Positions 1-64,000 of a stretch of 64,000 nucleotides of DNA are shown here, in pieces. The DNA lies in the NCBI RefSeq assembly GCF_017901155.1, contig NZ_CP072800.1, positions 248,001-312,000 of the forward strand. The letters run 5' to 3'. The position numbers and the translations under genes are program-made. The stretch comes from Candidatus Thiothrix anitrata. GTDB lineage: Bacteria; Pseudomonadota; Gammaproteobacteria; Thiotrichales; Thiotrichaceae. The notes beneath the pieces are model-generated. The model did no database searches. It was given only the letters and a program-made list of their open reading frames with translations, and was not told the origin of the DNA. Position 1 is the first letter of the stretch, and each line of letters opens with the position of its first letter.

Positions 1-113
1 GACAGTGACAGTTCCTGACCGATGCCACGCAATGCGCCGGAAAGCACCCGCACTTGCTCCAAACGGCTGTCGATGGAAAGGCGGATGTTGTATTCCTGAT
101 AGCCAGTTTCCAT
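1..113 (-). CDS. Partial N-terminus of a protein downstream of the nucleotidyltransferase, possibly an anti-sigma/HATPase kinase
   Basis: An ATG at 113 opens a frame running off the left edge of the window. Its start overlaps the stop of the nucleotidyltransferase gene (TGATG), so the two are translationally coupled. The visible 37 residues begin METGYQEYNIRLSID and continue with a helix-like stretch ending IGQELSL. This opening (beta strand, then helix) resembles RsbW/SpoIIAB-type HATPase_c_2 regulators, and the STAS protein two genes upstream would be the usual partner of such a kinase. Only the N-terminus is present, with no N, G1 or G2 box visible, so the family is inferred from context. 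Confidence 0.5.
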   Translation of the reverse strand, partial: METGYQEYNIRLSIDSRLEQVRVLSGALRGIGQELSL

Positions 114-1315
114 CACGCCATCTCCAACTCAGGCAAAGTTTCACGTGCATTCAGCTCATGAAAACTGAGCATATTGCTAAACAGCAGCATATCGTGAATA
201 TCACCGGGATTTAAGGTGCGGCGCATATCGTCAACCAACCAACGGATTTGCGTTTCGCCGAGATTCAACAAGCTGCCATCCGGGGATATGCAGTCGCCGC
301 CAAACACCAGCTTATTATCAAGCACCGCAATACTCCCCACACGGGTGTAATCGCTAATCAGGCATTGGCTAATTTCCGCACCAGATTCAATCACACAATT
401 TGCACCAATCATGCATGGCCCGACGATTTCCGCACCTGCTTCAATTTTGGTACTGCTACCAATATAAACCGGCGGAGTAATTTTCACCTGTTCCCAGTCG
501 ATGCTAGTATTAATGCTAGTCCACACACCGGGGCGAACCTCCTTACCCGGCATTGGAAAACCTTTGATTTGGCCTTGCAAAGCCATGCGTGTTGCTGCCC
601 ACACATCAGGGACAGAACCAATGTCTACCCACTGAAAATCCATTGGCAAACCATAAAATTCTTCGCCCGCAGCGACTAATGCAGGGAATAATTGACCGCC
701 GATATCGTATTCCACCCCAGAAGGAATGTAGCGAAAAATTTCCGGTTCAAACAGGTAAATGCCGGTATTAATAGTGTTGGAAACCGCCTCTTCCGGCTTA
801 GGTTTTTCCTGAAATTGCACAATCCGTCCACGCGTATCCAGCTTTACCACGCCGTACTTGTGCACTTCTTCATGCGCTACTTCCTGCAAAATTACCGTGG
901 CAATCCCACCCTTTTCTTTATGCCAACGCAGCGCGGCACTGATGTCGAGGTCAATCCACGCATCACCGCACAACACAATAAAGGTTTCATCGAAAAATCC
1001 GGAAAAATCCTGAATCCGCTTCATCCCACCCGCTGAACCGAGAGCCTTACCCTCCAACCCGGCTTGAGTAAGCTGACCTTCGTAGGAGTACGCCATGTGC
1101 ACACCATGTTGGCTACCGTCACGAAAATAATTTTCAATCACCGGTGCCAAGTGACTGGTATTCACCACTATTTCATGCACATCATGGTTGCGTAACAAGT
1201 CGATAATCGACTCCATCACCGGTTTACGCAAAATGGGAATCATCGGTTTTGGCATTTCGTTGGTAATCGGACGCACTCGAGTCCCCTTACCTGCTGCCAG
1301 AATCATCGCTTTCAT
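113..1315 (-). CDS. NDP-sugar pyrophosphorylase (nucleotidyltransferase) with left-handed beta-helix tail
   Basis: This 400-residue protein starts with MKAMILAAGKGTRVRP, the nucleotide-binding signature of the sugar-1-phosphate nucleotidyltransferase family (G-x-G-T-R with a following K/P motif), and has CGDAWID in the sugar-metal region. From about residue 265 it has hexapeptide-like repeats (IEAGAEIVGPCMIGANCVI), as in GlmU/ManC-like acyl-helix tails. It should activate a sugar 1-phosphate as an NDP-sugar for polysaccharide synthesis; the sugar and base cannot be told. The ATG at 1315 follows a GGGGGG ribosome site; a TTG at 1339 would only add eight residues. It lies between a STAS gene and a possible anti-sigma kinase, which hints at regulated exopolysaccharide production. 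Confidence 0.85.
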   Translation of the reverse strand: MKAMILAAGKGTRVRPITNEMPKPMIPILRKPVMESIIDLLRNHDVHEIVVNTSHLAPVIENYFRDGSQHGVHMAYSYEGQLTQAGLEGKALGSAGGMKRIQDFSGFFDETFIVLCGDAWIDLDISAALRWHKEKGGIATVILQEVAHEEVHKYGVVKLDTRGRIVQFQEKPKPEEAVSNTINTGIYLFEPEIFRYIPSGVEYDIGGQLFPALVAAGEEFYGLPMDFQWVDIGSVPDVWAATRMALQGQIKGFPMPGKEVRPGVWTSINTSIDWEQVKITPPVYIGSSTKIEAGAEIVGPCMIGANCVIESGAEISQCLISDYTRVGSIAVLDNKLVFGGDCISPDGSLLNLGETQIRWLVDDMRRTLNPGDIHDMLLFSNMLSFHELNARETLPELEMA

Positions 1316-1364
1316 CAACACCCCCCCCGCATTTATCAACGTTTATTCATGCCCATGCAGCAAC

Positions 1365-1703
1365 TTAAGCTGCGATCGCCTCCACCGCAGCGTCGACACT
1401 CGCAGCCATACGAAACACTCGCTCCATACGGGTTAACTTAAATAAATCAGCGACAATACCTGTTGCGCCAGCAATAATCAGATCACCTCGGTTGCCGACC
1501 ATCTTCAGCAAGCTAACCAGCGCACCTAAACTACTACTGTCCATGAAAGTTACCTGACTAATGTCGAGAACAATACGGGTAGCTCCATCATCAATAAGTT
1601 GGGAAATTTGAACTTTGAGTTCCGGTGCAATGGCAGCATCCATGCGTGTATCCAGAACTGTGACAATGGTGAACTCACCTTGAGTACGGGTTGAAAATTG
1701 CAT
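1365..1703 (-). CDS. STAS-domain anti-sigma factor antagonist
   Basis: A 112-residue protein made of one STAS domain. The signature DSSSLGALVSL has Asp55 followed by serines 56-58; the middle position is where SpoIIAA/RsbV-type proteins are phosphorylated by a cognate HATPase kinase. Known members switch partners between a kinase and its target according to phosphorylation, with a PP2C (SpoIIE-type) phosphatase removing the phosphate. Both possible partners are close by: the partial gene at 1-113 and the REC-SpoIIE protein at 4702-5901. The ATG at 1703 has GAGGAT upstream. The gene heads a minus-strand operon with the nucleotidyltransferase. Confidence 0.9.
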   Translation of the reverse strand: MQFSTRTQGEFTIVTVLDTRMDAAIAPELKVQISQLIDDGATRIVLDISQVTFMDSSSLGALVSLLKMVGNRGDLIIAGATGIVADLFKLTRMERVFRMAASVDAAVEAIAA

Positions 1704-1905
1704 TTTCGTTATCCTCGTTATTGTTAGATTCTAATTGAGAACTTATCGTTTTAATTAACTGGGTTTATTCTATACCTAGCAGACAACAGGTAGCAATAGC
1801 CAGATTAACATCAACAGTTTGATCAATAGAACTTTCTTATAAAGCGTAGCTTAGGTAGAATATTCGCCATATTTATCACAACAATAAACGCACAGGATAC
1901 CCACC

Positions 1906-3054
1906 ATGTCAGATACTCAGGCAGCAGCTCAATTGTTCGTCGAAACCAGCGGAAGCAGTGACGGCTTATTTACTTTACTTGATCTTGCACTGAACGCTGG
2001 AGCGAAAAGCCTGCTAGTGCTTGCAGCAGATGCCAATGGCTTTACCCCAGCACAATTAGATGCGCGGCTACAAGCCTTACCGATTCCGGTATTTGGCGGG
2101 ATTTTCCCGGAAATCATTGCTGACGGACAAAGCCTGAAGCTGGGGAGCTTGGTGTGTGCGTTACCGATTACGGCACAAGTGCACCACATCGAAAGACTGT
2201 CCGATGCTGATGTCGATTACTTCCCGGCCACCGAAGCATTGGAAGCACAAATCCCGGCGGGTTCAACCTTAATCACCTTAGTAGACGGGTTAAGCAAGCG
2301 CATTGCCTCATTGCTAGAGAACCTGTACGAGGTATTCGGCAGCCGTTACCGTTACCTTGGCGGCGGTGCTGGCTCCCTTAGCTTTGAGCAAAAACCCTGC
2401 ATTATCAGCAATCAGGGATTAATGATGGACTGTGCTCAACTCACGGCACTGTCTGCACCGGTCAGTATTGGCATTGATCACGGCTGGGATAAGTTTGCCG
2501 GACCATTTTTTGTGACGGGCGCGTATGACAACACCATTACCACGATTGACTACAAACCCGCGTTTGAGGTTTACCGAGAGGTGGTGGAAGCCGACAGCGG
2601 ACAACAGTTTACTACGAATAACTTCTTCGACTTAGCGAAAGCCTATCCTTTTGGCTTAGACCGTTTGTCTGGTAATGTGGTAGTGCGTGATCCCCTATTT
2701 CGAGATGACAATAAACTAGTATGTGTCGGTGAAGTGCCCGCCAACCACATTATTTACATTCTCAAAGGCGAAGCAGATAGCTTACTGGAGGCCTCACAAC
2801 GTTGTGCGCAACGCGCCCAGACTGACGCACCGCCTTTACTAGGTTTACTGTTTGATTGCATTAGCCGCACCTTATTTTTGGAAGAACGCTTCACGGAAGA
2901 GGTGAACAATATCCACAGTGCCCTACCGAACGGCGTACCATTAGCAGGAGCTTTGTCACTTGGCGAAATTGCCGATGCTGGGAATACCTGCCTAGAGTTT
3001 TTCAATAAAACCGCTGTTTTAGGCATTCTCACACACGAGGAATCTGCCGCATGA
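1906..3054 (+). CDS. FIST N/C-domain sensory protein
   Basis: The 382-residue soluble protein has no signal peptide and reads as a FIST_N domain (about 10-210, with the LGGGAGSLSF region near 150) followed by FIST_C (about 220-375, ending in GVPLAGALSLGEI). FIST proteins are proposed small-ligand sensors feeding two-component or chemotaxis systems. Its stop overlaps the start of the hybrid kinase gene (ATGA at 3051-3054), so it is very probably the input component of that kinase, which has no membrane segment. The start at 1906 has AGGATA upstream. The 202 bases before it separate it from the divergent STAS gene and probably hold both promoters. Confidence 0.88.
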   Translation: MSDTQAAAQLFVETSGSSDGLFTLLDLALNAGAKSLLVLAADANGFTPAQLDARLQALPIPVFGGIFPEIIADGQSLKLGSLVCALPITAQVHHIERLSDADVDYFPATEALEAQIPAGSTLITLVDGLSKRIASLLENLYEVFGSRYRYLGGGAGSLSFEQKPCIISNQGLMMDCAQLTALSAPVSIGIDHGWDKFAGPFFVTGAYDNTITTIDYKPAFEVYREVVEADSGQQFTTNNFFDLAKAYPFGLDRLSGNVVVRDPLFRDDNKLVCVGEVPANHIIYILKGEADSLLEASQRCAQRAQTDAPPLLGLLFDCISRTLFLEERFTEEVNNIHSALPNGVPLAGALSLGEIADAGNTCLEFFNKTAVLGILTHEESAA

Positions 3055-4718
3055 ATTCAACGCTGGAGCTAGTTTCTGTCCAGTATGCCTTGGCACTACT
3101 GATCGGTCAGGATTTAGATTTGCGTACCATGTTGCGTAAATTCCTGCCCCCCGCATTAAAACTACTCAACTGTCGCAGCGGTTATATTTGGCTGCATAAC
3201 AGTAAAATACCTACGTGCACTGAACATACCGCACCAGCTCCATGCTACGGTTACCCAGCCTTACACGGCACACTGACTCAAGACCAGCCATTATTGGCAA
3301 ACGAAATCCAACGCATTGCCTCTCAAGGCTGGCAGATCAACAAGCCCGGAGAAATCCATGCACTCGCGGGTGTACCTCACCATTTCATGCCGCTAGGAAA
3401 CAATGGTTTGTTAGTGCTGGTACGCGACCCACCCCTTCCTGAGAGTTACTTGCTAGCTCTAGGTCTGGTGCTAAAACGTTTGGAAACCGCTTGTTTGGCA
3501 TGCCAACAACATGCCCAATTAGAAGAAGCCCGCGCTGAAGCCTTAAAAGCCAAAGCAACCGCAGAAAAAGCCAGCAAAGCAAAAAGTGAATTCTTGGCAA
3601 TGATCAGCCATGAAATCCGTACCCCGATGAATGGCATTATCGGCTTGACTGACCTGATGCTTTATAGTGAAACATCACAGACGCAACGTGAATACCTCGG
3701 CATGATCAAGTCATCATCCAATGCGTTGCTGGGCATTATTAATGAAATCCTTGATTTTTCACGGATAGAAGCGGGAACCTTCCAGCTCAGCTTCTCACCC
3801 TTCGCACTACGCGCACTCTTGCAAGACACCCTCACCCCATTACGTATGCGGGCATTGGAAAAGCAGCTTGAGTTTCAATGGGAAGTCTCCCCTAATGTGC
3901 CGGATTTAATCAGCGGTGACGCAGGCCGTTTACGTCAAATTATGATCAACCTCGTGGGCAATGCGATTAAATTCACCGAACACGGCTTCATACAAATCAC
4001 CATCAGCGAGCAAAGTGGTGCACCAACAGGCAAAGTTCAATTATTGTTTGCGGTACGCGATACCGGTATTGGCATTTCCGCAGAAAAACAAGCCAACATT
4101 TTCCAACCCTTTCACCAAGCAGATAACACCATCAGCCGACGTTACGGAGGCACTGGTTTAGGCTTGACCATTTCCGCACAATTAATTGGCATGATGGGCG
4201 GTCATTTACAAGTAGAAAGCGATCTGGGGCAAGGCAGTATTTTCCACTTCGACCTGCTACTGGATGTTGCCAAACAAGCCACTACCCAAGCTGCGCCAGA
4301 GACTATTACAACACTGCAAATCAGTACCCGCCCATTGCACATACTGTTAGCCGAAGACAATCCGGTAAACCGTATGTTAGCGGTGCGTTTGCTAAGCAAA
4401 GCAGGCCATCAAGTCACCGCAGTAGAAAATGGACGTGCCGCCGTCCAAGCCTGGGAAACAACCCCGCCCGATGTTATCTTAATGGATGTACAAATGCCGG
4501 AAATGGACGGTTTGGAAGCCACTCACATGATCCGCACAGCAGAACAACAACGACAACTGCCACGCACCCCCATTATCGCCTTAACTGCCAATGCCATGGA
4601 AAGCGACAAAACCCAATGCTTACAAATCGGCATGGATGACTTCCTCAGCAAACCTTTTAAAGCACAAGAACTACTCGAAGTGTTGCAACACACCTGTTTG
4701 ACTACTGCAACTCCATAA
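3051..4718 (+). CDS. Soluble hybrid histidine kinase/response regulator, partner of FIST protein
   Basis: A 555-residue kinase without transmembrane helices. The first 165 residues look like a divergent GAF-type sensor region, followed by an alanine/lysine-rich coiled coil (about 160-178). HisKA has [11 protein letters not shown] with His187 as the phospho-acceptor. HATPase_c has a GDAGRLRQIMINLVGNAIKF N box, DTGIGI and GGTGLGLTI. The C-terminal receiver domain carries ILMDVQMPEMDG with Asp479 as acceptor. The hybrid design needs an Hpt relay, and an Hpt gene lies at 6007-6369. It is translationally coupled to the FIST gene and converges on the REC-SpoIIE gene, overlapping it by 17 bases. Confidence 0.9.
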   Translation: MNSTLELVSVQYALALLIGQDLDLRTMLRKFLPPALKLLNCRSGYIWLHNSKIPTCTEHTAPAPCYGYPALHGTLTQDQPLLANEIQRIASQGWQINKPGEIHALAGVPHHFMPLGNNGLLVLVRDPPLPESYLLALGLVLKRLETACLACQQHAQLEEARAEALKAKATAEKASKAKSEFLAMISHEIRTPMNGIIGLTDLMLYSETSQTQREYLGMIKSSSNALLGIINEILDFSRIEAGTFQLSFSPFALRALLQDTLTPLRMRALEKQLEFQWEVSPNVPDLISGDAGRLRQIMINLVGNAIKFTEHGFIQITISEQSGAPTGKVQLLFAVRDTGIGISAEKQANIFQPFHQADNTISRRYGGTGLGLTISAQLIGMMGGHLQVESDLGQGSIFHFDLLLDVAKQATTQAAPETITTLQISTRPLHILLAEDNPVNRMLAVRLLSKAGHQVTAVENGRAAVQAWETTPPDVILMDVQMPEMDGLEATHMIRTAEQQRQLPRTPIIALTANAMESDKTQCLQIGMDDFLSKPFKAQELLEVLQHTCLTTATP

Positions 4719-5901
4719 CTAACAGAGAAATATCATCCGGGCGGGTCAAAGCCACCTGATCCAACCCTAAGTGCGTCCGCAATGCGCCGATCAAAGCATC
4801 CTTAGGTTTCCCAAGATGTAGCTGCAAAGCTTGTAACAGCATAGCCTCGCTCAACAAATCACCGGTTACTGTCGGCAATTCCAGCAAACCATCCGAATAC
4901 AACACAAAACGGCTACCACTTGGAAAAGGCACACTGATCGTTTCATATTCCACATCCGGTAACAAACCAATGGGAAAGCCCGTGCAGTCGACTTGCTCCA
5001 TCCGACCACTCACTGGCGTATAGATAAATGGCTGTGGATGCCCAGCTTGCACAAAGTGTAATTGCTCTTGCTTGGTATCAACCACGCCGAGAATCAACGT
5101 CAGATAATGGTCGCCCGTATCCAATTGCTCATGCAAATGCTGATTGAGCCGTGTTGCCAAGCGTTCTGGAATAACCGCAACGTGCGGTGTATCGAGTTCT
5201 TCCGGGCAATGCAATTCACTGGTGGCACTCAATAAAGTCTGTAAACACATCGACAACAAAGCCGACGCAATCCCATGCCCGGAAACATCAATTGAATAAA
5301 AAAAGAACAACTCATCGTTTAATGGGAAATAATTAAAGGTATCCCCGCCAATGTATTGTGCTGGCTGGAAAAACCAATCAACACTCACACGCCCAAAACT
5401 TTTCTGACTAGGCAACACGCCGGTTTGTAATACCGCAGCACGTTCCAAATCACTTTGAATCAAACGCTGGGCAGCAGACAAGGAGTGATTGACACTTTCC
5501 AAATGACGATTTTTTTCTTCCAGACGATGCTCTAAATCCAGCACACGCTGCGCTGCACGCAAACGCACTTCCAATTCTTCACGCACAATCGGCTTAGTAG
5601 CAAAATCATCCGCACCAGCCTCCATACCGTGAATCAGGTTTTGTTTACCCGACATACCCGTAAGTAAAATGATGTACACGTAATAAGGTAAATTTGCTGC
5701 ACGGATGGTGCGACACAAGGTAGGCCCATCCATACACGGCATCACCCAATCACTGATTACCAATTGAAAATGTTGCTGCTGCATTAATTCCCACGCAGCT
5801 TGCCCGTGATCAGCCAGCACCACGTTATGCCCCATTAGGGTCAGGATACGCCGCAAAATCAACTGCATATCTCTAGCATCGTCTACCACTAGAATATTCA
5901 T
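4702..5901 (-). CDS. Response regulator with SpoIIE/PP2C-type serine phosphatase output
   Basis: The 399-residue protein has an N-terminal receiver domain (VVDDARDM acidic pocket, phospho-acceptor Asp51 in ISDWVMP, then a KP pair), a coiled-coil linker with LEHRLEEKNRHLE, and a SpoIIE-type PP2C domain with DVSGHGIASALL and LYSDGLLELPT metal-binding motifs. Known proteins of this build (RsbU/HsbR-like) dephosphorylate a STAS antagonist when their receiver is phosphorylated. The obvious substrate is the STAS protein at 1365-1703. I chose ATG 5901, which gives the conserved MNILVVDD opening; GTG 5907 would add two residues. It converges on the FIST-associated hybrid kinase, a possible phosphodonor via Hpt. 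Confidence 0.9.
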   Translation of the reverse strand: MNILVVDDARDMQLILRRILTLMGHNVVLADHGQAAWELMQQQHFQLVISDWVMPCMDGPTLCRTIRAANLPYYVYIILLTGMSGKQNLIHGMEAGADDFATKPIVREELEVRLRAAQRVLDLEHRLEEKNRHLESVNHSLSAAQRLIQSDLERAAVLQTGVLPSQKSFGRVSVDWFFQPAQYIGGDTFNYFPLNDELFFFYSIDVSGHGIASALLSMCLQTLLSATSELHCPEELDTPHVAVIPERLATRLNQHLHEQLDTGDHYLTLILGVVDTKQEQLHFVQAGHPQPFIYTPVSGRMEQVDCTGFPIGLLPDVEYETISVPFPSGSRFVLYSDGLLELPTVTGDLLSEAMLLQALQLHLGKPKDALIGALRTHLGLDQVALTRPDDISLLVMELQ

Positions 5902-6006
5902 TGCCACCAGTCTTTTTTATGATTTGAATGAAATGGGTTATTAGGTGTATCCTAGCACCAATCAAAGCTCAAAATATATAACTATAAGCCCATGGGTAAT
6001 GGAATT

Positions 6007-6369
6007 ATGACAAGCACAACAATTCAAATTATCGACGAAGACACCTATTACGAACTGCAAGAAATCATGGCAGACGAGTTCGCTGAACTCTTAGCAGTTT
6101 TCCATGAAGATGCTGCCGCCTCCTTAGCTAATTTACAGCAATATATCGTGCAGGGTGAAACTCAGCAAGTTGGCGCACTTTGCCACAAACTCAAATCCAG
6201 TAGCCGTTTGATTGGTGCATTCCACATGGCAGAATTGGCACGCTTGCTGGAAGAATACAAAGACAATAACAATCAATTACTTGCCACCACCTATTGCCAA
6301 CAATTAGCCGAAGCATACACCGAAGTTTGCCAATGGTTGGCTGAACACACCAACAATTTATCCACTTAA
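6007..6369 (+). CDS. Hpt domain phosphotransfer protein
   Basis: A small (about 120 residue) all-helical protein. The HPt signature ALCHKLKSSSRLIGA contains the phospho-acceptor His60, with the usual lysine after it. It would carry phosphate from the receiver of a hybrid kinase to a stand-alone response regulator. Two hybrid kinases (3051-4718 and 6954-8294) and one receiver-output protein (4702-5901) in the same block are the natural partners. ATG 6007 has GGA five bases upstream; ATG 5992 in the same frame would add five residues and has no ribosome site. It precedes the H-NOX gene by 30 bases and is probably co-transcribed with it. Confidence 0.88.
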   Translation: MTSTTIQIIDEDTYYELQEIMADEFAELLAVFHEDAAASLANLQQYIVQGETQQVGALCHKLKSSSRLIGAFHMAELARLLEEYKDNNNQLLATTYCQQLAEAYTEVCQWLAEHTNNLST

Positions 6370-6399
6370 GCCATATTAATAATAGTAACTGGGGGTCTT

Positions 6400-6951
6400 A
6401 TGAAAGGTTTAGTCTTTACCGAATTTCTGGAAATGGTTGAGAGTAAATTCTCGCCTGACATGGTTGATGACATCATTGACGATTCCGATCTGCCTTCCGG
6501 GGGGGCATACACCGCCGTTGGCACGTATCCGCACTCCGAAATGCTGGCACTGGTGCAAAATTTATCCCAAAAAACTAGCCTGCCGATTCCGGCCTTGGTG
6601 AAAATTTTTGGGCAGCATCTGTTCGGGCGATTTGTTGAGCTGTATCCCAGTTTTTTTCAGAATACTCGTAATGCCTTTGATTTTCTGGAATCCATTGAAA
6701 ATTATGTGCATATCGAAGTGCGCAAACTTTACCCCGACGCGGAATTACCCACCTTTGAAACCAACCGCAATGCCGATGATAGCAAACTCGTGATGGTCTA
6801 CCGCTCCAACCATCCGTTTGCTTCACTGGCAGAAGGCCTGATCGAAGGTTGCCTCAACCATTTCAACGAAAAGGCACAAGTGGAAATCCTTGACCAGTCA
6901 GCGGGCCGAGGGACACAGGTCGCATTCCACATTACACGTATGGCAGCCTGA
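6400..6951 (+). CDS. H-NOX haem nitric-oxide/oxygen-binding sensor
   Basis: The 183-residue protein opens with [14 protein letters not shown], typical of bacterial H-NOX. The proximal haem ligand is His104 in [16 protein letters not shown]. The propionate-binding Y-x-S-x-R motif reads YRSNH here (Tyr134, Ser136, His138), so the arginine is replaced by histidine. The position matching the distal tyrosine of oxygen-binding members (Tyr140 in the Caldanaerobacter protein) is Leu143, which predicts NO rather than O2 sensing. Three bases after its stop comes a soluble hybrid kinase, the usual arrangement in which NO-bound H-NOX inhibits kinase autophosphorylation. A GGGGGT ribosome site precedes the ATG. 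Confidence 0.93.
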
Positions 6952-6953
6952 AC

Positions 6954-8294
6954 ATGTCCGACGAATTGGTGGCACGACTGGAAAAACGCCTGGAGCGGGA
7001 GCGCGTTGCCCGTAAACAGGCGGAGCAATTGCTGGAAAGCAAAAGCCTAGCCCTGTACCAAGCCAATCAGGAATTACGCGCCCTTGCCGATTCACAAGAA
7101 CAAACGCTTGTAGAGCGCACAAGTGAACTGGTGGAAGCACGCGATCAAGCTCTGGCCGCTAATCGCGCCAAAAGCGCCTTCCTCGCCGCCATGAGTCACG
7201 AAATCCGCACGCCAATGAATGGTATTATCGGCATGACCACGCTGTTGCAGCACACGACCTTACAGCCGGAGCAAGCGCACCAAGTGGACACCATTCTGCA
7301 ATCGGCACAGTCTTTGCTCGTCATTATCAATGACATCCTCGACATTTCACGGCTGGAAGCGGGCAAGCTGGAACTGCTGGATGAACCGTTCCGCGTATGC
7401 GACATTTTGCCTAACGTGATTGCCACCATGCGCACCATTGCGGAACAAAAACAATTGGCACTGGAACTGCACGTGGCGGAGGATTTTCCGAAACAGCTAC
7501 ACGGTGATTCATTGCGTTTGCGCCAAGTGTTACTCAATCTGATCGGCAATGCCATCAAGTTTACTCAACAGGGCAAAGTCATTGTGCGGGTAAACCCAGC
7601 GGGTGAGGATGTTCTGCGCTTTGAAGTACAGGATACTGGCACAGGCATCTCGCCGGAAAAACAAGACAAGCTATTCCATGCTTTCAGCCAGATCAACCGT
7701 TATGACCAGCACAATCACAGCGGAACCGGGCTGGGATTGGCCATCAGCCGCAAACTGATCACGCTAATGGGCGGCACGATCGGTGTGAACAGCAAGCTTG
7801 GGGAAGGCAGTACTTTTTGGTTTGAAATTCCGGCAATTGTACACGGCAAGTTACCGGTCTCTTGCGAGCAACCTGCGGACGCACAGCGCGTACCCAGAAC
7901 TACCAACGACGGTGATGAACCCGTGCGTATCTTGGTCGTAGAAGACCACAAAGTTAACCAAATGGTGGCGCGTGGAATGCTGACAAAACTCGGCTATCAC
8001 GTCACGCTGGCAGAAGACGGTTTTCAAGCACTAGACTGTCTGCATCAAGCAAAGTTTGCGCTGATTTTAATGGACATCCAAATGCCCGGCATAAGCGGTG
8101 TGGAAACCACACAACGCATCCGTGCCGAATTCCCACATTTGGCGGCCACGCCGATCATCGCGCTGACTGCCAATGCCATGAAGGGCGACGAACAAGAATA
8201 CTTGGCAGCGGGTATGAATGCCTGCCTGACCAAGCCGATCCAAATGGACACACTAGCCAATACATTGCTGGATTGGTGTCCCGTCACGGTGTAA
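6954..8294 (+). CDS. H-NOX-associated soluble hybrid histidine kinase
   Basis: This 446-residue kinase has no sensor domain and no membrane segment. It begins with a coiled coil of about 70 residues ([18 protein letters not shown]), then HisKA with [11 protein letters not shown] and His82, HATPase_c with DTGTGIS and GTGLGLAIS, and a receiver domain with [10 protein letters not shown] and Asp374. That build, next to an H-NOX gene, matches the HnoK/HaHK class whose activity is controlled by direct binding of H-NOX. The receiver means signal passes on through an Hpt protein, and one is encoded two genes upstream. Known outputs in other bacteria are c-di-GMP and biofilm control; no GGDEF/EAL gene is in the window, so the output here is open. 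Confidence 0.9.
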
Positions 8295-8306
8295 AGGGGA
8301 ATACCG

Positions 8307-8828
8307 ATGAATAGTTTGCAACACCTATTACTCAGCACCCTGCTTGGGTTGGTAGTTTACCTGATCATCCAGAACCAGCAATTGCAGGCCAGCTTGCAAC
8401 ACGCACAACAAACTACAGCGACAACACTGACAGCCACACTCGAACCACTGGCAGAAAAGCTGGATGCCATCAATACTGTCACCACCAAACTCGGCAAGGA
8501 AACCGATGATGCGGCAAACCAGAAACTCACCGCACTCCAAAAGCACCTAGGTCTGTATAAAATCCTATCCACCGTCAATCAGGCAGAACGCTTGCGGGCA
8601 GAGGGCAAAGGTGCGGAAGCCGCAGAAAAACTCACCAGCACTAAAAAACCTATATGGGGGGCAGGCGAAACCTTCGCTGCTCACAAAGCCAAATTACAAG
8701 GGCTAATGGGGCCAATCGACAAACTGACAGGCGCATGGAAAAGCGGTGATACCAGCGCCAATGTGGATGCAGTACGCAAAGAACTCGAAGCAGTCTTAGG
8801 AGCACTTAATAATGACGCAGCAAAATAA
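8307..8828 (+). CDS. Membrane-anchored coiled-coil protein of unknown function
   Basis: A 173-residue protein with an N-terminal hydrophobic segment (LLLSTLLGLVVYLIIQN, about 7-23) followed by a glutamine/alanine-rich helical periplasmic region. I do not recognise a family. ATG 8307 follows AAGGGG. Its last 17 bases overlap the start of the first DUF3131 gene (8812), so it is coupled to it and probably works with it, perhaps as a membrane tether or assembly factor. It starts 12 bases after the H-NOX kinase gene, so read-through from the signalling operon is possible. Confidence 0.75.
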   Translation: MNSLQHLLLSTLLGLVVYLIIQNQQLQASLQHAQQTTATTLTATLEPLAEKLDAINTVTTKLGKETDDAANQKLTALQKHLGLYKILSTVNQAERLRAEGKGAEAAEKLTSTKKPIWGAGETFAAHKAKLQGLMGPIDKLTGAWKSGDTSANVDAVRKELEAVLGALNNDAAK

Positions 8829-10296
8829 TAATAATCGCTGGTGGCAACGGCGACCTTTACAAATCGGTGCAGCATGGCTAATTGGCTTATTACTGGCCAG
8901 CGGCATCATTTTCGCCATCAACGGCGGTACACCACCGACACCCCCCAACAACGCCGATAATCGCGGCAGTTTGCTGGATTTAGTAAGTCAGCGTTCCGGC
9001 AACTCCCGTACCGACACCTTCTGTGAATTGGCGAAAGGTCCGGACAAAAGCTGTCTGGGCGAACCGCAAGCCCTTTGTAGCAAAGACATGGAAGTGGCAA
9101 AAATTGCTTGGAAATACTTTGAAAACAACTACAACCCAGCAACAGGTTTGTATAACGCAGCGGATAAATACCAGTCCACCACCCTGTGGGACACCGGCTC
9201 GGCACTGGCAGCAACCATTACCGCGCACGATCTTGGCTTGATTGACGAGAAAACCTTTGACGGACGCATCCAAGCCATGTTCAAAACGCTGACAACCATG
9301 GAATTATTCAACAAGGAAGCCCCCAACAAGGTATACCATACCGGCACTGGGGCGATGGTGGACTACCGCAACCAACCAGCCCCGGATGGTATCGGCGTTT
9401 CCATCCTCGATCTGGCGCGGATTGTTTCATGGCTGAATACCTTGAGTTGTATGCACCCCAAATACGCTTACCCGTCGAAAAAAGTAATTGAACGCTGGGA
9501 TATGACCCGCCTGATCAAAAACGGGCAAATGTATGGTTTATACCGGAATCCCGCTTCCAAAGAAAAAGCCATTGTGGTGGCGCAAGAGGGGCGACTGGGA
9601 TATGAACAGTACGCAGGCAAGATTTTCCGCGAACTGGGTTATGACCAACAGATTTCGGCGATCTACAACAACAAATTCCGTGCGACCACCAACATTTATG
9701 ACGTACCAATTGCCTATGACAGCCGTGACCCGCGTGATTTGGGGGCATACAACTACGTGGTGACTGAATCGTATGCGATGGATGTAGTGGAAAACGGCCT
9801 AGACGCTGAAAACCAGCCACTGCTGGCAAACATCTATGAGGTGCAAAAACGGCGCTGGCAAGATACCGGCATTGTCACAGCCGTGTCGGAAGACAACCTC
9901 GATCAGAAACCGTACTTCCTCTACAACACCATTTTCACTGCTGGGCTGCCTTGGAACGCCACTACCGACAAAGGTGTACGTCACGACAACCTCAGAACCA
10001 TTTCGGTAAAAGCGGCATTGTCGCTGGCAATGCTATTCCCGGAAGACCCTTACAGCAAGGAACTGGCATACACCGTCGGCACTGCGTATGACCCGGAACG
10101 TGGCTGGTATTCCGGCATTTATGAAAACGGTGGCGGCTACAACAAGGCGATTACTGCCAATACCAATGGCATCATCATGAGCTTGCTGCTGTACAAGAAG
10201 TACGGCGAGTTTTACCCGGTGTGCAAGCGTTGTCAGCGTGGTTTGACGCTGGACGTTGCCAAAGCCAACACCTGTGATACTTGCGAGATCAAATAA
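8812..10296 (+). CDS. DUF3131-domain protein, membrane-anchored
   Basis: A 494-residue protein with one N-terminal membrane anchor (AAWLIGLLLASGIIFAI, about 19-35) and a periplasmic DUF3131 domain (about 85-475). Conserved blocks shared with the paralogue at 13425-14783 include YQSTTLWDTGSALAA, AVSEDNLDQKPYFLYNTIF and GWYSGIYENGGG. The domain looks like a carbohydrate-active alpha-helical toroid, but its activity is not established. The C-terminus has two CxxC pairs (VCKRCQ and TCDTC), a possible zinc ribbon or disulfide pair. AGGAG precedes the ATG. It overlaps the next gene by about 23 bases (41 if the TTG start is used). Confidence 0.85.
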   Translation: MTQQNNNNRWWQRRPLQIGAAWLIGLLLASGIIFAINGGTPPTPPNNADNRGSLLDLVSQRSGNSRTDTFCELAKGPDKSCLGEPQALCSKDMEVAKIAWKYFENNYNPATGLYNAADKYQSTTLWDTGSALAATITAHDLGLIDEKTFDGRIQAMFKTLTTMELFNKEAPNKVYHTGTGAMVDYRNQPAPDGIGVSILDLARIVSWLNTLSCMHPKYAYPSKKVIERWDMTRLIKNGQMYGLYRNPASKEKAIVVAQEGRLGYEQYAGKIFRELGYDQQISAIYNNKFRATTNIYDVPIAYDSRDPRDLGAYNYVVTESYAMDVVENGLDAENQPLLANIYEVQKRRWQDTGIVTAVSEDNLDQKPYFLYNTIFTAGLPWNATTDKGVRHDNLRTISVKAALSLAMLFPEDPYSKELAYTVGTAYDPERGWYSGIYENGGGYNKAITANTNGIIMSLLLYKKYGEFYPVCKRCQRGLTLDVAKANTCDTCEIK

Positions 10297-12022
10297 AAGC
10301 CTGTTGCTGCTAGTAACAGGGGGCTGTTTATGGATGCCGGTGACGCTGGCACAGCCTCCCTTGCTGCAAACGTTGGAAAAACTCGCCTGTGCAACTGACA
10401 GTCAGGCGGCGGCGAGTCAGCTTGAGCGGCTTTTCAATATCGCTGCACCCGGTCAACAGTGGCCAGATGAATGGCTGGGCAAGCAACCGGGGCAAGCCAG
10501 CTTGCACGCGGGGACACTCGACATTGCCCTGCACACCCTGCAACAAACCGCCAACCGCTTTCCCGATTTGCGTACCACCGCCGAACAGGTGGCGTTGCAA
10601 TGGGATTATTGTGACGTGCTGGAAGAGCAAGCGTTTTATGACCTGTGGCTGAAATCTTCCGGCTTGAATAAAACCCTTGCGGGTGACGCGCCATTGAAAT
10701 GGACAGGTTTCCGGGAATGGGGTTTTCTGACACCGGATCCGCCTGAGCATTTTGTGCCATTGTTGCTGGATGAAATCCGCATTGCTCCCAGCGCGTATCA
10801 CTTATTCCTGCACCAAATTTACCGCAAGCAATGTTTTCCGCACCCTGAAACCGGTTTGCTGGCGCGGGAAGAAGCCACCCCGGATGCCAGCCAGCGCAGG
10901 GAGCAAGTTACGTCGATGCCGATACCCGCAGCATTAGTGACTCCGTATCCGTTTACATGGCAACCGCTTTGCCCGGCTAAAAAAATCCAACGTGTTGCGG
11001 CAATTCCGACAAAACCAACAGCAATGAAAAAGCCCCCTGCTGCGCTCAAACAGATTGAAACGCCTCGCACGACCACCTCGAAGGCTGCTGCACCACGTAC
11101 TGCCACTTCAAGTACCACAAGCACCACTAGACCGAGAGCAACGACCGCTATACCAACAGTGACAATACCACCGATTGCGTATTTGCCTATCGAAGCACCA
11201 CCCGTTGCGCCAACCATTACGGCCACCCTCCCCTCACCAACACCAAAAGCAGCGGAATCCAAAAAAACTACCGTATCACCAACAGAACGTGCGCCAACGG
11301 CAGACCTGACACTACCCACCGTAGTTCCGGTTTCTGCTACGGGTGACATGCCCATGGATATTCCCGTCTATGAGGAAACACAACCCGATGACCGCATTCA
11401 ATCACACAGTACAACTGGCATTATTGATCGCAAAAAGAGCAAATCCACGTTAAGGATCGCAGGCAGTTTTGCCGACAGCATATCACTCAAAGATGGTAGC
11501 AACACCCTTTCCACCAGCGTCACTTGGTCGCCTAAACCCCACTGGTTTGTTAGCGGCAATGCGTCACTCAAAGATGGCGAACCGGGTTATGCCTGGAGTG
11601 CCGGGTACGCCGACTACAAGCCGGGAGGCTGGTCAGCACAAATCAATAACTGGGGGCCGCTCAAACCCGGCGATGGCTTGGGTATAGATAAGGCGATAGT
11701 CAATGTCGGGCACAGGATCAAATCCACCACCCTGAAACGCCACAAACTGGCGGCATCGACCAACCTCAGTATCCCGGTAAAAGGCAAGCCCAGCCTGAGC
11801 GGGACACTCCAATGGAACCCCACCCCGCACGTGTATGCCCGCACCACTGCCAGTGTGCCGCTGGAAGGCGGCAATCCCAACTGGAATTACGTGGTCGGCT
11901 ACAGCAACCCCAAAAAGCTGGGCAAGTGGAAAGTCGAATACAGCAATTACGGCAAAAATGCGTTCCCCGGTGATAACTTCAAGGATGGCACGGTGACGGT
12001 CAGCCGGGGTTGGCAGTTTTAA
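10274..12022 (+). CDS. Secreted protein with Pro/Thr-rich linker and C-terminal beta-rich domain
   Basis: About 582 residues. A signal peptide (SLLLLVTGGCLWMPVTLA then QPP) leads to an N-terminal helical domain of about 200 residues, a long Pro/Thr/Ala/Ser linker (about 230-370) and a C-terminal domain of about 190 residues built of repeated beta-strand pairs. Two related blocks (SVTWSPKPHWFVSGNASL and TLQWNPTPHVYARTTASV) share the pattern W-x-P-x-P-H-x-x-x. The last residue is Phe after Trp-Gln, as in outer-membrane beta-barrels. No ATG fits the signal peptide. GTG 10274 is my choice; TTG 10256 is the longest possibility. The start lies inside the DUF3131 gene, so the pair is coupled. I do not recognise a family. 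Confidence 0.7.
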   Translation: MILARSNKSLLLLVTGGCLWMPVTLAQPPLLQTLEKLACATDSQAAASQLERLFNIAAPGQQWPDEWLGKQPGQASLHAGTLDIALHTLQQTANRFPDLRTTAEQVALQWDYCDVLEEQAFYDLWLKSSGLNKTLAGDAPLKWTGFREWGFLTPDPPEHFVPLLLDEIRIAPSAYHLFLHQIYRKQCFPHPETGLLAREEATPDASQRREQVTSMPIPAALVTPYPFTWQPLCPAKKIQRVAAIPTKPTAMKKPPAALKQIETPRTTTSKAAAPRTATSSTTSTTRPRATTAIPTVTIPPIAYLPIEAPPVAPTITATLPSPTPKAAESKKTTVSPTERAPTADLTLPTVVPVSATGDMPMDIPVYEETQPDDRIQSHSTTGIIDRKKSKSTLRIAGSFADSISLKDGSNTLSTSVTWSPKPHWFVSGNASLKDGEPGYAWSAGYADYKPGGWSAQINNWGPLKPGDGLGIDKAIVNVGHRIKSTTLKRHKLAASTNLSIPVKGKPSLSGTLQWNPTPHVYARTTASVPLEGGNPNWNYVVGYSNPKKLGKWKVEYSNYGKNAFPGDNFKDGTVTVSRGWQF

Positions 12023-12119
12023 GGGGTGTGAGGATACCGCAGATGGCTATGCAGCTTGGCGCGGATGTGTTCCGGCAAGAGGTTCAGTTGGTCTCAGTGG
12101 TAGCATCTGTTTAGTTGTG

Positions 12120-13358
12120 TTAAAGCCTGTCATTCTTTGCCGCAAAAATAGTTATCCGCAACTCCATATCCGCAATCATTTCAATAAGCGGTTTCTTCCC
12201 AGATAGCCGCTCACTTTCCGCCAAGATCACATCCACGCCCGAGCCGCGCCGATCCATCAGGTATTCACGTCCCAGCCCGCTATCACGCACAGGATAGTAA
12301 CGGGAAAACAAGCTGGAAAGCACATCATTGCGCGGCAAGGACATCGCCTGCATGGATTCCACCGTCATGGAATTAGGCAACGCGCCCGGTGAATACAGTT
12401 CCAGCCGGTCTGCGAACATGTGCAAACGGATGCGCCCGCCCCAAATCGAGTAATCACGGTGAACGATGGCATTAACGAGTGCTTCAAACACTGCACGCAG
12501 GCTGTATTGCGGGTAATCGACTCGCCCGAATTCTTTACGCGCGGGCACTTTCATATTCAGGCGCACAAAGTCGAACGCATCCCACAGTTGCCGATCCAGT
12601 GGGCCATCAAAATCCTTGGCATCCAGTTGTTCGTTGGGGTCATTGTTGACACCGCTGTAAGCCACCGCCTGAATGTATGCCGATGGCAACCAATTCACCG
12701 GCTTTTCGGTACACAACAACACACCCGCAATAGACAGGCATTTTTGCCCCTCCAAATCAGCCAACAAGTGCAAGCGGCGTAATTGCTTGCGCTCATCGCC
12801 TTCATGCTGGCGCAGAAAACGCCGCAACAACAATGCATCTGCATCATCCAGCGACGTATCAGCAACACCCTGTTCTTCAAAGCGGATTAAGCGTGCTTGG
12901 CTACGTTGTTGGAACAGACGCGCCAATACATCCGGGGTCAGCTTGCGTTTGCTATCAGCAACCCGACGAAAATACCCATTTGCACTTTCATGTATCCACA
13001 AACTGCGCGGCACACTCACGACAATAACCGTAACCCTTTCACCTGCCGCATTGGGCAGTTCAACGTTCTCGGTGAGGATTTCCAGCGGCGGGGTAATGCG
13101 GTCGTTGACAATGCCCCGCAACCACGATTTCAGCGTTTTCATCTGTTCCGCCGGAATGCCAGTAGCTGTCAGTGTTTTGTCATCCACGCCCAACACCAGC
13201 GTACCACCGTTGGCATTGGCGAATGCCGCGAGTTCGTCAGACAAACCGTCAGGATGCGGCTCAATCACTTTCTGTGCGCCACGAAACACGATTTGCTTGA
13301 GTTCCAGTGTGGAGTCTTCCCCTAAGCGGATGCGTTGTTGCAAGGTTTGGCTATCCAT
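12120..13358 (-). CDS. AlbA_2 (Schlafen-like)/RecG-C-type putative transcriptional regulator
   Basis: The 412-residue protein begins with an AlbA_2 domain: EDSTLELKQ near residue 14, then LSDELAAFANANGGTLVLGVDD. A C-terminal region contains ALVNAIVHRDYS, the motif found in the ATP-binding HATPase_c_4 segment of RecG-related regulators. Such proteins are annotated as ATP-binding or DNA-binding regulators and are common in accessory DNA; substrate and target are unknown. It is a single gene on the minus strand between two DUF3131 genes, with 97 bases to the convergent gene on its 3' side and no clear terminator there. A 243-residue open frame on the opposite strand is an antisense shadow. Confidence 0.85.
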   Translation of the reverse strand: MDSQTLQQRIRLGEDSTLELKQIVFRGAQKVIEPHPDGLSDELAAFANANGGTLVLGVDDKTLTATGIPAEQMKTLKSWLRGIVNDRITPPLEILTENVELPNAAGERVTVIVVSVPRSLWIHESANGYFRRVADSKRKLTPDVLARLFQQRSQARLIRFEEQGVADTSLDDADALLLRRFLRQHEGDERKQLRRLHLLADLEGQKCLSIAGVLLCTEKPVNWLPSAYIQAVAYSGVNNDPNEQLDAKDFDGPLDRQLWDAFDFVRLNMKVPARKEFGRVDYPQYSLRAVFEALVNAIVHRDYSIWGGRIRLHMFADRLELYSPGALPNSMTVESMQAMSLPRNDVLSSLFSRYYPVRDSGLGREYLMDRRGSGVDVILAESERLSGKKPLIEMIADMELRITIFAAKNDRL

Positions 13359-13424
13359 TTTGCGTGTTTTAATCCATCGTTTTGTGGTGAATCCTAGACT
13401 ATAGCAACAAATGGATGCGCTTCG

Positions 13425-14783
13425 TTAAAACTTCCCCGCTGCCAAACACTGCTTCTTATTCTGATTAAACGCCAGAAATTCTGGTGTCAGCGTCACCCCT
13501 TTGCCGCACTGCTTGCATTGCTGATTCAGCGCCCCGTACATCTTATGCAGCAACACTGACAAAATCACCCCGTTGGTATTCGCGGTAGTTGCCTTGTTCA
13601 AACCGAGTTCGGGGTTTTCGTAAATGCCGGAATACCAACCACCTTTGGGATTTTTGGCAGCTTGCACCGCTCCCAGCAATACCTTGCTGTATTCACGTTC
13701 TGGGAACAAATACGCCATCGAAATCGCGGCCTTCACCGAAACCGTGCGCAACGCCGACATATCTTCGCCCTTATCGGTAATCGCTGCCCAAGGGATGTCG
13801 TCGCTGAAAATGGTGTTGTAAACAAAGTAAGGTTTACGGTCGATATTGTCTTCGGAAACTGCCGTGACAGTGCCCGTTTGTTCCCAGCGACGTTGCTGCA
13901 CCTGATAAATGGCTTCCAGCAGCGGTTTATTTTCGCTATCCACCCCGTGTTCCATTGCATCCATCGCGTAAGATTCGGACACCACGTAATTATGCGCCCC
14001 CAGTGTCGATGCATCGCGTGAATCCACCAGCAATTTCACCTCGGAAACCGTGGCATCGGTAGCATACTGATTGTGGTAACGCGCCGATAGGCTCAGATCA
14101 AAACCCAACTGGCGGAAGGCTTTGGCGGCGTATTGCTCGTAACCGAGGCGACCTTCCTGTTGCACCTCCACCGAGCCATCCGCGTCTTTGAAAGCCATAC
14201 CGTACATTTGCCCGTGTTCCAGCAAGCGGCAAAAATTCCAGCTTTCCAAAACCTTACGGGCTTGCTCAGCGTGTTGTGGGTGCAAGCAGGCAAGAATATT
14301 CAACCAAGATGCTAGCCGCCCCAAGTCCAGTGTAGAAACGCCGATACCGGTCTGTGAGGGTTTGTTGCGGTAATCCACTTTTTGCGCGGTTTTGGTGTTG
14401 TATACCTTGTTGGGGGCTTCGCCATTGAACAGGTCAAGATGACGCAGGGTGTAAAGCATCTGTCCGATATTTTTGTCGAAACGCTCGCGCTCAATCAGCC
14501 CCAGCTTTTCAGCGGTGATAAAGGCTGCCAGTGTTGAGCCAACATCCCACAAGGTAGTGGAGGGGTAATTATCCGCTGCATTCACCAGCCCGGTTTCCGG
14601 CTGGCGGTTATTCTCGAAATATTGCCATGCCAGCGTTGCCATTGCCCGATCACGTTCATCCAGTTGCCCAATACGGGCAGGGCAATGCTGGGGGGCGGCT
14701 TTGGGCGGTTCGGCAGCATGGGCGATATTCAGCCATACGCTGCAACACAGGATCACGGGCAAGGTCGGGGTAAAGCGCAGCAT
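13425..14783 (-). CDS. DUF3131-domain periplasmic protein
   Basis: A 452-residue paralogue of the protein at 8812-10296, exported by an ordinary signal peptide (LPVILCCSVWLNIAHAA, about 8-24) rather than kept by an anchor. The same blocks appear: YPSTTLWDVGSTLAAFIT, AVSEDNIDRKPYFVYNTIF and GWYSGIYENPE. The C-terminal cysteine region is partly kept (QQCKQCGKG), but the second pair is reduced to a single Cys near the end. Membrane-anchored and soluble copies in one locus suggest two positions for one activity, perhaps on a periplasmic glucan. The biochemical function is not known. Confidence 0.85.
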   Translation of the reverse strand: MLRFTPTLPVILCCSVWLNIAHAAEPPKAAPQHCPARIGQLDERDRAMATLAWQYFENNRQPETGLVNAADNYPSTTLWDVGSTLAAFITAEKLGLIERERFDKNIGQMLYTLRHLDLFNGEAPNKVYNTKTAQKVDYRNKPSQTGIGVSTLDLGRLASWLNILACLHPQHAEQARKVLESWNFCRLLEHGQMYGMAFKDADGSVEVQQEGRLGYEQYAAKAFRQLGFDLSLSARYHNQYATDATVSEVKLLVDSRDASTLGAHNYVVSESYAMDAMEHGVDSENKPLLEAIYQVQQRRWEQTGTVTAVSEDNIDRKPYFVYNTIFSDDIPWAAITDKGEDMSALRTVSVKAAISMAYLFPEREYSKVLLGAVQAAKNPKGGWYSGIYENPELGLNKATTANTNGVILSVLLHKMYGALNQQCKQCGKGVTLTPEFLAFNQNKKQCLAAGKF

Positions 14784-14908
14784 GATTGTTGTTATTCCGG
14801 CAGTGGGGAAGTGCTGATTCTTACCCTCTCAATCGTCGGGTGTCAATTGCAGTCGGATAAACGCACCTGTACTATACAAGGCATCATAACAATAATGGAT
14901 AACAAGCT

Positions 14909-16051
14909 ATGTTATTGAAATACCCACTGGCAATGCTGCTTGCCACACTCTGCATCAGCAGCGTCTGTGCCAATGAAGTCAAACCTGAACCTTATCCCGC
15001 TTGCCCTGATACGCCAGTGCCAGTAGGCAAGGAAGATTACCAACCCAGCAACTTGTCCTTGCAGGGTTTGACTGGGCTATACATCAATATCGACGATGTA
15101 ATCAACAGTGCCAAACCTAAAAACGTCAAGTTGCAAGCTGACCTGAAAGACGCAGTGGTCAAGCGGTTGGAAAAAGCCGGAATGCGCCTGCTCAGCAAGG
15201 AAGCACTGGAGAAAACCCCCGGTCAACCGGAAATGAGCATGTTCCCCAGCTACCCCAAACATCTGGGTCCATTCAAACCGGGCGAACCGCGCATTGAATA
15301 CAACGCCCAATGCTGCACCGCTGGCATCTGGACATCCTTCACCCAAGGCGCAAGCACGCTGCGCCATCCTTTGCTCAACCACAAATTAGCGACGTGGGGT
15401 GAAGGTCACAACACCACCGATTGCAGCGACACCGGCAAATGGCTCAGCGAAGTCGTGCTAAAAACCGTGGATAATTTCATTGCCGCCAAGCAAAAAGCCG
15501 ACAAAGATTACCAAGTCTGGCAGAAAAAACAGGGGGAAACACCCGCAAAACCAAAGGCAGATACTCCGCCCGCCAGCACTGACAAACCCAAAAAAGATAC
15601 CCCACCCGTCAGTGACAAACCCGCAACAGATACTCCATCCGTCGCCAGCACTGACAAACCCGTCGAATTGCGTGAAACCACGGATGCCGAAGCACTCGCC
15701 TGCGATACTGCCATTTTACTGTACGCGGAAATTTTCCCGACCGCCGCTGCCAGCATCAGTGACGCGAAAGGCGGGATTCTAGGCAAAATCGCCGACAATA
15801 TGAAAGCCTGCCCACAATACCGTTACCGCATCGAAACCCACGCCGACCAGCGTTCCAGCCATGAATACAATGATGTGCTGTCAGCCCGGCGGGCAGTGGC
15901 TATCCGCAATTATCTGGTCGATAACGGGGTGGACGAGGAACAATTTGACCTGCGCTTTTACGGCAAACGCAAACCTTTGGTAGACGGCAATAATGAAACC
16001 GCGTGGGCAGCGAACCGGCGTGTCATGATCACGCCGATCAAGCCAAAATAA
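14909..16051 (+). CDS. OmpA-family peptidoglycan-binding outer-membrane/periplasmic protein
   Basis: The 380-residue protein has a signal peptide (MLLKYPLAMLLATLCISSVCA), an N-terminal domain of about 190 residues of unknown type, a Lys/Pro/Asp/Thr linker (about 195-250) and a C-terminal OmpA domain (about 255-378). The OmpA domain shows RYRIETHADQRSSHEYND and LSARRAVAIRNYL, matching the peptidoglycan-binding loop. No beta-barrel is evident, so it may be a soluble or complex-bound anchor. It is transcribed away from the second DUF3131 gene, with which it shares a 125-base divergent region. Confidence 0.85.
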   Translation: MLLKYPLAMLLATLCISSVCANEVKPEPYPACPDTPVPVGKEDYQPSNLSLQGLTGLYINIDDVINSAKPKNVKLQADLKDAVVKRLEKAGMRLLSKEALEKTPGQPEMSMFPSYPKHLGPFKPGEPRIEYNAQCCTAGIWTSFTQGASTLRHPLLNHKLATWGEGHNTTDCSDTGKWLSEVVLKTVDNFIAAKQKADKDYQVWQKKQGETPAKPKADTPPASTDKPKKDTPPVSDKPATDTPSVASTDKPVELRETTDAEALACDTAILLYAEIFPTAAASISDAKGGILGKIADNMKACPQYRYRIETHADQRSSHEYNDVLSARRAVAIRNYLVDNGVDEEQFDLRFYGKRKPLVDGNNETAWAANRRVMITPIKPK

Positions 16052-16077
16052 CCCCACCCGTCACCGCTGGGTTCAAC

Positions 16078-17307
16078 TTAATGGGGAATCCAGCGGAACA
16101 AAAATTCTTTTTTCACCATCACCCACATGCCTACGAGTATCGTGATATGAATGCCGGTATTAATCCAAAAATTCTCATACCCCGGCAACGGCGTATTCGC
16201 AATCAACAATAGCAAGAAAATGTGCGTGAAAAACACATACAACGAGGCTTGACCCAAGGGAATAAAAAACCACCCCAAGGCGCGATTCAACGGTTTCCAA
16301 CACACCGTCATCAGCGCGTAAATCGCCACGAATAACACCACCAAATTCACTAAACGCCCGATACCCAACTTATTTTTGGGAAAGTACTCATTGTACAAAT
16401 AATTGAAGGTATCCGGCGGTATCACATGCAATTTCGCCCAATCAGGGAACATATCCAGTGGATGATTCAAGGTCAGCCAAATAAAGCCCAGCGACAAAGC
16501 AATACAAGCGTATACCAAACGTTTACCCCAATCGGTTTGGCTCATAAACTGCACAATTTCGTGTTTATAATACCCCGCCACTACCCCGTGCACATACACT
16601 AACTGCCAGCTTAAAATCGGGAAAGCGTATTCAAATTGCGCATTCGTCGGGCGGTAAAAAGGGTCAGCACCCAGATTAATCAAATACAACGCCCAGCTTA
16701 CGCCCAATAGCAAACCCACTTTGTGTTTACTGAGCATGAAAAATACCAGTGGCGTAAACAAAATAAACATCACCACGTACATGCCCACAATCTGAAACTG
16801 GTGCGGACCAATTTGCAACAACAACGCCTTGCTAATCACCGTCGCCCAACCAGCTTCCATACCGGGGTAAAGCGGGAAAGTTTTGCCGCTATAGGGGCTG
16901 TGGTAAGTGGTAATAATGGTGCTGTCAATCCAAGGAATAAAACGGATGACCGCTATCAACAAAATCATTATAACGCTGATGCGGTACAAATCCACCGATC
17001 GGCTCACCAACCCCGGCATCGCAGCCGCCAAACCTGCTTGTTTTACTTTTTTACCGTACACCATGCCCACCACAATACCGGAGAGCATGACGAAAATCTC
17101 AGCGGTGGAAACCACCCCAATGCGTTCCCAGCCGATAAACATTAATGCCGAAAAGTATTCAAAATGACTGGCAAACAACAGCGGGATAACGAAGCCACGC
17201 ATGTAATCAAGGCGTAAATCACGGGTTGCTCCCGTTTCGGGGTATGCCCAGCTAGCTGGAATCCAATCGGAAAACGTGCGCGAAGCACGGAGGGTCTGTG
17301 TCGTCAT
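16078..17307 (-). CDS. OpgC-like integral membrane acyltransferase
   Basis: A 409-residue polytopic membrane protein with about ten hydrophobic segments. RDLRLDYMRGFVIPLLFASHF near residue 28 and STAEIFVMLSGIVVGMVYGKK near 67 are the marks of the OpgC domain. Related proteins succinylate osmoregulated periplasmic glucans, and the wider acyltransferase-3-like group decorates envelope sugars. The neighbouring DUF3131 genes make a glucan-related role plausible but unproven. It converges on the OmpA-family gene with 26 bases between stops and no clear terminator. Confidence 0.85.
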   Translation of the reverse strand: MTTQTLRASRTFSDWIPASWAYPETGATRDLRLDYMRGFVIPLLFASHFEYFSALMFIGWERIGVVSTAEIFVMLSGIVVGMVYGKKVKQAGLAAAMPGLVSRSVDLYRISVIMILLIAVIRFIPWIDSTIITTYHSPYSGKTFPLYPGMEAGWATVISKALLLQIGPHQFQIVGMYVVMFILFTPLVFFMLSKHKVGLLLGVSWALYLINLGADPFYRPTNAQFEYAFPILSWQLVYVHGVVAGYYKHEIVQFMSQTDWGKRLVYACIALSLGFIWLTLNHPLDMFPDWAKLHVIPPDTFNYLYNEYFPKNKLGIGRLVNLVVLFVAIYALMTVCWKPLNRALGWFFIPLGQASLYVFFTHIFLLLLIANTPLPGYENFWINTGIHITILVGMWVMVKKEFLFRWIPH

Positions 17308-17469
17308 GTATTACCGCCATTTATCGGTTTTTATATTGCGTTTGTCCATGCTATGACTGAAGGCAATAGCATGGCAAGCACGAGCCGCTATACGGTAAGG
17401 TGATGCAATGCACTGCAAGCCTGATGTACACAAGGTGTAAAAAAGTCACACACAATCAAAAATCTTTAT

Positions 17470-17475
17470 TATACT
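17470..17475 (+). promoter_or_regulatory. Candidate -10 element upstream of the giant CBM2/cytochrome gene
   Basis: TATACT lies 69 bases before the chosen ATG (17544) in an A/T-rich stretch. The -35 side is weak. The rest of the 236-base gap from 17308 holds no gene I can support. Confidence 0.3.
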
Positions 17476-17543
17476 CGTCGATAGTTCTAAACGTCCTAGG
17501 GACACTGAGCTACTTGAGTTGGTGTATTAAGCGAGGGAACAAC

Positions 17544-20500
17544 ATGAATAAGTCCCAAAACGGCAGACTTGCCGCCTTATCTTTTTTCCGTTTCAGATGG
17601 TTTCTGTTATACGGGTTAATTGCATCCTTACTGTTCGTACTTAGTCCCTCTGCCTTAGCTGCAACAGCCTGCAAAGTCAATTACTCTATTCCTAGTCAAT
17701 GGGGCAACGGTTTCACTGCCAATGTCAACATCACCAATACTGGCGATCCTTGGACAGCTTGGTCTATCAAATGGGATATGCCAAATAACCAGAAAATTAC
17801 CGGACTGTGGAATGGGGCTTACACTCAAAATGGCACAACCGTTACCGTCAAAAATGCAAGCTGGAATCGCAATGTAGCGCAAGGTGCGAGTGCTCAATTT
17901 GGTTTTAATGGCTCACACACTGGCACTAACGCAATCCCAACCAATGTATCCGTCAATGGCGTGTTATGTGAAGGCAACCCCACACCACCACCTCCGCCAG
18001 TCACGGCTTGTTCCGTTATTTACAGTCTGCCAGCGGTGTGGGGAACAGGTTTTACCGCCGATGTCATGGTGAAAAACACTGGCACAGCCGTCAGCAATTG
18101 GACAGTTACGTGGGACATGCCCAACGCACAAAAAGTGACAGGATTATGGAACGGGCAATACCAACAAAGTGACAGCAAAGTCACGGTGTCACCCGCTGAT
18201 TGGAACCGCAATATCGCCACCGGCGGGATGATCCAGTTTGGTTTTAATGGCTCGCACAGCGGCCTGAATAATATCCCCGGCAATGTTTCCCTCAATGGCG
18301 TGAAATGCGCAGGACAAGTGGATCCCCCTCCCCCACCACCACCGTCTTGCAGTGTCGATTACCAGATTCAAACCCAATGGGATAACGGCTTCACTGGCGC
18401 AATCGTCATCAAAAATACCGGTGCACCTTGGAATGGCTGGCAAACCACATGGACCATGCCAACCGGACAACAGATTACTCAAGGCTGGAATGGCACATTT
18501 AGCCAAATCACCGATAAAGTGACGGTTAGCAATGTGGATTACAACAAAGTTATTGGGTTAAACAGCAGCATTTCTTTCGGATTCAATGCCTCTCACACCG
18601 GTTTAAACCTTAAGCCGATTGACGTAGCAGTGAATGGCACACGATGCAGCGGTCAGGCAGACACACTGGTATTACCGCCTAACACGCCTGATCAACTGCA
18701 AGCGAACTTGGTAGACAACCATTACGCTAGGTTGGCATGGGCAGATAACAGCACCACAGAGGATAATATGGTCTTGGAGCGTCGCGACAATGGCGGCAAC
18801 TGGGCAGTGCTGACAACGTTAGCGGCGAATACTACCCAGCATCAGGACACTACGTTAGTCATTGCACGCAACTACGAATACCGGGTGAAAGCAGTCAACG
18901 CATCCGGCGCGTCGGGTTACAGCGATATAGTCAGCGTCAAGCGTCAAGACCGTAACGACATTCGTGCCACCATGCTCGTCAATAATTGTGCTGCTTGCCA
19001 CGGCACTGACGGTTACAGCACCGGCTTAGGCACACCCAGCATCGCAGGGTTGGAGAAAAACTACTTAATTCGCACCATGAAAGCGTATCGCACCGGCGAA
19101 CGTGCTTCAACTGTCATGGGGCGTATTGCTAAAGGTTATAGCGATCTGCAAATCGAGCGCATGTCAGACTATTTATCACAATTGTCTTTCAAACCGGCGG
19201 CACAAACAACCGATCAAACGCTGGTAAACCGAGGAAAAACAGTGCATGAAAATCACTGTATTGGCTGCCATACCGGAACAGGCAATGATCCGACGCTGAC
19301 ATCAACCCGTTTAGAGGGGCAATGGGCAACCTATTTACACGCCACGCTGGAAGATTATTACGCTGATCGCAACAGCAATATACCGGATGGCATGGCAGAT
19401 CAAATGCGAAATCTGAAATCGCTCTATGGCGATGATGTGTTACAGGCATTGGCACAATACTACGCGGCGGACGCAACAGCCAAAGCGGGTGGTGACTCCG
19501 GTGGTGGTGATTCCGGTGGTGGTGATTCCGGCGGTGGTGATTCCGGTGGTGGTGATTCCGGTGGTGGTGATTCCGGTGGTGGTGATTCCGGTGGTGGCGA
19601 TTCCGGCGGTGGCGATTCCGGCGGTGGCGATTCCGGCGGTGGCGATTCCGGCGGTGGCGATTCCGGCGGTGGCGATTCCGGCGGTGGCGATTCCGGCGGT
19701 GGCGATTCCGGCGGTGGTGATTCCGGTAACACCTCACCTGCTGCACCCAGCAATTTAACGAGTTTTGTGGTAGATAACAGCAAGGTCAACCTTAGCTGGC
19801 AAGACAATAGCAACAACGAAACAGGTTTCCACATCGAACGCCGCACCACAGGAACCGATGACACCGCATGGGCGCGACTGGCGGAACTCGGCAGTAATGT
19901 ACGCGCCTACGTTGATGACACCGTAACGATGGGCATGAGCTACGATTACCGCATCGGTGCATTCAACGCTCAAGGCAGTACCCAAAGCACAGTGGTCAAT
20001 GCTGCGTTGCAAACCGTGTTGCAATACGGGCAGGCTGAATACCAGCGGCAGGGTTGTGCCAGTTGCCACGGCGTGGATGGTAAAGGTGGTTTTACCAACT
20101 TGCCCATGACCAAGTACACCAGCAGTCACATGACCACACTGACCAACATTATTCGTGACACCATGCCACCGGGGAATCCGGGTGCGTGTCAGAATGGCTG
20201 TGCCTCGGCGATTGCCAGCTACATTACCGACGTGCTGACACCCAATGCGAATGGCGACGATGGCGGCGGTGAGCAAGCCTGTGCAGGTTCACCACCAGCG
20301 GGCGTGCGTAGTCTGCGCTTACTAACACGTCAGGAATACCAAAACACTGTCAATGACTTACTCGGTTTGCAACTTGATCTGCTGCATAAGTTGCCAGAAG
20401 AAAACCGTGTGGATGGTTTTGACAACAATACCGCGCAGAACCAGATAACCAGTTTGCGAATGGAAGCCTTCCTCGGTCAGGCAGAACAACTGGCTGCCCA

Positions 20501-21797
20501 AGCGGTACTGCAAAGCTGGAATAAATTGTTGCCTTGCACTCAGCAAGATGCAGCATGTGGGCGGCAGTTTATCCAGACCTTTGGCAAACGTGCCTTCCGT
20601 CGCCCTTTGACCACGGCTGAAGCGGATACTTTCGCGGTCAATTTCAGCGGCGTGACGTTCCGCGATGCGGTGGAAAAAACCGTGATGGGCATGTTGATGT
20701 CACCGAATTTCCTGTATCGCTCAGAATTGGGCGAAGCGCAGGCGGATGGCACTTACAAGCTCACACCTTACGAGGTTGCCAGCAGTTTGTCCTATTTATT
20801 CTGGGGCAGTATGCCGGATGCAACCCTGATGCAAGCGGCTGATCAAAATGCACTGGAAACCCCGCAACAGCGCATTAGCCAAGCCTCACGCTTGCTGGCT
20901 GACCCGCGTAGCCGTCAACAAGTGGGCAATTTCGTCGGGCAATGGTTGTTGAAAACCAACCCGTATGCGTTACCACCGAAAGACGGTAGCGTGTACCCGG
21001 CATACACTGATCAAGTAAAGTTGGCAATGTCGCAAGAGTTGATTAATTTCTTCAATCATGTGGCATTTGATTCCACCCAAACTTTCCGTGAGTTGTATGA
21101 AGCGGATTATGTCATCGCCAATAAAACGCTGACAGATTTCTACCACTTGGGTGGAGCTACTGACAGTAACTTCAGCAAAATACCCGTCACTGACGGTTCA
21201 CGTCACGGCATCCTCACCCTCGGTGCAATACTGGCGCGTTACGCCAATAGCAATGAATCACACCCCTTCAAGCGCGGACGCTTCTTCTTTGAACGGGTGT
21301 TGTGCCATGACTTACCGGAAGCTGCCAACATGGGCGTGGTGGAAGCTCCAGACCCTGATCCGAATATGACCACACGAGAGCGGTTTGCCTTCCATAGTAA
21401 TTCAGGAACCAGTTGTTTCAGTTGCCACCAATATCTGGATGGCCCCGGATTCAACTTTGAGAAATACGACGGTGCGGGGCAATTCCGTCAGCTTGAAAAC
21501 GGCAGTTTGATCAATGCTTTTGGTCTGTTGCGAGGCATGGAAACTTACACACCAACGGAGCAACTCAATGTGAATGACTTGGCGCACCTGAGTCAGTTGG
21601 TTGCCGATAGCCCGACTGCCGCACAATGTCTGGCAAAACAGTATTACCGTTACACCACCGGACGCAGGGAAACCAGTGCGGACAGTTGCGCATTGGATAG
21701 CTACATCCAGACATACGCGGATAATGGCTACAACCTGCAAACCATGCTGTTGGGCATTGTCAATGCCCCTAACTTCACACTGCGTCGGGCGCAATAA
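17544..21797 (+). CDS. Giant exported CBM2(x3)-FnIII-FccA-like dihaem cytochrome-FnIII-cytochrome c-PSD fusion
   Basis: A 1417-residue exported protein. Signal peptide about 1-40. Three CBM2-type carbohydrate-binding modules at about 43-143, 156-257 and 268-370, each bounded by cysteines, with the GFNGSHTG/GFNASHTG block. FnIII at about 378-466. A di-haem cytochrome at about 472-644 with CAACH (482-486) and CIGCH (572-576); its STVMGRIAKGYS and MLVNNCAACHG strings closely resemble FccA of flavocytochrome c sulfide dehydrogenase. Sixteen GGDSG repeats at 649-728. FnIII at about 734-828. A cytochrome c with CASCH (838-842). Then a PSD module: DUF1587 (TRQEYQNTVNDLLG), DUF1595, DUF1592, DUF1588 with CFSCH (1291-1295), DUF1585. 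ATG 17544 follows GAGGGA. FccB is encoded two genes downstream. Confidence 0.88.
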   Translation: MNKSQNGRLAALSFFRFRWFLLYGLIASLLFVLSPSALAATACKVNYSIPSQWGNGFTANVNITNTGDPWTAWSIKWDMPNNQKITGLWNGAYTQNGTTVTVKNASWNRNVAQGASAQFGFNGSHTGTNAIPTNVSVNGVLCEGNPTPPPPPVTACSVIYSLPAVWGTGFTADVMVKNTGTAVSNWTVTWDMPNAQKVTGLWNGQYQQSDSKVTVSPADWNRNIATGGMIQFGFNGSHSGLNNIPGNVSLNGVKCAGQVDPPPPPPPSCSVDYQIQTQWDNGFTGAIVIKNTGAPWNGWQTTWTMPTGQQITQGWNGTFSQITDKVTVSNVDYNKVIGLNSSISFGFNASHTGLNLKPIDVAVNGTRCSGQADTLVLPPNTPDQLQANLVDNHYARLAWADNSTTEDNMVLERRDNGGNWAVLTTLAANTTQHQDTTLVIARNYEYRVKAVNASGASGYSDIVSVKRQDRNDIRATMLVNNCAACHGTDGYSTGLGTPSIAGLEKNYLIRTMKAYRTGERASTVMGRIAKGYSDLQIERMSDYLSQLSFKPAAQTTDQTLVNRGKTVHENHCIGCHTGTGNDPTLTSTRLEGQWATYLHATLEDYYADRNSNIPDGMADQMRNLKSLYGDDVLQALAQYYAADATAKAGGDSGGGDSGGGDSGGGDSGGGDSGGGDSGGGDSGGGDSGGGDSGGGDSGGGDSGGGDSGGGDSGGGDSGGGDSGGGDSGNTSPAAPSNLTSFVVDNSKVNLSWQDNSNNETGFHIERRTTGTDDTAWARLAELGSNVRAYVDDTVTMGMSYDYRIGAFNAQGSTQSTVVNAALQTVLQYGQAEYQRQGCASCHGVDGKGGFTNLPMTKYTSSHMTTLTNIIRDTMPPGNPGACQNGCASAIASYITDVLTPNANGDDGGGEQACAGSPPAGVRSLRLLTRQEYQNTVNDLLGLQLDLLHKLPEENRVDGFDNNTAQNQITSLRMEAFLGQAEQLAAQAVLQSWNKLLPCTQQDAACGRQFIQTFGKRAFRRPLTTAEADTFAVNFSGVTFRDAVEKTVMGMLMSPNFLYRSELGEAQADGTYKLTPYEVASSLSYLFWGSMPDATLMQAADQNALETPQQRISQASRLLADPRSRQQVGNFVGQWLLKTNPYALPPKDGSVYPAYTDQVKLAMSQELINFFNHVAFDSTQTFRELYEADYVIANKTLTDFYHLGGATDSNFSKIPVTDGSRHGILTLGAILARYANSNESHPFKRGRFFFERVLCHDLPEAANMGVVEAPDPDPNMTTRERFAFHSNSGTSCFSCHQYLDGPGFNFEKYDGAGQFRQLENGSLINAFGLLRGMETYTPTEQLNVNDLAHLSQLVADSPTAAQCLAKQYYRYTTGRRETSADSCALDSYIQTYADNGYNLQTMLLGIVNAPNFTLRRAQ
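19488..19727 (+). repeat. 16 tandem copies of a 15-bp unit encoding Gly-Gly-Asp-Ser-Gly
   Basis: Each unit reads GGYGGYGAYTCCGGY, differing only at third positions, and keeps the frame of the giant fusion. It separates the FccA-like domain from the second FnIII domain and should form a flexible, acidic linker of about 80 residues. Copy number is likely to vary between strains by slippage. Confidence 0.97.
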
Positions 21798-21809
21798 GGG
21801 GGAATGGCG

Positions 21810-23078
21810 ATGAGTACTAGCAACGAACGGCGGGCTTTTCTGAAATGGGCAGTGGCAGGCATAGGTGCAGCAGCATTGCCATTTGCCAGCATGGCTTACG
21901 CTAACGATACCGCACCGCGCCGCGCCATTTTCGTGTACTTCCCTGACGGGATGCGCCCCGAAAACTGGCACGCGCAAGGCACTGGAACCAACTTTATCCT
22001 GCCACGCATGACCGCACCGTTGGAGCGGGTGCGTCAGCATTGCGTGTTCCTCAGTGGCGTGGATATGTTGGGGGCAGGTTCAACCCATGAAGGTGGTATC
22101 TTAAAACTGCTCACGGGTGCAGACGGGCGCAGCAATGATAGAGCCGTCAGCCTCGATTACTATTTGGGGCAAACGTTTAAAACGCAAACAGTCAAACCTC
22201 ATCTCAATCTCAATATTGTGCCGGTATGGGATAGTGCGGGTGTTACGTTTGACTTTAACGGCTTACGGGTTGCCCCCGAAGCAAACCCACTGTCAGCGTT
22301 TGAGTCGTTATTCGGCATCAACTCAAACAGTAATTTTCTTGATCAACGTCGCCTGAACGTCATTAGTCAATCACTCAATGAAATTAATGCGTTACGCAAT
22401 AGACTCGGCACGTTGGAACAAGCGAAACTGGATACGCATGTCGAATCCTTACGGGAACTTGAGCGTAAACTCACCGCCAATACCGGCGGTTGTCCCGCAT
22501 GGAATTTTAACCCGACCGGTTTCAAAGTGACCCGCACCGGCTTTTGGAATAACCCGGAATACCGCGATAAGCATTACATGGGGGTGGTCAGCAGCTTACA
22601 AATGGATGTGGCGGTTCACGCACTTGCCTGTGATCTAACCCGCGTTGTCACCCTTACGTGGGGGCATTCGGTGAATGAGTCAGAAATTCCCGAATCCGGC
22701 AGTGGCATGACTTGCCACGGGGCCTCGCATTCCGGCGGTGAGGATTTCATTAAAATCAAGGCTTGGTATACCGAACAACTCGCCCGGCTGATTGAGCAAC
22801 TCGCCAGTGTGCCCGAAGGTAACGGTACGTTGCTGGACAACACCCTAATTTTTGTGGGCAGCGATTTGGCACACGGAGGTTGGCATAACCATGCCGATAT
22901 GCCATTCATTATTGCCGGTGGCAGGAATGCGGGCATCAGTGGCGGGCGCAGCTTGCGTTATACCGCCACTCCGCACAATAAAATACTGGTGTCGATTGCT
23001 CAGTTTATGGGGCAAAACATCAACCGTTTCGGCAATCAAGACAGCAATCCGGGCGCGTTACCCGGTTTGATCGGTTAG
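21810..23078 (+). CDS. Tat-exported DUF1552-domain protein
   Basis: About 422 residues. The N-terminus carries a twin-arginine signal (ERRAFLKW, then AVAGIGAAALPFASMAYA). The rest matches DUF1552, with RRAIFVYFPDGMRPENW near the start, STHEGG, and a C-terminal NTLIFVGSDLAHGGWHNH block like the metal-binding end of sulfatase/DUF1501-type proteins. DUF1552 genes are regularly paired with DUF1592 PSD genes, and here the gene follows the PSD fusion after a 12-base gap. ATG 21810 is preferred because AAGGGGGA lies seven bases upstream; ATG 21804 is too close to that site. Enzymatic activity of the family is unknown. Confidence 0.85.
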   Translation: MSTSNERRAFLKWAVAGIGAAALPFASMAYANDTAPRRAIFVYFPDGMRPENWHAQGTGTNFILPRMTAPLERVRQHCVFLSGVDMLGAGSTHEGGILKLLTGADGRSNDRAVSLDYYLGQTFKTQTVKPHLNLNIVPVWDSAGVTFDFNGLRVAPEANPLSAFESLFGINSNSNFLDQRRLNVISQSLNEINALRNRLGTLEQAKLDTHVESLRELERKLTANTGGCPAWNFNPTGFKVTRTGFWNNPEYRDKHYMGVVSSLQMDVAVHALACDLTRVVTLTWGHSVNESEIPESGSGMTCHGASHSGGEDFIKIKAWYTEQLARLIEQLASVPEGNGTLLDNTLIFVGSDLAHGGWHNHADMPFIIAGGRNAGISGGRSLRYTATPHNKILVSIAQFMGQNINRFGNQDSNPGALPGLIG

Positions 23079-23090
23079 GAGGGGCAGACC

Positions 23091-24401
23091 ATGATGGACA
23101 CTCACAACATTCGCCGCAGAGCATTCCTGAAAACGCTGGCAGCCGGGGCAGCCGTTAGCGTATTGGGTTTCCCCGCGATTGTCGGGGCAGCCGGTCAGCG
23201 CGTGGTGGTGATTGGTGGAGGAACCGGCGGGGCAACCGTTGCTAAATACTTACGCCGCCTTGATAACACGTTGGATGTTACCCTGATCGAAAAAAATCCG
23301 ATTTACACTACTTGCTACATGAGCAACGAAGTCTTGAGTGGCGACCGTACCTTGGAGTCGTTGCAATTCAATTACGATGGCTTGAAAGCACACGGGGTGA
23401 AAATCGTTATTGATGAAGTCACTGGAATTGATTACGCCGGACAATTGGTGTTAACCAAGGGCGGCACTAGCTACCCGTATGACCGCTGCGTGGTGTCACC
23501 GGGGATTGATTTCCGTTACGAGCAGATTGCCGGTTACAGTGAAGCGGCGATTGCAACCGTCCCCCATGCTTGGAAAGCCGGGGCGCAAACGCTGGTGTTA
23601 CGTGACCAATTACATGCCATGCCGAATGGCGGCACGGTGGTGCTTGCTGCCCCGCCTAACCCGTACCGTTGCCCACCAGCACCGTATGAACGTGCCAGCC
23701 AGATTGCTTATTACCTGAAACAGCACAAGCCGAATTCCAAGGTGATTATTCTTGATCCCAAACCCAATTTCACCAAGCAAGCCCTGTTTGAACAGGCGTG
23801 GACGGAGCTGTACGGCTACAAGAGCAGCAATGCCTTGATTGAATGGTGGTCAGGCGATACTAAAGCCGCCGGGGTGGTGGAAGTGGATGTGGCTTCCAAA
23901 ACGGCTATTACCCAGTTCGGCGACCGAGTGCAGGGGGCGGTGCTGAATGTGATTCCACCGCAAAAGGCGGGCAAACTGGCGTTTGATGCCGATTTAGTGG
24001 ATAGCACTGGCTGGTGTCCGGTCAACAAGCTGACCTTTGAATCGACTCGCCACCCTAAAGTGCATGTGATCGGTGATGCCTGCATGGCGGATTCCTTGCC
24101 CAAATCCGGTTTTGCGGCGAATTCCGAAGCCAAGGTGTGCGCGTCTGCCATCCATGCGCTGTTGAATGGGGAGGAGCTGGAAAGCCCGTCATTTTCCAAC
24201 GGCTGTTACAGTCTGGTAGGGAAGGATTATGCGATTTCCGTGGTTGGCGTGTATCGCTTGTCAGACGATGGCAAACTGGTGGAAAACATTCCGGGCAGTG
24301 GTGGCGTGTCTGCCGCTACAACCACCGCCCAAGACCGTTTGTTTGATGCTAGCTATGCGTATAGTTGGTACAACAATTTTACCCAAGATGTGTTCCGCTA
24401 A
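23091..24401 (+). CDS. fccB: Flavocytochrome c sulfide dehydrogenase, FAD subunit
   Basis: A 436-residue Tat-exported flavoprotein (signal RRRAFLKTLAAG). It has the dinucleotide fold VVVIGGGTGGATVAKYLRR. TTCYMSNEVLSGDR contains Cys75, matching the cysteine that binds FAD covalently in Allochromatium FccB. The redox disulfide cysteines are Cys194 (YRCPPAPYERAS) and Cys309 (TGWCPVNK). The C-terminal AYSWYNNFTQDVF matches the FCSD flavin-binding domain. It oxidises sulfide in the periplasm and passes electrons to a di-haem cytochrome. No stand-alone fccA is adjacent; the FccA-like domain sits inside the giant fusion two genes upstream. GGAGGGG precedes the start, 12 bases after the DUF1552 stop. 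Confidence 0.92.
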   Translation: MMDTHNIRRRAFLKTLAAGAAVSVLGFPAIVGAAGQRVVVIGGGTGGATVAKYLRRLDNTLDVTLIEKNPIYTTCYMSNEVLSGDRTLESLQFNYDGLKAHGVKIVIDEVTGIDYAGQLVLTKGGTSYPYDRCVVSPGIDFRYEQIAGYSEAAIATVPHAWKAGAQTLVLRDQLHAMPNGGTVVLAAPPNPYRCPPAPYERASQIAYYLKQHKPNSKVIILDPKPNFTKQALFEQAWTELYGYKSSNALIEWWSGDTKAAGVVEVDVASKTAITQFGDRVQGAVLNVIPPQKAGKLAFDADLVDSTGWCPVNKLTFESTRHPKVHVIGDACMADSLPKSGFAANSEAKVCASAIHALLNGEELESPSFSNGCYSLVGKDYAISVVGVYRLSDDGKLVENIPGSGGVSAATTTAQDRLFDASYAYSWYNNFTQDVFR

Positions 24402-24410
24402 CTATCACGC

Positions 24411-24950
24411 TCAATCCGACTTACACGCTTTGGTCGCTGCTTTGTCAGCCAACACCCGCGCCTGTTGGTTCGCACCTTGGCGGGGTTTGACCACATCGGT
24501 CACACAAATTTCATTGGCTGTAATCTTGCTCACCACCAGATAAGACGTGGTTCTTTCAGGGTGTTCCGGGTCTCCGCTGACATTGAAGCGCACGATCAGA
24601 GCAATCGGTTGTTTTTTCGCACCCACTTTTTTGACACGCCACTCGGCTGTTTCACCCAATGCAGAAAAGCCACTGGAAACCGTTGACCACAAATCTAAGG
24701 GAAATTCCTTGCCCTTGGGGTCAAGCACGGTGATGGATTGGCGAATATCACCTTCCAGTAAATCCAACTGATAACCTGCCGTACCGGGGCAACGACCCTG
24801 GTAAGAGCCTGCGCCCTCCTCGTCAGCCTCTAGGGTTTTGCAGCTTGTGACTGCCAAGCTGGTGTAAATGCTATCAATGGGTGCGGCAACACTGACAGAG
24901 GACGCAACGCCAAAAGCTACGCCCAACATGAAGGTGGTCAATATTTTCAT
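24411..24950 (-). CDS. Hypothetical periplasmic protein
   Basis: A 179-residue protein with a clear signal peptide (MKILTTFMLGVAFGVASSVSVAA). The mature part is soluble with four cysteines (TSCKTL, GRCPGT, EICVTD, KACKSD), which could form two disulfides. I do not recognise a family. It converges on fccB with only nine bases between stops and has no partner gene on its own strand. Confidence 0.75.
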   Translation of the reverse strand: MKILTTFMLGVAFGVASSVSVAAPIDSIYTSLAVTSCKTLEADEEGAGSYQGRCPGTAGYQLDLLEGDIRQSITVLDPKGKEFPLDLWSTVSSGFSALGETAEWRVKKVGAKKQPIALIVRFNVSGDPEHPERTTSYLVVSKITANEICVTDVVKPRQGANQQARVLADKAATKACKSD

Positions 24951-25102
24951 GGAATTATCCTCGCAGTTAGAGCCTTGAGCCTAGCACAGCAACGGCTTGG
25001 CATCCTACTAAAGATACGCTCAATAATACCCCGCATGGTAGCAATGCTGCATAAAGCTTGTAGCTGCCAAGCAATTTCGTCATAATCGGCACTCTTCGCA
25101 AT

Positions 25103-25213
25103 GGTGGCCTGCATGGGTTCTCCCGCGACGATAGGTGGTGAACCTTGTCAGGCCCGGAAGGGAGCAGCAACAGCCATTGATTCGGGCGCAGGATGTGGCT
25201 GGTGCAGGCTGCC
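25103..25213 (+). ncRNA. ffs: 4.5S (small bacterial) signal recognition particle RNA
   Basis: The core TTGTCAGGCCCGGAAGGGAG followed by CAGCA is the conserved SRP domain IV loop, and GGTTCTCCCGCGACG on the 5' side matches the E. coli 4.5S RNA. The ends GGTGGCCTGCA and TGCAGGCTGCC pair over eleven positions and fix the limits to about 111 nt. It lies 30 bases upstream of the dnaX start, a common arrangement. The 150 bases before it back to 24951 hold its promoter but no gene. Confidence 0.95.
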
Positions 25214-25243
25214 TCCACTCTTAAAGCATCTATAAATCAATCC

Positions 25244-26872
25244 ATGAGTTATCAAGTTCTTGCACGAAAATGGCGGCCTCAAGACTTCCAGCAAATGGTT
25301 GGTCAGGCGCATGTGTTACGTGCCTTGATGAACGCTCTGGATGAAAATCGCCTCCACCACGCTTACTTATTTACCGGCACACGCGGCGTTGGCAAAACCA
25401 CTCTCGCGCGAATTTTTGCCAAATGCCTCAATTGCGAAACTGGCGTTACCGCGAAACCGTGTGGCGAATGCCGCAGTTGCCGTGAAATCGCCGAAGGTCG
25501 TCACGTTGACTTGATTGAAGTCGATGCGGCATCACGCACTAAAGTCGAAGACACCCGCGAATTGCTCGATAATGTGCAATATTCCCCCACACGCGGACGC
25601 TTCAAGATTTACCTGATCGACGAAGTACACATGCTTTCCGGGCACAGTTTCAACGCGCTGTTGAAAACACTGGAAGAGCCGCCGCCGCACGTTAAATTCC
25701 TGTTTGCGACCACCGACCCGCAAAAATTACCCGTCACCATTTTATCGCGTTGCCTCCAATTCAACCTCAAGCGAATGCCGGTGGAAATGATCAGCGGGCA
25801 TTTAAGCACGGTGCTGGAACAAGAAGCCATTCCCTTCAGCGAGGCAGCATTGCGGCTGTTGGCGCGTGCCGCTGATGGCAGTATGCGCGATGCGTTGAGC
25901 TTGACCGATCAGGCCATTGTGACTGGCGGTGGCGCGGTTAGTGAAGCTGACGTGCAAGACATGCTCGGCTTGTTACCGCACGAACACCTGATTGGTTTGT
26001 TACAAGCCATTGCTGATGATGACGGGCAGCGGATGTTGGGTATCGTCGCGCAAATGGCGCAGCTCACTACCGATTTTACCGCTGCGGCTGATAGCTTGAT
26101 TGCGTTATTACACAGCATTGCGGTGCAGCAAGTGGTAACACGCGACGATGCCGACGAGGATATTGCGGCATTGGCAAAACTGCTGTCACCGGCAGATGTG
26201 CAGCTTTATTACCAAATGGCATTGTATGGGCGACGTGATTTACCGTTAGCCCCTGATCCGCGTGGCGGGTTGGAAATGCTGTTGCTGCGGATGCTGGCGT
26301 TCCGGCTGGATGATGGTCAATCTCAACCACACTCAACACAGGTTGAGAAAAAAAAAATTGTAGTTGAAGCGGGGAATCCCCCCCACCCTAACCCTCCCCT
26401 GCAAGGGGGGAGGGAACACAAAGTGCCTACCTCTTTCTCTTTGCCCCCTTCCCCCCTTGCGGGGGAAGGGTTGGGGATGGGGGGGAGTAACACCTGGCAC
26501 ACCATCCTCCCCCAGCTCAACCTCTCCGGCATGGCCTTGCCATTGGCGCAACATTGTTTGCTGGAAAGCATTACCGACACGCATATCACCTTGTTGCTGG
26601 ATGAAAGTGGCTCGACCTTGCAAAGCCCTCGCGCTGCTGCGCAATTAAGCGAAGCGTTAGCGCAACATTACGGGCGTGAGCTGCAATTACAATTCACGGT
26701 AACGGTGTTAACTGAGGAAACCCCGGAAAAACGCGGGCTGCGTGAGGCTGCCGAACGCCAAGCAGCCGCTGAAGCCGCCATTACCAATGACCCGTTTGTA
26801 AAGCAATTACAGGAAACGTTTGGCGCGGTAATTGTACCGGGTAGCATCCGTCCGCGCACAAACAGCGGTTAG
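25244..26872 (+). CDS. dnaX: DNA polymerase III subunits gamma and tau
   Basis: A 542-residue clamp-loader ATPase starting MSYQVLARKWRPQDF. Walker A is GTRGVGKTTLARI; the zinc-binding cysteines are CLNCE...CGECRSC; Walker B/sensor is IDEVHMLS; the SRC arginine-finger motif is ILSRCLQF. AAA+ and collar domains end near residue 365. Codons 369-371 then sit in a run of ten A residues (26348-26357). Slipping either way brings a stop within a few codons, so a short gamma form is likely beside full-length tau. Downstream the linker contains a C/G-rich repeat element translated in frame (PNPPLQGGRE...PLAGEGLGMGG). The C-terminal alpha-binding region is intact. Confidence 0.96.
   Translation: MSYQVLARKWRPQDFQQMVGQAHVLRALMNALDENRLHHAYLFTGTRGVGKTTLARIFAKCLNCETGVTAKPCGECRSCREIAEGRHVDLIEVDAASRTKVEDTRELLDNVQYSPTRGRFKIYLIDEVHMLSGHSFNALLKTLEEPPPHVKFLFATTDPQKLPVTILSRCLQFNLKRMPVEMISGHLSTVLEQEAIPFSEAALRLLARAADGSMRDALSLTDQAIVTGGGAVSEADVQDMLGLLPHEHLIGLLQAIADDDGQRMLGIVAQMAQLTTDFTAAADSLIALLHSIAVQQVVTRDDADEDIAALAKLLSPADVQLYYQMALYGRRDLPLAPDPRGGLEMLLLRMLAFRLDDGQSQPHSTQVEKKKIVVEAGNPPHPNPPLQGGREHKVPTSFSLPPSPLAGEGLGMGGSNTWHTILPQLNLSGMALPLAQHCLLESITDTHITLLLDESGSTLQSPRAAAQLSEALAQHYGRELQLQFTVTVLTEETPEKRGLREAAERQAAAEAAITNDPFVKQLQETFGAVIVPGSIRPRTNSG
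26348..26357 (+). promoter_or_regulatory. A10 slippage/frameshift tract in dnaX
   Basis: Ten consecutive A residues follow GTT GAG. In frame zero they encode Lys-Lys-Lys-Ile. A -1 shift reads AAT TGT AGT TGA; a +1 shift reads TTG TAG. Both stop at once, at the end of the clamp-loader domains. Thermus dnaX uses a comparable A tract for transcriptional slippage, and E. coli uses AAAAAAG for ribosomal frameshifting. That it works here is inferred. Confidence 0.6.
26378..26486 (+). repeat. C/G-rich double-hairpin repeat, copy A (inside dnaX)
   Basis: Outer arms CCCCCCCACCCTAA and TTGGGGATGGGGGG enclose two hairpins, CCCTCCCCTGCAAGGGGGGAGG and CCTTCCCCCCTTGCGGGGGAAGG in their cores. The same architecture recurs at 41648-41747 and 50923-51029. 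The element is read in frame through dnaX without a stop and adds about 36 residues rich in Pro, Gly and Leu to the tau linker. It looks like a REP/MITE-type mobile repeat. Confidence 0.85.
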
Positions 26873-26920
26873 TGTAGTAAACTGTACATCTAATGTTAAA
26901 AACTTGAGGATAGACATACC

Positions 26921-27250
26921 ATGATGGGTAAAGGCGGATTGGGCGGCCTGATGAAGCAGGCGCAACAAATGCAGGAAAACATGCAAAAAGCGCAGGCGGA
27001 AATTGCTGCGATGGAAGTGACCGGGCAATCCGGTGGTGGTTTGGTATCGGTGCAAATCAACGGCAAACACGAATGCCAGCGCGTCAATATCGACCCCAGC
27101 CTGTTTGAAGATGATAAAGACATGCTCGAAGACCTCGTGACTGCTGCGATTAATGACGCAGTACACAAACTCGAAGAAGCCTCACGCACTCGCATGGCTG
27201 GTGTAACTGCCGGAATGGCGATGCCTCCCGGCTTTAAAATGCCGTTTTAA
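26921..27250 (+). CDS. ybaB: YbaB/EbfC family nucleoid-associated protein
   Basis: A 109-residue protein with the family features: a Met/Gly/Gln-rich N-terminus ([19 protein letters not shown]), a beta core with [19 protein letters not shown], and a helical C-terminus ending in [12 protein letters not shown]. These dimeric proteins bind DNA and sit between dnaX and recR in very many bacteria, as here. Length is normal. A GAGGATA site lies upstream. It is eight bases from recR and is co-transcribed with it. Confidence 0.95.
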
Positions 27251-27257
27251 TTGATGT

Positions 27258-27854
27258 ATGAGTGAATCATCACTGCTAAAAGAACTGATCAACGCCCTGC
27301 GTTGTCTGCCGGGTGTAGGTGCTCGCACAGCACAACGTATGGCTTTCCATTTACTGGAAAATGACCGGCGCAGCGGTGAACGCCTCGCAGACCTCATGGG
27401 TCGGGCAATGCGTGACATTAAACACTGCTCACGTTGCCGCACCTTGACTGAACACGATACCTGCCGCATTTGCGCGAATCCGGCACGGCAACCGCAATTG
27501 CTGTGCGTGGTGGAACACCCCTCCGACGTGGTGGCAGTGGAACAAGCGACCGGCTATCGTGGCTACTATTTCGTATTAGGCGGACGCTTGTCGCCGTTGG
27601 ATGGCATTGGCCCCGAAGACATTGGCTTGGATGTGCTGGAAGCGCGGCTGGATGAGGGTGAAGTGCAAGAGCTAATCCTTGCGACTAATCCCACCGTAGA
27701 AGGCGAAGTCACCGCGCATTACATCAGCGAATTGGCAGCTAAACGTGGCATTCCCGCCTCACGGATTGCGCACGGCGTACCAATGGGTAGCGAACTCGAA
27801 TACGTCGATAGCGGAACCCTTTCCCACGCCTTTGAAGGACGGAGAAAATACTGA
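27258..27854 (+). CDS. recR: Recombination mediator protein RecR
   Basis: A 198-residue RecR of standard length. The N-terminal helix-hairpin-helix has [17 protein letters not shown]; the zinc finger is [16 protein letters not shown]; the Toprim domain has [12 protein letters not shown] and [13 protein letters not shown]; the C-terminal Walker-B-like end is [16 protein letters not shown]. It loads RecA with RecFO at gaps and stalled forks. Its stop overlaps the HIT gene start by one base (TGATG). Confidence 0.97.
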
Positions 27855-28198
27855 TGAGCAACTGTTTGTTCTGCCGCATTGTCGCGGGTGAAATTCCGGC
27901 AAAAATCGCTTACGAAGATGAGGATGTCATCGCGTTTCATGACATTAACCCGCAAGCACCGCTGCATGTGCTGATTATTCCGCGCAAACACATTGCTTCC
28001 ATCAATGACATGCAGCCCGAAGACGCGGCATTGGTGGGCAAGCTGTTTCTGGCAGCAAAACAGATTGCTGCGAATGCTGGGTATGCCGAGAACGGCTATC
28101 GCGTCACCATGAATTGTGGTGCGGATGCGGGGCAAACCGTGTTCCATATTCATTTGCATTTGTTGGCAGGGCGTGAGCTGGGGTGGCCGCCGGGCTGA
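27854..28198 (+). CDS. HIT-family nucleotide hydrolase (HinT-like)
   Basis: A 114-residue histidine-triad protein. CLFCRIVAGEIPAKIAYEDE opens the family fold, and QTVFHIHLHLLAGRELGWPPG carries the H-x-H-x-H catalytic triad. HinT-type members hydrolyse adenosine phosphoramidates and aminoacyl-AMP. Length and motifs are standard. Translationally coupled to recR. Confidence 0.95.
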   Translation: MSNCLFCRIVAGEIPAKIAYEDEDVIAFHDINPQAPLHVLIIPRKHIASINDMQPEDAALVGKLFLAAKQIAANAGYAENGYRVTMNCGADAGQTVFHIHLHLLAGRELGWPPG

Positions 28199-28218
28199 AA
28201 ATAATCTCAGGGCTAAAC

Positions 28219-29991
28219 ATGAAAATTCATTCAGGCATTGTTTTATGCCTCTTTTCGCTGTGGCTTGGGGGCTGCGGCGAAGATAAACCGCAATCGGTGA
28301 CGTTACCGACTGTTGATAAATTCACCGACACCAGCCAGTTGGCTGCGCAAGTGCCGCGTGAGCAGTTGCAGGCGCAAATCCCGGAACTGGCGGTGTATTT
28401 CCAGCGGGTGCAGGCAGCTTTGCAGGCTGATCCACCCATCTTGCAGCTTGATACTACCCAATTGCCGGATGCCAAGGCACAAACGGCGCAAAAATTGGCA
28501 GTCGCTAACCCCGAATTTCGTAAATTTACTCGTGATGAAAAAAGCGGTGCGGCGTTGCGCAATGAAATCATGAATGTGCGCAAAGCATTGCCGGGAGATT
28601 TCAACGGCGGCAATGCCGGACCGTGTGCGCAAGCAGAGTGTTGGCGAGTGGAGATGTACAGCCATTTTCATAACGCTTCGACGATTGCGTTTGTGGATGT
28701 TAGCAAGCAGCAAGTGTTGGGGGTGAGCCGCCAGAACTTTGCCCAGCCGGATTTGCCGCAACATCTGGTCGATCTGGCAGCAAAAATCGCCGGAGCAGCA
28801 CCGGAAATCCAAGCCATTTTGCAGGATCGTAAGCGTGAGCCGGATAAGAAAGAGTTCAAGACCGCGTTGCAGAATTCCATGTGCGAACGTTCCCATCACT
28901 TGTGTGTTGCGCCAACCTATGTGTTTGAAAACGATGCGCTATGGGCAATTGTGGATTTAACCGAGGGCAAGCTGGTGGGTTCGCGCTGGACGGATTTGGG
29001 CAGCAGTGGCCCGAAAACCGTGGTGACGGAACGCCGTTTGGAAAATGAAACCACCTTCCGTAATTTCTGTGAAAAGGTCAATTCGCTGGCGCAAGATGGC
29101 TGGAACATGGATTACGTGATTACGGGGTCGGATGGTTTGCAGCTTACCAATGTCAAATTCAACGATAAGCCGGTGCTGAAAAATGCCAAATTGCTGGATT
29201 GGCACGTGAGTTATTCGACGCGGGAAGGCTTTGGGTATAGCGATGCGATTGGTTGCCCGTTGTTCAGTGCGGCGGTGGTGATTGCGTATGATGGCCCCAA
29301 AGTGGAGCCGATTGTCAAAGACGGGCAGGAAGTGGGCTTTGCGGTGGTGCAGGATTTCCGTCAACCGCCTTGGCCTACGCCGTGCAACTACCGTTACGTG
29401 CAACGCTTTGAGTTTTACAAAGACGGGCGGTTTCGGGTAGCGCAAGCCGATTTCGGGCGTGGTTGCGGGACGGATGGCATGTATCGCCCAGTGGTGCGGA
29501 TTGATCTGGAAACTGGCGCGGAACAAACAGTGGCAGAATGGGATGGCAGCGATTGGCAAACCTGGGATAAGGAACAATGGCGCTTACAAGATGATGACAA
29601 GCTGACCCCGGAAGGTTATCAGTACAAGGTAACGGGCAAGGATGGCACGGGCTTTTTCGTCGAGCCGGGGCGCGGGCAGTTTGGTGATGGTGGGCGCGGT
29701 GACAAGGCGTTTACTTATTTCAGTGCTTATAAACCGGAAGAGGGTGAGCAGGATACGGTAACGATTGGTTCGTGCTGCAATAGCGATTACCGCCAAGGCC
29801 CTGAACAATTCATCGAGCCTGCCGAGCCGTTGCAGGATAAAGACGTGGTGTTGTGGTATGTACCGCAGATGAAAAACGACGGTAATCCGGGCAATGAGTA
29901 TTGCTGGGCAGATACGCGGGTAAAAGATGGAGTGGCAAATATCGAGGTGTGGCCTTGCTGGTCGGGGCCGATGTTTACGCCAGTGAAGTGA
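28219..29991 (+). CDS. Lipoprotein with a degenerate copper-amine-oxidase-like domain
   Basis: A 590-residue predicted lipoprotein (lipobox LGGC at the end of MKIHSGIVLCLFSLWLGGC). From about residue 300 the order of motifs recalls the copper amine oxidase catalytic domain: DGLQLTNVKFNDKPVLKNAKL, IGCPLF, VVIAYDG, then TPCNYRYVQRFEFYKDG. The last fits the T-x-x-N-Y-[DE]-Y topaquinone site with Arg392 in place of the acidic residue and Tyr391 as the would-be cofactor. Where true enzymes have the H-x-H copper ligands, this protein has MYRPVVRIDLETG, so the ligands are missing. It is probably not an oxidase. ATG 28219 is chosen because it begins the signal peptide. The family assignment is from memory of motifs and is moderate. 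Confidence 0.6.
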   Translation: MKIHSGIVLCLFSLWLGGCGEDKPQSVTLPTVDKFTDTSQLAAQVPREQLQAQIPELAVYFQRVQAALQADPPILQLDTTQLPDAKAQTAQKLAVANPEFRKFTRDEKSGAALRNEIMNVRKALPGDFNGGNAGPCAQAECWRVEMYSHFHNASTIAFVDVSKQQVLGVSRQNFAQPDLPQHLVDLAAKIAGAAPEIQAILQDRKREPDKKEFKTALQNSMCERSHHLCVAPTYVFENDALWAIVDLTEGKLVGSRWTDLGSSGPKTVVTERRLENETTFRNFCEKVNSLAQDGWNMDYVITGSDGLQLTNVKFNDKPVLKNAKLLDWHVSYSTREGFGYSDAIGCPLFSAAVVIAYDGPKVEPIVKDGQEVGFAVVQDFRQPPWPTPCNYRYVQRFEFYKDGRFRVAQADFGRGCGTDGMYRPVVRIDLETGAEQTVAEWDGSDWQTWDKEQWRLQDDDKLTPEGYQYKVTGKDGTGFFVEPGRGQFGDGGRGDKAFTYFSAYKPEEGEQDTVTIGSCCNSDYRQGPEQFIEPAEPLQDKDVVLWYVPQMKNDGNPGNEYCWADTRVKDGVANIEVWPCWSGPMFTPVK

Positions 29992-29995
29992 TACA

Positions 29996-30007
29996 GCAAT
30001 ATATTGC
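29996..30007. promoter_or_regulatory. Palindrome GCAATATATTGC, candidate HipB operator
   Basis: A perfect 12-base palindrome 36 bases upstream of the hipA -10 element. A second AT palindrome with the same arms, CAATATTG (30031-30038), lies between -35 and -10. HipB-type antitoxins repress their own promoters at spaced palindromes. Confidence 0.4.
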
Positions 30008-30018
30008 GGAAATAGCCG

Positions 30019-30048
30019 TTATCTTTCTATCAATATTGCTACTATAAT
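30019..30048 (+). promoter_or_regulatory. Candidate hipAB promoter (TTATCT-18-TATAAT)
   Basis: A perfect -10 TATAAT at 30043-30048 with a weak -35 TTATCT at 30019-30024. The hipA ATG at 30055 lies only six bases past the -10, so transcripts from it would start at or next to the ATG and be leaderless. Confidence 0.5.
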
Positions 30049-30054
30049 GCAGAA

Positions 30055-31350
30055 ATGGATAACGAAATCACTTTTGAGCTATTTCATTCAGGGGAATGGC
30101 ATATCGCAGCCAGCATGAGCCTGTTGGAAGCCGCTACCGTAGGCTGGAAAAGTCGTGCCTACCTCGGTTATGCACTGGATTACGCGTTGACGCATCCAGC
30201 TCAGCGCGATGCGCGGGCGTTATCTTGGACATTTCCGGTGAGTTTGCAGCCGCTATCGGTGCGTACTTGGCCCGGTTTTGTCATGGATTTATTGCCACAA
30301 GGTTACGGCAGGCTGGAATTATTGCGGCAATTGGGATTGTCTAGCCGTGCTGAAACCGATGCGGATTGGGCATTATTACGGCATGGTGCGGCTAATCCGG
30401 TGGGTAATTGCCGTATCCGTGAAGCTTACACATGGCTGCAAGAACGCAGCCCGCCACAACGCCAAGGTTTTAGCTTTGCGGAAGTCGCGCAACGCGGGGA
30501 AGCTTTTACCGAACATTTAGCTGCTCACGGCTTATTTGTGGCAGGCTCTTCGGGGGTGCAAGGCGAATGGCCTAAAATCCTGTTAACCGAAGACAACGCT
30601 GGCGCATTATTTCTTGATCATGCCCTACCTGATACCTTGGCGCAGCGGCACTGGTTGGTTAAGTTTGCACGCGGGCAAGATAGAGCACTCAATCGCATTT
30701 TATCGTTGGAAGCTATCTGGATGGAACTGGCGCGTTTTTTAGGGCTGCGCGTACATGATCGTCTCGTATTTACGCAACGCGCCTTGTTTATCCCGCGTTT
30801 TGACCGCGAATGTGTTGCCGGGAATGTTGTGCGTCACGCGCAAGAAAGTTTGTATGCCTTATGCGAGTGCAGTGGTTTTGGTGCAAAACTCAGTCATAAC
30901 ACCGCCTGCCATTGGCTGGCAAAAGCGGCAACTGACCCTCAAACTGAGATTTTGGAATACCTGAAACGTGATGTCGCTAATGTCGTTCTGGGGAATAAAG
31001 ATAATCACGGACGCAATACCGCCATCCAACGCCGTGCCGATGGTTGGGTTGGCTTAACGCCACTGTTTGATTTTGCACCAATGGTGTTTCACCCGGATGG
31101 AATTGCCCGCAATATGCGTTGGGAACAACACGATCAAGGCCATCCAGACTGGCGGGCTGCTGCTCAACAAGCCGCTGATGCTTCGGGCGTTTCCTGTGCG
31201 TTTTTGCTGAACGGTTTGCACGCAATGGCTGACCAGGTTTCCCGATTGCCGGAACAAATGCGGGCATTGGGAATGACCGAAACCGATATTCAACCGTTCG
31301 TGCCCAGCATCTTGGAAGCCGAACGCCAATTACGAGCCTGCAATGGATAA
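30055..31350 (+). CDS. hipA: HipA-family serine/threonine kinase toxin
   Basis: A 431-residue HipA-type kinase. It has the N-terminal subdomain, a glycine-rich SGVQGEWPKILL loop near residue 165, the catalytic loop LGNKDNHGRN with Asp316 and Asn317, and the metal-binding LFDFAPM with Asp339. HipA kinases phosphorylate aminoacyl-tRNA synthetases and stop growth. The toxin comes first and the Xre antitoxin second, with an eight-base overlap, the reverse of E. coli hipBA. All catalytic residues look present, so the toxin is probably active. No clear ribosome site precedes the ATG. Confidence 0.9.
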   Translation: MDNEITFELFHSGEWHIAASMSLLEAATVGWKSRAYLGYALDYALTHPAQRDARALSWTFPVSLQPLSVRTWPGFVMDLLPQGYGRLELLRQLGLSSRAETDADWALLRHGAANPVGNCRIREAYTWLQERSPPQRQGFSFAEVAQRGEAFTEHLAAHGLFVAGSSGVQGEWPKILLTEDNAGALFLDHALPDTLAQRHWLVKFARGQDRALNRILSLEAIWMELARFLGLRVHDRLVFTQRALFIPRFDRECVAGNVVRHAQESLYALCECSGFGAKLSHNTACHWLAKAATDPQTEILEYLKRDVANVVLGNKDNHGRNTAIQRRADGWVGLTPLFDFAPMVFHPDGIARNMRWEQHDQGHPDWRAAAQQAADASGVSCAFLLNGLHAMADQVSRLPEQMRALGMTETDIQPFVPSILEAERQLRACNG

Positions 31351-31645
31351 ACGTTACAAACCCGTATCCGTGCCAGAACAAGTACGACAACGGGTAGCTT
31401 TACTGGAAAGCATCACCAATCAACCGGGAATGTCGCTCACCCAAGCCGTGCGTGAACTCCGCACCGGGTTGCGCTTGACTGTGCCGGAATACGCCAAACT
31501 TACCAAAGTTGCGATTCGCACCATTCACGATATTGAAGCGGGTAAAGCAAACCCTTCACTGGCGACTGCCAATAAATTATTAGCACCGTTTGGGTTGATG
31601 TTGGGTGTTGTCAAACCACAAGGAGACCGCCATGAAAGTTCTTAA
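31343..31645 (+). CDS. hipB: HipB-like Xre-family antitoxin
   Basis: A 100-residue DNA-binding protein with a central helix-turn-helix (LRLTVPEYAKLTKVAIRTIHDIEAGKANPSL, about 48-78). Its start overlaps the hipA stop (ATGGATAA), which couples antitoxin to toxin translation. It would neutralise HipA and repress the operon, probably at the palindromes near 29996-30038. The N-terminal 40 residues are a helical extension. Its last 14 bases overlap the start of the next lipoprotein gene. Confidence 0.88.
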   Translation: MDKRYKPVSVPEQVRQRVALLESITNQPGMSLTQAVRELRTGLRLTVPEYAKLTKVAIRTIHDIEAGKANPSLATANKLLAPFGLMLGVVKPQGDRHESS

Positions 31646-32561
31646 ACTTACAGCACTCGCACTACTGATTCTCCTAAGTGGTTGCGGCGAACCGGACATG
31701 GGCAATTTCAAACCCGGTGTGGCAAACGCTTGTCAGGCAATGCCCGCGTTCATCAGTCAAACCGGAATTGGGCAGGCGGTGGCAATTGATACTCAGCAGC
31801 GCGGTTACACTGGCTTGCGTTTGCTGAATCCGCAAACCCGTAAAACTTGGCAGCATCCGACGTGGGACGATGCCGGGCATGTGGGGGCATTTACCCGCGA
31901 TAAGGATGGCAATATTTACGTTGCGCCGACACCGGAAGTGAGCCTTGCCGAAAATCCGCCCGCGTTGCAAAACCGCATTTACCGGATTGATGCCAAAACT
32001 GGGGAAATGGCGTTGTGGTTGGAATTGCCAGCGGTTGCACTGCCTTCACCCGCGAATCCGTTTGGGACGATGGGGCTGTTTTACGATTGCGATACCCACA
32101 GTTTGTATGCCAGTTCGTTGGCAGGATCAGAACCGCGCCAGGCGCACGGGCGCATTTACCGCATTGAGGTTGCCAGCCAGCAAGTGAAGGCGCAGTTGGA
32201 GGCAACCGATGCGATTGGGGTTGGGGTGTTCAACGGGGTGCAACACAAGCGACTGTATTTTGGTTCGGCGCGTTCCTCGGATGTGTTTTCGGTGGCGTTA
32301 GATGCCAAGGGCAATTTTACCGCTGATGTGCGTCACGAAACCGCACTGGCAACACTGCCTGACGGTAACAGCACCAGCGTGCGCAAAATCCAGTTCGGGC
32401 AGGATCGGCAAGGGCAATTCCTGATGCAATTGAAGGAAACCGAATTCGGATTTCGGCTCTTGGCAGAAAACAATCCGCGCAAACGGACGTACAACTTTGT
32501 TTACCAAGCTGATAAGGATCAGTGGCAGTTTCGTGGGGCTGTGCCAGAGTCCGGGGAATAA
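31632..32561 (+). CDS. Lipoprotein, probable beta-propeller
   Basis: About 309 residues starting MKVLKLTALALLILLSGCGEPD, with lipobox LSGC; AGGAGA lies upstream of ATG 31632. The mature part shows repeated strand-turn units (GNIYVAPTPE, NRIYRIDAKTGEM, GRIYRIEVASQQV, KRLYFGSARSSDVFSVALD) like a six- or seven-bladed propeller of the SMP-30/NHL kind. Function and ligand are unknown. It follows hipB directly but is unlikely to be part of the toxin system. Confidence 0.75.
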   Translation: MKVLKLTALALLILLSGCGEPDMGNFKPGVANACQAMPAFISQTGIGQAVAIDTQQRGYTGLRLLNPQTRKTWQHPTWDDAGHVGAFTRDKDGNIYVAPTPEVSLAENPPALQNRIYRIDAKTGEMALWLELPAVALPSPANPFGTMGLFYDCDTHSLYASSLAGSEPRQAHGRIYRIEVASQQVKAQLEATDAIGVGVFNGVQHKRLYFGSARSSDVFSVALDAKGNFTADVRHETALATLPDGNSTSVRKIQFGQDRQGQFLMQLKETEFGFRLLAENNPRKRTYNFVYQADKDQWQFRGAVPESGE

Positions 32562-32607
32562 AACGACCGCTCTTCGGGTTTAAGTTGCCGTTGTTCTGGT
32601 GCTAACC

Positions 32608-32626
32608 TTATTATCCCAAATAATAA
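32608..32626. promoter_or_regulatory. AT-rich inverted repeat upstream of the first SdrD_B gene
   Basis: TTATTAT and ATAATAA flank a five-base spacer, 31 bases before the ATG at 32658. It could be an operator or a weak hairpin; I see no other signal in this 96-base gap. Confidence 0.3.
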
Positions 32627-32657
32627 TGAAAAATTTTGATGCAAACAGGGGCATTCC

Positions 32658-35483
32658 ATGCAAAACAACAAACAACTGTGGCTAGGGGTTTTGGGGGCAA
32701 CGCTGCTCCTCCCGAACGCCGCATTTGCCGACATTTCCGGTAAGGTTTTCCGCGATTTCAATGCCAATGGGACGTTGGATACCAATGAACTTGGCATGGC
32801 TAATGTCACCGTCAAAGCCTTTGATCCCAGCGGTACGCAAGCTGCCACTGCCGTTTCTGCTGCTGATGGCTCGTACACCCTGACACTGGCAACAGGTACA
32901 GATTATCGCGTGGAGTTCACGTGGGGCGAAGATTGGTTGCAACCAGCAGCGGCTGGTGGGACATCGGTGCAATTCGTGCAAAATGGTGCCAGCAACGTCA
33001 ACTTTGCACTGCATAATCCCGCACAAACGGTTGCACCGGGAGCAACACCCAGCATCGCCACAGCGGTTCACAGTGGCAGTGTCAATTACGGTTCGGAATT
33101 TGTCCTTACCAAGATTCCTGAGTCCGCCGGATCAACCAGCAGCACCAGCATGAACGCCTACATGACACCCGCCCCTACCGTATTGGCTCAAGAGCAGCAA
33201 ATCGGAACCATTTGGGGGGTGGCACATGATCGTTCACGGCAACGCTTATTGGCAGGGGCATTCGTCAAACGCTTTACCCGTTTGGCTGGCAACCCGACCA
33301 CCATTTACAGCGTCCCGGAAAACAGCGGCACACCTAGCGTATGGATAACCCTAGACCCGACACGTACTGATCCACACGGTGCATCACCCAATTGGAGCCA
33401 AGATTTTGATGTTATTCCCAGTGTGAGTAAAGAAGGTTTAGGCGATGTTGACATTGCTGAGGATGGCAAAACAATATACACCGTTGATCTAAAGACTCGT
33501 GAGTTAGTTAGTATCCCCATCAATGCTGACGGCAGTGCAGGTACGCCCAGCCGTGTCGCCTTACCGACAACATTAGCCAACTGTGCGGACAGCAATGATG
33601 TGCGCCCAATGGGTTTAGGCGTGCGTGATGGCAAGGTTTTCGTTGGTAGCGTGTGTAGCGCGGAATCAACAGTCAGCGGTTTGCCGATTGCTAGCACTGC
33701 CGCACGTAAGGGCGACCCCGGTAAACTCCGTGGCTACGTTCACGTATGGGACGGCACAACAACGTTCACACCTATCGCTGATTTTGCTCTGAATTATCAA
33801 CGTGGCTGTTTGAATAGCGGTGGCATGGGCAATTGTGACACTTACGGCAATGCCGCATGGCAGGCATGGACACCGACCTACCCTTTCAGTGATTGGACTG
33901 GTCATGGCAATGGCTATCCACAGCCCATGATTTCCGATATTGAGTTCACACCCAAAGGGGACATGGTGTTAGGGTTAACGGATCGCTTCGGACATATAGA
34001 TGCTGGTTATGCAGCCGAACCGCCTTCAGCTAGCTTCAACAGCGGACAAATTACCATTGCCGGAGACACACTACATGCTTGTAAAACAGGGGAAAACACT
34101 TGGGTTATGGAAAAGCTCATTTCGGGTGATTCCTCATGTAGCACTGCTGGGAAAGGTTTTGATGCAAGTAAGCAAACCACCCTTGATGAATATTACTTTG
34201 AAGATGACATGGGGACGATTTCCCCCGGCAACCATGCTGATGTCAGTGATGGCGGTCTTGGCATTGCCTTGGAAAGTGGTGCAGTCATTTCCACTGCAAT
34301 GGATCCGGCACGCAACGCACCTTGGAACAGTGATGGCAAAGACCCTTGGCAATCACACGGTTTGCATTGGTACGACAGTACAACCGGCGCATTGAGTAAG
34401 GGTTATGTATTGGTCGACGAAGGTCAGCCCGGAGATCAGCCAATTTGGGGGAAAGGCAATGGCTTGGGTGACGTTGAAGTATTGTACCCGCCTGCCCCAG
34501 TCGAAATCGGCAACCGCGTGTGGTTGGATACCAACGGTGATGGCATTCAAGGTGCGGATGAAGCAGGCATTCCCGGTGTGGAAGTGCAGTTACTTTCAGG
34601 TGCAACCGTGTTGGCAACTGCCACCACCGCAGCAGATGGCACGTATTATTTCAGCAGCGCAACCGGCACAGATACCGCCAGCATTAAATACGGCCTGACG
34701 CAATTGCAACCGAACACGGCTTATACCGTTAAGTTCCCAACCAGTGTAGATGTATCCGGCACGACCTATAACCTGACAACCGCGAACGCTGGCGGTAATA
34801 GGTTGATTGACTCGAATGCCGCCGCAACAGGCGATGTGGTTGTGAATGCCACTGATATTCCAACATCGGGGGCAAACAACCACTCGTTTGACGTGGGGTA
34901 TAGTGCCGCACCCGCTTGCAGCATTAATACGCCAACAGTAACAACCGAATGTAATAACAACGGCACACCTTCCGACGCAAGCGATGACAAGTTCACCTAC
35001 AAAATCACTGCAACAGGTTCAAATGTGGGGGCAACGTACAGCATCACTGGCGGTGATACTTACGCAGGGCGTAGCTATGGCACGGAGCATACGTCCACCA
35101 ATAGCTTCCCGATTTCGGGTGGGAATTTGGCATTGACGCTGACGGATGATACGACGGCAAGCTGTAAGTTGGAAAACGTGACAGTGACCGCACCCAGCAC
35201 TTGTTCCAGCAGCACTCCATCAGCGGACTTGGAGGTGGCCAAAACCGCAAACGTCAGCAGTGCCAAGAGCGGAGATACCGTGATTTACACTATTACAGTC
35301 AAAAACAACGGTCCCGATAACGCAACCGGCGTGGAAGTCACCGACCAATTGCCGACTGGCGTAACCTATGATAGCCATAATGCAGGGCAAGGTACGTACA
35401 CTTCCGGCACAGGCATTTGGGCAGTGGGTTCACTGGCAAACGGCGCAACCGCCACCTTGACCATCACGATCACTGTCAACTAA
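32658..35483 (+). CDS. Large secreted SdrD_B/DUF11 surface protein (tandem copy 1)
   Basis: A 941-residue exported protein. Signal peptide about 1-24 (ending AAFA). An SdrD_B-like domain opens ISGKVFRDFNANG; a central region of about 450 residues looks like a propeller (VAHDRSRQRLLAGAFVKR, EDGKTIYTVDLKTREL); a second SdrD_B domain opens EIGNRVWLDTNGDGIQG. Next comes a cysteine-containing module (CSINTPTVTTECNNNG ... APSTCSSS) also found in the protein at 43945-47568, then a C-terminal DUF11 domain (ADLEVAKTANV to TITITVN). SdrD_B and DUF11 domains are typical of adhesive or stalk-like surface proteins. It ends in the last DUF11 strand with no sorting signal I recognise. A near-identical block in copy 2 shows recent duplication or conversion. 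Confidence 0.87.
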   Translation: MQNNKQLWLGVLGATLLLPNAAFADISGKVFRDFNANGTLDTNELGMANVTVKAFDPSGTQAATAVSAADGSYTLTLATGTDYRVEFTWGEDWLQPAAAGGTSVQFVQNGASNVNFALHNPAQTVAPGATPSIATAVHSGSVNYGSEFVLTKIPESAGSTSSTSMNAYMTPAPTVLAQEQQIGTIWGVAHDRSRQRLLAGAFVKRFTRLAGNPTTIYSVPENSGTPSVWITLDPTRTDPHGASPNWSQDFDVIPSVSKEGLGDVDIAEDGKTIYTVDLKTRELVSIPINADGSAGTPSRVALPTTLANCADSNDVRPMGLGVRDGKVFVGSVCSAESTVSGLPIASTAARKGDPGKLRGYVHVWDGTTTFTPIADFALNYQRGCLNSGGMGNCDTYGNAAWQAWTPTYPFSDWTGHGNGYPQPMISDIEFTPKGDMVLGLTDRFGHIDAGYAAEPPSASFNSGQITIAGDTLHACKTGENTWVMEKLISGDSSCSTAGKGFDASKQTTLDEYYFEDDMGTISPGNHADVSDGGLGIALESGAVISTAMDPARNAPWNSDGKDPWQSHGLHWYDSTTGALSKGYVLVDEGQPGDQPIWGKGNGLGDVEVLYPPAPVEIGNRVWLDTNGDGIQGADEAGIPGVEVQLLSGATVLATATTAADGTYYFSSATGTDTASIKYGLTQLQPNTAYTVKFPTSVDVSGTTYNLTTANAGGNRLIDSNAAATGDVVVNATDIPTSGANNHSFDVGYSAAPACSINTPTVTTECNNNGTPSDASDDKFTYKITATGSNVGATYSITGGDTYAGRSYGTEHTSTNSFPISGGNLALTLTDDTTASCKLENVTVTAPSTCSSSTPSADLEVAKTANVSSAKSGDTVIYTITVKNNGPDNATGVEVTDQLPTGVTYDSHNAGQGTYTSGTGIWAVGSLANGATATLTITITVN

Positions 35484-35497
35484 CTCGCCCAAAACAA

Positions 35498-35538
35498 AGC
35501 GGCATTCAGATCAAGTTTTGGATGCCGCTGTTATTTTT
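35498..35538 (+). terminator. Rho-independent terminator after copy 1
   Basis: AGCGGCAT and ATGCCGCT form an eight-pair stem around a 16-base loop, followed by GTTATTTTTA. It starts 15 bases after the stop codon. Confidence 0.8.
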
Positions 35539-35602
35539 ACCGCAAAATATTAAGCCGCTCATCTGTAATTCAAAAATTATGTTAATCACACAGGGGCATT
35601 CC

Positions 35603-38137
35603 ATGCAAAACAAAAAACACCTGTGGCTGGGGGTGTTGGGGGCAACGCTACTCATCCCGAACGCCGCATTTGCCGATATTTCCGGCAAGGTATTCCGCGA
35701 TTTCAATGCCAATGGTGTGTTTGATACCAGTGCAAACTTCAGCGAAGTGGGCTTCGCCGGTGCGACTGTCAAAGCATTTGATGCCACGGGTACACAGGTA
35801 GCAACCACGACTTCAGGCGCAGATGGGGCGTATACCCTGACAGGTTTAACCAGTGGTGCGGATTACCGCGTAGAGTTTTCTTGGGCAGAAAGTTGGCTGA
35901 AACCGGGAACAGCCGGTGGTACTGCCACCCAATTTGTCAAAGATGGCGCAAGCAATATCAATATGGCTCTCAACAATCCATTAGATTATTCACAACCTAA
36001 TGATGAAGTTGCGGTTTCTGTCGCCATTGTCGGCCCCACAAATCAGCCCGTTGCAGCGGGACGTGATTACCGCAATTTTGGTGCATTGGTGAAATTTCCG
36101 ATTACAGCCACAGGAAAACCCGCCTCACCTTGGGGAGATCCCGCCTCACCTGGTTATGTTGCGCCCACTACACTCGCAACCCATCAACAGATAGGCTCAA
36201 CATCAGGAGCCGCTTATCAACGCGAAAATAAGCACCTTTTTGTGGCAGCTTACGCAAAACGAGCGGTGGGATTTGGCTCCGGTGGCCCCGGCGCAATTTA
36301 TAGGATTGAAGAAAATGGCACTGTTGCACTTCATGCAACCATTCCTGATGCCGGTTCAGATATTCACGATTTCAGTGGTGATTACACGCAAATCACCTAT
36401 GACACTGCGGCTGTTCCTAGCGTAGGAAAAAGCTCATTAGGGGATATGGAAATTTCCCCTGATGGTCAATCACTGTATGTGGTTAATCTGAATAATCGCC
36501 ATCTCTACAGTGTCTCCACGCAAAACCCGAACGCAGTAACCGACCTTGGTGAGATTACTCGCCCAAGTAGTTGCCCCAGCGAAGACTTTCGTCCCTTTGG
36601 GTTAGGAATGGATGAATCCGGCAGCCTTTATATCGGGACTGTATGTAGCAATCAATCACTTAGCCTTTCTCATTCTTTCGCCGTTGTTTTGAAGTACAAC
36701 GGTGCTGGGAGTTACTCTGAAGCATTAAACATCAATCTCAATTTCAGTCACTTTTGGGGCCGGTGGAGTGACGCACTGAATGCTAGCTATCCATCTCAAA
36801 CAGATTCTGGCCTGCAACCCATGCTATCTGACATAAGCTTTCATGGCAAAGATATGGTGTTAGCATTTCGCAATCGCCAATGGGAAGTCAGTTATATCCC
36901 CGGTGGAAGCAATCCGAGCATGGCGCATGTGCTGAAAGCATGTTGGCAAGCAGGTGCTTGGTCGTTAGAAAGCAATGGCGAATGTGGTGGCGTTACAGGG
37001 GCATTACCCAACTACAATATTATAGCTGAAAATGGCCCCGGTGGTGGCTACTTCTTTGATATGCGGGATGTTCTCGCCACCTTTGGTGGTCAACCAGTTA
37101 TTAATGCGTTGGGCAGTCTGACTATCATTCCTGGAGGCAACATTATTGCAACCCTGGCTGACCCATTGGATTTAATCAGTGGCGGTGTCAGGCAGTTAAA
37201 CCCTAGTACTGGGGTAGCCAGCATGGAATATCAAATATTCAGGGGTTCCGCAGATGGCTCTAACGGTGGGGGCGACGGCGGTTATTTTGGCAAAACCAGT
37301 GGACTTGGTGATTTGGAACTATTGCCTGCCTCTGCCCCTATCGAAATTGGCAACCGCGTGTGGCTCGACACCAACGGTAACGGTATCCAAGATGCCGGGG
37401 AAAATGGCATTCCGGGTATATCCGTGGAACTGCGCTCTGGTGCAACCGTGTTGACAACTGCCACCACCGCAGCGGATGGCACGTATTATTTCAGCAGCGC
37501 AACCGGCACAGATACCGCCAGCGTAAAATACGGCCTGACGCAATTGCAACCGAACACGGCTTATACCGTTAAGTTCCCAACCAGTGTGGATGTATCCGGC
37601 ACAACCTATAACCTGACAACCGCGAACGCTGGCGGTAATAGGTTGATTGACTCCAACGCCGCCGCAACAGGCGATGTGGTTGTGAATGCCACTGATATTC
37701 CAACATCGGGGGCAAACAACCACTCGTTTGACGTGGGGTATAGCTCCATGCCGCCGCCAACAGGCTGTACCACCATCACCAACAATGCCAGCATCACTCA
37801 ATCAGGAGTAAGCGACCCGGTTGCTGGTAACAATAACGCATCTGCCGCTATACAGGCCAATTGCGTCACTCCAAAAACCGACCTCAAGCTGGTGAAAACA
37901 GCCAGTAAGACCACGGTGCGTAAAGGTGATACGCTGACCTATACCCTAGTGCTGGAAAATGAAAGTGATGTCGATGCAACCGGTGTTGTCGTCAATGATA
38001 AATTACCCGCTGCCCTGACTTACGTTGACCACGCGCCCGCTGTGGCAAACTACGATAGTGTCTCCGGTAATTGGACAGTCGGGACAGTCCCCGCCAACCA
38101 AACGGTGACACTGAGCATCAGTGTGACTGTAAACTAA
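35603..38137 (+). CDS. Large secreted SdrD_B/DUF11 surface protein (tandem copy 2)
   Basis: About 844 residues, paralogous to copy 1: the same signal peptide (LGVLGATLLIPNAAFA), N-terminal ISGKVFRDFNANG domain, propeller-like centre and EIGNRVWLDTNGNGIQD domain. The cysteine-rich module of copy 1 is replaced by a short CTTITNNASI segment. The C-terminal DUF11 domain runs from TDLKLVKTASK to LSISVTVN. ATG 35603 is supported by a CAGGGGCATTCC leader shared base for base with copy 1. The preceding terminator suggests separate transcription. The centre has diverged much more than the second SdrD_B domain, indicating gene conversion there. Confidence 0.86.
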   Translation: MQNKKHLWLGVLGATLLIPNAAFADISGKVFRDFNANGVFDTSANFSEVGFAGATVKAFDATGTQVATTTSGADGAYTLTGLTSGADYRVEFSWAESWLKPGTAGGTATQFVKDGASNINMALNNPLDYSQPNDEVAVSVAIVGPTNQPVAAGRDYRNFGALVKFPITATGKPASPWGDPASPGYVAPTTLATHQQIGSTSGAAYQRENKHLFVAAYAKRAVGFGSGGPGAIYRIEENGTVALHATIPDAGSDIHDFSGDYTQITYDTAAVPSVGKSSLGDMEISPDGQSLYVVNLNNRHLYSVSTQNPNAVTDLGEITRPSSCPSEDFRPFGLGMDESGSLYIGTVCSNQSLSLSHSFAVVLKYNGAGSYSEALNINLNFSHFWGRWSDALNASYPSQTDSGLQPMLSDISFHGKDMVLAFRNRQWEVSYIPGGSNPSMAHVLKACWQAGAWSLESNGECGGVTGALPNYNIIAENGPGGGYFFDMRDVLATFGGQPVINALGSLTIIPGGNIIATLADPLDLISGGVRQLNPSTGVASMEYQIFRGSADGSNGGGDGGYFGKTSGLGDLELLPASAPIEIGNRVWLDTNGNGIQDAGENGIPGISVELRSGATVLTTATTAADGTYYFSSATGTDTASVKYGLTQLQPNTAYTVKFPTSVDVSGTTYNLTTANAGGNRLIDSNAAATGDVVVNATDIPTSGANNHSFDVGYSSMPPPTGCTTITNNASITQSGVSDPVAGNNNASAAIQANCVTPKTDLKLVKTASKTTVRKGDTLTYTLVLENESDVDATGVVVNDKLPAALTYVDHAPAVANYDSVSGNWTVGTVPANQTVTLSISVTVN

Positions 38138-38148
38138 ACCATCCGTCC

Positions 38149-38167
38149 GGCCTATGCAACGTAGGCC
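38149..38167 (+). terminator. Possible weak terminator after copy 2
   Basis: GGCCTA and TAGGCC pair around seven bases, 12 bases after the stop. The following GGGCTTC is a poor U-tract, so termination is uncertain. Confidence 0.4.
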
Positions 38168-38191
38168 GGGCTTCTATCGAATCCCGCTAAC

Positions 38192-38258
38192 ATTCCTAAT
38201 TTCAGGAAGACAGAATCCTAATTTACAGCTATCCTATTCCTAATCTTTGGGTTAGGAA
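38192..38258 (+). repeat. Three 22-bp-phased iterons and an inverted half-site upstream of the AAA/DUF4143 gene
   Basis: ATTCCTAAT (38192), AATCCTAAT (38214) and ATTCCTAAT (38236) start exactly 22 bases apart. The third pairs with TTAGGAA at 38252-38258 across eight bases. The last half-site lies over the ribosome site (AGGA) of the gene starting at 38266. The layout suggests cooperative binding of a regulator on one face of the helix. Confidence 0.7.
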
Positions 38259-38265
38259 ATGACAC

Positions 38266-39516
38266 ATGGAACAGACTGAATTATATCCGCGACTACTGGC
38301 AGAGCGTATGCAGGATGCGCTGTCAGATACACCAGTGGTACTAATTACCGGCCCACGACAAGCAGGCAAAACCACGCTAGTGCGCCATCTGTTGACAACA
38401 GGAATGCGCTACCTAACGCTAGATGACAACCTCACTTTATTGGCAGCACAACAAGACCCAGTGGGGTTTATCCGCTCACTCGACCGGGCAGTGATTGATG
38501 AAATCCAACGTGCGCCCAAACTGTTGCTCGCCATTAAAAAAACCGTCGATGAAAACCGCCGAGCGGGACGTTTCTTACTCACCGGATCTGCTAACCTGAT
38601 GACATTGCCGTTAGTGGCTGATTCACTGGCAGGACGAATGGAAACACTAACGCTTTATCCCCTTGCCCAATGTGAAATCCAACACCAAACGACCCATTGG
38701 TTAGACAGCGTATTTGCGGGCAAAATTCCAGCGGTTAGCCATTCGGTAATAGGGCATGAACTAGTTGAGCTGGTGTTACAAGGTGGCTACCCTGAAGTAT
38801 TGGCACGTCCCTCACCTAAACGCCGTCAGGCATGGCTCAGGCAATATTTGGACGCGCTGCTACAACGGGATGTGCAAGATATTGCCAATATAGACAAACT
38901 GGGGCAATTCTCCACACTCTTGCGAACACTGGCGGAATTTTCCGGGCAATTGTGCAATTACTCACAACTGGGCGGACAGGTAGGGCTGGACTATAAAACC
39001 GTCAGCAAATACATCGGGGTATTTGAGCAAATGTATTTGCTGAAACGCATTCCCGTGTGGGCTGGCAATCGCCTCAAACGGATGCTGAAAACGCCGAAAC
39101 TCCAATTTGTGGATTCCGGGTTGTTGGCATCATTACGGGGACTCACTGCCGATACCATCAAGCAAAACCACACCTTGTTTGGCGGGTTATTGGAGACATT
39201 TGTCTATGCCGAGTTGCTCAAACAAACCACTTGGGCAGCAGATGATTACCATATCCTCTATTACCGTGACACTGAGCAATATGAGGTTGATTTTATTATC
39301 GAGAATTCGGCGGGCAATTTGGTTGGCATAGAAGTTAAGGCGGCGGCATCCCTAACTACTAAGGATTTACGCGGTTTGAAAAAATTTGCCAGCGTGTCGG
39401 GTGAAAAAATGCAATTGGGGCTGATTCTATACGATGGTGTCGAAATGCTCCCGTTGGGGGATAAGTTTTGGGCTGTTCCTATTGCCAGCTTGTGGGGTAT
39501 GAGTAGTTCGATTTAA
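38266..39516 (+). CDS. AAA ATPase with C-terminal DUF4143 domain
   Basis: A 416-residue protein: AAA_14 with Walker A GPRQAGKTTLVRHLL near residue 28, Walker B AVIDEIQRAP and sensor LTGSANLM; then a helix-turn-helix-like region (YSQLGGQVGLDYKTVSKYIGVFEQ) and DUF4143 with DYHILYYRDTEQYEVDFIIE, whose acidic and Gln/Lys residues resemble a PD-(D/E)xK nuclease fold. Such proteins are widespread in variable bacterial DNA, with unproven function. It is a single gene with its own phased repeats upstream. Confidence 0.88.
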   Translation: MEQTELYPRLLAERMQDALSDTPVVLITGPRQAGKTTLVRHLLTTGMRYLTLDDNLTLLAAQQDPVGFIRSLDRAVIDEIQRAPKLLLAIKKTVDENRRAGRFLLTGSANLMTLPLVADSLAGRMETLTLYPLAQCEIQHQTTHWLDSVFAGKIPAVSHSVIGHELVELVLQGGYPEVLARPSPKRRQAWLRQYLDALLQRDVQDIANIDKLGQFSTLLRTLAEFSGQLCNYSQLGGQVGLDYKTVSKYIGVFEQMYLLKRIPVWAGNRLKRMLKTPKLQFVDSGLLASLRGLTADTIKQNHTLFGGLLETFVYAELLKQTTWAADDYHILYYRDTEQYEVDFIIENSAGNLVGIEVKAAASLTTKDLRGLKKFASVSGEKMQLGLILYDGVEMLPLGDKFWAVPIASLWGMSSSI

Positions 39517-39586
39517 CGCTTGAACCCCTCCCGCTTTGCAGGCATTCTGTCGGTTCTAATCAAAATCAGACACCGAGGGAATGCCA

Positions 39587-40462
39587 ATGAAAACAGCCTT
39601 ACGCCTGACCGTACTTACCGCGCTACTATTACTGCCATTGCAGAGCATTTTTGCCGCCAGTTTCAACTGCGCTAAAGCCAAAACTTGGGCAGAAAAAACC
39701 GTCTGTAACACCAAACAATTATCGAATTTGGATGAATTACTCGACGCTTCATTCAAAAAAGCCCTTGCCAGCACCAACGCGCAATCTGCCTTAAAAGCAG
39801 CGCAAACGGATTGGTTGGTGATGGAACGCGACACCTGCGAAGACGTGGATTGCTTAAAATCCGTTTATACCTCACGCATTGCGGTCTTAAATGAAATGAT
39901 TGCTGATGCTGCCGACCCCACCACCACAGCGGGCGCATGGTACAAAGCAACGGCAACACCCAACCTAGTAGTGCGTAGCAAACCCGACGTAACCGGCACT
40001 AAACTCGGCAATGTCCCCCCGGGTGGCAAAGTAAAAGTACTGGCAGTGACCAAGCATACCGACTCTATCGGTGGACGTGACGGCACTTGGGTCAAGATTG
40101 AGTGGCAAGGGAAAGAAGCTTACGCTTTCGACGCGTTTCTGGAAAAACTTTCCGCACAACAACAATCCAGCAACGCCCCCCGCCCAGCCACCAATAGCAC
40201 TGGCAAAACACTCGAAGGTGTCATTGATTCGTATGAATGCGGCGATAATTGCTACCTGACCATTACCGACAAACAGGGTGACGCACACTCTGGTTTATGC
40301 ACCTCACCGCTATGTGACGCATGGAACGAAGTCGCTGAAATGCCCGCCAACTTCAAAAACAAGAAAGTAAAAGTCGGCATCAGCATCGGTCAACAATACG
40401 ATGCCGCTGGTAATGTCATGGGCGAAATGGATGCGTTTGAAACCATTACCTTTTTAAAGTAA
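39587..40462 (+). CDS. Secreted LprI-like protein with SH3 domain
   Basis: About 291 residues. After a signal peptide (LTVLTALLLLPLQSIFA), an LprI/DUF1311 domain (FNCAKAKTWAEKTVCNTKQLSNLDELLDASF), then a bacterial SH3 domain (about 118-190, NLVVRSKPDVTGTKLGNVPPG) and an unassigned C-terminal domain with four cysteines (YECGDNCYL, GLCTSPLCDA). LprI is named for lysozyme inhibition, and SH3b domains bind peptidoglycan, so a cell-wall protective role is possible. ATG 39587 is chosen because GAGGGA is six bases upstream; ATG 39581 touches that site. Confidence 0.8.
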   Translation: MKTALRLTVLTALLLLPLQSIFAASFNCAKAKTWAEKTVCNTKQLSNLDELLDASFKKALASTNAQSALKAAQTDWLVMERDTCEDVDCLKSVYTSRIAVLNEMIADAADPTTTAGAWYKATATPNLVVRSKPDVTGTKLGNVPPGGKVKVLAVTKHTDSIGGRDGTWVKIEWQGKEAYAFDAFLEKLSAQQQSSNAPRPATNSTGKTLEGVIDSYECGDNCYLTITDKQGDAHSGLCTSPLCDAWNEVAEMPANFKNKKVKVGISIGQQYDAAGNVMGEMDAFETITFLK

Positions 40463-40509
40463 AAAGAGCTTTGCACCTTACACCCGTTAGTTTAGCAAGA
40501 GGAGACATC

Positions 40510-41622
40510 ATGGAACGCCGTTCATTCTTCAAGCACGCTGCCGCCAGCACCGTTGCTTTAGCCGCTGTACCTGCCACTGTATTAGCCGATGAAGCCGCCA
40601 AAGCCGCCGCATCCAGCGATTTACCCACCATCAGTTGGCGGTTAACCTCCAGCTTCCCCAAATCACTCGATACCATTTATGGTGCCTCCGACGTACTCGC
40701 AGCTGCACTGTCCAAAATCACGGGTGGCAAATTCACCGTTAAAGTTTTCGCAGCAGGCGAAATCGTTCCCGGCTTGCAAGTGCTGGATGCGATCCAAAAC
40801 GGCACGGTCGAAGCCGGTCACACTGCCTCCTACTACTATTTCGGCAAAAACCCCGCCCTCGCCTTCGATTGCGCCGTACCGTTCGGGCTGACTTCACGCC
40901 AGCAAACCGCGTGGATGTTGCACGGCAATGGCATGAAACTCATGCGCGAACTCTTCGCCGAGTACAATGTAGTCAACTTCATGGGCGGCAATACCGGCAC
41001 GCAAATGGGCGGCTGGTTCAACAAAGAAATCAACACCGTTAAAGACTTGGAAGGCTTGAAATTCCGCGTCGGTGGTTTCGCAGGGCGTGTGTTGAGCAAA
41101 CTCGGTGTAGTGCCGCAGCAATTACCCGGTGGTGACATTTACCCCGCACTGGAAAAAGGCACGATTGACGCTGCCGAATGGGTCGGCCCTTACGATGACG
41201 AAAAGCTCGGTTTCGCCAAAATCGTCAAAAACTACTACACCCCCGGCTGGTGGGAAGCAGGCCCGCAATTGTCGTTTTACGTCAATAAAGAGCAGTGGGA
41301 AAAACTACCGGATGCCTACAAAGCCGCGTGGGAAGCCGCCTGCCAACAAGCTCACAATGACATGCAAGCGAAATACGACGCACTGAACCCACAAGCACTC
41401 GCTAATTTGATGGGTAGCGGGGTGAAATTGCGCTCGTTCAGCGACGAAATCATGGAAGCCTGCTTCAAAGCCACGCTGGAAACTTACGACGAAGAATCCA
41501 AAACCAACCCCAAATTCAAAAAAATCTACGACGACTGGAAAGTGTTCCGCAATAACCAAGCGCAATGGTTCAGCGTGGCGGAACAATCCTACGCCAAGTT
41601 CGCCTTCGCCAAAAAGCTGTAA
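40510..41622 (+). CDS. dctP: TRAP transporter substrate-binding protein (TakP-like)
   Basis: About 370 residues with a Tat-like leader (MERRSFFKHAAAS) and a DctP fold. Blocks such as AGEIVPGLQVLDAIQNGTVE, NTGTQMGGWFNKEI, LKFRVGGFAGRVL, TIDAAEWVGPYDDEKLGF and YYTPGWWEAGP match the TakP group, which binds 2-oxo acids such as pyruvate; the exact substrate here is inferred. It delivers substrate to the DctQM permease encoded next. GAGGAGA precedes the start. The gap to dctQ contains repeat element copy B. Confidence 0.92.
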   Translation: MERRSFFKHAAASTVALAAVPATVLADEAAKAAASSDLPTISWRLTSSFPKSLDTIYGASDVLAAALSKITGGKFTVKVFAAGEIVPGLQVLDAIQNGTVEAGHTASYYYFGKNPALAFDCAVPFGLTSRQQTAWMLHGNGMKLMRELFAEYNVVNFMGGNTGTQMGGWFNKEINTVKDLEGLKFRVGGFAGRVLSKLGVVPQQLPGGDIYPALEKGTIDAAEWVGPYDDEKLGFAKIVKNYYTPGWWEAGPQLSFYVNKEQWEKLPDAYKAAWEAACQQAHNDMQAKYDALNPQALANLMGSGVKLRSFSDEIMEACFKATLETYDEESKTNPKFKKIYDDWKVFRNNQAQWFSVAEQSYAKFAFAKKL

Positions 41623-41647
41623 TTATGGAAATGCCTACCTTCGTACT

Positions 41648-41747
41648 CCCCCCCCTCCCTAACCCTCCCCCCGCAAGGGGTGGAGGGAACCAGATGTCTT
41701 TTCTTGCTCCCTTCCCCCCTTTCGGGGGAAGGGCTGGGGATGGGGGG
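41648..41747 (+). repeat. C/G-rich double-hairpin repeat, copy B (dctP-dctQ gap)
   Basis: Same build as copy A: outer arms CCCCCCCCTCCCTAA and CTGGGGATGGGGGG, inner hairpins centred on CCCCGCAAGGGG and CCCCCTTTCGGGGG. It fills most of the 133-base gap. Its last GGGGGG lies eight bases before the dctQ ATG, where a ribosome site is expected. Confidence 0.85.
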
Positions 41748-41755
41748 TACTCTTC

Positions 41756-42292
41756 ATGCTACTAACATTCTCCCGCACCGTTGACGCGATAAACGCTAAG
41801 TTCGGGCAACTCGCCAACGTCCTAATCCTGCTCGCCTGCGTCGTCAGTGCAGGCAACGCCATCCTACGTTACAGCCTCGACATCAGCGACAACTGGCCGC
41901 TGGAATTACAGTGGTACTTATTCGGTGCTGCGGTAATGCTGGGCGCATCCCACACACTCGCGCAAAACGGGCATGTGCGCGTTGACATCATTTACGGCAA
42001 TGTTTCCGACCGCACCCGCTTGTATATCGACATTTTCGGCTTGCTGTTGTTCCTATTACCTGCCTGCACCTTGTTTGCTTGGCTGTCATGGAAAACGTTG
42101 TTTCTGCCTTCGTGGGATATTCTGGAACATTCCAGCAATTCCGGCGGCTTACCGCGCTACCCGATCAAATTCATGCTACCGCTCGGCTTCGGCTTACTGG
42201 TTCTGCAAGGCTTGTCAGAGCTGGTGAAACGCTTTGCCGCCCTCAACGGCACACTGAAACTTGACACCCACTACGAGAAACCTGCGCAATGA
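41756..42292 (+). CDS. dctQ: TRAP transporter small permease
   Basis: A 178-residue protein with four hydrophobic segments (starting LANVLILLACVVSAGNAIL, LQWYLFGAAVMLGASHTLA, FGLLLFLLPACTLFAWLSW and LPLGFGLLVLQGLSELV), as expected for DctQ. The ELQWYLFGAAVMLGASHTL block is typical. It pairs with DctM in the membrane. The only ribosome-like site is the G run at the end of repeat copy B. It overlaps dctM by four bases (ATGA). Confidence 0.92.
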   Translation: MLLTFSRTVDAINAKFGQLANVLILLACVVSAGNAILRYSLDISDNWPLELQWYLFGAAVMLGASHTLAQNGHVRVDIIYGNVSDRTRLYIDIFGLLLFLLPACTLFAWLSWKTLFLPSWDILEHSSNSGGLPRYPIKFMLPLGFGLLVLQGLSELVKRFAALNGTLKLDTHYEKPAQ

Positions 42293-43875
42293 TTACCTTG
42301 GAAATGATGCCCTTGCTCATGTTCGCGGGGCTGGTGTTGTTCATGCTGGTCGGCTTCCCAGTGGCGTTCTCACTGATGGCGGTTGGGCTGTTTTTTGGCT
42401 TTATTTCGATTGAAATGGGCTTTTTCACCCTGCCGTTTTTGCAGGCCATTCCGCAGCGGATTTTTGGCAGCGTGATTGCCAACGAGTTATTGCTGGCGAT
42501 ACCGTTTTTCACGTTTATGGGCGCGGTACTGGAACGTAGCCGCCTTGCCGAAGACATGCTCGATTCAATGGGGCAACTGTTTGGGCGGGTACACGGTGGC
42601 TTGGGTTATTCGGTGATTCTGGTGAGCTTTGTGCTGGGGGCAATTACTGGCACTGTCGCTGCGCAAGTGATTGCGATGGCAATGATTTCCTTGCCCATTA
42701 TGATGCGCTACCGCTACAACATGCGTTACACCACGGGCGTATTGGCGGCTTCAGGCACGATTGCGCAAATTGTGCCGCCGTCACTGGTGTTGATCATTAT
42801 GGCGGATCAGTTGAAAACACCAACCGCGAGTGCCGATGTCGGCAGCATGTATTTAGCCGCATGGATTCCCGCCATGCTGCAAATCGGCTTATTCATGGCA
42901 TACACTTTTTTACTCACCCGCATTCGCCCCGATTGGTTGCCGCCGATTCCCGAAAACGAAATCACGCTAAAGGGCACTGCTCTGTTGAAGAAAGCTTTGC
43001 TCGGCATTATTCCCACGGCGGTACTGATTTTTTTGGTACTCGGTACGATTATGCTCGGTATTGCCACCCCGACCGAATCCGGTGCAATGGGGGCAATGGG
43101 GGCGGTATTGCTGGCATATTGGCGGCGCAAACAGCTCGGCGGTACGGCAGAGTGGTGGAGTTTAATCAAGCAAGCGTATAGAAATACTGCTCGGATTACC
43201 TCAATGGTCATTTTCATCCTGATTGGGGCAACCACGTTTTCGGTGGTGTTCCAAGGCGTGGATGGTGGGCATTGGGTCGAAAGCCTGTTCTCGGATTTGC
43301 CCGGTGGCTGGATTAGCTTCTTAATTATCGTCAATCTGTTTATTTTCTTTTTGGCATTCTTCCTCGATTTCTTTGAAATTGTGTTTATTCTCGTACCATT
43401 GCTTGCGCCTGTTGCCCAGAAAATCCTCACACCGGTATTGATGACAATGGGCTTCAGTGAGCCTGCTGCTGCCACTGCCGCGCTGGTGTGGTTTGGCATT
43501 ATTTTGAGCGTAAACATTCAAATGTCATTCATGCACCCGCCGTTTGGCTTCGCCCTGTTTTACTTGCGCGGGGTTGCGCCCAAAGAAGTGAAAAGCAGCG
43601 ATATTTATTGGGGGGCAGTGCCGTGGGTCGGTTTGCAAATGATCATGACGGTCATTGTGATGTTCTCGCCGGGGTTAGTGACAACGTTTTTGGATAAGGG
43701 CAAAGCCCCGGTTGAACAAAGCCAAGAACTCAACTTCCAGATGGAAAGCAATCAACCAGCGGTTAGCTCAGGTAGTGGGGAAATCCAGTTCAACTTGGAT
43801 GGGCAAACTCCGGTACAAACACCAGAGCCAGCCAAAAAGGATAGTAACGAGCTGAATTTCCAGTTGGATAAGTAA
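42289..43875 (+). CDS. dctM: TRAP transporter large permease with C-terminal tail
   Basis: A 528-residue polytopic permease with about 12 membrane segments. Blocks LFVLVGFPVAF-like near residue 20, GTVAAQVIAMAMISLPIMMR, SGTIAQIVPPSLVLIIMAD and ATPTESGAMGAMGAVLLAYW are characteristic of the sodium-driven DctM subunit. The last 50 residues, after LVTTFLDKGKAP, are an unusual hydrophilic tail with three related motifs (QELNFQME, EIQFNLDG, ELNFQLDK). I know of no family role for this tail. Coupled to dctQ. Confidence 0.92.
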   Translation: MITLEMMPLLMFAGLVLFMLVGFPVAFSLMAVGLFFGFISIEMGFFTLPFLQAIPQRIFGSVIANELLLAIPFFTFMGAVLERSRLAEDMLDSMGQLFGRVHGGLGYSVILVSFVLGAITGTVAAQVIAMAMISLPIMMRYRYNMRYTTGVLAASGTIAQIVPPSLVLIIMADQLKTPTASADVGSMYLAAWIPAMLQIGLFMAYTFLLTRIRPDWLPPIPENEITLKGTALLKKALLGIIPTAVLIFLVLGTIMLGIATPTESGAMGAMGAVLLAYWRRKQLGGTAEWWSLIKQAYRNTARITSMVIFILIGATTFSVVFQGVDGGHWVESLFSDLPGGWISFLIIVNLFIFFLAFFLDFFEIVFILVPLLAPVAQKILTPVLMTMGFSEPAAATAALVWFGIILSVNIQMSFMHPPFGFALFYLRGVAPKEVKSSDIYWGAVPWVGLQMIMTVIVMFSPGLVTTFLDKGKAPVEQSQELNFQMESNQPAVSSGSGEIQFNLDGQTPVQTPEPAKKDSNELNFQLDK

Positions 43876-43883
43876 CCTGACAT

Positions 43884-43922
43884 CAGCACACTGCTACGGT
43901 TTTACCGTAATGCAGTGTGCTG
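43884..43922. terminator. Bidirectional hairpin between dctM and the DUF11 gene
   Basis: CAGCACACTGC pairs with GCAGTGTGCTG, with an inner TACGG/CCGTA pair. It lies between convergent stop codons. The flanks are only moderately T-rich on each strand. Confidence 0.75.
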
Positions 43923-43944
43923 GATACATTTATCACAACATCAA

Positions 43945-46900
43945 CTAATTTATCTTAACGGTCAGATTAATTGTAACCGTTTCACCCGGATTGATGGTTG
44001 GAATACTCCATGTCACCACTCCACCAGCTGTAGAGCCATCATGACTACCCGATGCATCATCACTGATATAACTCAACTCATTGGGTAAAGGGTCGCTGAC
44101 CACAACACCCGTCGCAGAACCAGTACCAAGGTTCTTTACTACTAGGCGATAAACGACCCGATCACCTGAAGCGAGCGAACCGCTAACTGGTGTCCCACTG
44201 ATGGTATAAGCCTCTTTACTCAGCTCAAGGTCAGGTTGTACCGCAGTACTTCCCGAACATGTTGCAGGTGCTGAAATTGTAATGTTACTTAACTGGCACG
44301 ATGCTGACGCACTATCTTGCAGAGTAATGGTTAAATTTCCATTACTTATCGGGAACGTTGTGCTGTTATCCGGGACTCGTTGTGCTGAGCCATATGCGAC
44401 ACCCGCTGCGGTGATGTCGCCAGATACAGAGTAACTGCCTGACAGGTTATTCCCCAAAGGGTTGGTTGTAACAGTAAACACATCATCCAATGGGTCAGTA
44501 GTTCCCGAATCTAGACATGCAGTTACAACGTTTGCTGTTGTAATAGCGCAATCTTGTTCATTGCTGACATTAACGGTCGCGCCACTGCCATCGACAGAAA
44601 TATTAGTCATATTTGCCGCAGGAGTAACTAATGAATACCCAGCTTGGGCAGTTTCGGTAATAGTGTAGCTACATGCGGAAGCACCGATATTGGTAGGCAC
44701 TTGCCATGTGGTAGCATTTCCACCAGCAGCTGGGGCAGTAACAATTAAACTAGGAGCAACATGGGTTAAGCAATCTGCCGGGCTACTACCCGCCAATGAC
44801 AAAGTGAACTCCCAATCCAGCGGAGCCGCACTGCCCGTCAGGGTTTTAACAACCTGAAGTGGTACAAGTGTAACCGCCGCAGTTGAACTCACTACCACCG
44901 TATCGGAACAATCATTGTTGTTTTCATTCAATTCACTAACATTGCTGTCTGGATCAATACGGCACAGACCTCCTGTCGGATTTACGAGACTTCCTTCGAC
45001 ACTTGGCGTAACACTGAAAACAACGTCCATATTTCCGATTGTGCCATCCATCGTTACATCACCACCAGCAGCAATACAAGTCAGGACATTACTTGCAATA
45101 GAACAATTAACAATACCGGTAACACCAGCATTAACAATGACCGACGGAGTACCGTAAACAACTCCCGTAGGTAAAACATCCCGTAATATTGTTTGATTTG
45201 CGGCAAAGGTAACATCGTCACCTCCAATAGAGGTCATATTGATACTCCAGTTAAAGCTACCGCTGCTTAACACGAAGGAATCATTAGTATCATTGGTTTT
45301 ATTTACCACCAAGTCCTGACCGGGTTTTACAATAATACCTACTTTATTAGGCTCAGCCGGGGTCAGATAGGTGTGTGTAGCTGCTGATGTTGTTTGCCGG
45401 TCAGCAGTGTGGGCAAAGCTATTCCATGCAGGGTGAAAGTCACCACCATTTGCTGGGTCTGGCGTAACGGGGGCATTCAGCGGAGCTTTCATTGGAACTT
45501 TAAATCGGTAGGTATGACCGGGTAGGAATTTGTTACCATCTCTCCAACCATAAATGCGGAAACCAGTTACTGTTGATGGATCAGCCGGTAAGGTGCTATA
45601 TGTTGCATCACAGCCAGATGAAGGATTCCCCGGACTATTTAATTCATTACAGGGGGTCGCAGCGGTTGTATATTCAATGCTAAAGCTGGTATTTGGCAAG
45701 ATTGGAATATTGTTATAATCATTAGCACTATCAAAAGTAACCGCGCCAGTTAAAGTCGGCTGCCATTCTGAAAGTCTTGGTATTGATCTACCTGAAGGAC
45801 TCACGCCTATATCACCGACTCTAGGTAGCTCATCATACAAAATATATTCATCCAGATTGGCGTTTCCTGCATTAGTAAACTCAAGCAGATAGGTGAAATC
45901 ACCATTATTTACAGTTTGGGCAACGCAAGGGTGAGCCGTATAGCTAGATGGATAACCTTCACATTCTGTATCAGCAACTGCTGGCGTTGAGTTTGGGTCA
46001 TCAATATTCAACAAACTCGGTGCGCCCTTGACATATTTTTTACCCGCTAACGCATAGCTCGCCGGAACGGTAGGAGTAGAAATACGGTCATCACACGCGC
46101 CAACACTAAACTGATCCGCCAAGATCGAAGGAACTCCTGTCGCAAAACCACCCGGACAGTCAAAGTCATCACGCATAGACGCATAAACAGTATTGGACAA
46201 GCTACCAGGTGGAACCGTTGCCCCAATGTTTACTTTAATTACTTCAATTAACGAACCCATGCCGTCATCAAACTCCCAATGAAACGGGTTGGATCCTGGC
46301 GGAGAATTGACATAACTGAACGCGCCTAATGGCGGTGTTTGCCCCCAAGTAAACCGTAATAGCTGACGACCTGAACCTTCGTAGTTATCAATCACCTCCA
46401 AATTAGCACCGGGATTTCCATTCGGTGTACTCTCTTGAACCCAACCCGCAAAAGTTATGCCCGTAGGCAACAAATCCACAATTACGGGATTGACAATGGG
46501 CGCACCGGATAAAGCCCCAGATGAACTTTGACTATGTGTCAGCGTAAATATGTAATCAAATTGATTTCCCGTTGGAGAACCGGAAACACCCTTAGAAATG
46601 TTCATAACTGCCAAATCTGCGTAGGGGCTACCACTTGAAAGAGTTGAGCAATCTGGTATCAACCAAGCTGTTGCAATATCAGACTCAGACCATGCAGAAC
46701 CATTGGTTGTACCGCTTGAATCTATCCCAAACGAAACTGTGTTTTTCGGATCAGTATATGCCCCACTGGGGAAACTGATTTCGATACTGCGAGTGACACA
46801 TTGTTCTGTATCACTTGCCTGTCCACTGTACAAAGTATTTAGATTAAGAATCCCCAAATTCCAAGTAATTGTATTGCCCGATATGCTACCTCCATCAGCA

Positions 46901-47568
46901 TCAACGACACTATCAAACCCTGAAGGCAGGGTAACTTGCATCGTCGCATTTTGTAGATCGCTGTTACCGGTTTTCTTTGAGGAACAGATTTCAACATCAA
47001 GCAAAACAGTCTCATCTTGGTTATGACAAGTCCCCCCCGTCACCGCAATATTGCTAAACCATACGCCATTGACTGGAGGTGGGGTCAAACCATTGTTAGT
47101 TGTAACGGTTTTACTTGCAGTTAAGGTATGTGGCACACCATCCGGCCCACTAGATATGGTAGACGTAAAAAGATTAGTGATTGTTGTACCATCAGGTGGG
47201 GGCGACAATGGGTTGCCAGCCTGTCCGGTAATGTTTATCTGGTAAGTATCTCCACCGTTAAAGGGTGACTTTGAAATACTGATATTCCCGGTGCTGCATG
47301 AGTTCACCGTATATCCAGGCGGTGCAGTACATACAGGGTTATATAACAATGAGTTATTCGGTCCAGTAATCGTGAGTGTTCCACAACCACCCGTAATTGC
47401 AGTGCAGGCACCGCTCAAGGTATATGTCAAGGTACTCCCTGGGGCAACGGATGCCGCAGAACCTGACATGGAGAAACTTTGATAACCGTCGGCATATACC
47501 CGACTTGACGAGCTTACCGCCGCAAAAAATAGGAGTATCAGCAAACCAACTATAGCTTTATTACGCAT
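43945..47568 (-). CDS. Very large secreted DUF11-type surface protein
   Basis: About 1207 residues. Signal peptide MRNKAIVGLLILLFFAAVSSSSRVYA. The rest is beta-rich and acidic, with several DUF11/CARDB-like repeats (LAVMNISKGVSGSPTGNQFDYIFTLTHS; VVNKTNDTNDSFVLSSG; LQVVKTLTGSAAPLDWEFTL), a cysteine-bounded module near residue 1030 (CAITTANVVTACLDSG ... APATCSGS) shared with the protein at 32658-35483, and a final DUF11 domain ending INLTVKIN. Probably an adhesin or sheath component. Codons are more A/T-rich than in neighbouring genes, which may reflect transfer. ATG 47568 starts the signal peptide; TTG 47580 would add four residues. Confidence 0.85.
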   Translation of the reverse strand: MRNKAIVGLLILLFFAAVSSSSRVYADGYQSFSMSGSAASVAPGSTLTYTLSGACTAITGGCGTLTITGPNNSLLYNPVCTAPPGYTVNSCSTGNISISKSPFNGGDTYQINITGQAGNPLSPPPDGTTITNLFTSTISSGPDGVPHTLTASKTVTTNNGLTPPPVNGVWFSNIAVTGGTCHNQDETVLLDVEICSSKKTGNSDLQNATMQVTLPSGFDSVVDADGGSISGNTITWNLGILNLNTLYSGQASDTEQCVTRSIEISFPSGAYTDPKNTVSFGIDSSGTTNGSAWSESDIATAWLIPDCSTLSSGSPYADLAVMNISKGVSGSPTGNQFDYIFTLTHSQSSSGALSGAPIVNPVIVDLLPTGITFAGWVQESTPNGNPGANLEVIDNYEGSGRQLLRFTWGQTPPLGAFSYVNSPPGSNPFHWEFDDGMGSLIEVIKVNIGATVPPGSLSNTVYASMRDDFDCPGGFATGVPSILADQFSVGACDDRISTPTVPASYALAGKKYVKGAPSLLNIDDPNSTPAVADTECEGYPSSYTAHPCVAQTVNNGDFTYLLEFTNAGNANLDEYILYDELPRVGDIGVSPSGRSIPRLSEWQPTLTGAVTFDSANDYNNIPILPNTSFSIEYTTAATPCNELNSPGNPSSGCDATYSTLPADPSTVTGFRIYGWRDGNKFLPGHTYRFKVPMKAPLNAPVTPDPANGGDFHPAWNSFAHTADRQTTSAATHTYLTPAEPNKVGIIVKPGQDLVVNKTNDTNDSFVLSSGSFNWSINMTSIGGDDVTFAANQTILRDVLPTGVVYGTPSVIVNAGVTGIVNCSIASNVLTCIAAGGDVTMDGTIGNMDVVFSVTPSVEGSLVNPTGGLCRIDPDSNVSELNENNNDCSDTVVVSSTAAVTLVPLQVVKTLTGSAAPLDWEFTLSLAGSSPADCLTHVAPSLIVTAPAAGGNATTWQVPTNIGASACSYTITETAQAGYSLVTPAANMTNISVDGSGATVNVSNEQDCAITTANVVTACLDSGTTDPLDDVFTVTTNPLGNNLSGSYSVSGDITAAGVAYGSAQRVPDNSTTFPISNGNLTITLQDSASASCQLSNITISAPATCSGSTAVQPDLELSKEAYTISGTPVSGSLASGDRVVYRLVVKNLGTGSATGVVVSDPLPNELSYISDDASGSHDGSTAGGVVTWSIPTINPGETVTINLTVKIN

Positions 47569-47754
47569 ATCGCTACACAATCCCCACAGCGTATTTGTTA
47601 TTTATTTAATCTTATGCCTAGAATAACACGGTTTATCTAAGATGGTAACCGCCGTCTACAACATAAAATACCACTTCGCTATCCAGCAGCGTTGCCAATG
47701 CTACCGGGCATTTCTATGCCGACGAAAGCCCAATGATGGAAATACTAGGCAAAA

Positions 47755-48099
47755 TCACCCACACCCAACCATCCCCAATGGCTGGGCACAGGACAAACTC
47801 GCCCTATCTTCCCTGAACAATGCTTCCGCATCAGCCCCCGCTTGCAAACCTGCTAACACCTGAGCAACCCAAGCTGGCAAATCAGCCATCAAACGGTAAT
47901 GAACCCATAACCCTGCCTTACGGTCTTGCAGCAAACCGCTTTCACGCAATACGGCCAAATGCCGGGAAATTTTTGGTTGCGCCAAACTCAACGCTTGCGT
48001 CAGTTCGCAGACGCAACGTTCTTCCCCGTTCACCAACAACATCAAGATACGTAAACGCGTCTGATCAGACAGGGCTTTGGTTAAATCTTCAAGTAGCAT
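47755..48099 (-). CDS. arsR: ArsR/SmtB-family repressor
   Basis: A 114-residue winged-helix repressor (LTKALSDQTRLRILMLLV; recognition helix LAQPKISRHLAVLRESGL). The arsenite site of E. coli ArsR (C-x-C-x-x-C) is represented here by ERCVCELTQ; the two cysteines needed for sensing are kept and the third is absent. Further cysteines lie at the C-terminus (SLSCAQ, VGCG). ATG 48099 gives a normal ArsR length. It overlaps arsJ by 11 bases and is last in a GAPDH-arsJ-arsR operon. The 186 bases between its stop and the DUF11 gene contain no gene I can support. Confidence 0.9.
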   Translation of the reverse strand: MLLEDLTKALSDQTRLRILMLLVNGEERCVCELTQALSLAQPKISRHLAVLRESGLLQDRKAGLWVHYRLMADLPAWVAQVLAGLQAGADAEALFREDRASLSCAQPLGMVGCG

Positions 48100-49288
48100 G
48101 TTCCGTTCCGATGGGTAAACGCAGTGATAACAACAAAGCCACCAGTATAAACCCGGCAGAGATCCACAAACAGCCTTCCAGCCCGTATTGTTGATACGAC
48201 CAGCCAGACAGTATCGTTCCCACCAGTCTCCCTCCGGCATTTGCCATGTAATAAAACCCAACTTTCAAAGCCACCTTGTCATGATCAGCATAGGCCAGAA
48301 TCAGGTAAGAATGCAGCGCGGAATTGATTGCAAACACTACCCCGAATGCCAGCAACCCCGCGACCAGCACAGTTCCGGCATCCCAACCCTGCCCTAGTGC
48401 CAAAGCAATACCCGCCGGAATCAACAACAGTACCAATGCCCAAAATTGCACCGCACCCGCATCTGGCGCATGGGCCTTTAACCCCAGCAAAACCGGCGCA
48501 CTGGCTTGCACAATACCGTAACCAATCACCCAAGTTGCCATAAACGTACCAACTTGCACGTAACTCCAGCCCAACACCCCGGACATGAATACCGGTACTG
48601 CCACCACAAACCACACATCCCGCGCCCCAAACAAGAAAAACCGTGCGGCTGACAGCCAGTTAATCGGCGCACTATTAGCAAACACTTGGGAAAACTTCGG
48701 TTTGGCTTTGGACTTGCCGATTTCCTCTGGTAATAACGTCAGTGTCACTAAGGTCACAGCAAACAAACCACCCGCGAGTATCAACAGGGCATCTTGAAAA
48801 CCGACAAGCTGTAACAAGGCAGCACCAAGGAAAAAACCCGCACCTTTCAGCGCATTTTTTGAGCCGGTCAGGACAGCGACCCAACGGAACAAGCGGTTAT
48901 TCGCATCTTTGGGCACGAGGGTTTTCACGCTCGCTTTCGCTGACATTTTGTTTAAGTCTTTAGCAACACCCGATAATGCTTGTGCCGCCATCACATAAGG
49001 CACAGAAAGCAGGTAAGTAGGAACAAGCATACCCAACGCTACGATTTGCATTACCATCCCGACATGCATGGTGACATTCAGCCCCATCCGCGCCGCCAGC
49101 CAACCGCCCACCAAATTAGTGATAACACCGAATAATTCATAGAATAAGAACAGCATCGCTACTTGAAACGGCGAATAACCCAACTGGTGGAAATACAACA
49201 CCACCAGCATACGGATCGCACCATCGGTCAGGGTAAACGCCCAGTAACCGCCAGTAACAGTAAGGTAATTACGCAGACCCAGCGACAT
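48089..49288 (-). CDS. arsJ: Organoarsenical efflux MFS permease ArsJ
   Basis: A 399-residue major-facilitator protein with about 11-12 helices. It opens [27 protein letters not shown], and LSGVAKDLNKMSAKASVKTLVP is characteristic of ArsJ. ArsJ exports 1-arseno-3-phosphoglycerate, made when GAPDH uses arsenate in place of phosphate; the product then breaks down outside the cell. The GAPDH gene directly upstream overlaps it by one base (TAATG), strongly supporting this role. Confidence 0.93.
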   Translation of the reverse strand: MSLGLRNYLTVTGGYWAFTLTDGAIRMLVVLYFHQLGYSPFQVAMLFLFYELFGVITNLVGGWLAARMGLNVTMHVGMVMQIVALGMLVPTYLLSVPYVMAAQALSGVAKDLNKMSAKASVKTLVPKDANNRLFRWVAVLTGSKNALKGAGFFLGAALLQLVGFQDALLILAGGLFAVTLVTLTLLPEEIGKSKAKPKFSQVFANSAPINWLSAARFFLFGARDVWFVVAVPVFMSGVLGWSYVQVGTFMATWVIGYGIVQASAPVLLGLKAHAPDAGAVQFWALVLLLIPAGIALALGQGWDAGTVLVAGLLAFGVVFAINSALHSYLILAYADHDKVALKVGFYYMANAGGRLVGTILSGWSYQQYGLEGCLWISAGFILVALLLSLRLPIGTEHAT

Positions 49289-50283
49289 TAGAGGCTTGCC
49301 GCCACTTTTGCCGTCAGTTCCATCATGCGGTTCATATAACCCCATTCATTGTCATACCAAGCATAGATTTTCACCTGAGTACCATCAATCACCATCGTGG
49401 ATGGCGCGTCAATAATGGAGGAACGCGGGTCGCCTTTGTAATCTACTGACACCAAGGGGCGTTCTTCGTAGCCTAAAATACCCTTCAGGTAAGTTTCAGA
49501 GGCTTCCTTGAAATACCCGTTCAGCTCCTCCACCGTCACTTCACGCGCAGCTTCAAACACAAAGTCGGTGAGAGACGCATTCAGCAATGGAATCCGCACC
49601 GCATGACCGTTGAGCTTGCCTTGCAGTTCCGGGAAGATTTTAGTGATCGCTTTAGCAGAACCTGTCGTGGTCGGAATCATCGACTCGCCACACGCCCGTG
49701 CGCGGCGTAAATCCTTGTGGCCTTTGTCAATAATCGTCTGGGTGTTGGTGATATTGTGCAGCGTGGTCATGCAGCCGTGTTTAATACCAACCTTTTCGTG
49801 CATCACCTTGACCACAGGCGCAAGGCAATTGGTAGTACAGGATGCAGCCGTCAGCAGATGATGTTCTTCCGGCTTATACTGGTCATCATTCACGCCGTAA
49901 ACAATGTTCAACGCGCCTTCGACAGGTGCTGCTACGATGACTTTTTTCACACCTTGATCGAAATACGCCTGTAACTGCTCCACCTTGCGGAACTTGCCAG
50001 TGCATTCCAGCACAATGTCGCAGCCTGACCAATCGGTATCCTCAATCGCTTTGTTCGAGGTGTAAGCAACTCGCGTACCGTCAATGCGCATAGTGCTGTC
50101 ATCGGCACTACATTCTGGCTGCCAGATACCCTGCACCGAATCGAATTTCAGCAAATGCGCGGAAGTCGCGGCATTACCTGCGAGTTCATTGACTTGGGTG
50201 AAACTGAATGCCGGGTTGCCCCAAGCAACGCGAATACCCAGCCGCCCCATGCGTCCGAAGCCATTGATGCCGATGTTTGCCAT
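49288..50283 (-). CDS. gap: Glyceraldehyde-3-phosphate dehydrogenase of the ArsJ arsenate-resistance pathway
   Basis: A 331-residue GAPDH: NAD-binding [15 protein letters not shown] at the N-terminus, catalytic [14 protein letters not shown], and [16 protein letters not shown] at the C-terminus. In this operon it is expected to make 1-arseno-3-phosphoglycerate from glyceraldehyde 3-phosphate and arsenate for export by ArsJ. Another, glycolytic GAPDH presumably exists elsewhere in the genome. AGGAACACACA precedes the ATG. The 124-base gap upstream probably holds the arsenic-controlled promoter. Confidence 0.93.
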
Positions 50284-50407
50284 TGTGTGTTCCTGAAGTG
50301 GTCGAATATGGGCGGGATTATATTCACTTAATCAGATATAGCAAACAGCAATGCAGCACGTCATCAAATATTCATAATCACAGAAACACGCTCAGGTTGA
50401 GATAAGA

Positions 50408-50896
50408 TTACTCACCAAGCAAAGGAGCAGCAGACACGATCATTCCGTCCTCATCTGAGTACAGGTATTGACCCGGTGTGAAGGTGACATCGTGGAAACG
50501 CACCACTTCGTTACGCAAACCCACACCACGCTTGACGCTTTTCAGCGGCAATGTGCCAAGGGCTTTCACGCCAATGTCCATTTGACCAATATCGACGGAA
50601 TCGCGGATCAGACCGTAAACGACGATGCCGTTCCAGCCGTTTTTCACCGCTTTTTCAGCGAGCATATCGCCCAGCAGGGCGCAACGGGTAGAACCACCGC
50701 CGTCAATCACCAGCACTTTGCCCTTGCCATCTTCGGCAGCCAGTTCGCGTACTAGGGAGTTGTCTTCGTAAATCTTAATAGTGACGATTTCGCCAGAGAA
50801 TTTGCTGCGACCACCGTAGTTGTTGAAACCCGGCTGCACCACTTGCAGTGGCTTGTCTTCGTTATCGTCTAAGAGGTCGGCTGTTTTGAATGTCAT
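50408..50896 (-). CDS. rraA: RraA-family protein (RNase E activity regulator/oxo-acid aldolase-like)
   Basis: A 162-residue RraA-family protein. DGGGSTRCALLGDMLAEKA and VVYGLIRDSVDI are family blocks; the R-D pair is shared by the RNase E inhibitor group and the HMG/CHA aldolase group. Without comparison I cannot decide between these roles, but the length and RraA-like spacing favour the regulator. AGGAG precedes ATG 50896. Repeat element copy C lies just upstream, between it and aceA. Confidence 0.85.
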   Translation of the reverse strand: MTFKTADLLDDNEDKPLQVVQPGFNNYGGRSKFSGEIVTIKIYEDNSLVRELAAEDGKGKVLVIDGGGSTRCALLGDMLAEKAVKNGWNGIVVYGLIRDSVDIGQMDIGVKALGTLPLKSVKRGVGLRNEVVRFHDVTFTPGQYLYSDEDGMIVSAAPLLGE

Positions 50897-50922
50897 GGGG
50901 GAATCTCCTGAAAGGTAGATTA

Positions 50923-51029
50923 CCCCCCATCCCCAACCCTTCCCCCGCAAGGGGTGAAGGGAGCAAGAAAGAGGAGGGGGAAACTCTTGTCCCCTCCCCC
51001 CTTGCGGGGGAGGGTTAGGGTGGGGGGGG
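50923..51029 (-). repeat. C/G-rich double-hairpin repeat, copy C (aceA-rraA gap)
   Basis: Read on the minus strand it has the same order as copies A and B: outer arm CCCCCCCCACCCTAA, a CCCTCCCCCGCAAGGGGGGAGG hairpin, a spacer, a second hairpin with CCCCTTGCGGGG, then GGTTGGGGATGGGGGG. It starts 12 bases after the aceA stop and ends 26 bases before the rraA start, so it may act as a terminator or mRNA 3'-end protector for aceA. Confidence 0.85.
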
Positions 51030-51040
51030 TAAGAATGGTC

Positions 51041-52354
51041 TTAATGGAACTGCTCTTCTTCAGTAGAGCCAGTCAACGCTGTTACGGATGAAGCACCACC
51101 TTGGATTACGGTAGTCACGTCATCGAAGTAGCCAACGCCCACTTCTTGCTGGTGAGAAACGAAGGTGTAACCTTTGTCACGTGCAGCAAATTCTGGTTCT
51201 TGAACCATATTGACATAGTGCTTCATGCCTTCGCCGCGTGCGTAAGCGTGTGCGAACTGGAAGGTATTGAACCAGTTGACGTGGATACCCGCCAAGGTAA
51301 TGAACTGGTACTTATAGCCCATTGCCGACAGTTCGTCTTGGAACGCAGCGATGGTTTTGTCATCCAGATTCTTCTTCCAGTTGAAAGACGGTGAGCAGTT
51401 GTAAGACAGCAATTGGCCTGGGCAAGCTGCTTGAACCGCTTGAGCGAATTCACGTGCAAAGCCAAGGTCAGGCGTACCGGTTTCACACCACACCATGTCA
51501 GCGTAAGGCGCGTAAGCAACACCACGGCTGATCGCTTGTTCCAGACCATTCTTAACGCGGTAGAAACCTTCAGCAGTACGCTCGCCAGTCAGGAACGGCT
51601 TGTCGTTAGCATCATGGTCAGACGTGATCAGGTTAGCCGCTTCTGCGTCAGTACGTGCCAAGATAACGGTAGGAACACCCATTACGTCAGCAGCGAAACG
51701 TGCAGAAACCAGCTTTTCAACTGCTTCAGAAGTTGGAACCAATACTTTACCACCCATGTGACCGCATTTTTTAACCGCAGCCAATTGGTCTTCAAAGTGA
51801 ACACCAGCCGCGCCTGCGGTGATCATGTTCTTCATCAGTTCAAAAGCGTTCAGAACACCGCCGAAACCGGCTTCTGCGTCCGCAACGATAGGCAGGAAGT
51901 AGTCCAGACCGCCTTCGTCAGTTGGGCTGATGCCACGACCCCATTGGATTTCGTCAGCACGCTTGAAGGTGTTGTTGATACGGCGAACCATGGTGGGTAC
52001 GGAATCGTATGCATACAAAGATTGGTCAGGGTACATGGTTTCTGAGGTATTGCCGTCAGCAGCAACCTGCCAGCCGGACAGGTAAACCGCTTCCAAACCC
52101 GCTTTGGCTTGTTGCATCGCTTGACCTGCGCTGATAGCGCCAAAAGCATTTACGTAGCCTTTTTTCGCGCCGCCGTTAACCAGATCCCACAATTTGGCTG
52201 CACCACGTTTTGCCAGTGTATGGTCAACTTGCAAGGAACCACGCAGGCGTACAACATCAGATGCGCTGTAAGTACGCTTAACGTTTGCCCAACGTGGATT
52301 TTCTGCCCAGTCTTTTTCCAGAGCTGCAATTTGCGCTTCGCGAGTCATAGTCAT
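51041..52354 (-). CDS. aceA: Isocitrate lyase
   Basis: A 437-residue isocitrate lyase. [13 protein letters not shown] contains the catalytic cysteine motif, and [21 protein letters not shown] and [18 protein letters not shown] are family blocks. It cleaves isocitrate to succinate and glyoxylate, the first step of the glyoxylate bypass; malate synthase is not in the window. The upstream gap (52355-52556) carries a promoter with a palindrome over its -35 element. ATG 52354 and 52348 are both possible; GAGGAA precedes them. Confidence 0.96.
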
Positions 52355-52473
52355 GTAGTGTTCCTCAGAATCAATAAAAGTGAACGAAACCGGTAAAAAA
52401 TAAAAAACTCATGTTCGCTTTTTGCGAATCTTTCAATTATGTGTCAACAATCTTGTTAATTGATGGTTTTTAG

Positions 52474-52502
52474 ATAGTATTCGACAGCCAAAGTGTCGAC
52501 AA
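52474..52502 (-). promoter_or_regulatory. Candidate aceA promoter with overlapping operator
   Basis: On the minus strand TTGTCG (-35) and TACTAT (-10) are 17 bases apart. The -35 lies in TTGTCGACA, and the promoter region also holds the inverted repeat TCGACA-7-TGTCGA (52481-52499). A related TTGTTGACA lies downstream at 52442-52450. This arrangement suggests repression by a dimeric regulator. Confidence 0.5.
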
Positions 52503-52556
52503 TAAATTTTATTCAATGTTAAGCATTAGTTAATCCAATAGTTAACCTAATAAGCA

Positions 52557-54044
52557 TTAAAGGGTATTCAGTCGCAATACAGAAAGTGTTTCCGCACGCA
52601 CCTGCCGCAACAACTCAGCATTGGCAATTAAGGATTCACCATAAGAGGGAATCATGGTTTTCAAGGTGCTACGCCATTCCTCAGAGGCCATACGCTGCGG
52701 GAAACACTTCTCCAATACTTGTAACATTGCCGGAACCGTCACTGATGCGCCCGGTGATGCCCCCAGCAATGCCGCTACGGAACCATCCGCCGCTGCCACG
52801 ACTTCCGTACCGAACTCCAGCTTGCCGCCAAGCTTAGGGTCTTTTTTAATGATTTGAACGCGCTGCCCAGCGACAGCCAGCTCCCAATCGGTTTCGACCG
52901 CTTCGGGAAAATACTCACGCAACGCTTTCATGCGCGAATGACGGGTTTGCAGCACCTCCGTAATCAGGTAGCGGATTAAATCCATGCTGCTCAAACCCAC
53001 TTTCATCATCGGCCACAAGTTATTAAAGCGAATTGAGGCAAACAGATCAAAGAACGAACCTTGCTTCAAGAACTTGGTAGTAAAACCGGCAAATGGCCCG
53101 AATAACAGTGCATTTTCACCGTCAATCACACGGGTATCCAAATGCGGTACGGACATCGGCGGCGCACCAATCGAAGCTTTCCCATAAACTTTTGCCAAGT
53201 GTTGTTTGACCACTTCGGGCTTTTTGCAAACCAGCCATTGACCACTGACCGGAAAACCACCGTAACCTTGGCTTTCTGCAATTTGGGTTTTTTGCAGTAA
53301 TGGCAACGCCGCACCACCCGCCCCCAAGAACACAAAACTGGCGTGGAATACGGTGTTGCTGCCGGTTTTAGCATCGTGACACGTCACCGCCCAGTGTCCT
53401 GCACGGTCTTTTTTCAAAGCGTGAACGGAGTGGTTTAACAGCAATTCAAAACCTTGAGTTTGTTGCAAACTCCCTACCATGCTACGGCTTAAAGCGGCAA
53501 AGTTAACATCCGAACCGTGTTTAATCCGTGTACCTGCCACCGGCTGCGCAGGATCACGCCCCTGCATCACCAGCGGAATCCAGCCCTTTAACACCGCAGG
53601 GTCTTCGCTGTATTCCATACCCTCAAACATGGGATGATCGCGCAATGCTTCAAAACGTTTGCGCAAATACGCAACATTCGCCTCACCCCAAACAAAACTC
53701 ATGTGGGGCGTAGGGTTAATGAAAAAATGTGGCTCAGGCAACGCCTTGATACGCACCAAGTGCGTCCAAAACTGCAAGGTTTGCTCAAACGCTTCATTGA
53801 TAGCAAAAGCTTTACTGGCGTTGATGCTGCCATCGGGATTTTGTGGGGTGTAATTTAATTCGCAATAAGCGGCGTGCCCAGTACCGGCATTATTCCAACC
53901 ACTGGTGCTTTCTTGCGCAACGTCATCCAAACGTTCCACCATGCTAATCGTCAACGCAGGGTCTAATTGCTTGAGCAACATACCTAATGTCGCGCTCATT
54001 GCCCCAGCACCAACCAGCAATACATCAACGTTTTTAGTCCGCAT
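52557..54044 (-). CDS. mqo: Malate:quinone oxidoreductase
   Basis: About 495 residues: FAD-binding VDVLLVGAGAMSATLGMLLK at the N-terminus, STSGWNNAGTGHAAYCELNY, and GGFPVSGQWLVCKKPEVV and LLFGPFAGFTTKFLK further on, all typical of Mqo. It oxidises malate to oxaloacetate at the membrane and reduces quinone. Next to aceA it completes the malate branch after the glyoxylate bypass. ATG 54044 has GAGAGT upstream. The 242-base upstream gap contains the palindrome at 54137-54148 and no gene. Confidence 0.95.
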   Translation of the reverse strand: MRTKNVDVLLVGAGAMSATLGMLLKQLDPALTISMVERLDDVAQESTSGWNNAGTGHAAYCELNYTPQNPDGSINASKAFAINEAFEQTLQFWTHLVRIKALPEPHFFINPTPHMSFVWGEANVAYLRKRFEALRDHPMFEGMEYSEDPAVLKGWIPLVMQGRDPAQPVAGTRIKHGSDVNFAALSRSMVGSLQQTQGFELLLNHSVHALKKDRAGHWAVTCHDAKTGSNTVFHASFVFLGAGGAALPLLQKTQIAESQGYGGFPVSGQWLVCKKPEVVKQHLAKVYGKASIGAPPMSVPHLDTRVIDGENALLFGPFAGFTTKFLKQGSFFDLFASIRFNNLWPMMKVGLSSMDLIRYLITEVLQTRHSRMKALREYFPEAVETDWELAVAGQRVQIIKKDPKLGGKLEFGTEVVAAADGSVAALLGASPGASVTVPAMLQVLEKCFPQRMASEEWRSTLKTMIPSYGESLIANAELLRQVRAETLSVLRLNTL

Positions 54045-54136
54045 AAGTACTCTCAAACATCCAAGATGAAGGAAGTACAGATAATAAAACGGTAATGTGG
54101 GTAATATCCACTAGTAAGCTGGTTATTTTTTGCCTA

Positions 54137-54148
54137 ATTGTCGACAAT
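54137..54148. promoter_or_regulatory. Palindrome ATTGTCGACAAT upstream of mqo
   Basis: A perfect 12-base palindrome 93 bases before the mqo start. It matches TGTCGACAAT in the aceA promoter. A variant TTGTCAACAA lies near 54283, at the far end of the same gap. Confidence 0.5.
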
Positions 54149-54286
54149 GCTGCATGGCAAAACGAGAAAACCCTATATCGGATGCGGCATTGCAGCATTT
54201 TTGACGACTCAGGTTTTTATTCAGTTTTTTTTATAAAAAGCGTAACGATCGCCAGTAATCACACTCATCAGGGAAAAGAACGATTG

Positions 54287-54931
54287 TCAACAAGCTGCGA
54301 CCTGATCCAATAACACCCAAGCATCAGCACCCACAGCGGCGGCAATCGGCAACATCGCCCCGGCACGCCACGCCGCCACCGCCTGCGCTTTACCCGCGCC
54401 AGTCACTAACACCAATTGCTGGCGGCACGCTTGCAATGCCTCAATGGTTAAACTGACACGTTCAGCGGGTGGTTTCGGCGCGTGATAAATCGCAACGCTC
54501 AAGCCTTGCGCAAAATCAGCACCGGGGAACAAACTTGCGGTATGCCCGTCCTCGCCCATGCCCAATAACACCAGATCAAATGGCAGATACTGCGCTACGG
54601 TTTGCGCGTATTGTGTGGCGGCAATTTGCGCCCCCAACTCGGCGGGAATTGGGAAATGTTGTGCGCCCGACCATCGCCATTGCGAATTACGTTGCGGATC
54701 AGCTACTGGCACACAGCGTTCATCTCCCCAAAACACCTGCCAACGCGCCCAGTCCTGCGCGGTCATTGCCAACAGTGCGTAAGCTTGTTGCGGTGTTGTA
54801 CCACCAGCTAACACAATCCGAAACACCCCACGCTCGGCAATTGCTTGCGCCGCCACCGCACTGATCAAGGCACGCGCTTGCTCCGCCACGGCTTGTGCAT
54901 CCGCCAATACGCGGGTGTCACGAGGTAACAT
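54287..54931 (-). CDS. pgl: 6-Phosphogluconolactonase
   Basis: A 214-residue protein of the SOL/DevB type: FRIVLAGGTTPQQAYALL, WQVFWGDERCVPVADPQRN and LVLLGMGEDGHTASLFPG are the family motifs. It hydrolyses 6-phosphogluconolactone, the product of Zwf. Its start overlaps the zwf stop by one base (TAATG); it is last in the gnd-zwf-pgl operon. Confidence 0.95.
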   Translation of the reverse strand: MLPRDTRVLADAQAVAEQARALISAVAAQAIAERGVFRIVLAGGTTPQQAYALLAMTAQDWARWQVFWGDERCVPVADPQRNSQWRWSGAQHFPIPAELGAQIAATQYAQTVAQYLPFDLVLLGMGEDGHTASLFPGADFAQGLSVAIYHAPKPPAERVSLTIEALQACRQQLVLVTGAGKAQAVAAWRAGAMLPIAAAVGADAWVLLDQVAAC

Positions 54932-56394
54932 TAAGATTTACCCGCATCGACATTGCACGCCAAGCTATATCGCCAAACGCGAGTACTGTCACCAAACATC
55001 CGTTCAGCAGCTTTTGGCCCCCAACTACCTAACGGGTATTGCAACGGCGGATGCTCATCCTGTGACCATGCTTGCATTACCGGGTCAACCACTTGCCAAG
55101 CGGCAGTTACTTCGTCGTAACGCAGGAATAACGCACGATCCCCCTTGATCACGTCCAGCAATAATTCCTCATAGGCTTCGGCTTTGCGCTCACCGGGGCT
55201 GCTGACGCTGGCATCCATGGTAATTTGGCGAGTGCGCATTTCCAAACCCGGCACTTTCGCGGTAATTTCCATGCGCACCGCATCTTCTGGCTGAATTCCG
55301 ATCATTAACCAATTCGGTAACGCTGACGCGCCTTGCCCCTGAAACAACGAAACCGGCGCGGGTTTGAAACACACCGATACCATCGAACGCTTTTCCGCCA
55401 AGCCTTTGCCGGTACGCAAGTAAAACGGCACGCCTTGCCACCGCCAGTTATCCACGTACAACTGCAATGCCGCGTAAGTTTCGGTGTGACTGCCAGCGGT
55501 TACGCCCTCTTCCTGCTGATAGCCTGCGTATTGCGCCCGCACCGCGTGAGTCGCCAGTTGTGAAACATCGACGGGGCGAATCGACTTCAACACTTTCACT
55601 TTTTCATCGCGTAAGGCTTCAGCGGTTTGCGACACTGGTGGTTCCATCGCCAGCAATGCCAACACTTGCAGCAAGTGGCTTTGAATCATGTCACGCATTG
55701 CCCCGCCGCTGCGGTCGTAATAACTGGCACGCCCGTCAACGCCCACAGTTTCGCTGTGAGTAATTTGCACATGGTCAATGTAATGACGGTTCCACAACGG
55801 TTCGAGAATCACATTCGCAAAGCGCAATACCAGCAAGTTTTGTACCGACGCTTTGCCCACGTAATGGTCAATGCGGTAAATCTGTTCTTCTTTGAGGTGC
55901 TGTTCAAGACTGCGTTGCAACGCCTGTGCCGACGGTAAATCGTACCCAAACGGCTTTTCAATCACCATGCGCCGCCAACCGCTGGTTTCTTGCAACAAGC
56001 CCACGTTCGCCAACCCATCCGTCACCCCCACGTACAAATCCGGACTGACTGACAGGTAAAAAATCACGTTGTTTTCACAACCGTTATCGCCAACCCAAGC
56101 GTGCAATGCTTGATAAAAACCGGGGTCGGTTAAACTCCCCGCCAAGTAATCCAGCCGCTGAATGAAACCGTCCAAGTGCGCATCGACTTCCACTAACCCC
56201 GCCAACTTAGCACGCACTTCGGCCTGCCAAGTCGCTTGAGTAAATGGCGAACGTCCACAACCCAAAATTTCCACGTCTGCCGCCAACTGCCCTTGGCAAT
56301 GCAACTGGTACAACGCGGGTAATAATTTGTGGGTCGCAAGATTGCCTGTCGCGCCAAAAATGACGTAGGCGTGGGAAATATTACCGCAGGTCAT
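54931..56394 (-). CDS. zwf: Glucose-6-phosphate 1-dehydrogenase
   Basis: A 487-residue enzyme: nucleotide-binding VIFGATGNLATHKLLPALY, the active-site block RIDHYVGKASVQNLLVLRFAN (His in YRIDHYVGK), and WQGVPFYLRTGKGLAEK. It starts the oxidative pentose phosphate pathway and supplies NADPH. Its ATG overlaps the gnd stop (ATGA). Confidence 0.96.
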   Translation of the reverse strand: MTCGNISHAYVIFGATGNLATHKLLPALYQLHCQGQLAADVEILGCGRSPFTQATWQAEVRAKLAGLVEVDAHLDGFIQRLDYLAGSLTDPGFYQALHAWVGDNGCENNVIFYLSVSPDLYVGVTDGLANVGLLQETSGWRRMVIEKPFGYDLPSAQALQRSLEQHLKEEQIYRIDHYVGKASVQNLLVLRFANVILEPLWNRHYIDHVQITHSETVGVDGRASYYDRSGGAMRDMIQSHLLQVLALLAMEPPVSQTAEALRDEKVKVLKSIRPVDVSQLATHAVRAQYAGYQQEEGVTAGSHTETYAALQLYVDNWRWQGVPFYLRTGKGLAEKRSMVSVCFKPAPVSLFQGQGASALPNWLMIGIQPEDAVRMEITAKVPGLEMRTRQITMDASVSSPGERKAEAYEELLLDVIKGDRALFLRYDEVTAAWQVVDPVMQAWSQDEHPPLQYPLGSWGPKAAERMFGDSTRVWRYSLACNVDAGKS

Positions 56395-57824
56395 GGTAGT
56401 TGCTCCTCTACCCCATCCCCGCCCCAGCGCGTATGGAAATGCAACGCCGGATCACGATCCACTCGTTGATAGCCGTGCGCCCCGAAGAAATCGCGTTGCG
56501 CCTGCAAAATATTCGCCGAACCATTCGCGCAACGGTAGCCGTCATAAAACGCCAGTGCCGACGACAACGCTGGTGCAGGCACACCTTGCATCACCGCCAA
56601 AACCACCGCCTTACGCCATCCACTTTCCGCCTGTTGGAGTTCAGCGGCAAAAAACGGGTCTTGCAACAAACTTTGCGGCACGGGTTCACGGGCAAAGCTG
56701 GCTTTAATATCACCCAGAAAACGGCTGCGGATAATGCAGCCCGCTCGCCACAACAAAGCAATATCACCGTAAGGTAAATCCCAAGCGTATTGCCGTGCCG
56801 CCGTTTGCAGCAACATAAAACCTTGTGCGTAAGACACCACTTTGGCGGCATACAGCGCGTCGTGTAACGCTTCCAAGTAAGCTTGCCGCTGATTTTCCGG
56901 CACTGGCTCTGTCGACTTACCCAGCAATTGTGACGCTGCCACGCGCTCGTCTTTACGCGCTGACAACATCCGTGCGTGTACTGCTTCGGCAATCAACGTC
57001 AACGGTACGGCGTGTTCCAAAGCATCTTGCGCCGTCCACAAACCCGTGCCTTTTTGCCCTGCACGGTCGAGGATTTTCTCCACCAACGGGCTGCCATCGG
57101 TGTCTTTGTGGCGTAATAGTTGGCTGGTGATTTCGATCAAATACGATTCCAAACGCCCTTGATTCCACTGCGCGAAGGTGTCCGCCATTGCTTCGTAATC
57201 CATCCCCAGCGCGTGCCGCATCAGGTGACAAACTTCTGCAATCAGTTGCATATCGCCGTATTCGATACCGTTATGCACCATTTTAACGTAATGCCCCGCC
57301 CCACCTTCGCCCAGCCATTGGCAACACGCCACGCCATCCACTTGCGCCGCCACGGTTTGAAACATCTCGCGAATCACAGGCCACGCTTCCACCTCACCAC
57401 CCGGCATCAGCGACGGGCCATGACGCGCCCCCTCTTCCCCGCCGGAAACGCCCATGCCCACAAAGCGAATGCCCTGAGTACGAAGCTCCTGCCAACGGCG
57501 CGTACTGTCCGGGTAATGGGAGTTGCCGCCGTCGATAATAATATCGCCGGGGTTAAGCAACGGTAATAACTGCGCAATCACCGCATCCACCGCACGCCCC
57601 GCCGTAATCATCAGCAAAATCACACGCGGTGCAGTTAGTGAAGCCACAAACTCTGGTAAATTATCCGCCGCCGAGATAGCCCGCCCCGGCGCGTGCGCTG
57701 CCATGAATTGCTCGGTGAGGGCGAAAGTGCGGTTATAAACGCTGAGTACGTAACCTTTATCGCTCAAATTTAACGCCAGATTCGCGCCCATGACCCCAAG
57801 GCCAATCAAACCGATACTGCTCAT
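56391..57824 (-). CDS. gnd: 6-Phosphogluconate dehydrogenase, decarboxylating
   Basis: About 477 residues: NADP-binding IGLIGLGVMGANLALNLSD, VGMGVSGGEEGARHGPSLMPGG-type substrate loop, MVHNGIEYGDMQLIAE with the catalytic Lys/Asn region, and a GQKGTGLWTAQDALE block. It makes ribulose 5-phosphate, CO2 and NADPH. ATG 57824 follows AGGAGC; upstream codons in the same frame belong to the intergenic region. First of the three pentose-phosphate genes, 25 bases after the M1 peptidase stop. Confidence 0.96.
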   Translation of the reverse strand: MSSIGLIGLGVMGANLALNLSDKGYVLSVYNRTFALTEQFMAAHAPGRAISAADNLPEFVASLTAPRVILLMITAGRAVDAVIAQLLPLLNPGDIIIDGGNSHYPDSTRRWQELRTQGIRFVGMGVSGGEEGARHGPSLMPGGEVEAWPVIREMFQTVAAQVDGVACCQWLGEGGAGHYVKMVHNGIEYGDMQLIAEVCHLMRHALGMDYEAMADTFAQWNQGRLESYLIEITSQLLRHKDTDGSPLVEKILDRAGQKGTGLWTAQDALEHAVPLTLIAEAVHARMLSARKDERVAASQLLGKSTEPVPENQRQAYLEALHDALYAAKVVSYAQGFMLLQTAARQYAWDLPYGDIALLWRAGCIIRSRFLGDIKASFAREPVPQSLLQDPFFAAELQQAESGWRKAVVLAVMQGVPAPALSSALAFYDGYRCANGSANILQAQRDFFGAHGYQRVDRDPALHFHTRWGGDGVEEQLP

Positions 57825-57849
57825 TGTGGTGCTCCTATTTTCTTCATTT

Positions 57850-59748
57850 CTATTCATTGCTGAACGTAGTCATGAGCGGCGAATCCGTCACATCCCACTG
57901 TCCCTTCGCCATATTATCGCCCGTGACACTATTAAAAACCACGTAACTGTATTTGCCGTAATGCGGTAATTTCTTCAGCAAATTATTCAGGCTCGTTACA
58001 GTACTCGCATTCAACAAGACAATATCCCGCTGCCCCATCCGCAAGCTCAACGCCAAGGTATAAAAACCGCGCCCCAAAAAAACCAACGTGCCAGTTTCGG
58101 GCAAAGGCTGATCATCGTATTGTACCCGCAGCTCTTTATCACGCGCTTTTAGGGTATCCAACCAAGTCTCCCACGCCACCTGCATTGCTGCATCGGTTTT
58201 ACGCGATAACACGTAAGTTTTTGGTGTTTTCGCGTATAAACTGGTTAACGCCGCCGGAAGTTCCGCCACATCCGGCACACGAAATACGTCAAAATCCGGG
58301 TCAATCGCCAACTGCTGCGGCTTTTCTTTGAGCATCACCTCAAATGTTTGCGTGGTTTGCGTCATCGTCACTGTCGCTTGGTGTGGCACAGTTTTAGCGT
58401 CCGCAAACTGCACCCGCAGCGGAATCACCAACGGTAACGCCTCACCACCTTGCTGCTGCGTTAAGGTAAATTGCACCCGATAACCTGTCGTCTGTGGCGT
58501 TGTGCTAGCGGCACTCAAGGCTAAACGTGCCGCACTCGTACCCGTTAACCAACGCTGTTGCCACGCCTGATCCGCCCCCAACGCGGTCAGCAAATCCCCG
58601 AAAGTGGCCGATTGAAACCGATAACGCTGGTAAAAATGCTTTAAACCCGCAAAAAATGCCGCACCCCCCACCTCTCGGCGCAACTCGTGAAACAGCATCA
58701 ACGCTTTACCGTAACCAATCGCTTGGGTAGTTTCATCATGCCGACCACGAAACTCACGCAATGGAAACGCCGCGCCCTGCCCCACAAACGCCGCGTATTT
58801 CTGTAAGGTCGATCGCCGGTATTCAGTCCCCTCGCCTGCTTTCGCTTTGATACGATGATCCGCCAAATACGCCGTCAAACCTTCCGACCAATTGCCCTGA
58901 CTGGCATCAACATACACCCCGTTGCCCCACCAGTTATGCAAAATTTCATGCGGAAACGACGAATGCAAAATAAACGGCAAGCGCATCACCCGCGAACCCA
59001 GCAAGGTAAACGACGGCATTCCCCAGCCCGTTTCCCAAAAGCTTTCGACCGTCGCAAATTTTGCATAAGGGTAATCGCCCAACAGCTCAGAATATTCCGT
59101 CAAATACTGCTCAGTTGCCTGCAAATAGCGTTGCGCCAAAGCGGCATCATCGCTTTGCAAATACACCATCGCATTGGCGTGTTTGCCTTGTTGCTGATAC
59201 ACGTGGAATTTGCCTGCCAGCAAATAAATACTGTCCTGCGGCTGCATTTCCTGCCAACCATCCGCAAGGGCTTTACCCTGACTCAAGCTTACCCAACCCT
59301 CCGGCAAGGTTACGTGCAGCTCGAAAGTGTGTAAGGCATTTGCTGCTTGGGGATACCATTGCGCACCAGCATCAAGATAAACGCCGCGCTGATTCAACAA
59401 TACGCACGCCTGCGTCAGCCAAGCACAATCGGGAGTTGAGGTTAACTTGCCACGGTAACGCAATGTCAGCGTTGTTTGCTCCGGTGCAAGTGCGATGCGG
59501 TAATGATGATCAGCGGAGGTGGTAACGGATGGTGTGTCGAGTTGAAAAGCATCGCCCAATACAAAAGCGAATTCACCGTTGGTACGCAAATTCGGCGGCA
59601 CGCTCACGGTGTCTTCCACCTGTAAACTGCCGGTTGCAAGGTCTGGCGTTACCTGCAATACATGATGCAAAACGGGCGGGGTGTCCGCCGCCGCATTTAG
59701 CGACAGGCACAACAACAATAACAGGCAACAATGCTTGAAAAGGTGCAT
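57850..59748 (-). CDS. Secreted M1-family zinc metallopeptidase
   Basis: About 632 residues with a signal peptide (HLFKHCCLLLLLCLSLNAAA). The zinc motif is SFPHEILHNWWGN (H-E-x-x-H), and the third ligand is the Glu of WSEGLTAYLADH about 18 residues on. The upstream WGMPSFTLLGS block replaces the classical GAMEN exopeptidase motif, so substrate handling may differ from aminopeptidase N. The last 130 residues are a non-catalytic beta/alpha domain. It is 25 bases from gnd and may be co-transcribed, though the metabolic link is unclear. ATG 59748 begins the signal peptide. Confidence 0.88.
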   Translation of the reverse strand: MHLFKHCCLLLLLCLSLNAAADTPPVLHHVLQVTPDLATGSLQVEDTVSVPPNLRTNGEFAFVLGDAFQLDTPSVTTSADHHYRIALAPEQTTLTLRYRGKLTSTPDCAWLTQACVLLNQRGVYLDAGAQWYPQAANALHTFELHVTLPEGWVSLSQGKALADGWQEMQPQDSIYLLAGKFHVYQQQGKHANAMVYLQSDDAALAQRYLQATEQYLTEYSELLGDYPYAKFATVESFWETGWGMPSFTLLGSRVMRLPFILHSSFPHEILHNWWGNGVYVDASQGNWSEGLTAYLADHRIKAKAGEGTEYRRSTLQKYAAFVGQGAAFPLREFRGRHDETTQAIGYGKALMLFHELRREVGGAAFFAGLKHFYQRYRFQSATFGDLLTALGADQAWQQRWLTGTSAARLALSAASTTPQTTGYRVQFTLTQQQGGEALPLVIPLRVQFADAKTVPHQATVTMTQTTQTFEVMLKEKPQQLAIDPDFDVFRVPDVAELPAALTSLYAKTPKTYVLSRKTDAAMQVAWETWLDTLKARDKELRVQYDDQPLPETGTLVFLGRGFYTLALSLRMGQRDIVLLNASTVTSLNNLLKKLPHYGKYSYVVFNSVTGDNMAKGQWDVTDSPLMTTFSNE

Positions 59749-59842
59749 GGATACTCCAGCCACGAATTAAGATCGTAAATAACTACTGAAATGCTAAACT
59801 CCAACACTGATGCTAACCGACACACTTAAAAAGGTACAGTTT

Positions 59843-60823
59843 ATGAGAATGATTTCGATACTCTTAATAATGGCTTCACTCTCAGGTTGCAATGACTTAA
59901 ATATCGCTGATGCAGTAGGAGCAGGCCCTAAACCTCCAACTCAACGACCGACCGCGAACATCTTACAATCCACAATCCTAACTGCGGACATGAACAAACT
60001 AGCAGTCATTCAAGACTCTAATATCACTTTGGATTGTGCGGGTCATGCTCTAAATAAAGGCATGGAAATCACATCAAAACAAGTCAATGGGCAATGGATT
60101 CCCCCGCAAAATGTGACAGTCAAAAACTGCACTTCCCGTGCGACCATTCGCGTTTATGGCATGGCTCGAAACGGTGAGGGTGGTGAGCTAACTAACTCAT
60201 CTAAACAATTAGGACACACGCAAAGAGCGCAAGCTGCCGCGCCCAAATACATCCGCTTTGAAAATATTGACGCTCAAATAAACGGGCCAATCGGTTTTTA
60301 TTTTTCACCGGGCGTAACACATTCCGAAATCATCAACTCACGTATCACCGGAAATGCCGTCAGCACATCTATTTATCTTGATGCCGAATCTGCGTTTAAC
60401 CGTATTATTAACAACACAATTGCAACAACCACTGACAAACGGGAACAAATTGCTATTGATGGCTCCGCTTACAATCAAATCATCGGCAACCAATTTACTA
60501 ATCTCAAAAACGGAGGCATCTACCTTTACCGTAACTGCGGTGAGGGCGGTAATGTTCGCCACCAAACACCCACTCATAATGTCATTGCAGAAAACACGTT
60601 CCAACACGATGCCAATCAGCCGAATGAACCCTCAATTTGGCTGGCATCACGCAATGGCAATCGCCTCTATTGTTACTTAGACATTGGTGTTCCATTTGGC
60701 AGCAGCAGCAGTGACCTTGACTATGCGACTGACAATATCATCGAAAAAAACACCTTCATCAATAAACAACAAATCAGAGTCGATGCACAACCCAACACCA
60801 TTCGAGACAATAGAATTCAATAG
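59843..60823 (+). CDS. Lipoprotein with right-handed parallel beta-helix
   Basis: About 326 residues. MRMISILLIMASLSGC ends in a lipobox. The body has repeated short strands with N/I/V ladders (NITLDCAGHALNKG, NVTVKNCTSRATI, YIRFENIDAQING, NRIINNTIATTTDKR, NQIIGNQFTNLKNGG), the pattern of PbH1 beta-helix proteins such as polysaccharide lyases and epimerases. No catalytic residues can be assigned. AAAAAGG precedes ATG 59843. It is a single gene divergent from the M1 peptidase. Confidence 0.78.
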   Translation: MRMISILLIMASLSGCNDLNIADAVGAGPKPPTQRPTANILQSTILTADMNKLAVIQDSNITLDCAGHALNKGMEITSKQVNGQWIPPQNVTVKNCTSRATIRVYGMARNGEGGELTNSSKQLGHTQRAQAAAPKYIRFENIDAQINGPIGFYFSPGVTHSEIINSRITGNAVSTSIYLDAESAFNRIINNTIATTTDKREQIAIDGSAYNQIIGNQFTNLKNGGIYLYRNCGEGGNVRHQTPTHNVIAENTFQHDANQPNEPSIWLASRNGNRLYCYLDIGVPFGSSSSDLDYATDNIIEKNTFINKQQIRVDAQPNTIRDNRIQ

Positions 60824-60832
60824 AGATGGCAT

Positions 60833-60871
60833 AAAAAAGCCGATACTGAAATTGGTACAGTATCGGCTTTT
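60833..60871. terminator. Strong bidirectional terminator
   Basis: AAAAAAGCCGATACTG pairs with CAGTATCGGCTTTT around a nine-base loop, with A and T tracts on both sides. It serves the beta-helix gene on the plus strand and lysS on the minus strand. Confidence 0.93.
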
Positions 60872-60898
60872 GCACAAACATTGATTCAAGATGTGAAG

Positions 60899-62395
60899 TT
60901 ATTCCGGCCTCATATGCGGAAAAAGTATCACATCCCTGATCGAAGGCGCGTCAGTAAACAGCATCACCAGACGGTCAATCCCAATCCCTTCCCCTGCGGT
61001 TGGCGGCATTCCGTATTCCAACGCACGGATGTAATCCGCGTCGTAATGCATCGCTTCATCATCGCCTGCGTCTTTATCCGCGACTTGTTGCATAAAGCGT
61101 TCTGCTTGATCTTCCGCATCATTCAACTCGGAGAAGCCGTTGCCAATTTCACGCCCGCCCACAAAAAATTCAAAGCGGTCGGTAATGAACGGGTTTTGAT
61201 CGTTACGACGTGCCAGTGGCGACACTTCTGCCGGGTATTCGGTAATAAACGTCGGTTGCATCAAGCGGTGTTCAACCGTTTTCTCGAAAATCTCGATCTG
61301 TACTTTACCCAAACCGTAGCTGTCTTTCAGCGGGATGCCTAAACCTTTAGCTACTGCACGCGCCGCATCCAAGCTATCAATATCCGCCCCTGTCAAGGTT
61401 GGATTGAAATGCAAAATGGAGTCACGCACACTGATACGCGCAAACGGTTGGCTGAAATCGAAGCTTTCCCCTTGATAAACAATGTCTTTGCTGCCCACCA
61501 CGTCAGTCGCGATACCGCGCATCAAGGTTTCGGTCAAATCCATCAAATCATGGTAAGTCGCATACGCCTGATAAAATTCAATCATGGTGAATTCCGGGTT
61601 ATGGCGCGTCGAAACCCCTTCATTACGGAAATTACGGTTAATTTCAAACACTCGCTCGAAACCACCCACCACCAAACGCTTCAAATACAACTCCGGCGCG
61701 ATGCGTAAATACATCGGCAAATCCAGCGCGTTATGGTGCGTCACAAACGGACGCGCCGTAGCACCACCGGGAATCACTTGCAGCATCGGGGTTTCCACTT
61801 CCAAGAAATCGCGCTGCGTAAAGAAGTTGCGGATATAACTGACGATTTTGGAACGCATTACAAACGTATCGCGGGTTTCATGATTCATAATCAAATCAAT
61901 GTAACGCTGGCGATAACGCTGCTCGTGGTCGGTCAAACCGTGGAACTTTTCCGGCAACGGGCGCAATGATTTAGTCAATAAGCGAATTTCCTTCACCTTA
62001 ACTGACAACTCACCTGTTTGCGTTTTAAACAGTGTGCCGCTTGCCCACACAATGTCGCCCAAATCCCAGTGGGTATAAGCCTCAAACACCGCATCGCCCA
62101 ACACGTTTTTCTGGGTGTAAAGCTGGATGCGCCCCGACGTATCGGAAAGTGTTGCAAAACTGGCTTTACCCATCACCCGCTTGAGCATCATGCGCCCTGC
62201 AACGGTGACTTCAACCGGGTTTTCTTCAAACCAGGGCTTCTCGTATTCACCGTATTGCGTCTGTAAATCGGCGGCTTTATGCTCACGCACAACGTCGTTA
62301 GGGAATGGCACACCCTGTTCACGCAACACGGCGAGTTTTTCGCGGCGTTGCGTAATCAGTTTGTTATCGTCGTGATGAAGTTCATGTTCGCTCAT
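60899..62395 (-). CDS. lysS: Lysyl-tRNA synthetase, class II
   Basis: A 498-residue class II LysRS. An N-terminal OB-fold ([21 protein letters not shown]) binds the anticodon; motif 1 has [21 protein letters not shown], motif 2 [24 protein letters not shown], and motif 3 [24 protein letters not shown] at 62395 is the natural start; upstream codons in this frame run through prfB. It begins two bases after the prfB stop, the classic prfB-lysS operon of gammaproteobacteria. Confidence 0.97.
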
Positions 62396-62397
62396 AA

Positions 62398-63493
62398 TTA
62401 CAGTCCGCTTTTTAAGCTTGCTTCGATAAATCGATCTAAATTGCCGTCGAGTACCGCTTGCGTGTTCGAGGTTTCCACGCCGGTACGCAAATCCTTGATA
62501 CGCGACTGATCCAGCACGTAAGAACGGATCTGGCTGCCCCAACCCACGTCGGATTTGCTGTCTTCCATCGCCTGCTTTTCCGCATTGCGCTTGAGCATTT
62601 CCAACTCATACAATTTCGCACGCAATTGCTTCATCGCGGTGTCTTTGTTTTGATGCTGGGAACGTCCGCTTTGGCACTGCACCACGGTATTGGTCGGTAA
62701 ATGGGTAATCCGCACTGCCGATTCGGTTTTATTGATGTGCTGCCCACCCGCACCGGATGCACGATAAACGTCAATGCGCAAATCTGCCGGATTAATGTCA
62801 ATTTCGATATTATCGTCAACTTCGGGGGAAACAAACACGCCTGCAAACGAGGTATGCCGCGCCCCGGCTGAACTGAATGGCGATTTACGCACCAACCGAT
62901 GCACGCCCGTTTCCGTGCGCAACCAGCCAAAAGCGTAGGGGCCTTCAAAGCCAATCGTGGCACTTTTCACCCCAGCAACATCACCGGGTGACGCTTCAAT
63001 CAGCTCCACTTTAAAGCCTTTGGCCTCACCCCAACGCAAATACATGCGCAGCAAGATTTCTGTCCAGTCCTGTGCTTCCGTACCGCCCGCGCCGGATTGA
63101 ATATCCAAGAAAGCGTTATTCGCATCCATTGGCCCGGAAAACATCCGCTGGAATTCGAGTTTGGCGACATCCGCTTCAATACCTTCCACGTCGGCAATCA
63201 CCGCGTCGGCACTTTCCTCGTCATCTTCCATTTCGGCGAGTTCGAGTAATTCCTTGGCATCGGCAAGTCCGGCAGTCATGCGGTCAAGGCCGCCGACAAT
63301 ATTATCCAGCAAGACCCGTTCTTTACCGAGGTCTTGGGCGCGTTGCGGGTTGTCCCACACTTTGGGGTCTTCGAGTTCGCGACTGACTTCTTCTAGGCGT
63401 TCGTGTTTGGTTTCATAGTCAAAGATACCCCCTCAGAGCGTCCACGCGCCCTTGAAGGTCTTTGATCTTGGTGTAGGTGGGGTTGAGTTCCAT
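62398..63493 (-). CDS. prfB: Peptide chain release factor 2 (programmed +1 frameshift)
   Basis: RF2, about 364 residues after frameshifting. The first frame starts ATG 63493 ([17 protein letters not shown]) and ends at TGA (63421-63419). Reading continues in the +1 frame as [22 protein letters not shown]. The GGQ catalytic loop is [18 protein letters not shown], and the stop-codon-reading SPF motif is [11 protein letters not shown]. It releases peptides at UGA and UAA codons. The frameshift autoregulates its synthesis. Without the shift only a 24-residue peptide is made. Confidence 0.97.
63418..63433 (-). promoter_or_regulatory. RF2 +1 frameshift site
   Basis: On the minus strand the message reads AGG GGG TAT CTT TGA C: an internal Shine-Dalgarno-like AGGGGG three bases before CTT, then the weak stop TGA followed by C. 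This is the canonical RF2 recoding signal. Confidence 0.96.
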
Positions 63494-63515
63494 GATAATC
63501 TGCTAATACTGCGAA

Positions 63516-63541
63516 AAGCGGGGATGATACCAACCCCGCTT
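63516..63541 (-). terminator. Terminator after the MBL-fold gene
   Basis: AAGCGGGG and CCCCGCTT pair around ten bases and are followed on the minus strand by TTTTCG. It separates the metallo-beta-lactamase-fold gene from prfB; the rest of the 67-base gap should hold the prfB promoter. Confidence 0.75.
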
Positions 63542-63560
63542 CGAGTATAAAAGGATTGGA

Positions 63561-64000
63561 TCAGAAATCTTCCTGTTCGGCTTCCAGTACTGCCAGACTG
63601 ATGTGCTTGCCGAGGGTTTCCTCCATGCTGTGCCAGTCTTTGTAGGCTGTCAGTTGCTCAGCAATTTTCGGTTTCATTTCGTGCGCTTCCATATCATCGC
63701 GTAAGGTTTTAACACCTTCATAGACTTTGCTCATGTAATCGCCATAAGCCGTAACAATGCTGTTATCGCCGGTTGCCCCGTGACCAGGAACAATGGTTTT
63801 CATCCCCATCGCCACAATGCGTTCAGCGTTTTTAGCACTGCCGGGGAAGCTGCCTTCATCCATCAGAATCAAACGTTTGTTGCTAATGGTATCGCCAGTG
63901 AACAACACTTTATCTTCAACCACTTCAAACATGACTTCGTTAGACGTGTGTGCTTTGCCCTCGACCAAATGCGCCTTGACTGTCAGGTTGCCGACTTTGA
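63561..64000 (-). CDS. Metallo-beta-lactamase-fold hydrolase, C-terminal part
   Basis: The C-terminal 146 residues of a gene that begins beyond the right edge; the frame is open to base 64000. The visible part has VEGKAHTSNEVMFEVVEDKVLFTGDTI with the metal-binding Asp of the MBL fold and TIVPGHGATGD with the metal-binding His, followed by a helical tail. The characteristic HxHxDH motif would lie outside the window. Substrate unknown; SoxH/glyoxalase-like hydrolases are the nearest group I can suggest. Confidence 0.8.
   Translation of the reverse strand, partial: KVGNLTVKAHLVEGKAHTSNEVMFEVVEDKVLFTGDTISNKRLILMDEGSFPGSAKNAERIVAMGMKTIVPGHGATGDNSIVTAYGDYMSKVYEGVKTLRDDMEAHEMKPKIAEQLTAYKDWHSMEETLGKHISLAVLEAEQEDF

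Follow-up and report, generated by a model that had tools for sequence, protein, structure and literature searches.

Organization of the dnaX locus

The window analyzed here, that is, the whole 64-kb stretch of DNA, lies in a contig of 3,546,315 bases from a Thiothrix and carries a dnaX gene for the tau/gamma subunit of DNA polymerase III, which starts with the ATG at position 25244 (Table 1). Its product matched the Pfam models DNA_pol3_delta2, ATPase lid, gamma3, and tau_5 and scored above the cut-off of the NCBIfam model PRK07994; domain III, as delimited by Pfam, stops at residue 352. A bacterial small SRP RNA (Rfam RF00169) is located directly 5' of dnaX, at positions 25112–25207.

Sixteen codons past the end of domain III begins a run of ten A (A10), which occupies codons 369–371 and the first base of codon 372 and is directly followed by TT. 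The original prediction had placed such a tract after the clamp-loader domains and had claimed that a slip by one base in either direction would meet TGA or TAG within five codons. Both points were confirmed: the distance from the run to the stop is 3 nt for TAG and 7 nt for TGA. The lengths of the products of the slipped frames (372–374 aa) were read off the sequence.

Table 1. Coordinates of the dnaX features in the window and of the second A10 gene of the genome.
Feature	Coordinates	Strand	Remark
dnaX (DNA polymerase III tau/gamma)	25244..26872	+	542 aa, tau in genomic frame
Hairpin immediately upstream of the A run (stem 6 bp, loop 4 nt)	26332..26347	+	14/14 Thiothrix A10 genes
A10 slippage site (predicted)	26348..26357	+	sequence; 9–11 A in 51/54 assessable family genes
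TAG, +1-frame stop (one A lost or two gained)	26361..26363	+	product 372 or 373 aa
TGA, -1-frame stop (one A gained or ribosomal -1)	26365..26367	+	product 374 aa
Dispersed GC-rich inverted repeat in the tau linker, in frame	26377..26486	+	source of downstream hairpins, outside the slippage signal
tau domain V, predicted to be missing from slipped products	26489..26842	+	PF12170, aa 416–533
A10 of the ChpA-like gene, outside the window	G000:C1 745819–745828 (L272 7320–7329)	-	frame break

No other A10/T10 occurs in the window. Dinucleotide shuffling of its sequence gave a mean of 0.98 A10, so that a single A10 per 64 kb is unsurprising by itself; the role of chance was judged from the relatives rather than from the window. 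The whole 3.546-Mb genome contains three A10/T10 runs, compared with about 54 expected from the scaled-up window shuffle mean, and eleven runs of exactly nine. The three A10 runs lie in dnaX, between two minus-strand reading frames (L060), and in a ChpA-like gene.

Conservation of the A run in Thiotrichaceae

Among the 63 Thiotrichaceae genomes of our set, which at the same time represent the whole order Thiotrichales in it, 58 matched dnaX at 1e-60 and five gave no match at that limit. Of the 55 loci examined, 54 were assessable; L043 was excluded, as its contig stops near codon 410 before any run is reached, and G062, G071, and G074, with partial matches or matches ending with the contig, were not among the loci. 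The longest A run after domain III measured ten in 46 genes, nine in four, eleven in one, and seven in three. It was positioned at codons 363–400, except in L051 (codon 451), and it started in phase 0, 2 or, once, 1, with flanks that largely differ between the genera. With phases and flanks varying in this way, conservation concerns the DNA run and not a fixed peptide context.

Codon shuffling of the linker predicted 2.49 genes with at least nine A, whereas 45 of the 48 genes with tau in frame had them, a count to be read with the relatedness of genes within a genus (the family counts are not independent) and with the fact that two of the eight genera (g3 and g6) contribute only one or two genes. 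This comparison led us to reject Lys codon bias alone as the origin of the run. The three genes with A7 only were L015, L020, and L046. In L020 and L046 the A_AAA_AAA motif is placed in the -1 ribosomal phase, which possibly reflects a change to ribosomal shifting or a loss of the site; L015 comes from an assembly with ambiguous bases.

Outside Thiotrichales, at least nine A were found in 9 of 90 gammaproteobacterial dnaX genes. These 90 genomes (L058, L059, L063–L090, and L091–L150), taken from 130 matched genomes outside the order, were not sampled at random, most of them being among the closer of these; L056 and L057 duplicate two of the 90, and L075, whose contig ends at codon 387, was scored as lacking the run. 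In the named set (80 loci among the matches listed, rich in Pseudomonas), A9 was present in 1 of the 73 loci L158–L230, and the loci L151–L157, again among the matches listed, had A10 in two cases, A9 in one, A7 in one, and no run in three (two of which stop with the contig). Thus, the A run occurs elsewhere in the class but is near-fixed in Thiotrichaceae, and the conservation in relatives that the original prediction had proposed as a check turned out to be strong. A separate observation concerns L137 (G189, outside the order), in which the genomic frame stops about four codons past an A9 at codon 370; this is apparently a dnaX gene with two reading frames (two-ORF layout).

Stops in the shifted frames

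The shifted frames were inspected in the 45 genes that have tau in frame and at least nine A, with a limit of 10 nt past the run and with expectations from codon shuffles. A +1-frame stop was present in 42 of them (7.8 expected), a -1-frame stop in 33 (14.1 expected), and stops in both frames in 31 (1.4 expected); at a limit of 13 nt, both stops were found in 34 of the 45 genes (2.7 expected). The excess of +1 stops extends to all eight genera. The excess of -1 stops was absent in g3 (0/1) and g5 (0/3) and slight in g8 (3/7, with 2.25 expected). In the 14 Thiothrix A10 genes the +1 stop at +3 is TAG in 11, TAA in one, and TGA in two, i.e., the stop is retained while its codon changes.

Ribosomal -1 shifting needs the -1 stop only, and the stronger enrichment of the +1 stop agrees with transcripts that are one A shorter or two A longer. 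The stop pattern, as far as it can be read from the genes compared, therefore favors variation in transcript length over ribosomal -1 shifting alone.

Frame flips in relatives

The window gene, with tau in its genomic frame, lacks the two-ORF layout. This layout was recognized in 6 of the 54 family genes, five of them (L017, L031, L032, L034, and L033) among the eight genes of genus g5, which holds Thiolinea, and one (L026) in g2. In these genes the genomic frame closes 1–13 nt past the run, and the Pfam tau_5 match lies in another frame (6/6). Tau is in the -1 frame in five of the six; in the sixth, L033, the run is A11 and tau is in the +1 frame, and as this A11 may be a homopolymer error of A10, the gene was counted but not used for the direction of the shift. 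The named locus L152 (Thiolinea disciformis) has the run and stops as in L017. Since tau is in frame in the g5 genes L018, L036, and L054, both layouts exist inside one genus. Keeping the run while the product spelled by the genome switches is what would be predicted for a frame-splitting device.

Two further genes end early, and for both of them a frame change at the run was rejected: in L015 the stop lies beside an ambiguous base and tau continues in the same frame, and in L049 a gap of N precedes the frame change.

RNA structures around the run

In Thiothrix, the hairpin upstream of the run ends exactly at the first A, with an empirical chance per gene of 0.014–0.108. In the window an 8-bp alternative, in which 26341–26348 pairs with 26321–26328, uses the same 3' arm, and the local fold upstream of the run, which employs this variant, has an energy of -10.5 kcal/mol (z -5.4). 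All six pairs of the hairpin are standard in the 13 distinct Thiothrix rows, and two of the pairs occur as A-U, G-U, and G-C; three pairs are invariant, and one has changed on both sides, among closely related genes. The covariation score was matched by 2 of 500 shuffles, and doubly changed pairs together with pair types (two of five measures) by 405 of 500, so the covariation is modest. The hairpin is absent from L015 (A7), from L016 (A9), and from nearly all other genera. As a family-wide element it was rejected, as a similar score outside Thiothrix was obtained in L031 only; the mean upstream z over 50 family genes was about zero. Within Thiothrix, it is the upstream hairpin that appears to be the structure kept in place. 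Stem-loop-aided transcriptional slippage was reportedly described in IS elements by Penno and colleagues in 2015.

Downstream, the 153 nt from the start of the run in the window fold at -94.9 kcal/mol (z -6.95), and their main stem begins about 20 nt after the run. The strong hairpins indicated by the original prediction thus do exist, but the role of ribosomal stimulator proposed for them could not be upheld, because they belong to a dispersed repeat and just 3 of 50 family genes reach -10 kcal/mol with a structure 5–45 nt past the run. Copies of this repeat, roughly 110 bp each, lie in the window within dnaX and at 41649–41747 and 50923–51028. It gave 60 matches in the source genome and was found in 13 of 13 Thiothrix genomes and in none of seven genomes from other families, the family Thiotrichaceae being represented in this search by Thiothrix alone. 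None of the other dnaX loci compared matched it: L011 carries the same flank without the repeat, and L002 also has no repeat at the dnaX site. Over the 70 nt past the run, z ranged from -4.81 to +1.11 in the 50 genes, no 3' structure being common in place among them. In 7 of 15 Thiothrix genes it was -1.5 or lower, with varying stem distances, which leaves room for a loose 3' effect within this genus.

By eye, L004, L010, L013, and L014 contain other proline/glycine-rich, repeat-like inserts just past the A run. With different inserts in the same place, the tau linker looks like a tolerated landing site.

A second gene with A10

The A10 outside the window that breaks a frame is located shortly before a 600-aa frame closes, at the point where the -1 frame coding for Hpt, HATPase, CheW, and receiver domains becomes open. 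No Pfam or NCBIfam model matched the 600-aa part, and the best NCBIfam model for the kinase part is a CheA, below its cut-off. We take the kinase gene to be ChpA-like; the short product of about 600 aa is perhaps FimL-like. A match was found in 32 family genomes, and 30 loci were examined (relatives L231–L260). The split layout is alike in 16 of 16 Thiothrix, the run being A10 in 15 and containing two ambiguous bases among its ten positions in G004; the -1 frame is open for at least 468 codons in 15 of them and for 126 in G004. The 14 family loci outside Thiothrix had A9 or A10 in ten cases (g3, g5, and g6) and A6G in four. The A6G of the three g2 loci forms a correctly phased A_AAA_AAG; that of L255 is out of phase, and the -1 frame is closed there.

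A separate start of translation was considered for the kinase in the 24 genes with a recognizable Hpt motif (six loci without one are outside this number). There is no ATG, GTG, or TTG in the -1 frame between the run and this motif in nine genes, so a whole kinase could not arise from a separate start in these. The other 15 have one or more such codons, including an ATG in six of them, and separate initiation would be possible there. Overall, the ChpA-like gene looks like a second gene whose frame is changed in a programmed manner at a run of this type. In a limited literature search no report of a frame change in it was found, and the main text of PMC3711429 does not contain chemotaxis, CheA, or Hpt.

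Two long frames of the source genome, L264 and L270 (G000:C1 1658109 and 3108917), encode an identical peptide ahead of an in-frame A9 and diverge soon after it. They are possible further slippage sites or duplicated genes.

Proposed mechanism and alternative explanations

Based on the conservation of the run and of both stops, RNA polymerase or the ribosome very probably slips at the A10, so that a single gene gives both a shorter and a longer protein. More specifically, we consider programmed slippage at the A10, by which a single dnaX gene would supply both tau and gamma, the likely explanation. In this model, RNA polymerase would slip on the A10 and produce mRNAs with fewer or more than ten A. 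Those with ten (or seven, or 13) would be read through to tau, and the other lengths would meet TAG or TGA 3–7 nt past the run and yield a gamma of 372–374 aa, consisting of domains I–III and a short Lys-rich tail. The small hairpin of the nascent RNA that abuts the run in Thiothrix probably aids the realignment of the RNA-DNA hybrid; a downstream hairpin, not yet made when the polymerase slips, could not act in this way, and an upstream one could. Sequence comparison shows that the run and both hidden stops are conserved, that Thiothrix has the abutting hairpin, and that the frame flips in relatives; the occurrence of slippage in these cells, the polymerase and not the ribosome as the slipping machine, the ratio of the products, and the role of the hairpin are what we infer.

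The main alternative is that the ribosome makes gamma by -1 frameshifting on the A_AAA_AAA contained in the run, as in E. coli but without the stimulators known there. ARAGORN, applied around 45 tRNA matches of the genome, found tRNA-Lys UUU as the only Lys tRNA, and this, together with A_AAA_AAA inside the A10, makes ribosomal -1 shifting possible. In E. coli, tRNA-Lys UUU is likewise the only Lys tRNA. The enrichment of -1 stops and the -1 position of tau in most two-ORF genes also agree with this explanation. However, seven A would be enough for the ribosome, yet exactly ten are present in 46 of the 54 genes and nine or more in 51; no G follows the run in the Thiothrix genes, and the +1 stops are more enriched than the -1 stops. 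A Shine-Dalgarno (SD)-like motif within 20 nt before the run was found in 3 of 50 genes, and a structure just 3' of it likewise in 3 of 50. The polymerase is favored by the constancy of the ten-A length, by the +1 stops, and by the missing ribosomal stimulators, and we regard it as considerably more likely than the ribosome to be the slipping machine; frameshifting by the ribosome as the source of gamma seems rather unlikely. Both routes would give nearly the same gamma.

The run might also be a contingency (phase-variable) tract that changes its length by replication slippage, given that homopolymers are mutable, that the genomic frame differs between species, and that L033 has A11. Such a tract would hardly be expected to stay at ten in 46 of 54 species genomes or to reside in a core replication gene, and six species would then be without an in-frame tau altogether; we find this very improbable. 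Hardly any weight can be given to coincidence, in which a Lys-rich disordered linker happens to hold AAA AAA AAA A: the linker is variable, AAA outnumbers AAG among the Lys codons of Thiothrix dnaX outside the run (185 and 112), and a single A10 per 64 kb is common enough in shuffled sequence, but the 45 of 48 genes against 2.49 expected, the runs of 9–11 A kept in different phases and flanks, the enriched hidden stops, and the presence of only three A10 in the genome speak against it. Equally far-fetched is an origin of gamma by proteolysis of tau, as known in Caulobacter (PMC5009743), or the absence of gamma with another role for the run, which would leave the hidden stops in both frames and the two-ORF relatives unexplained.

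Programmed slippage on the A10 may also extend beyond dnaX. In a joint reading, towards which we lean slightly, A9–A10 is a standard frame-splitting cassette of Thiotrichaceae used in at least two unrelated genes, dnaX and the ChpA-like gene; selection would act on the mixture of products and not on the product spelled by the genome, a view suggested by the frame flips inside a single genus; the nascent hairpin would tune slippage in Thiothrix dnaX; and the ChpA-like gene of g2 has A_AAA_AAG, the sequence of the E. coli-type ribosomal site, at the place that the A run occupies in other genera. If this is true, the products of the ChpA-like gene would be a short protein without a family match (about 600 aa) and, from the -1 frame, the full kinase, and slippage on A10 could be followed independently in two genes of the same cells. 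The question of whether gamma is needed by bacteria is an old one, and this family offers a near-invariant site with the frame flipping between species.

Comparison with known systems

The slippage trick itself is known from Thermus; our comparison of genes adds its conservation throughout the family, the hairpin that abuts the run, the flips of frame inside a genus, and an apparent second gene. Within the paper collection searched, no report joined Thiothrix with dnaX and frameshift, or with slippage.

In E. coli, dnaX uses a -1 programmed ribosomal frameshift (PMC3711429, PMC5009743), and the accounts in these sources share with the window gene the production of tau and gamma from one gene and an A-rich shift site. 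In contrast, the window dnaX has no A_AAA_AAG, SD-like stimulator, or conserved 3' stem-loop of the kind they describe; none of six SD motifs was found within 20 nt upstream of its run.

A hairpin next to a slippery run is described for IS1447 (A9) and, cited in the same source, for an IS630 element (PMC6211511). The Thiothrix hairpin resembles the elements presented there in adjoining the run on its upstream side in all 14 A10 genes, but it belongs to a chromosomal replication gene and is a small 6-bp stem whose role would be that proposed above.

Genes of dnaX with two ORFs are listed in PMC3711429 (Antonov et al., 2013): 17 genes of 12 genera, nine of them with ten A, and members of Thiotrichaceae may already be among these ten-A genes. 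The six relatives in which tau needs a frame change at A9–A11 are alike; the window gene differs in having tau in frame.

The closest parallel is the transcriptional slippage in dnaX of Thermus thermophilus (Larsen et al., 2000, as presented in PMC1088944 and PMC5009743). The run there is A9, as opposed to the A10 of Thiothrix, and belongs to a different phylum; slippage is known in Thermus and is predicted from sequence in Thiothrix. The abutting upstream hairpin is a Thiothrix feature, Thermus having been compared by run, frames, and stops alone. In both, according to these sources, tau is encoded in one frame, the A run follows the clamp-loader part, and stops are nearby in both other frames. 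The window dnaX has domains I–III before the site, domain V after it, at least nine A on the sense strand, and both stops, so that the original prediction of a Thermus-like slippage site making gamma appears well supported by the run, the two stops, and their conservation.
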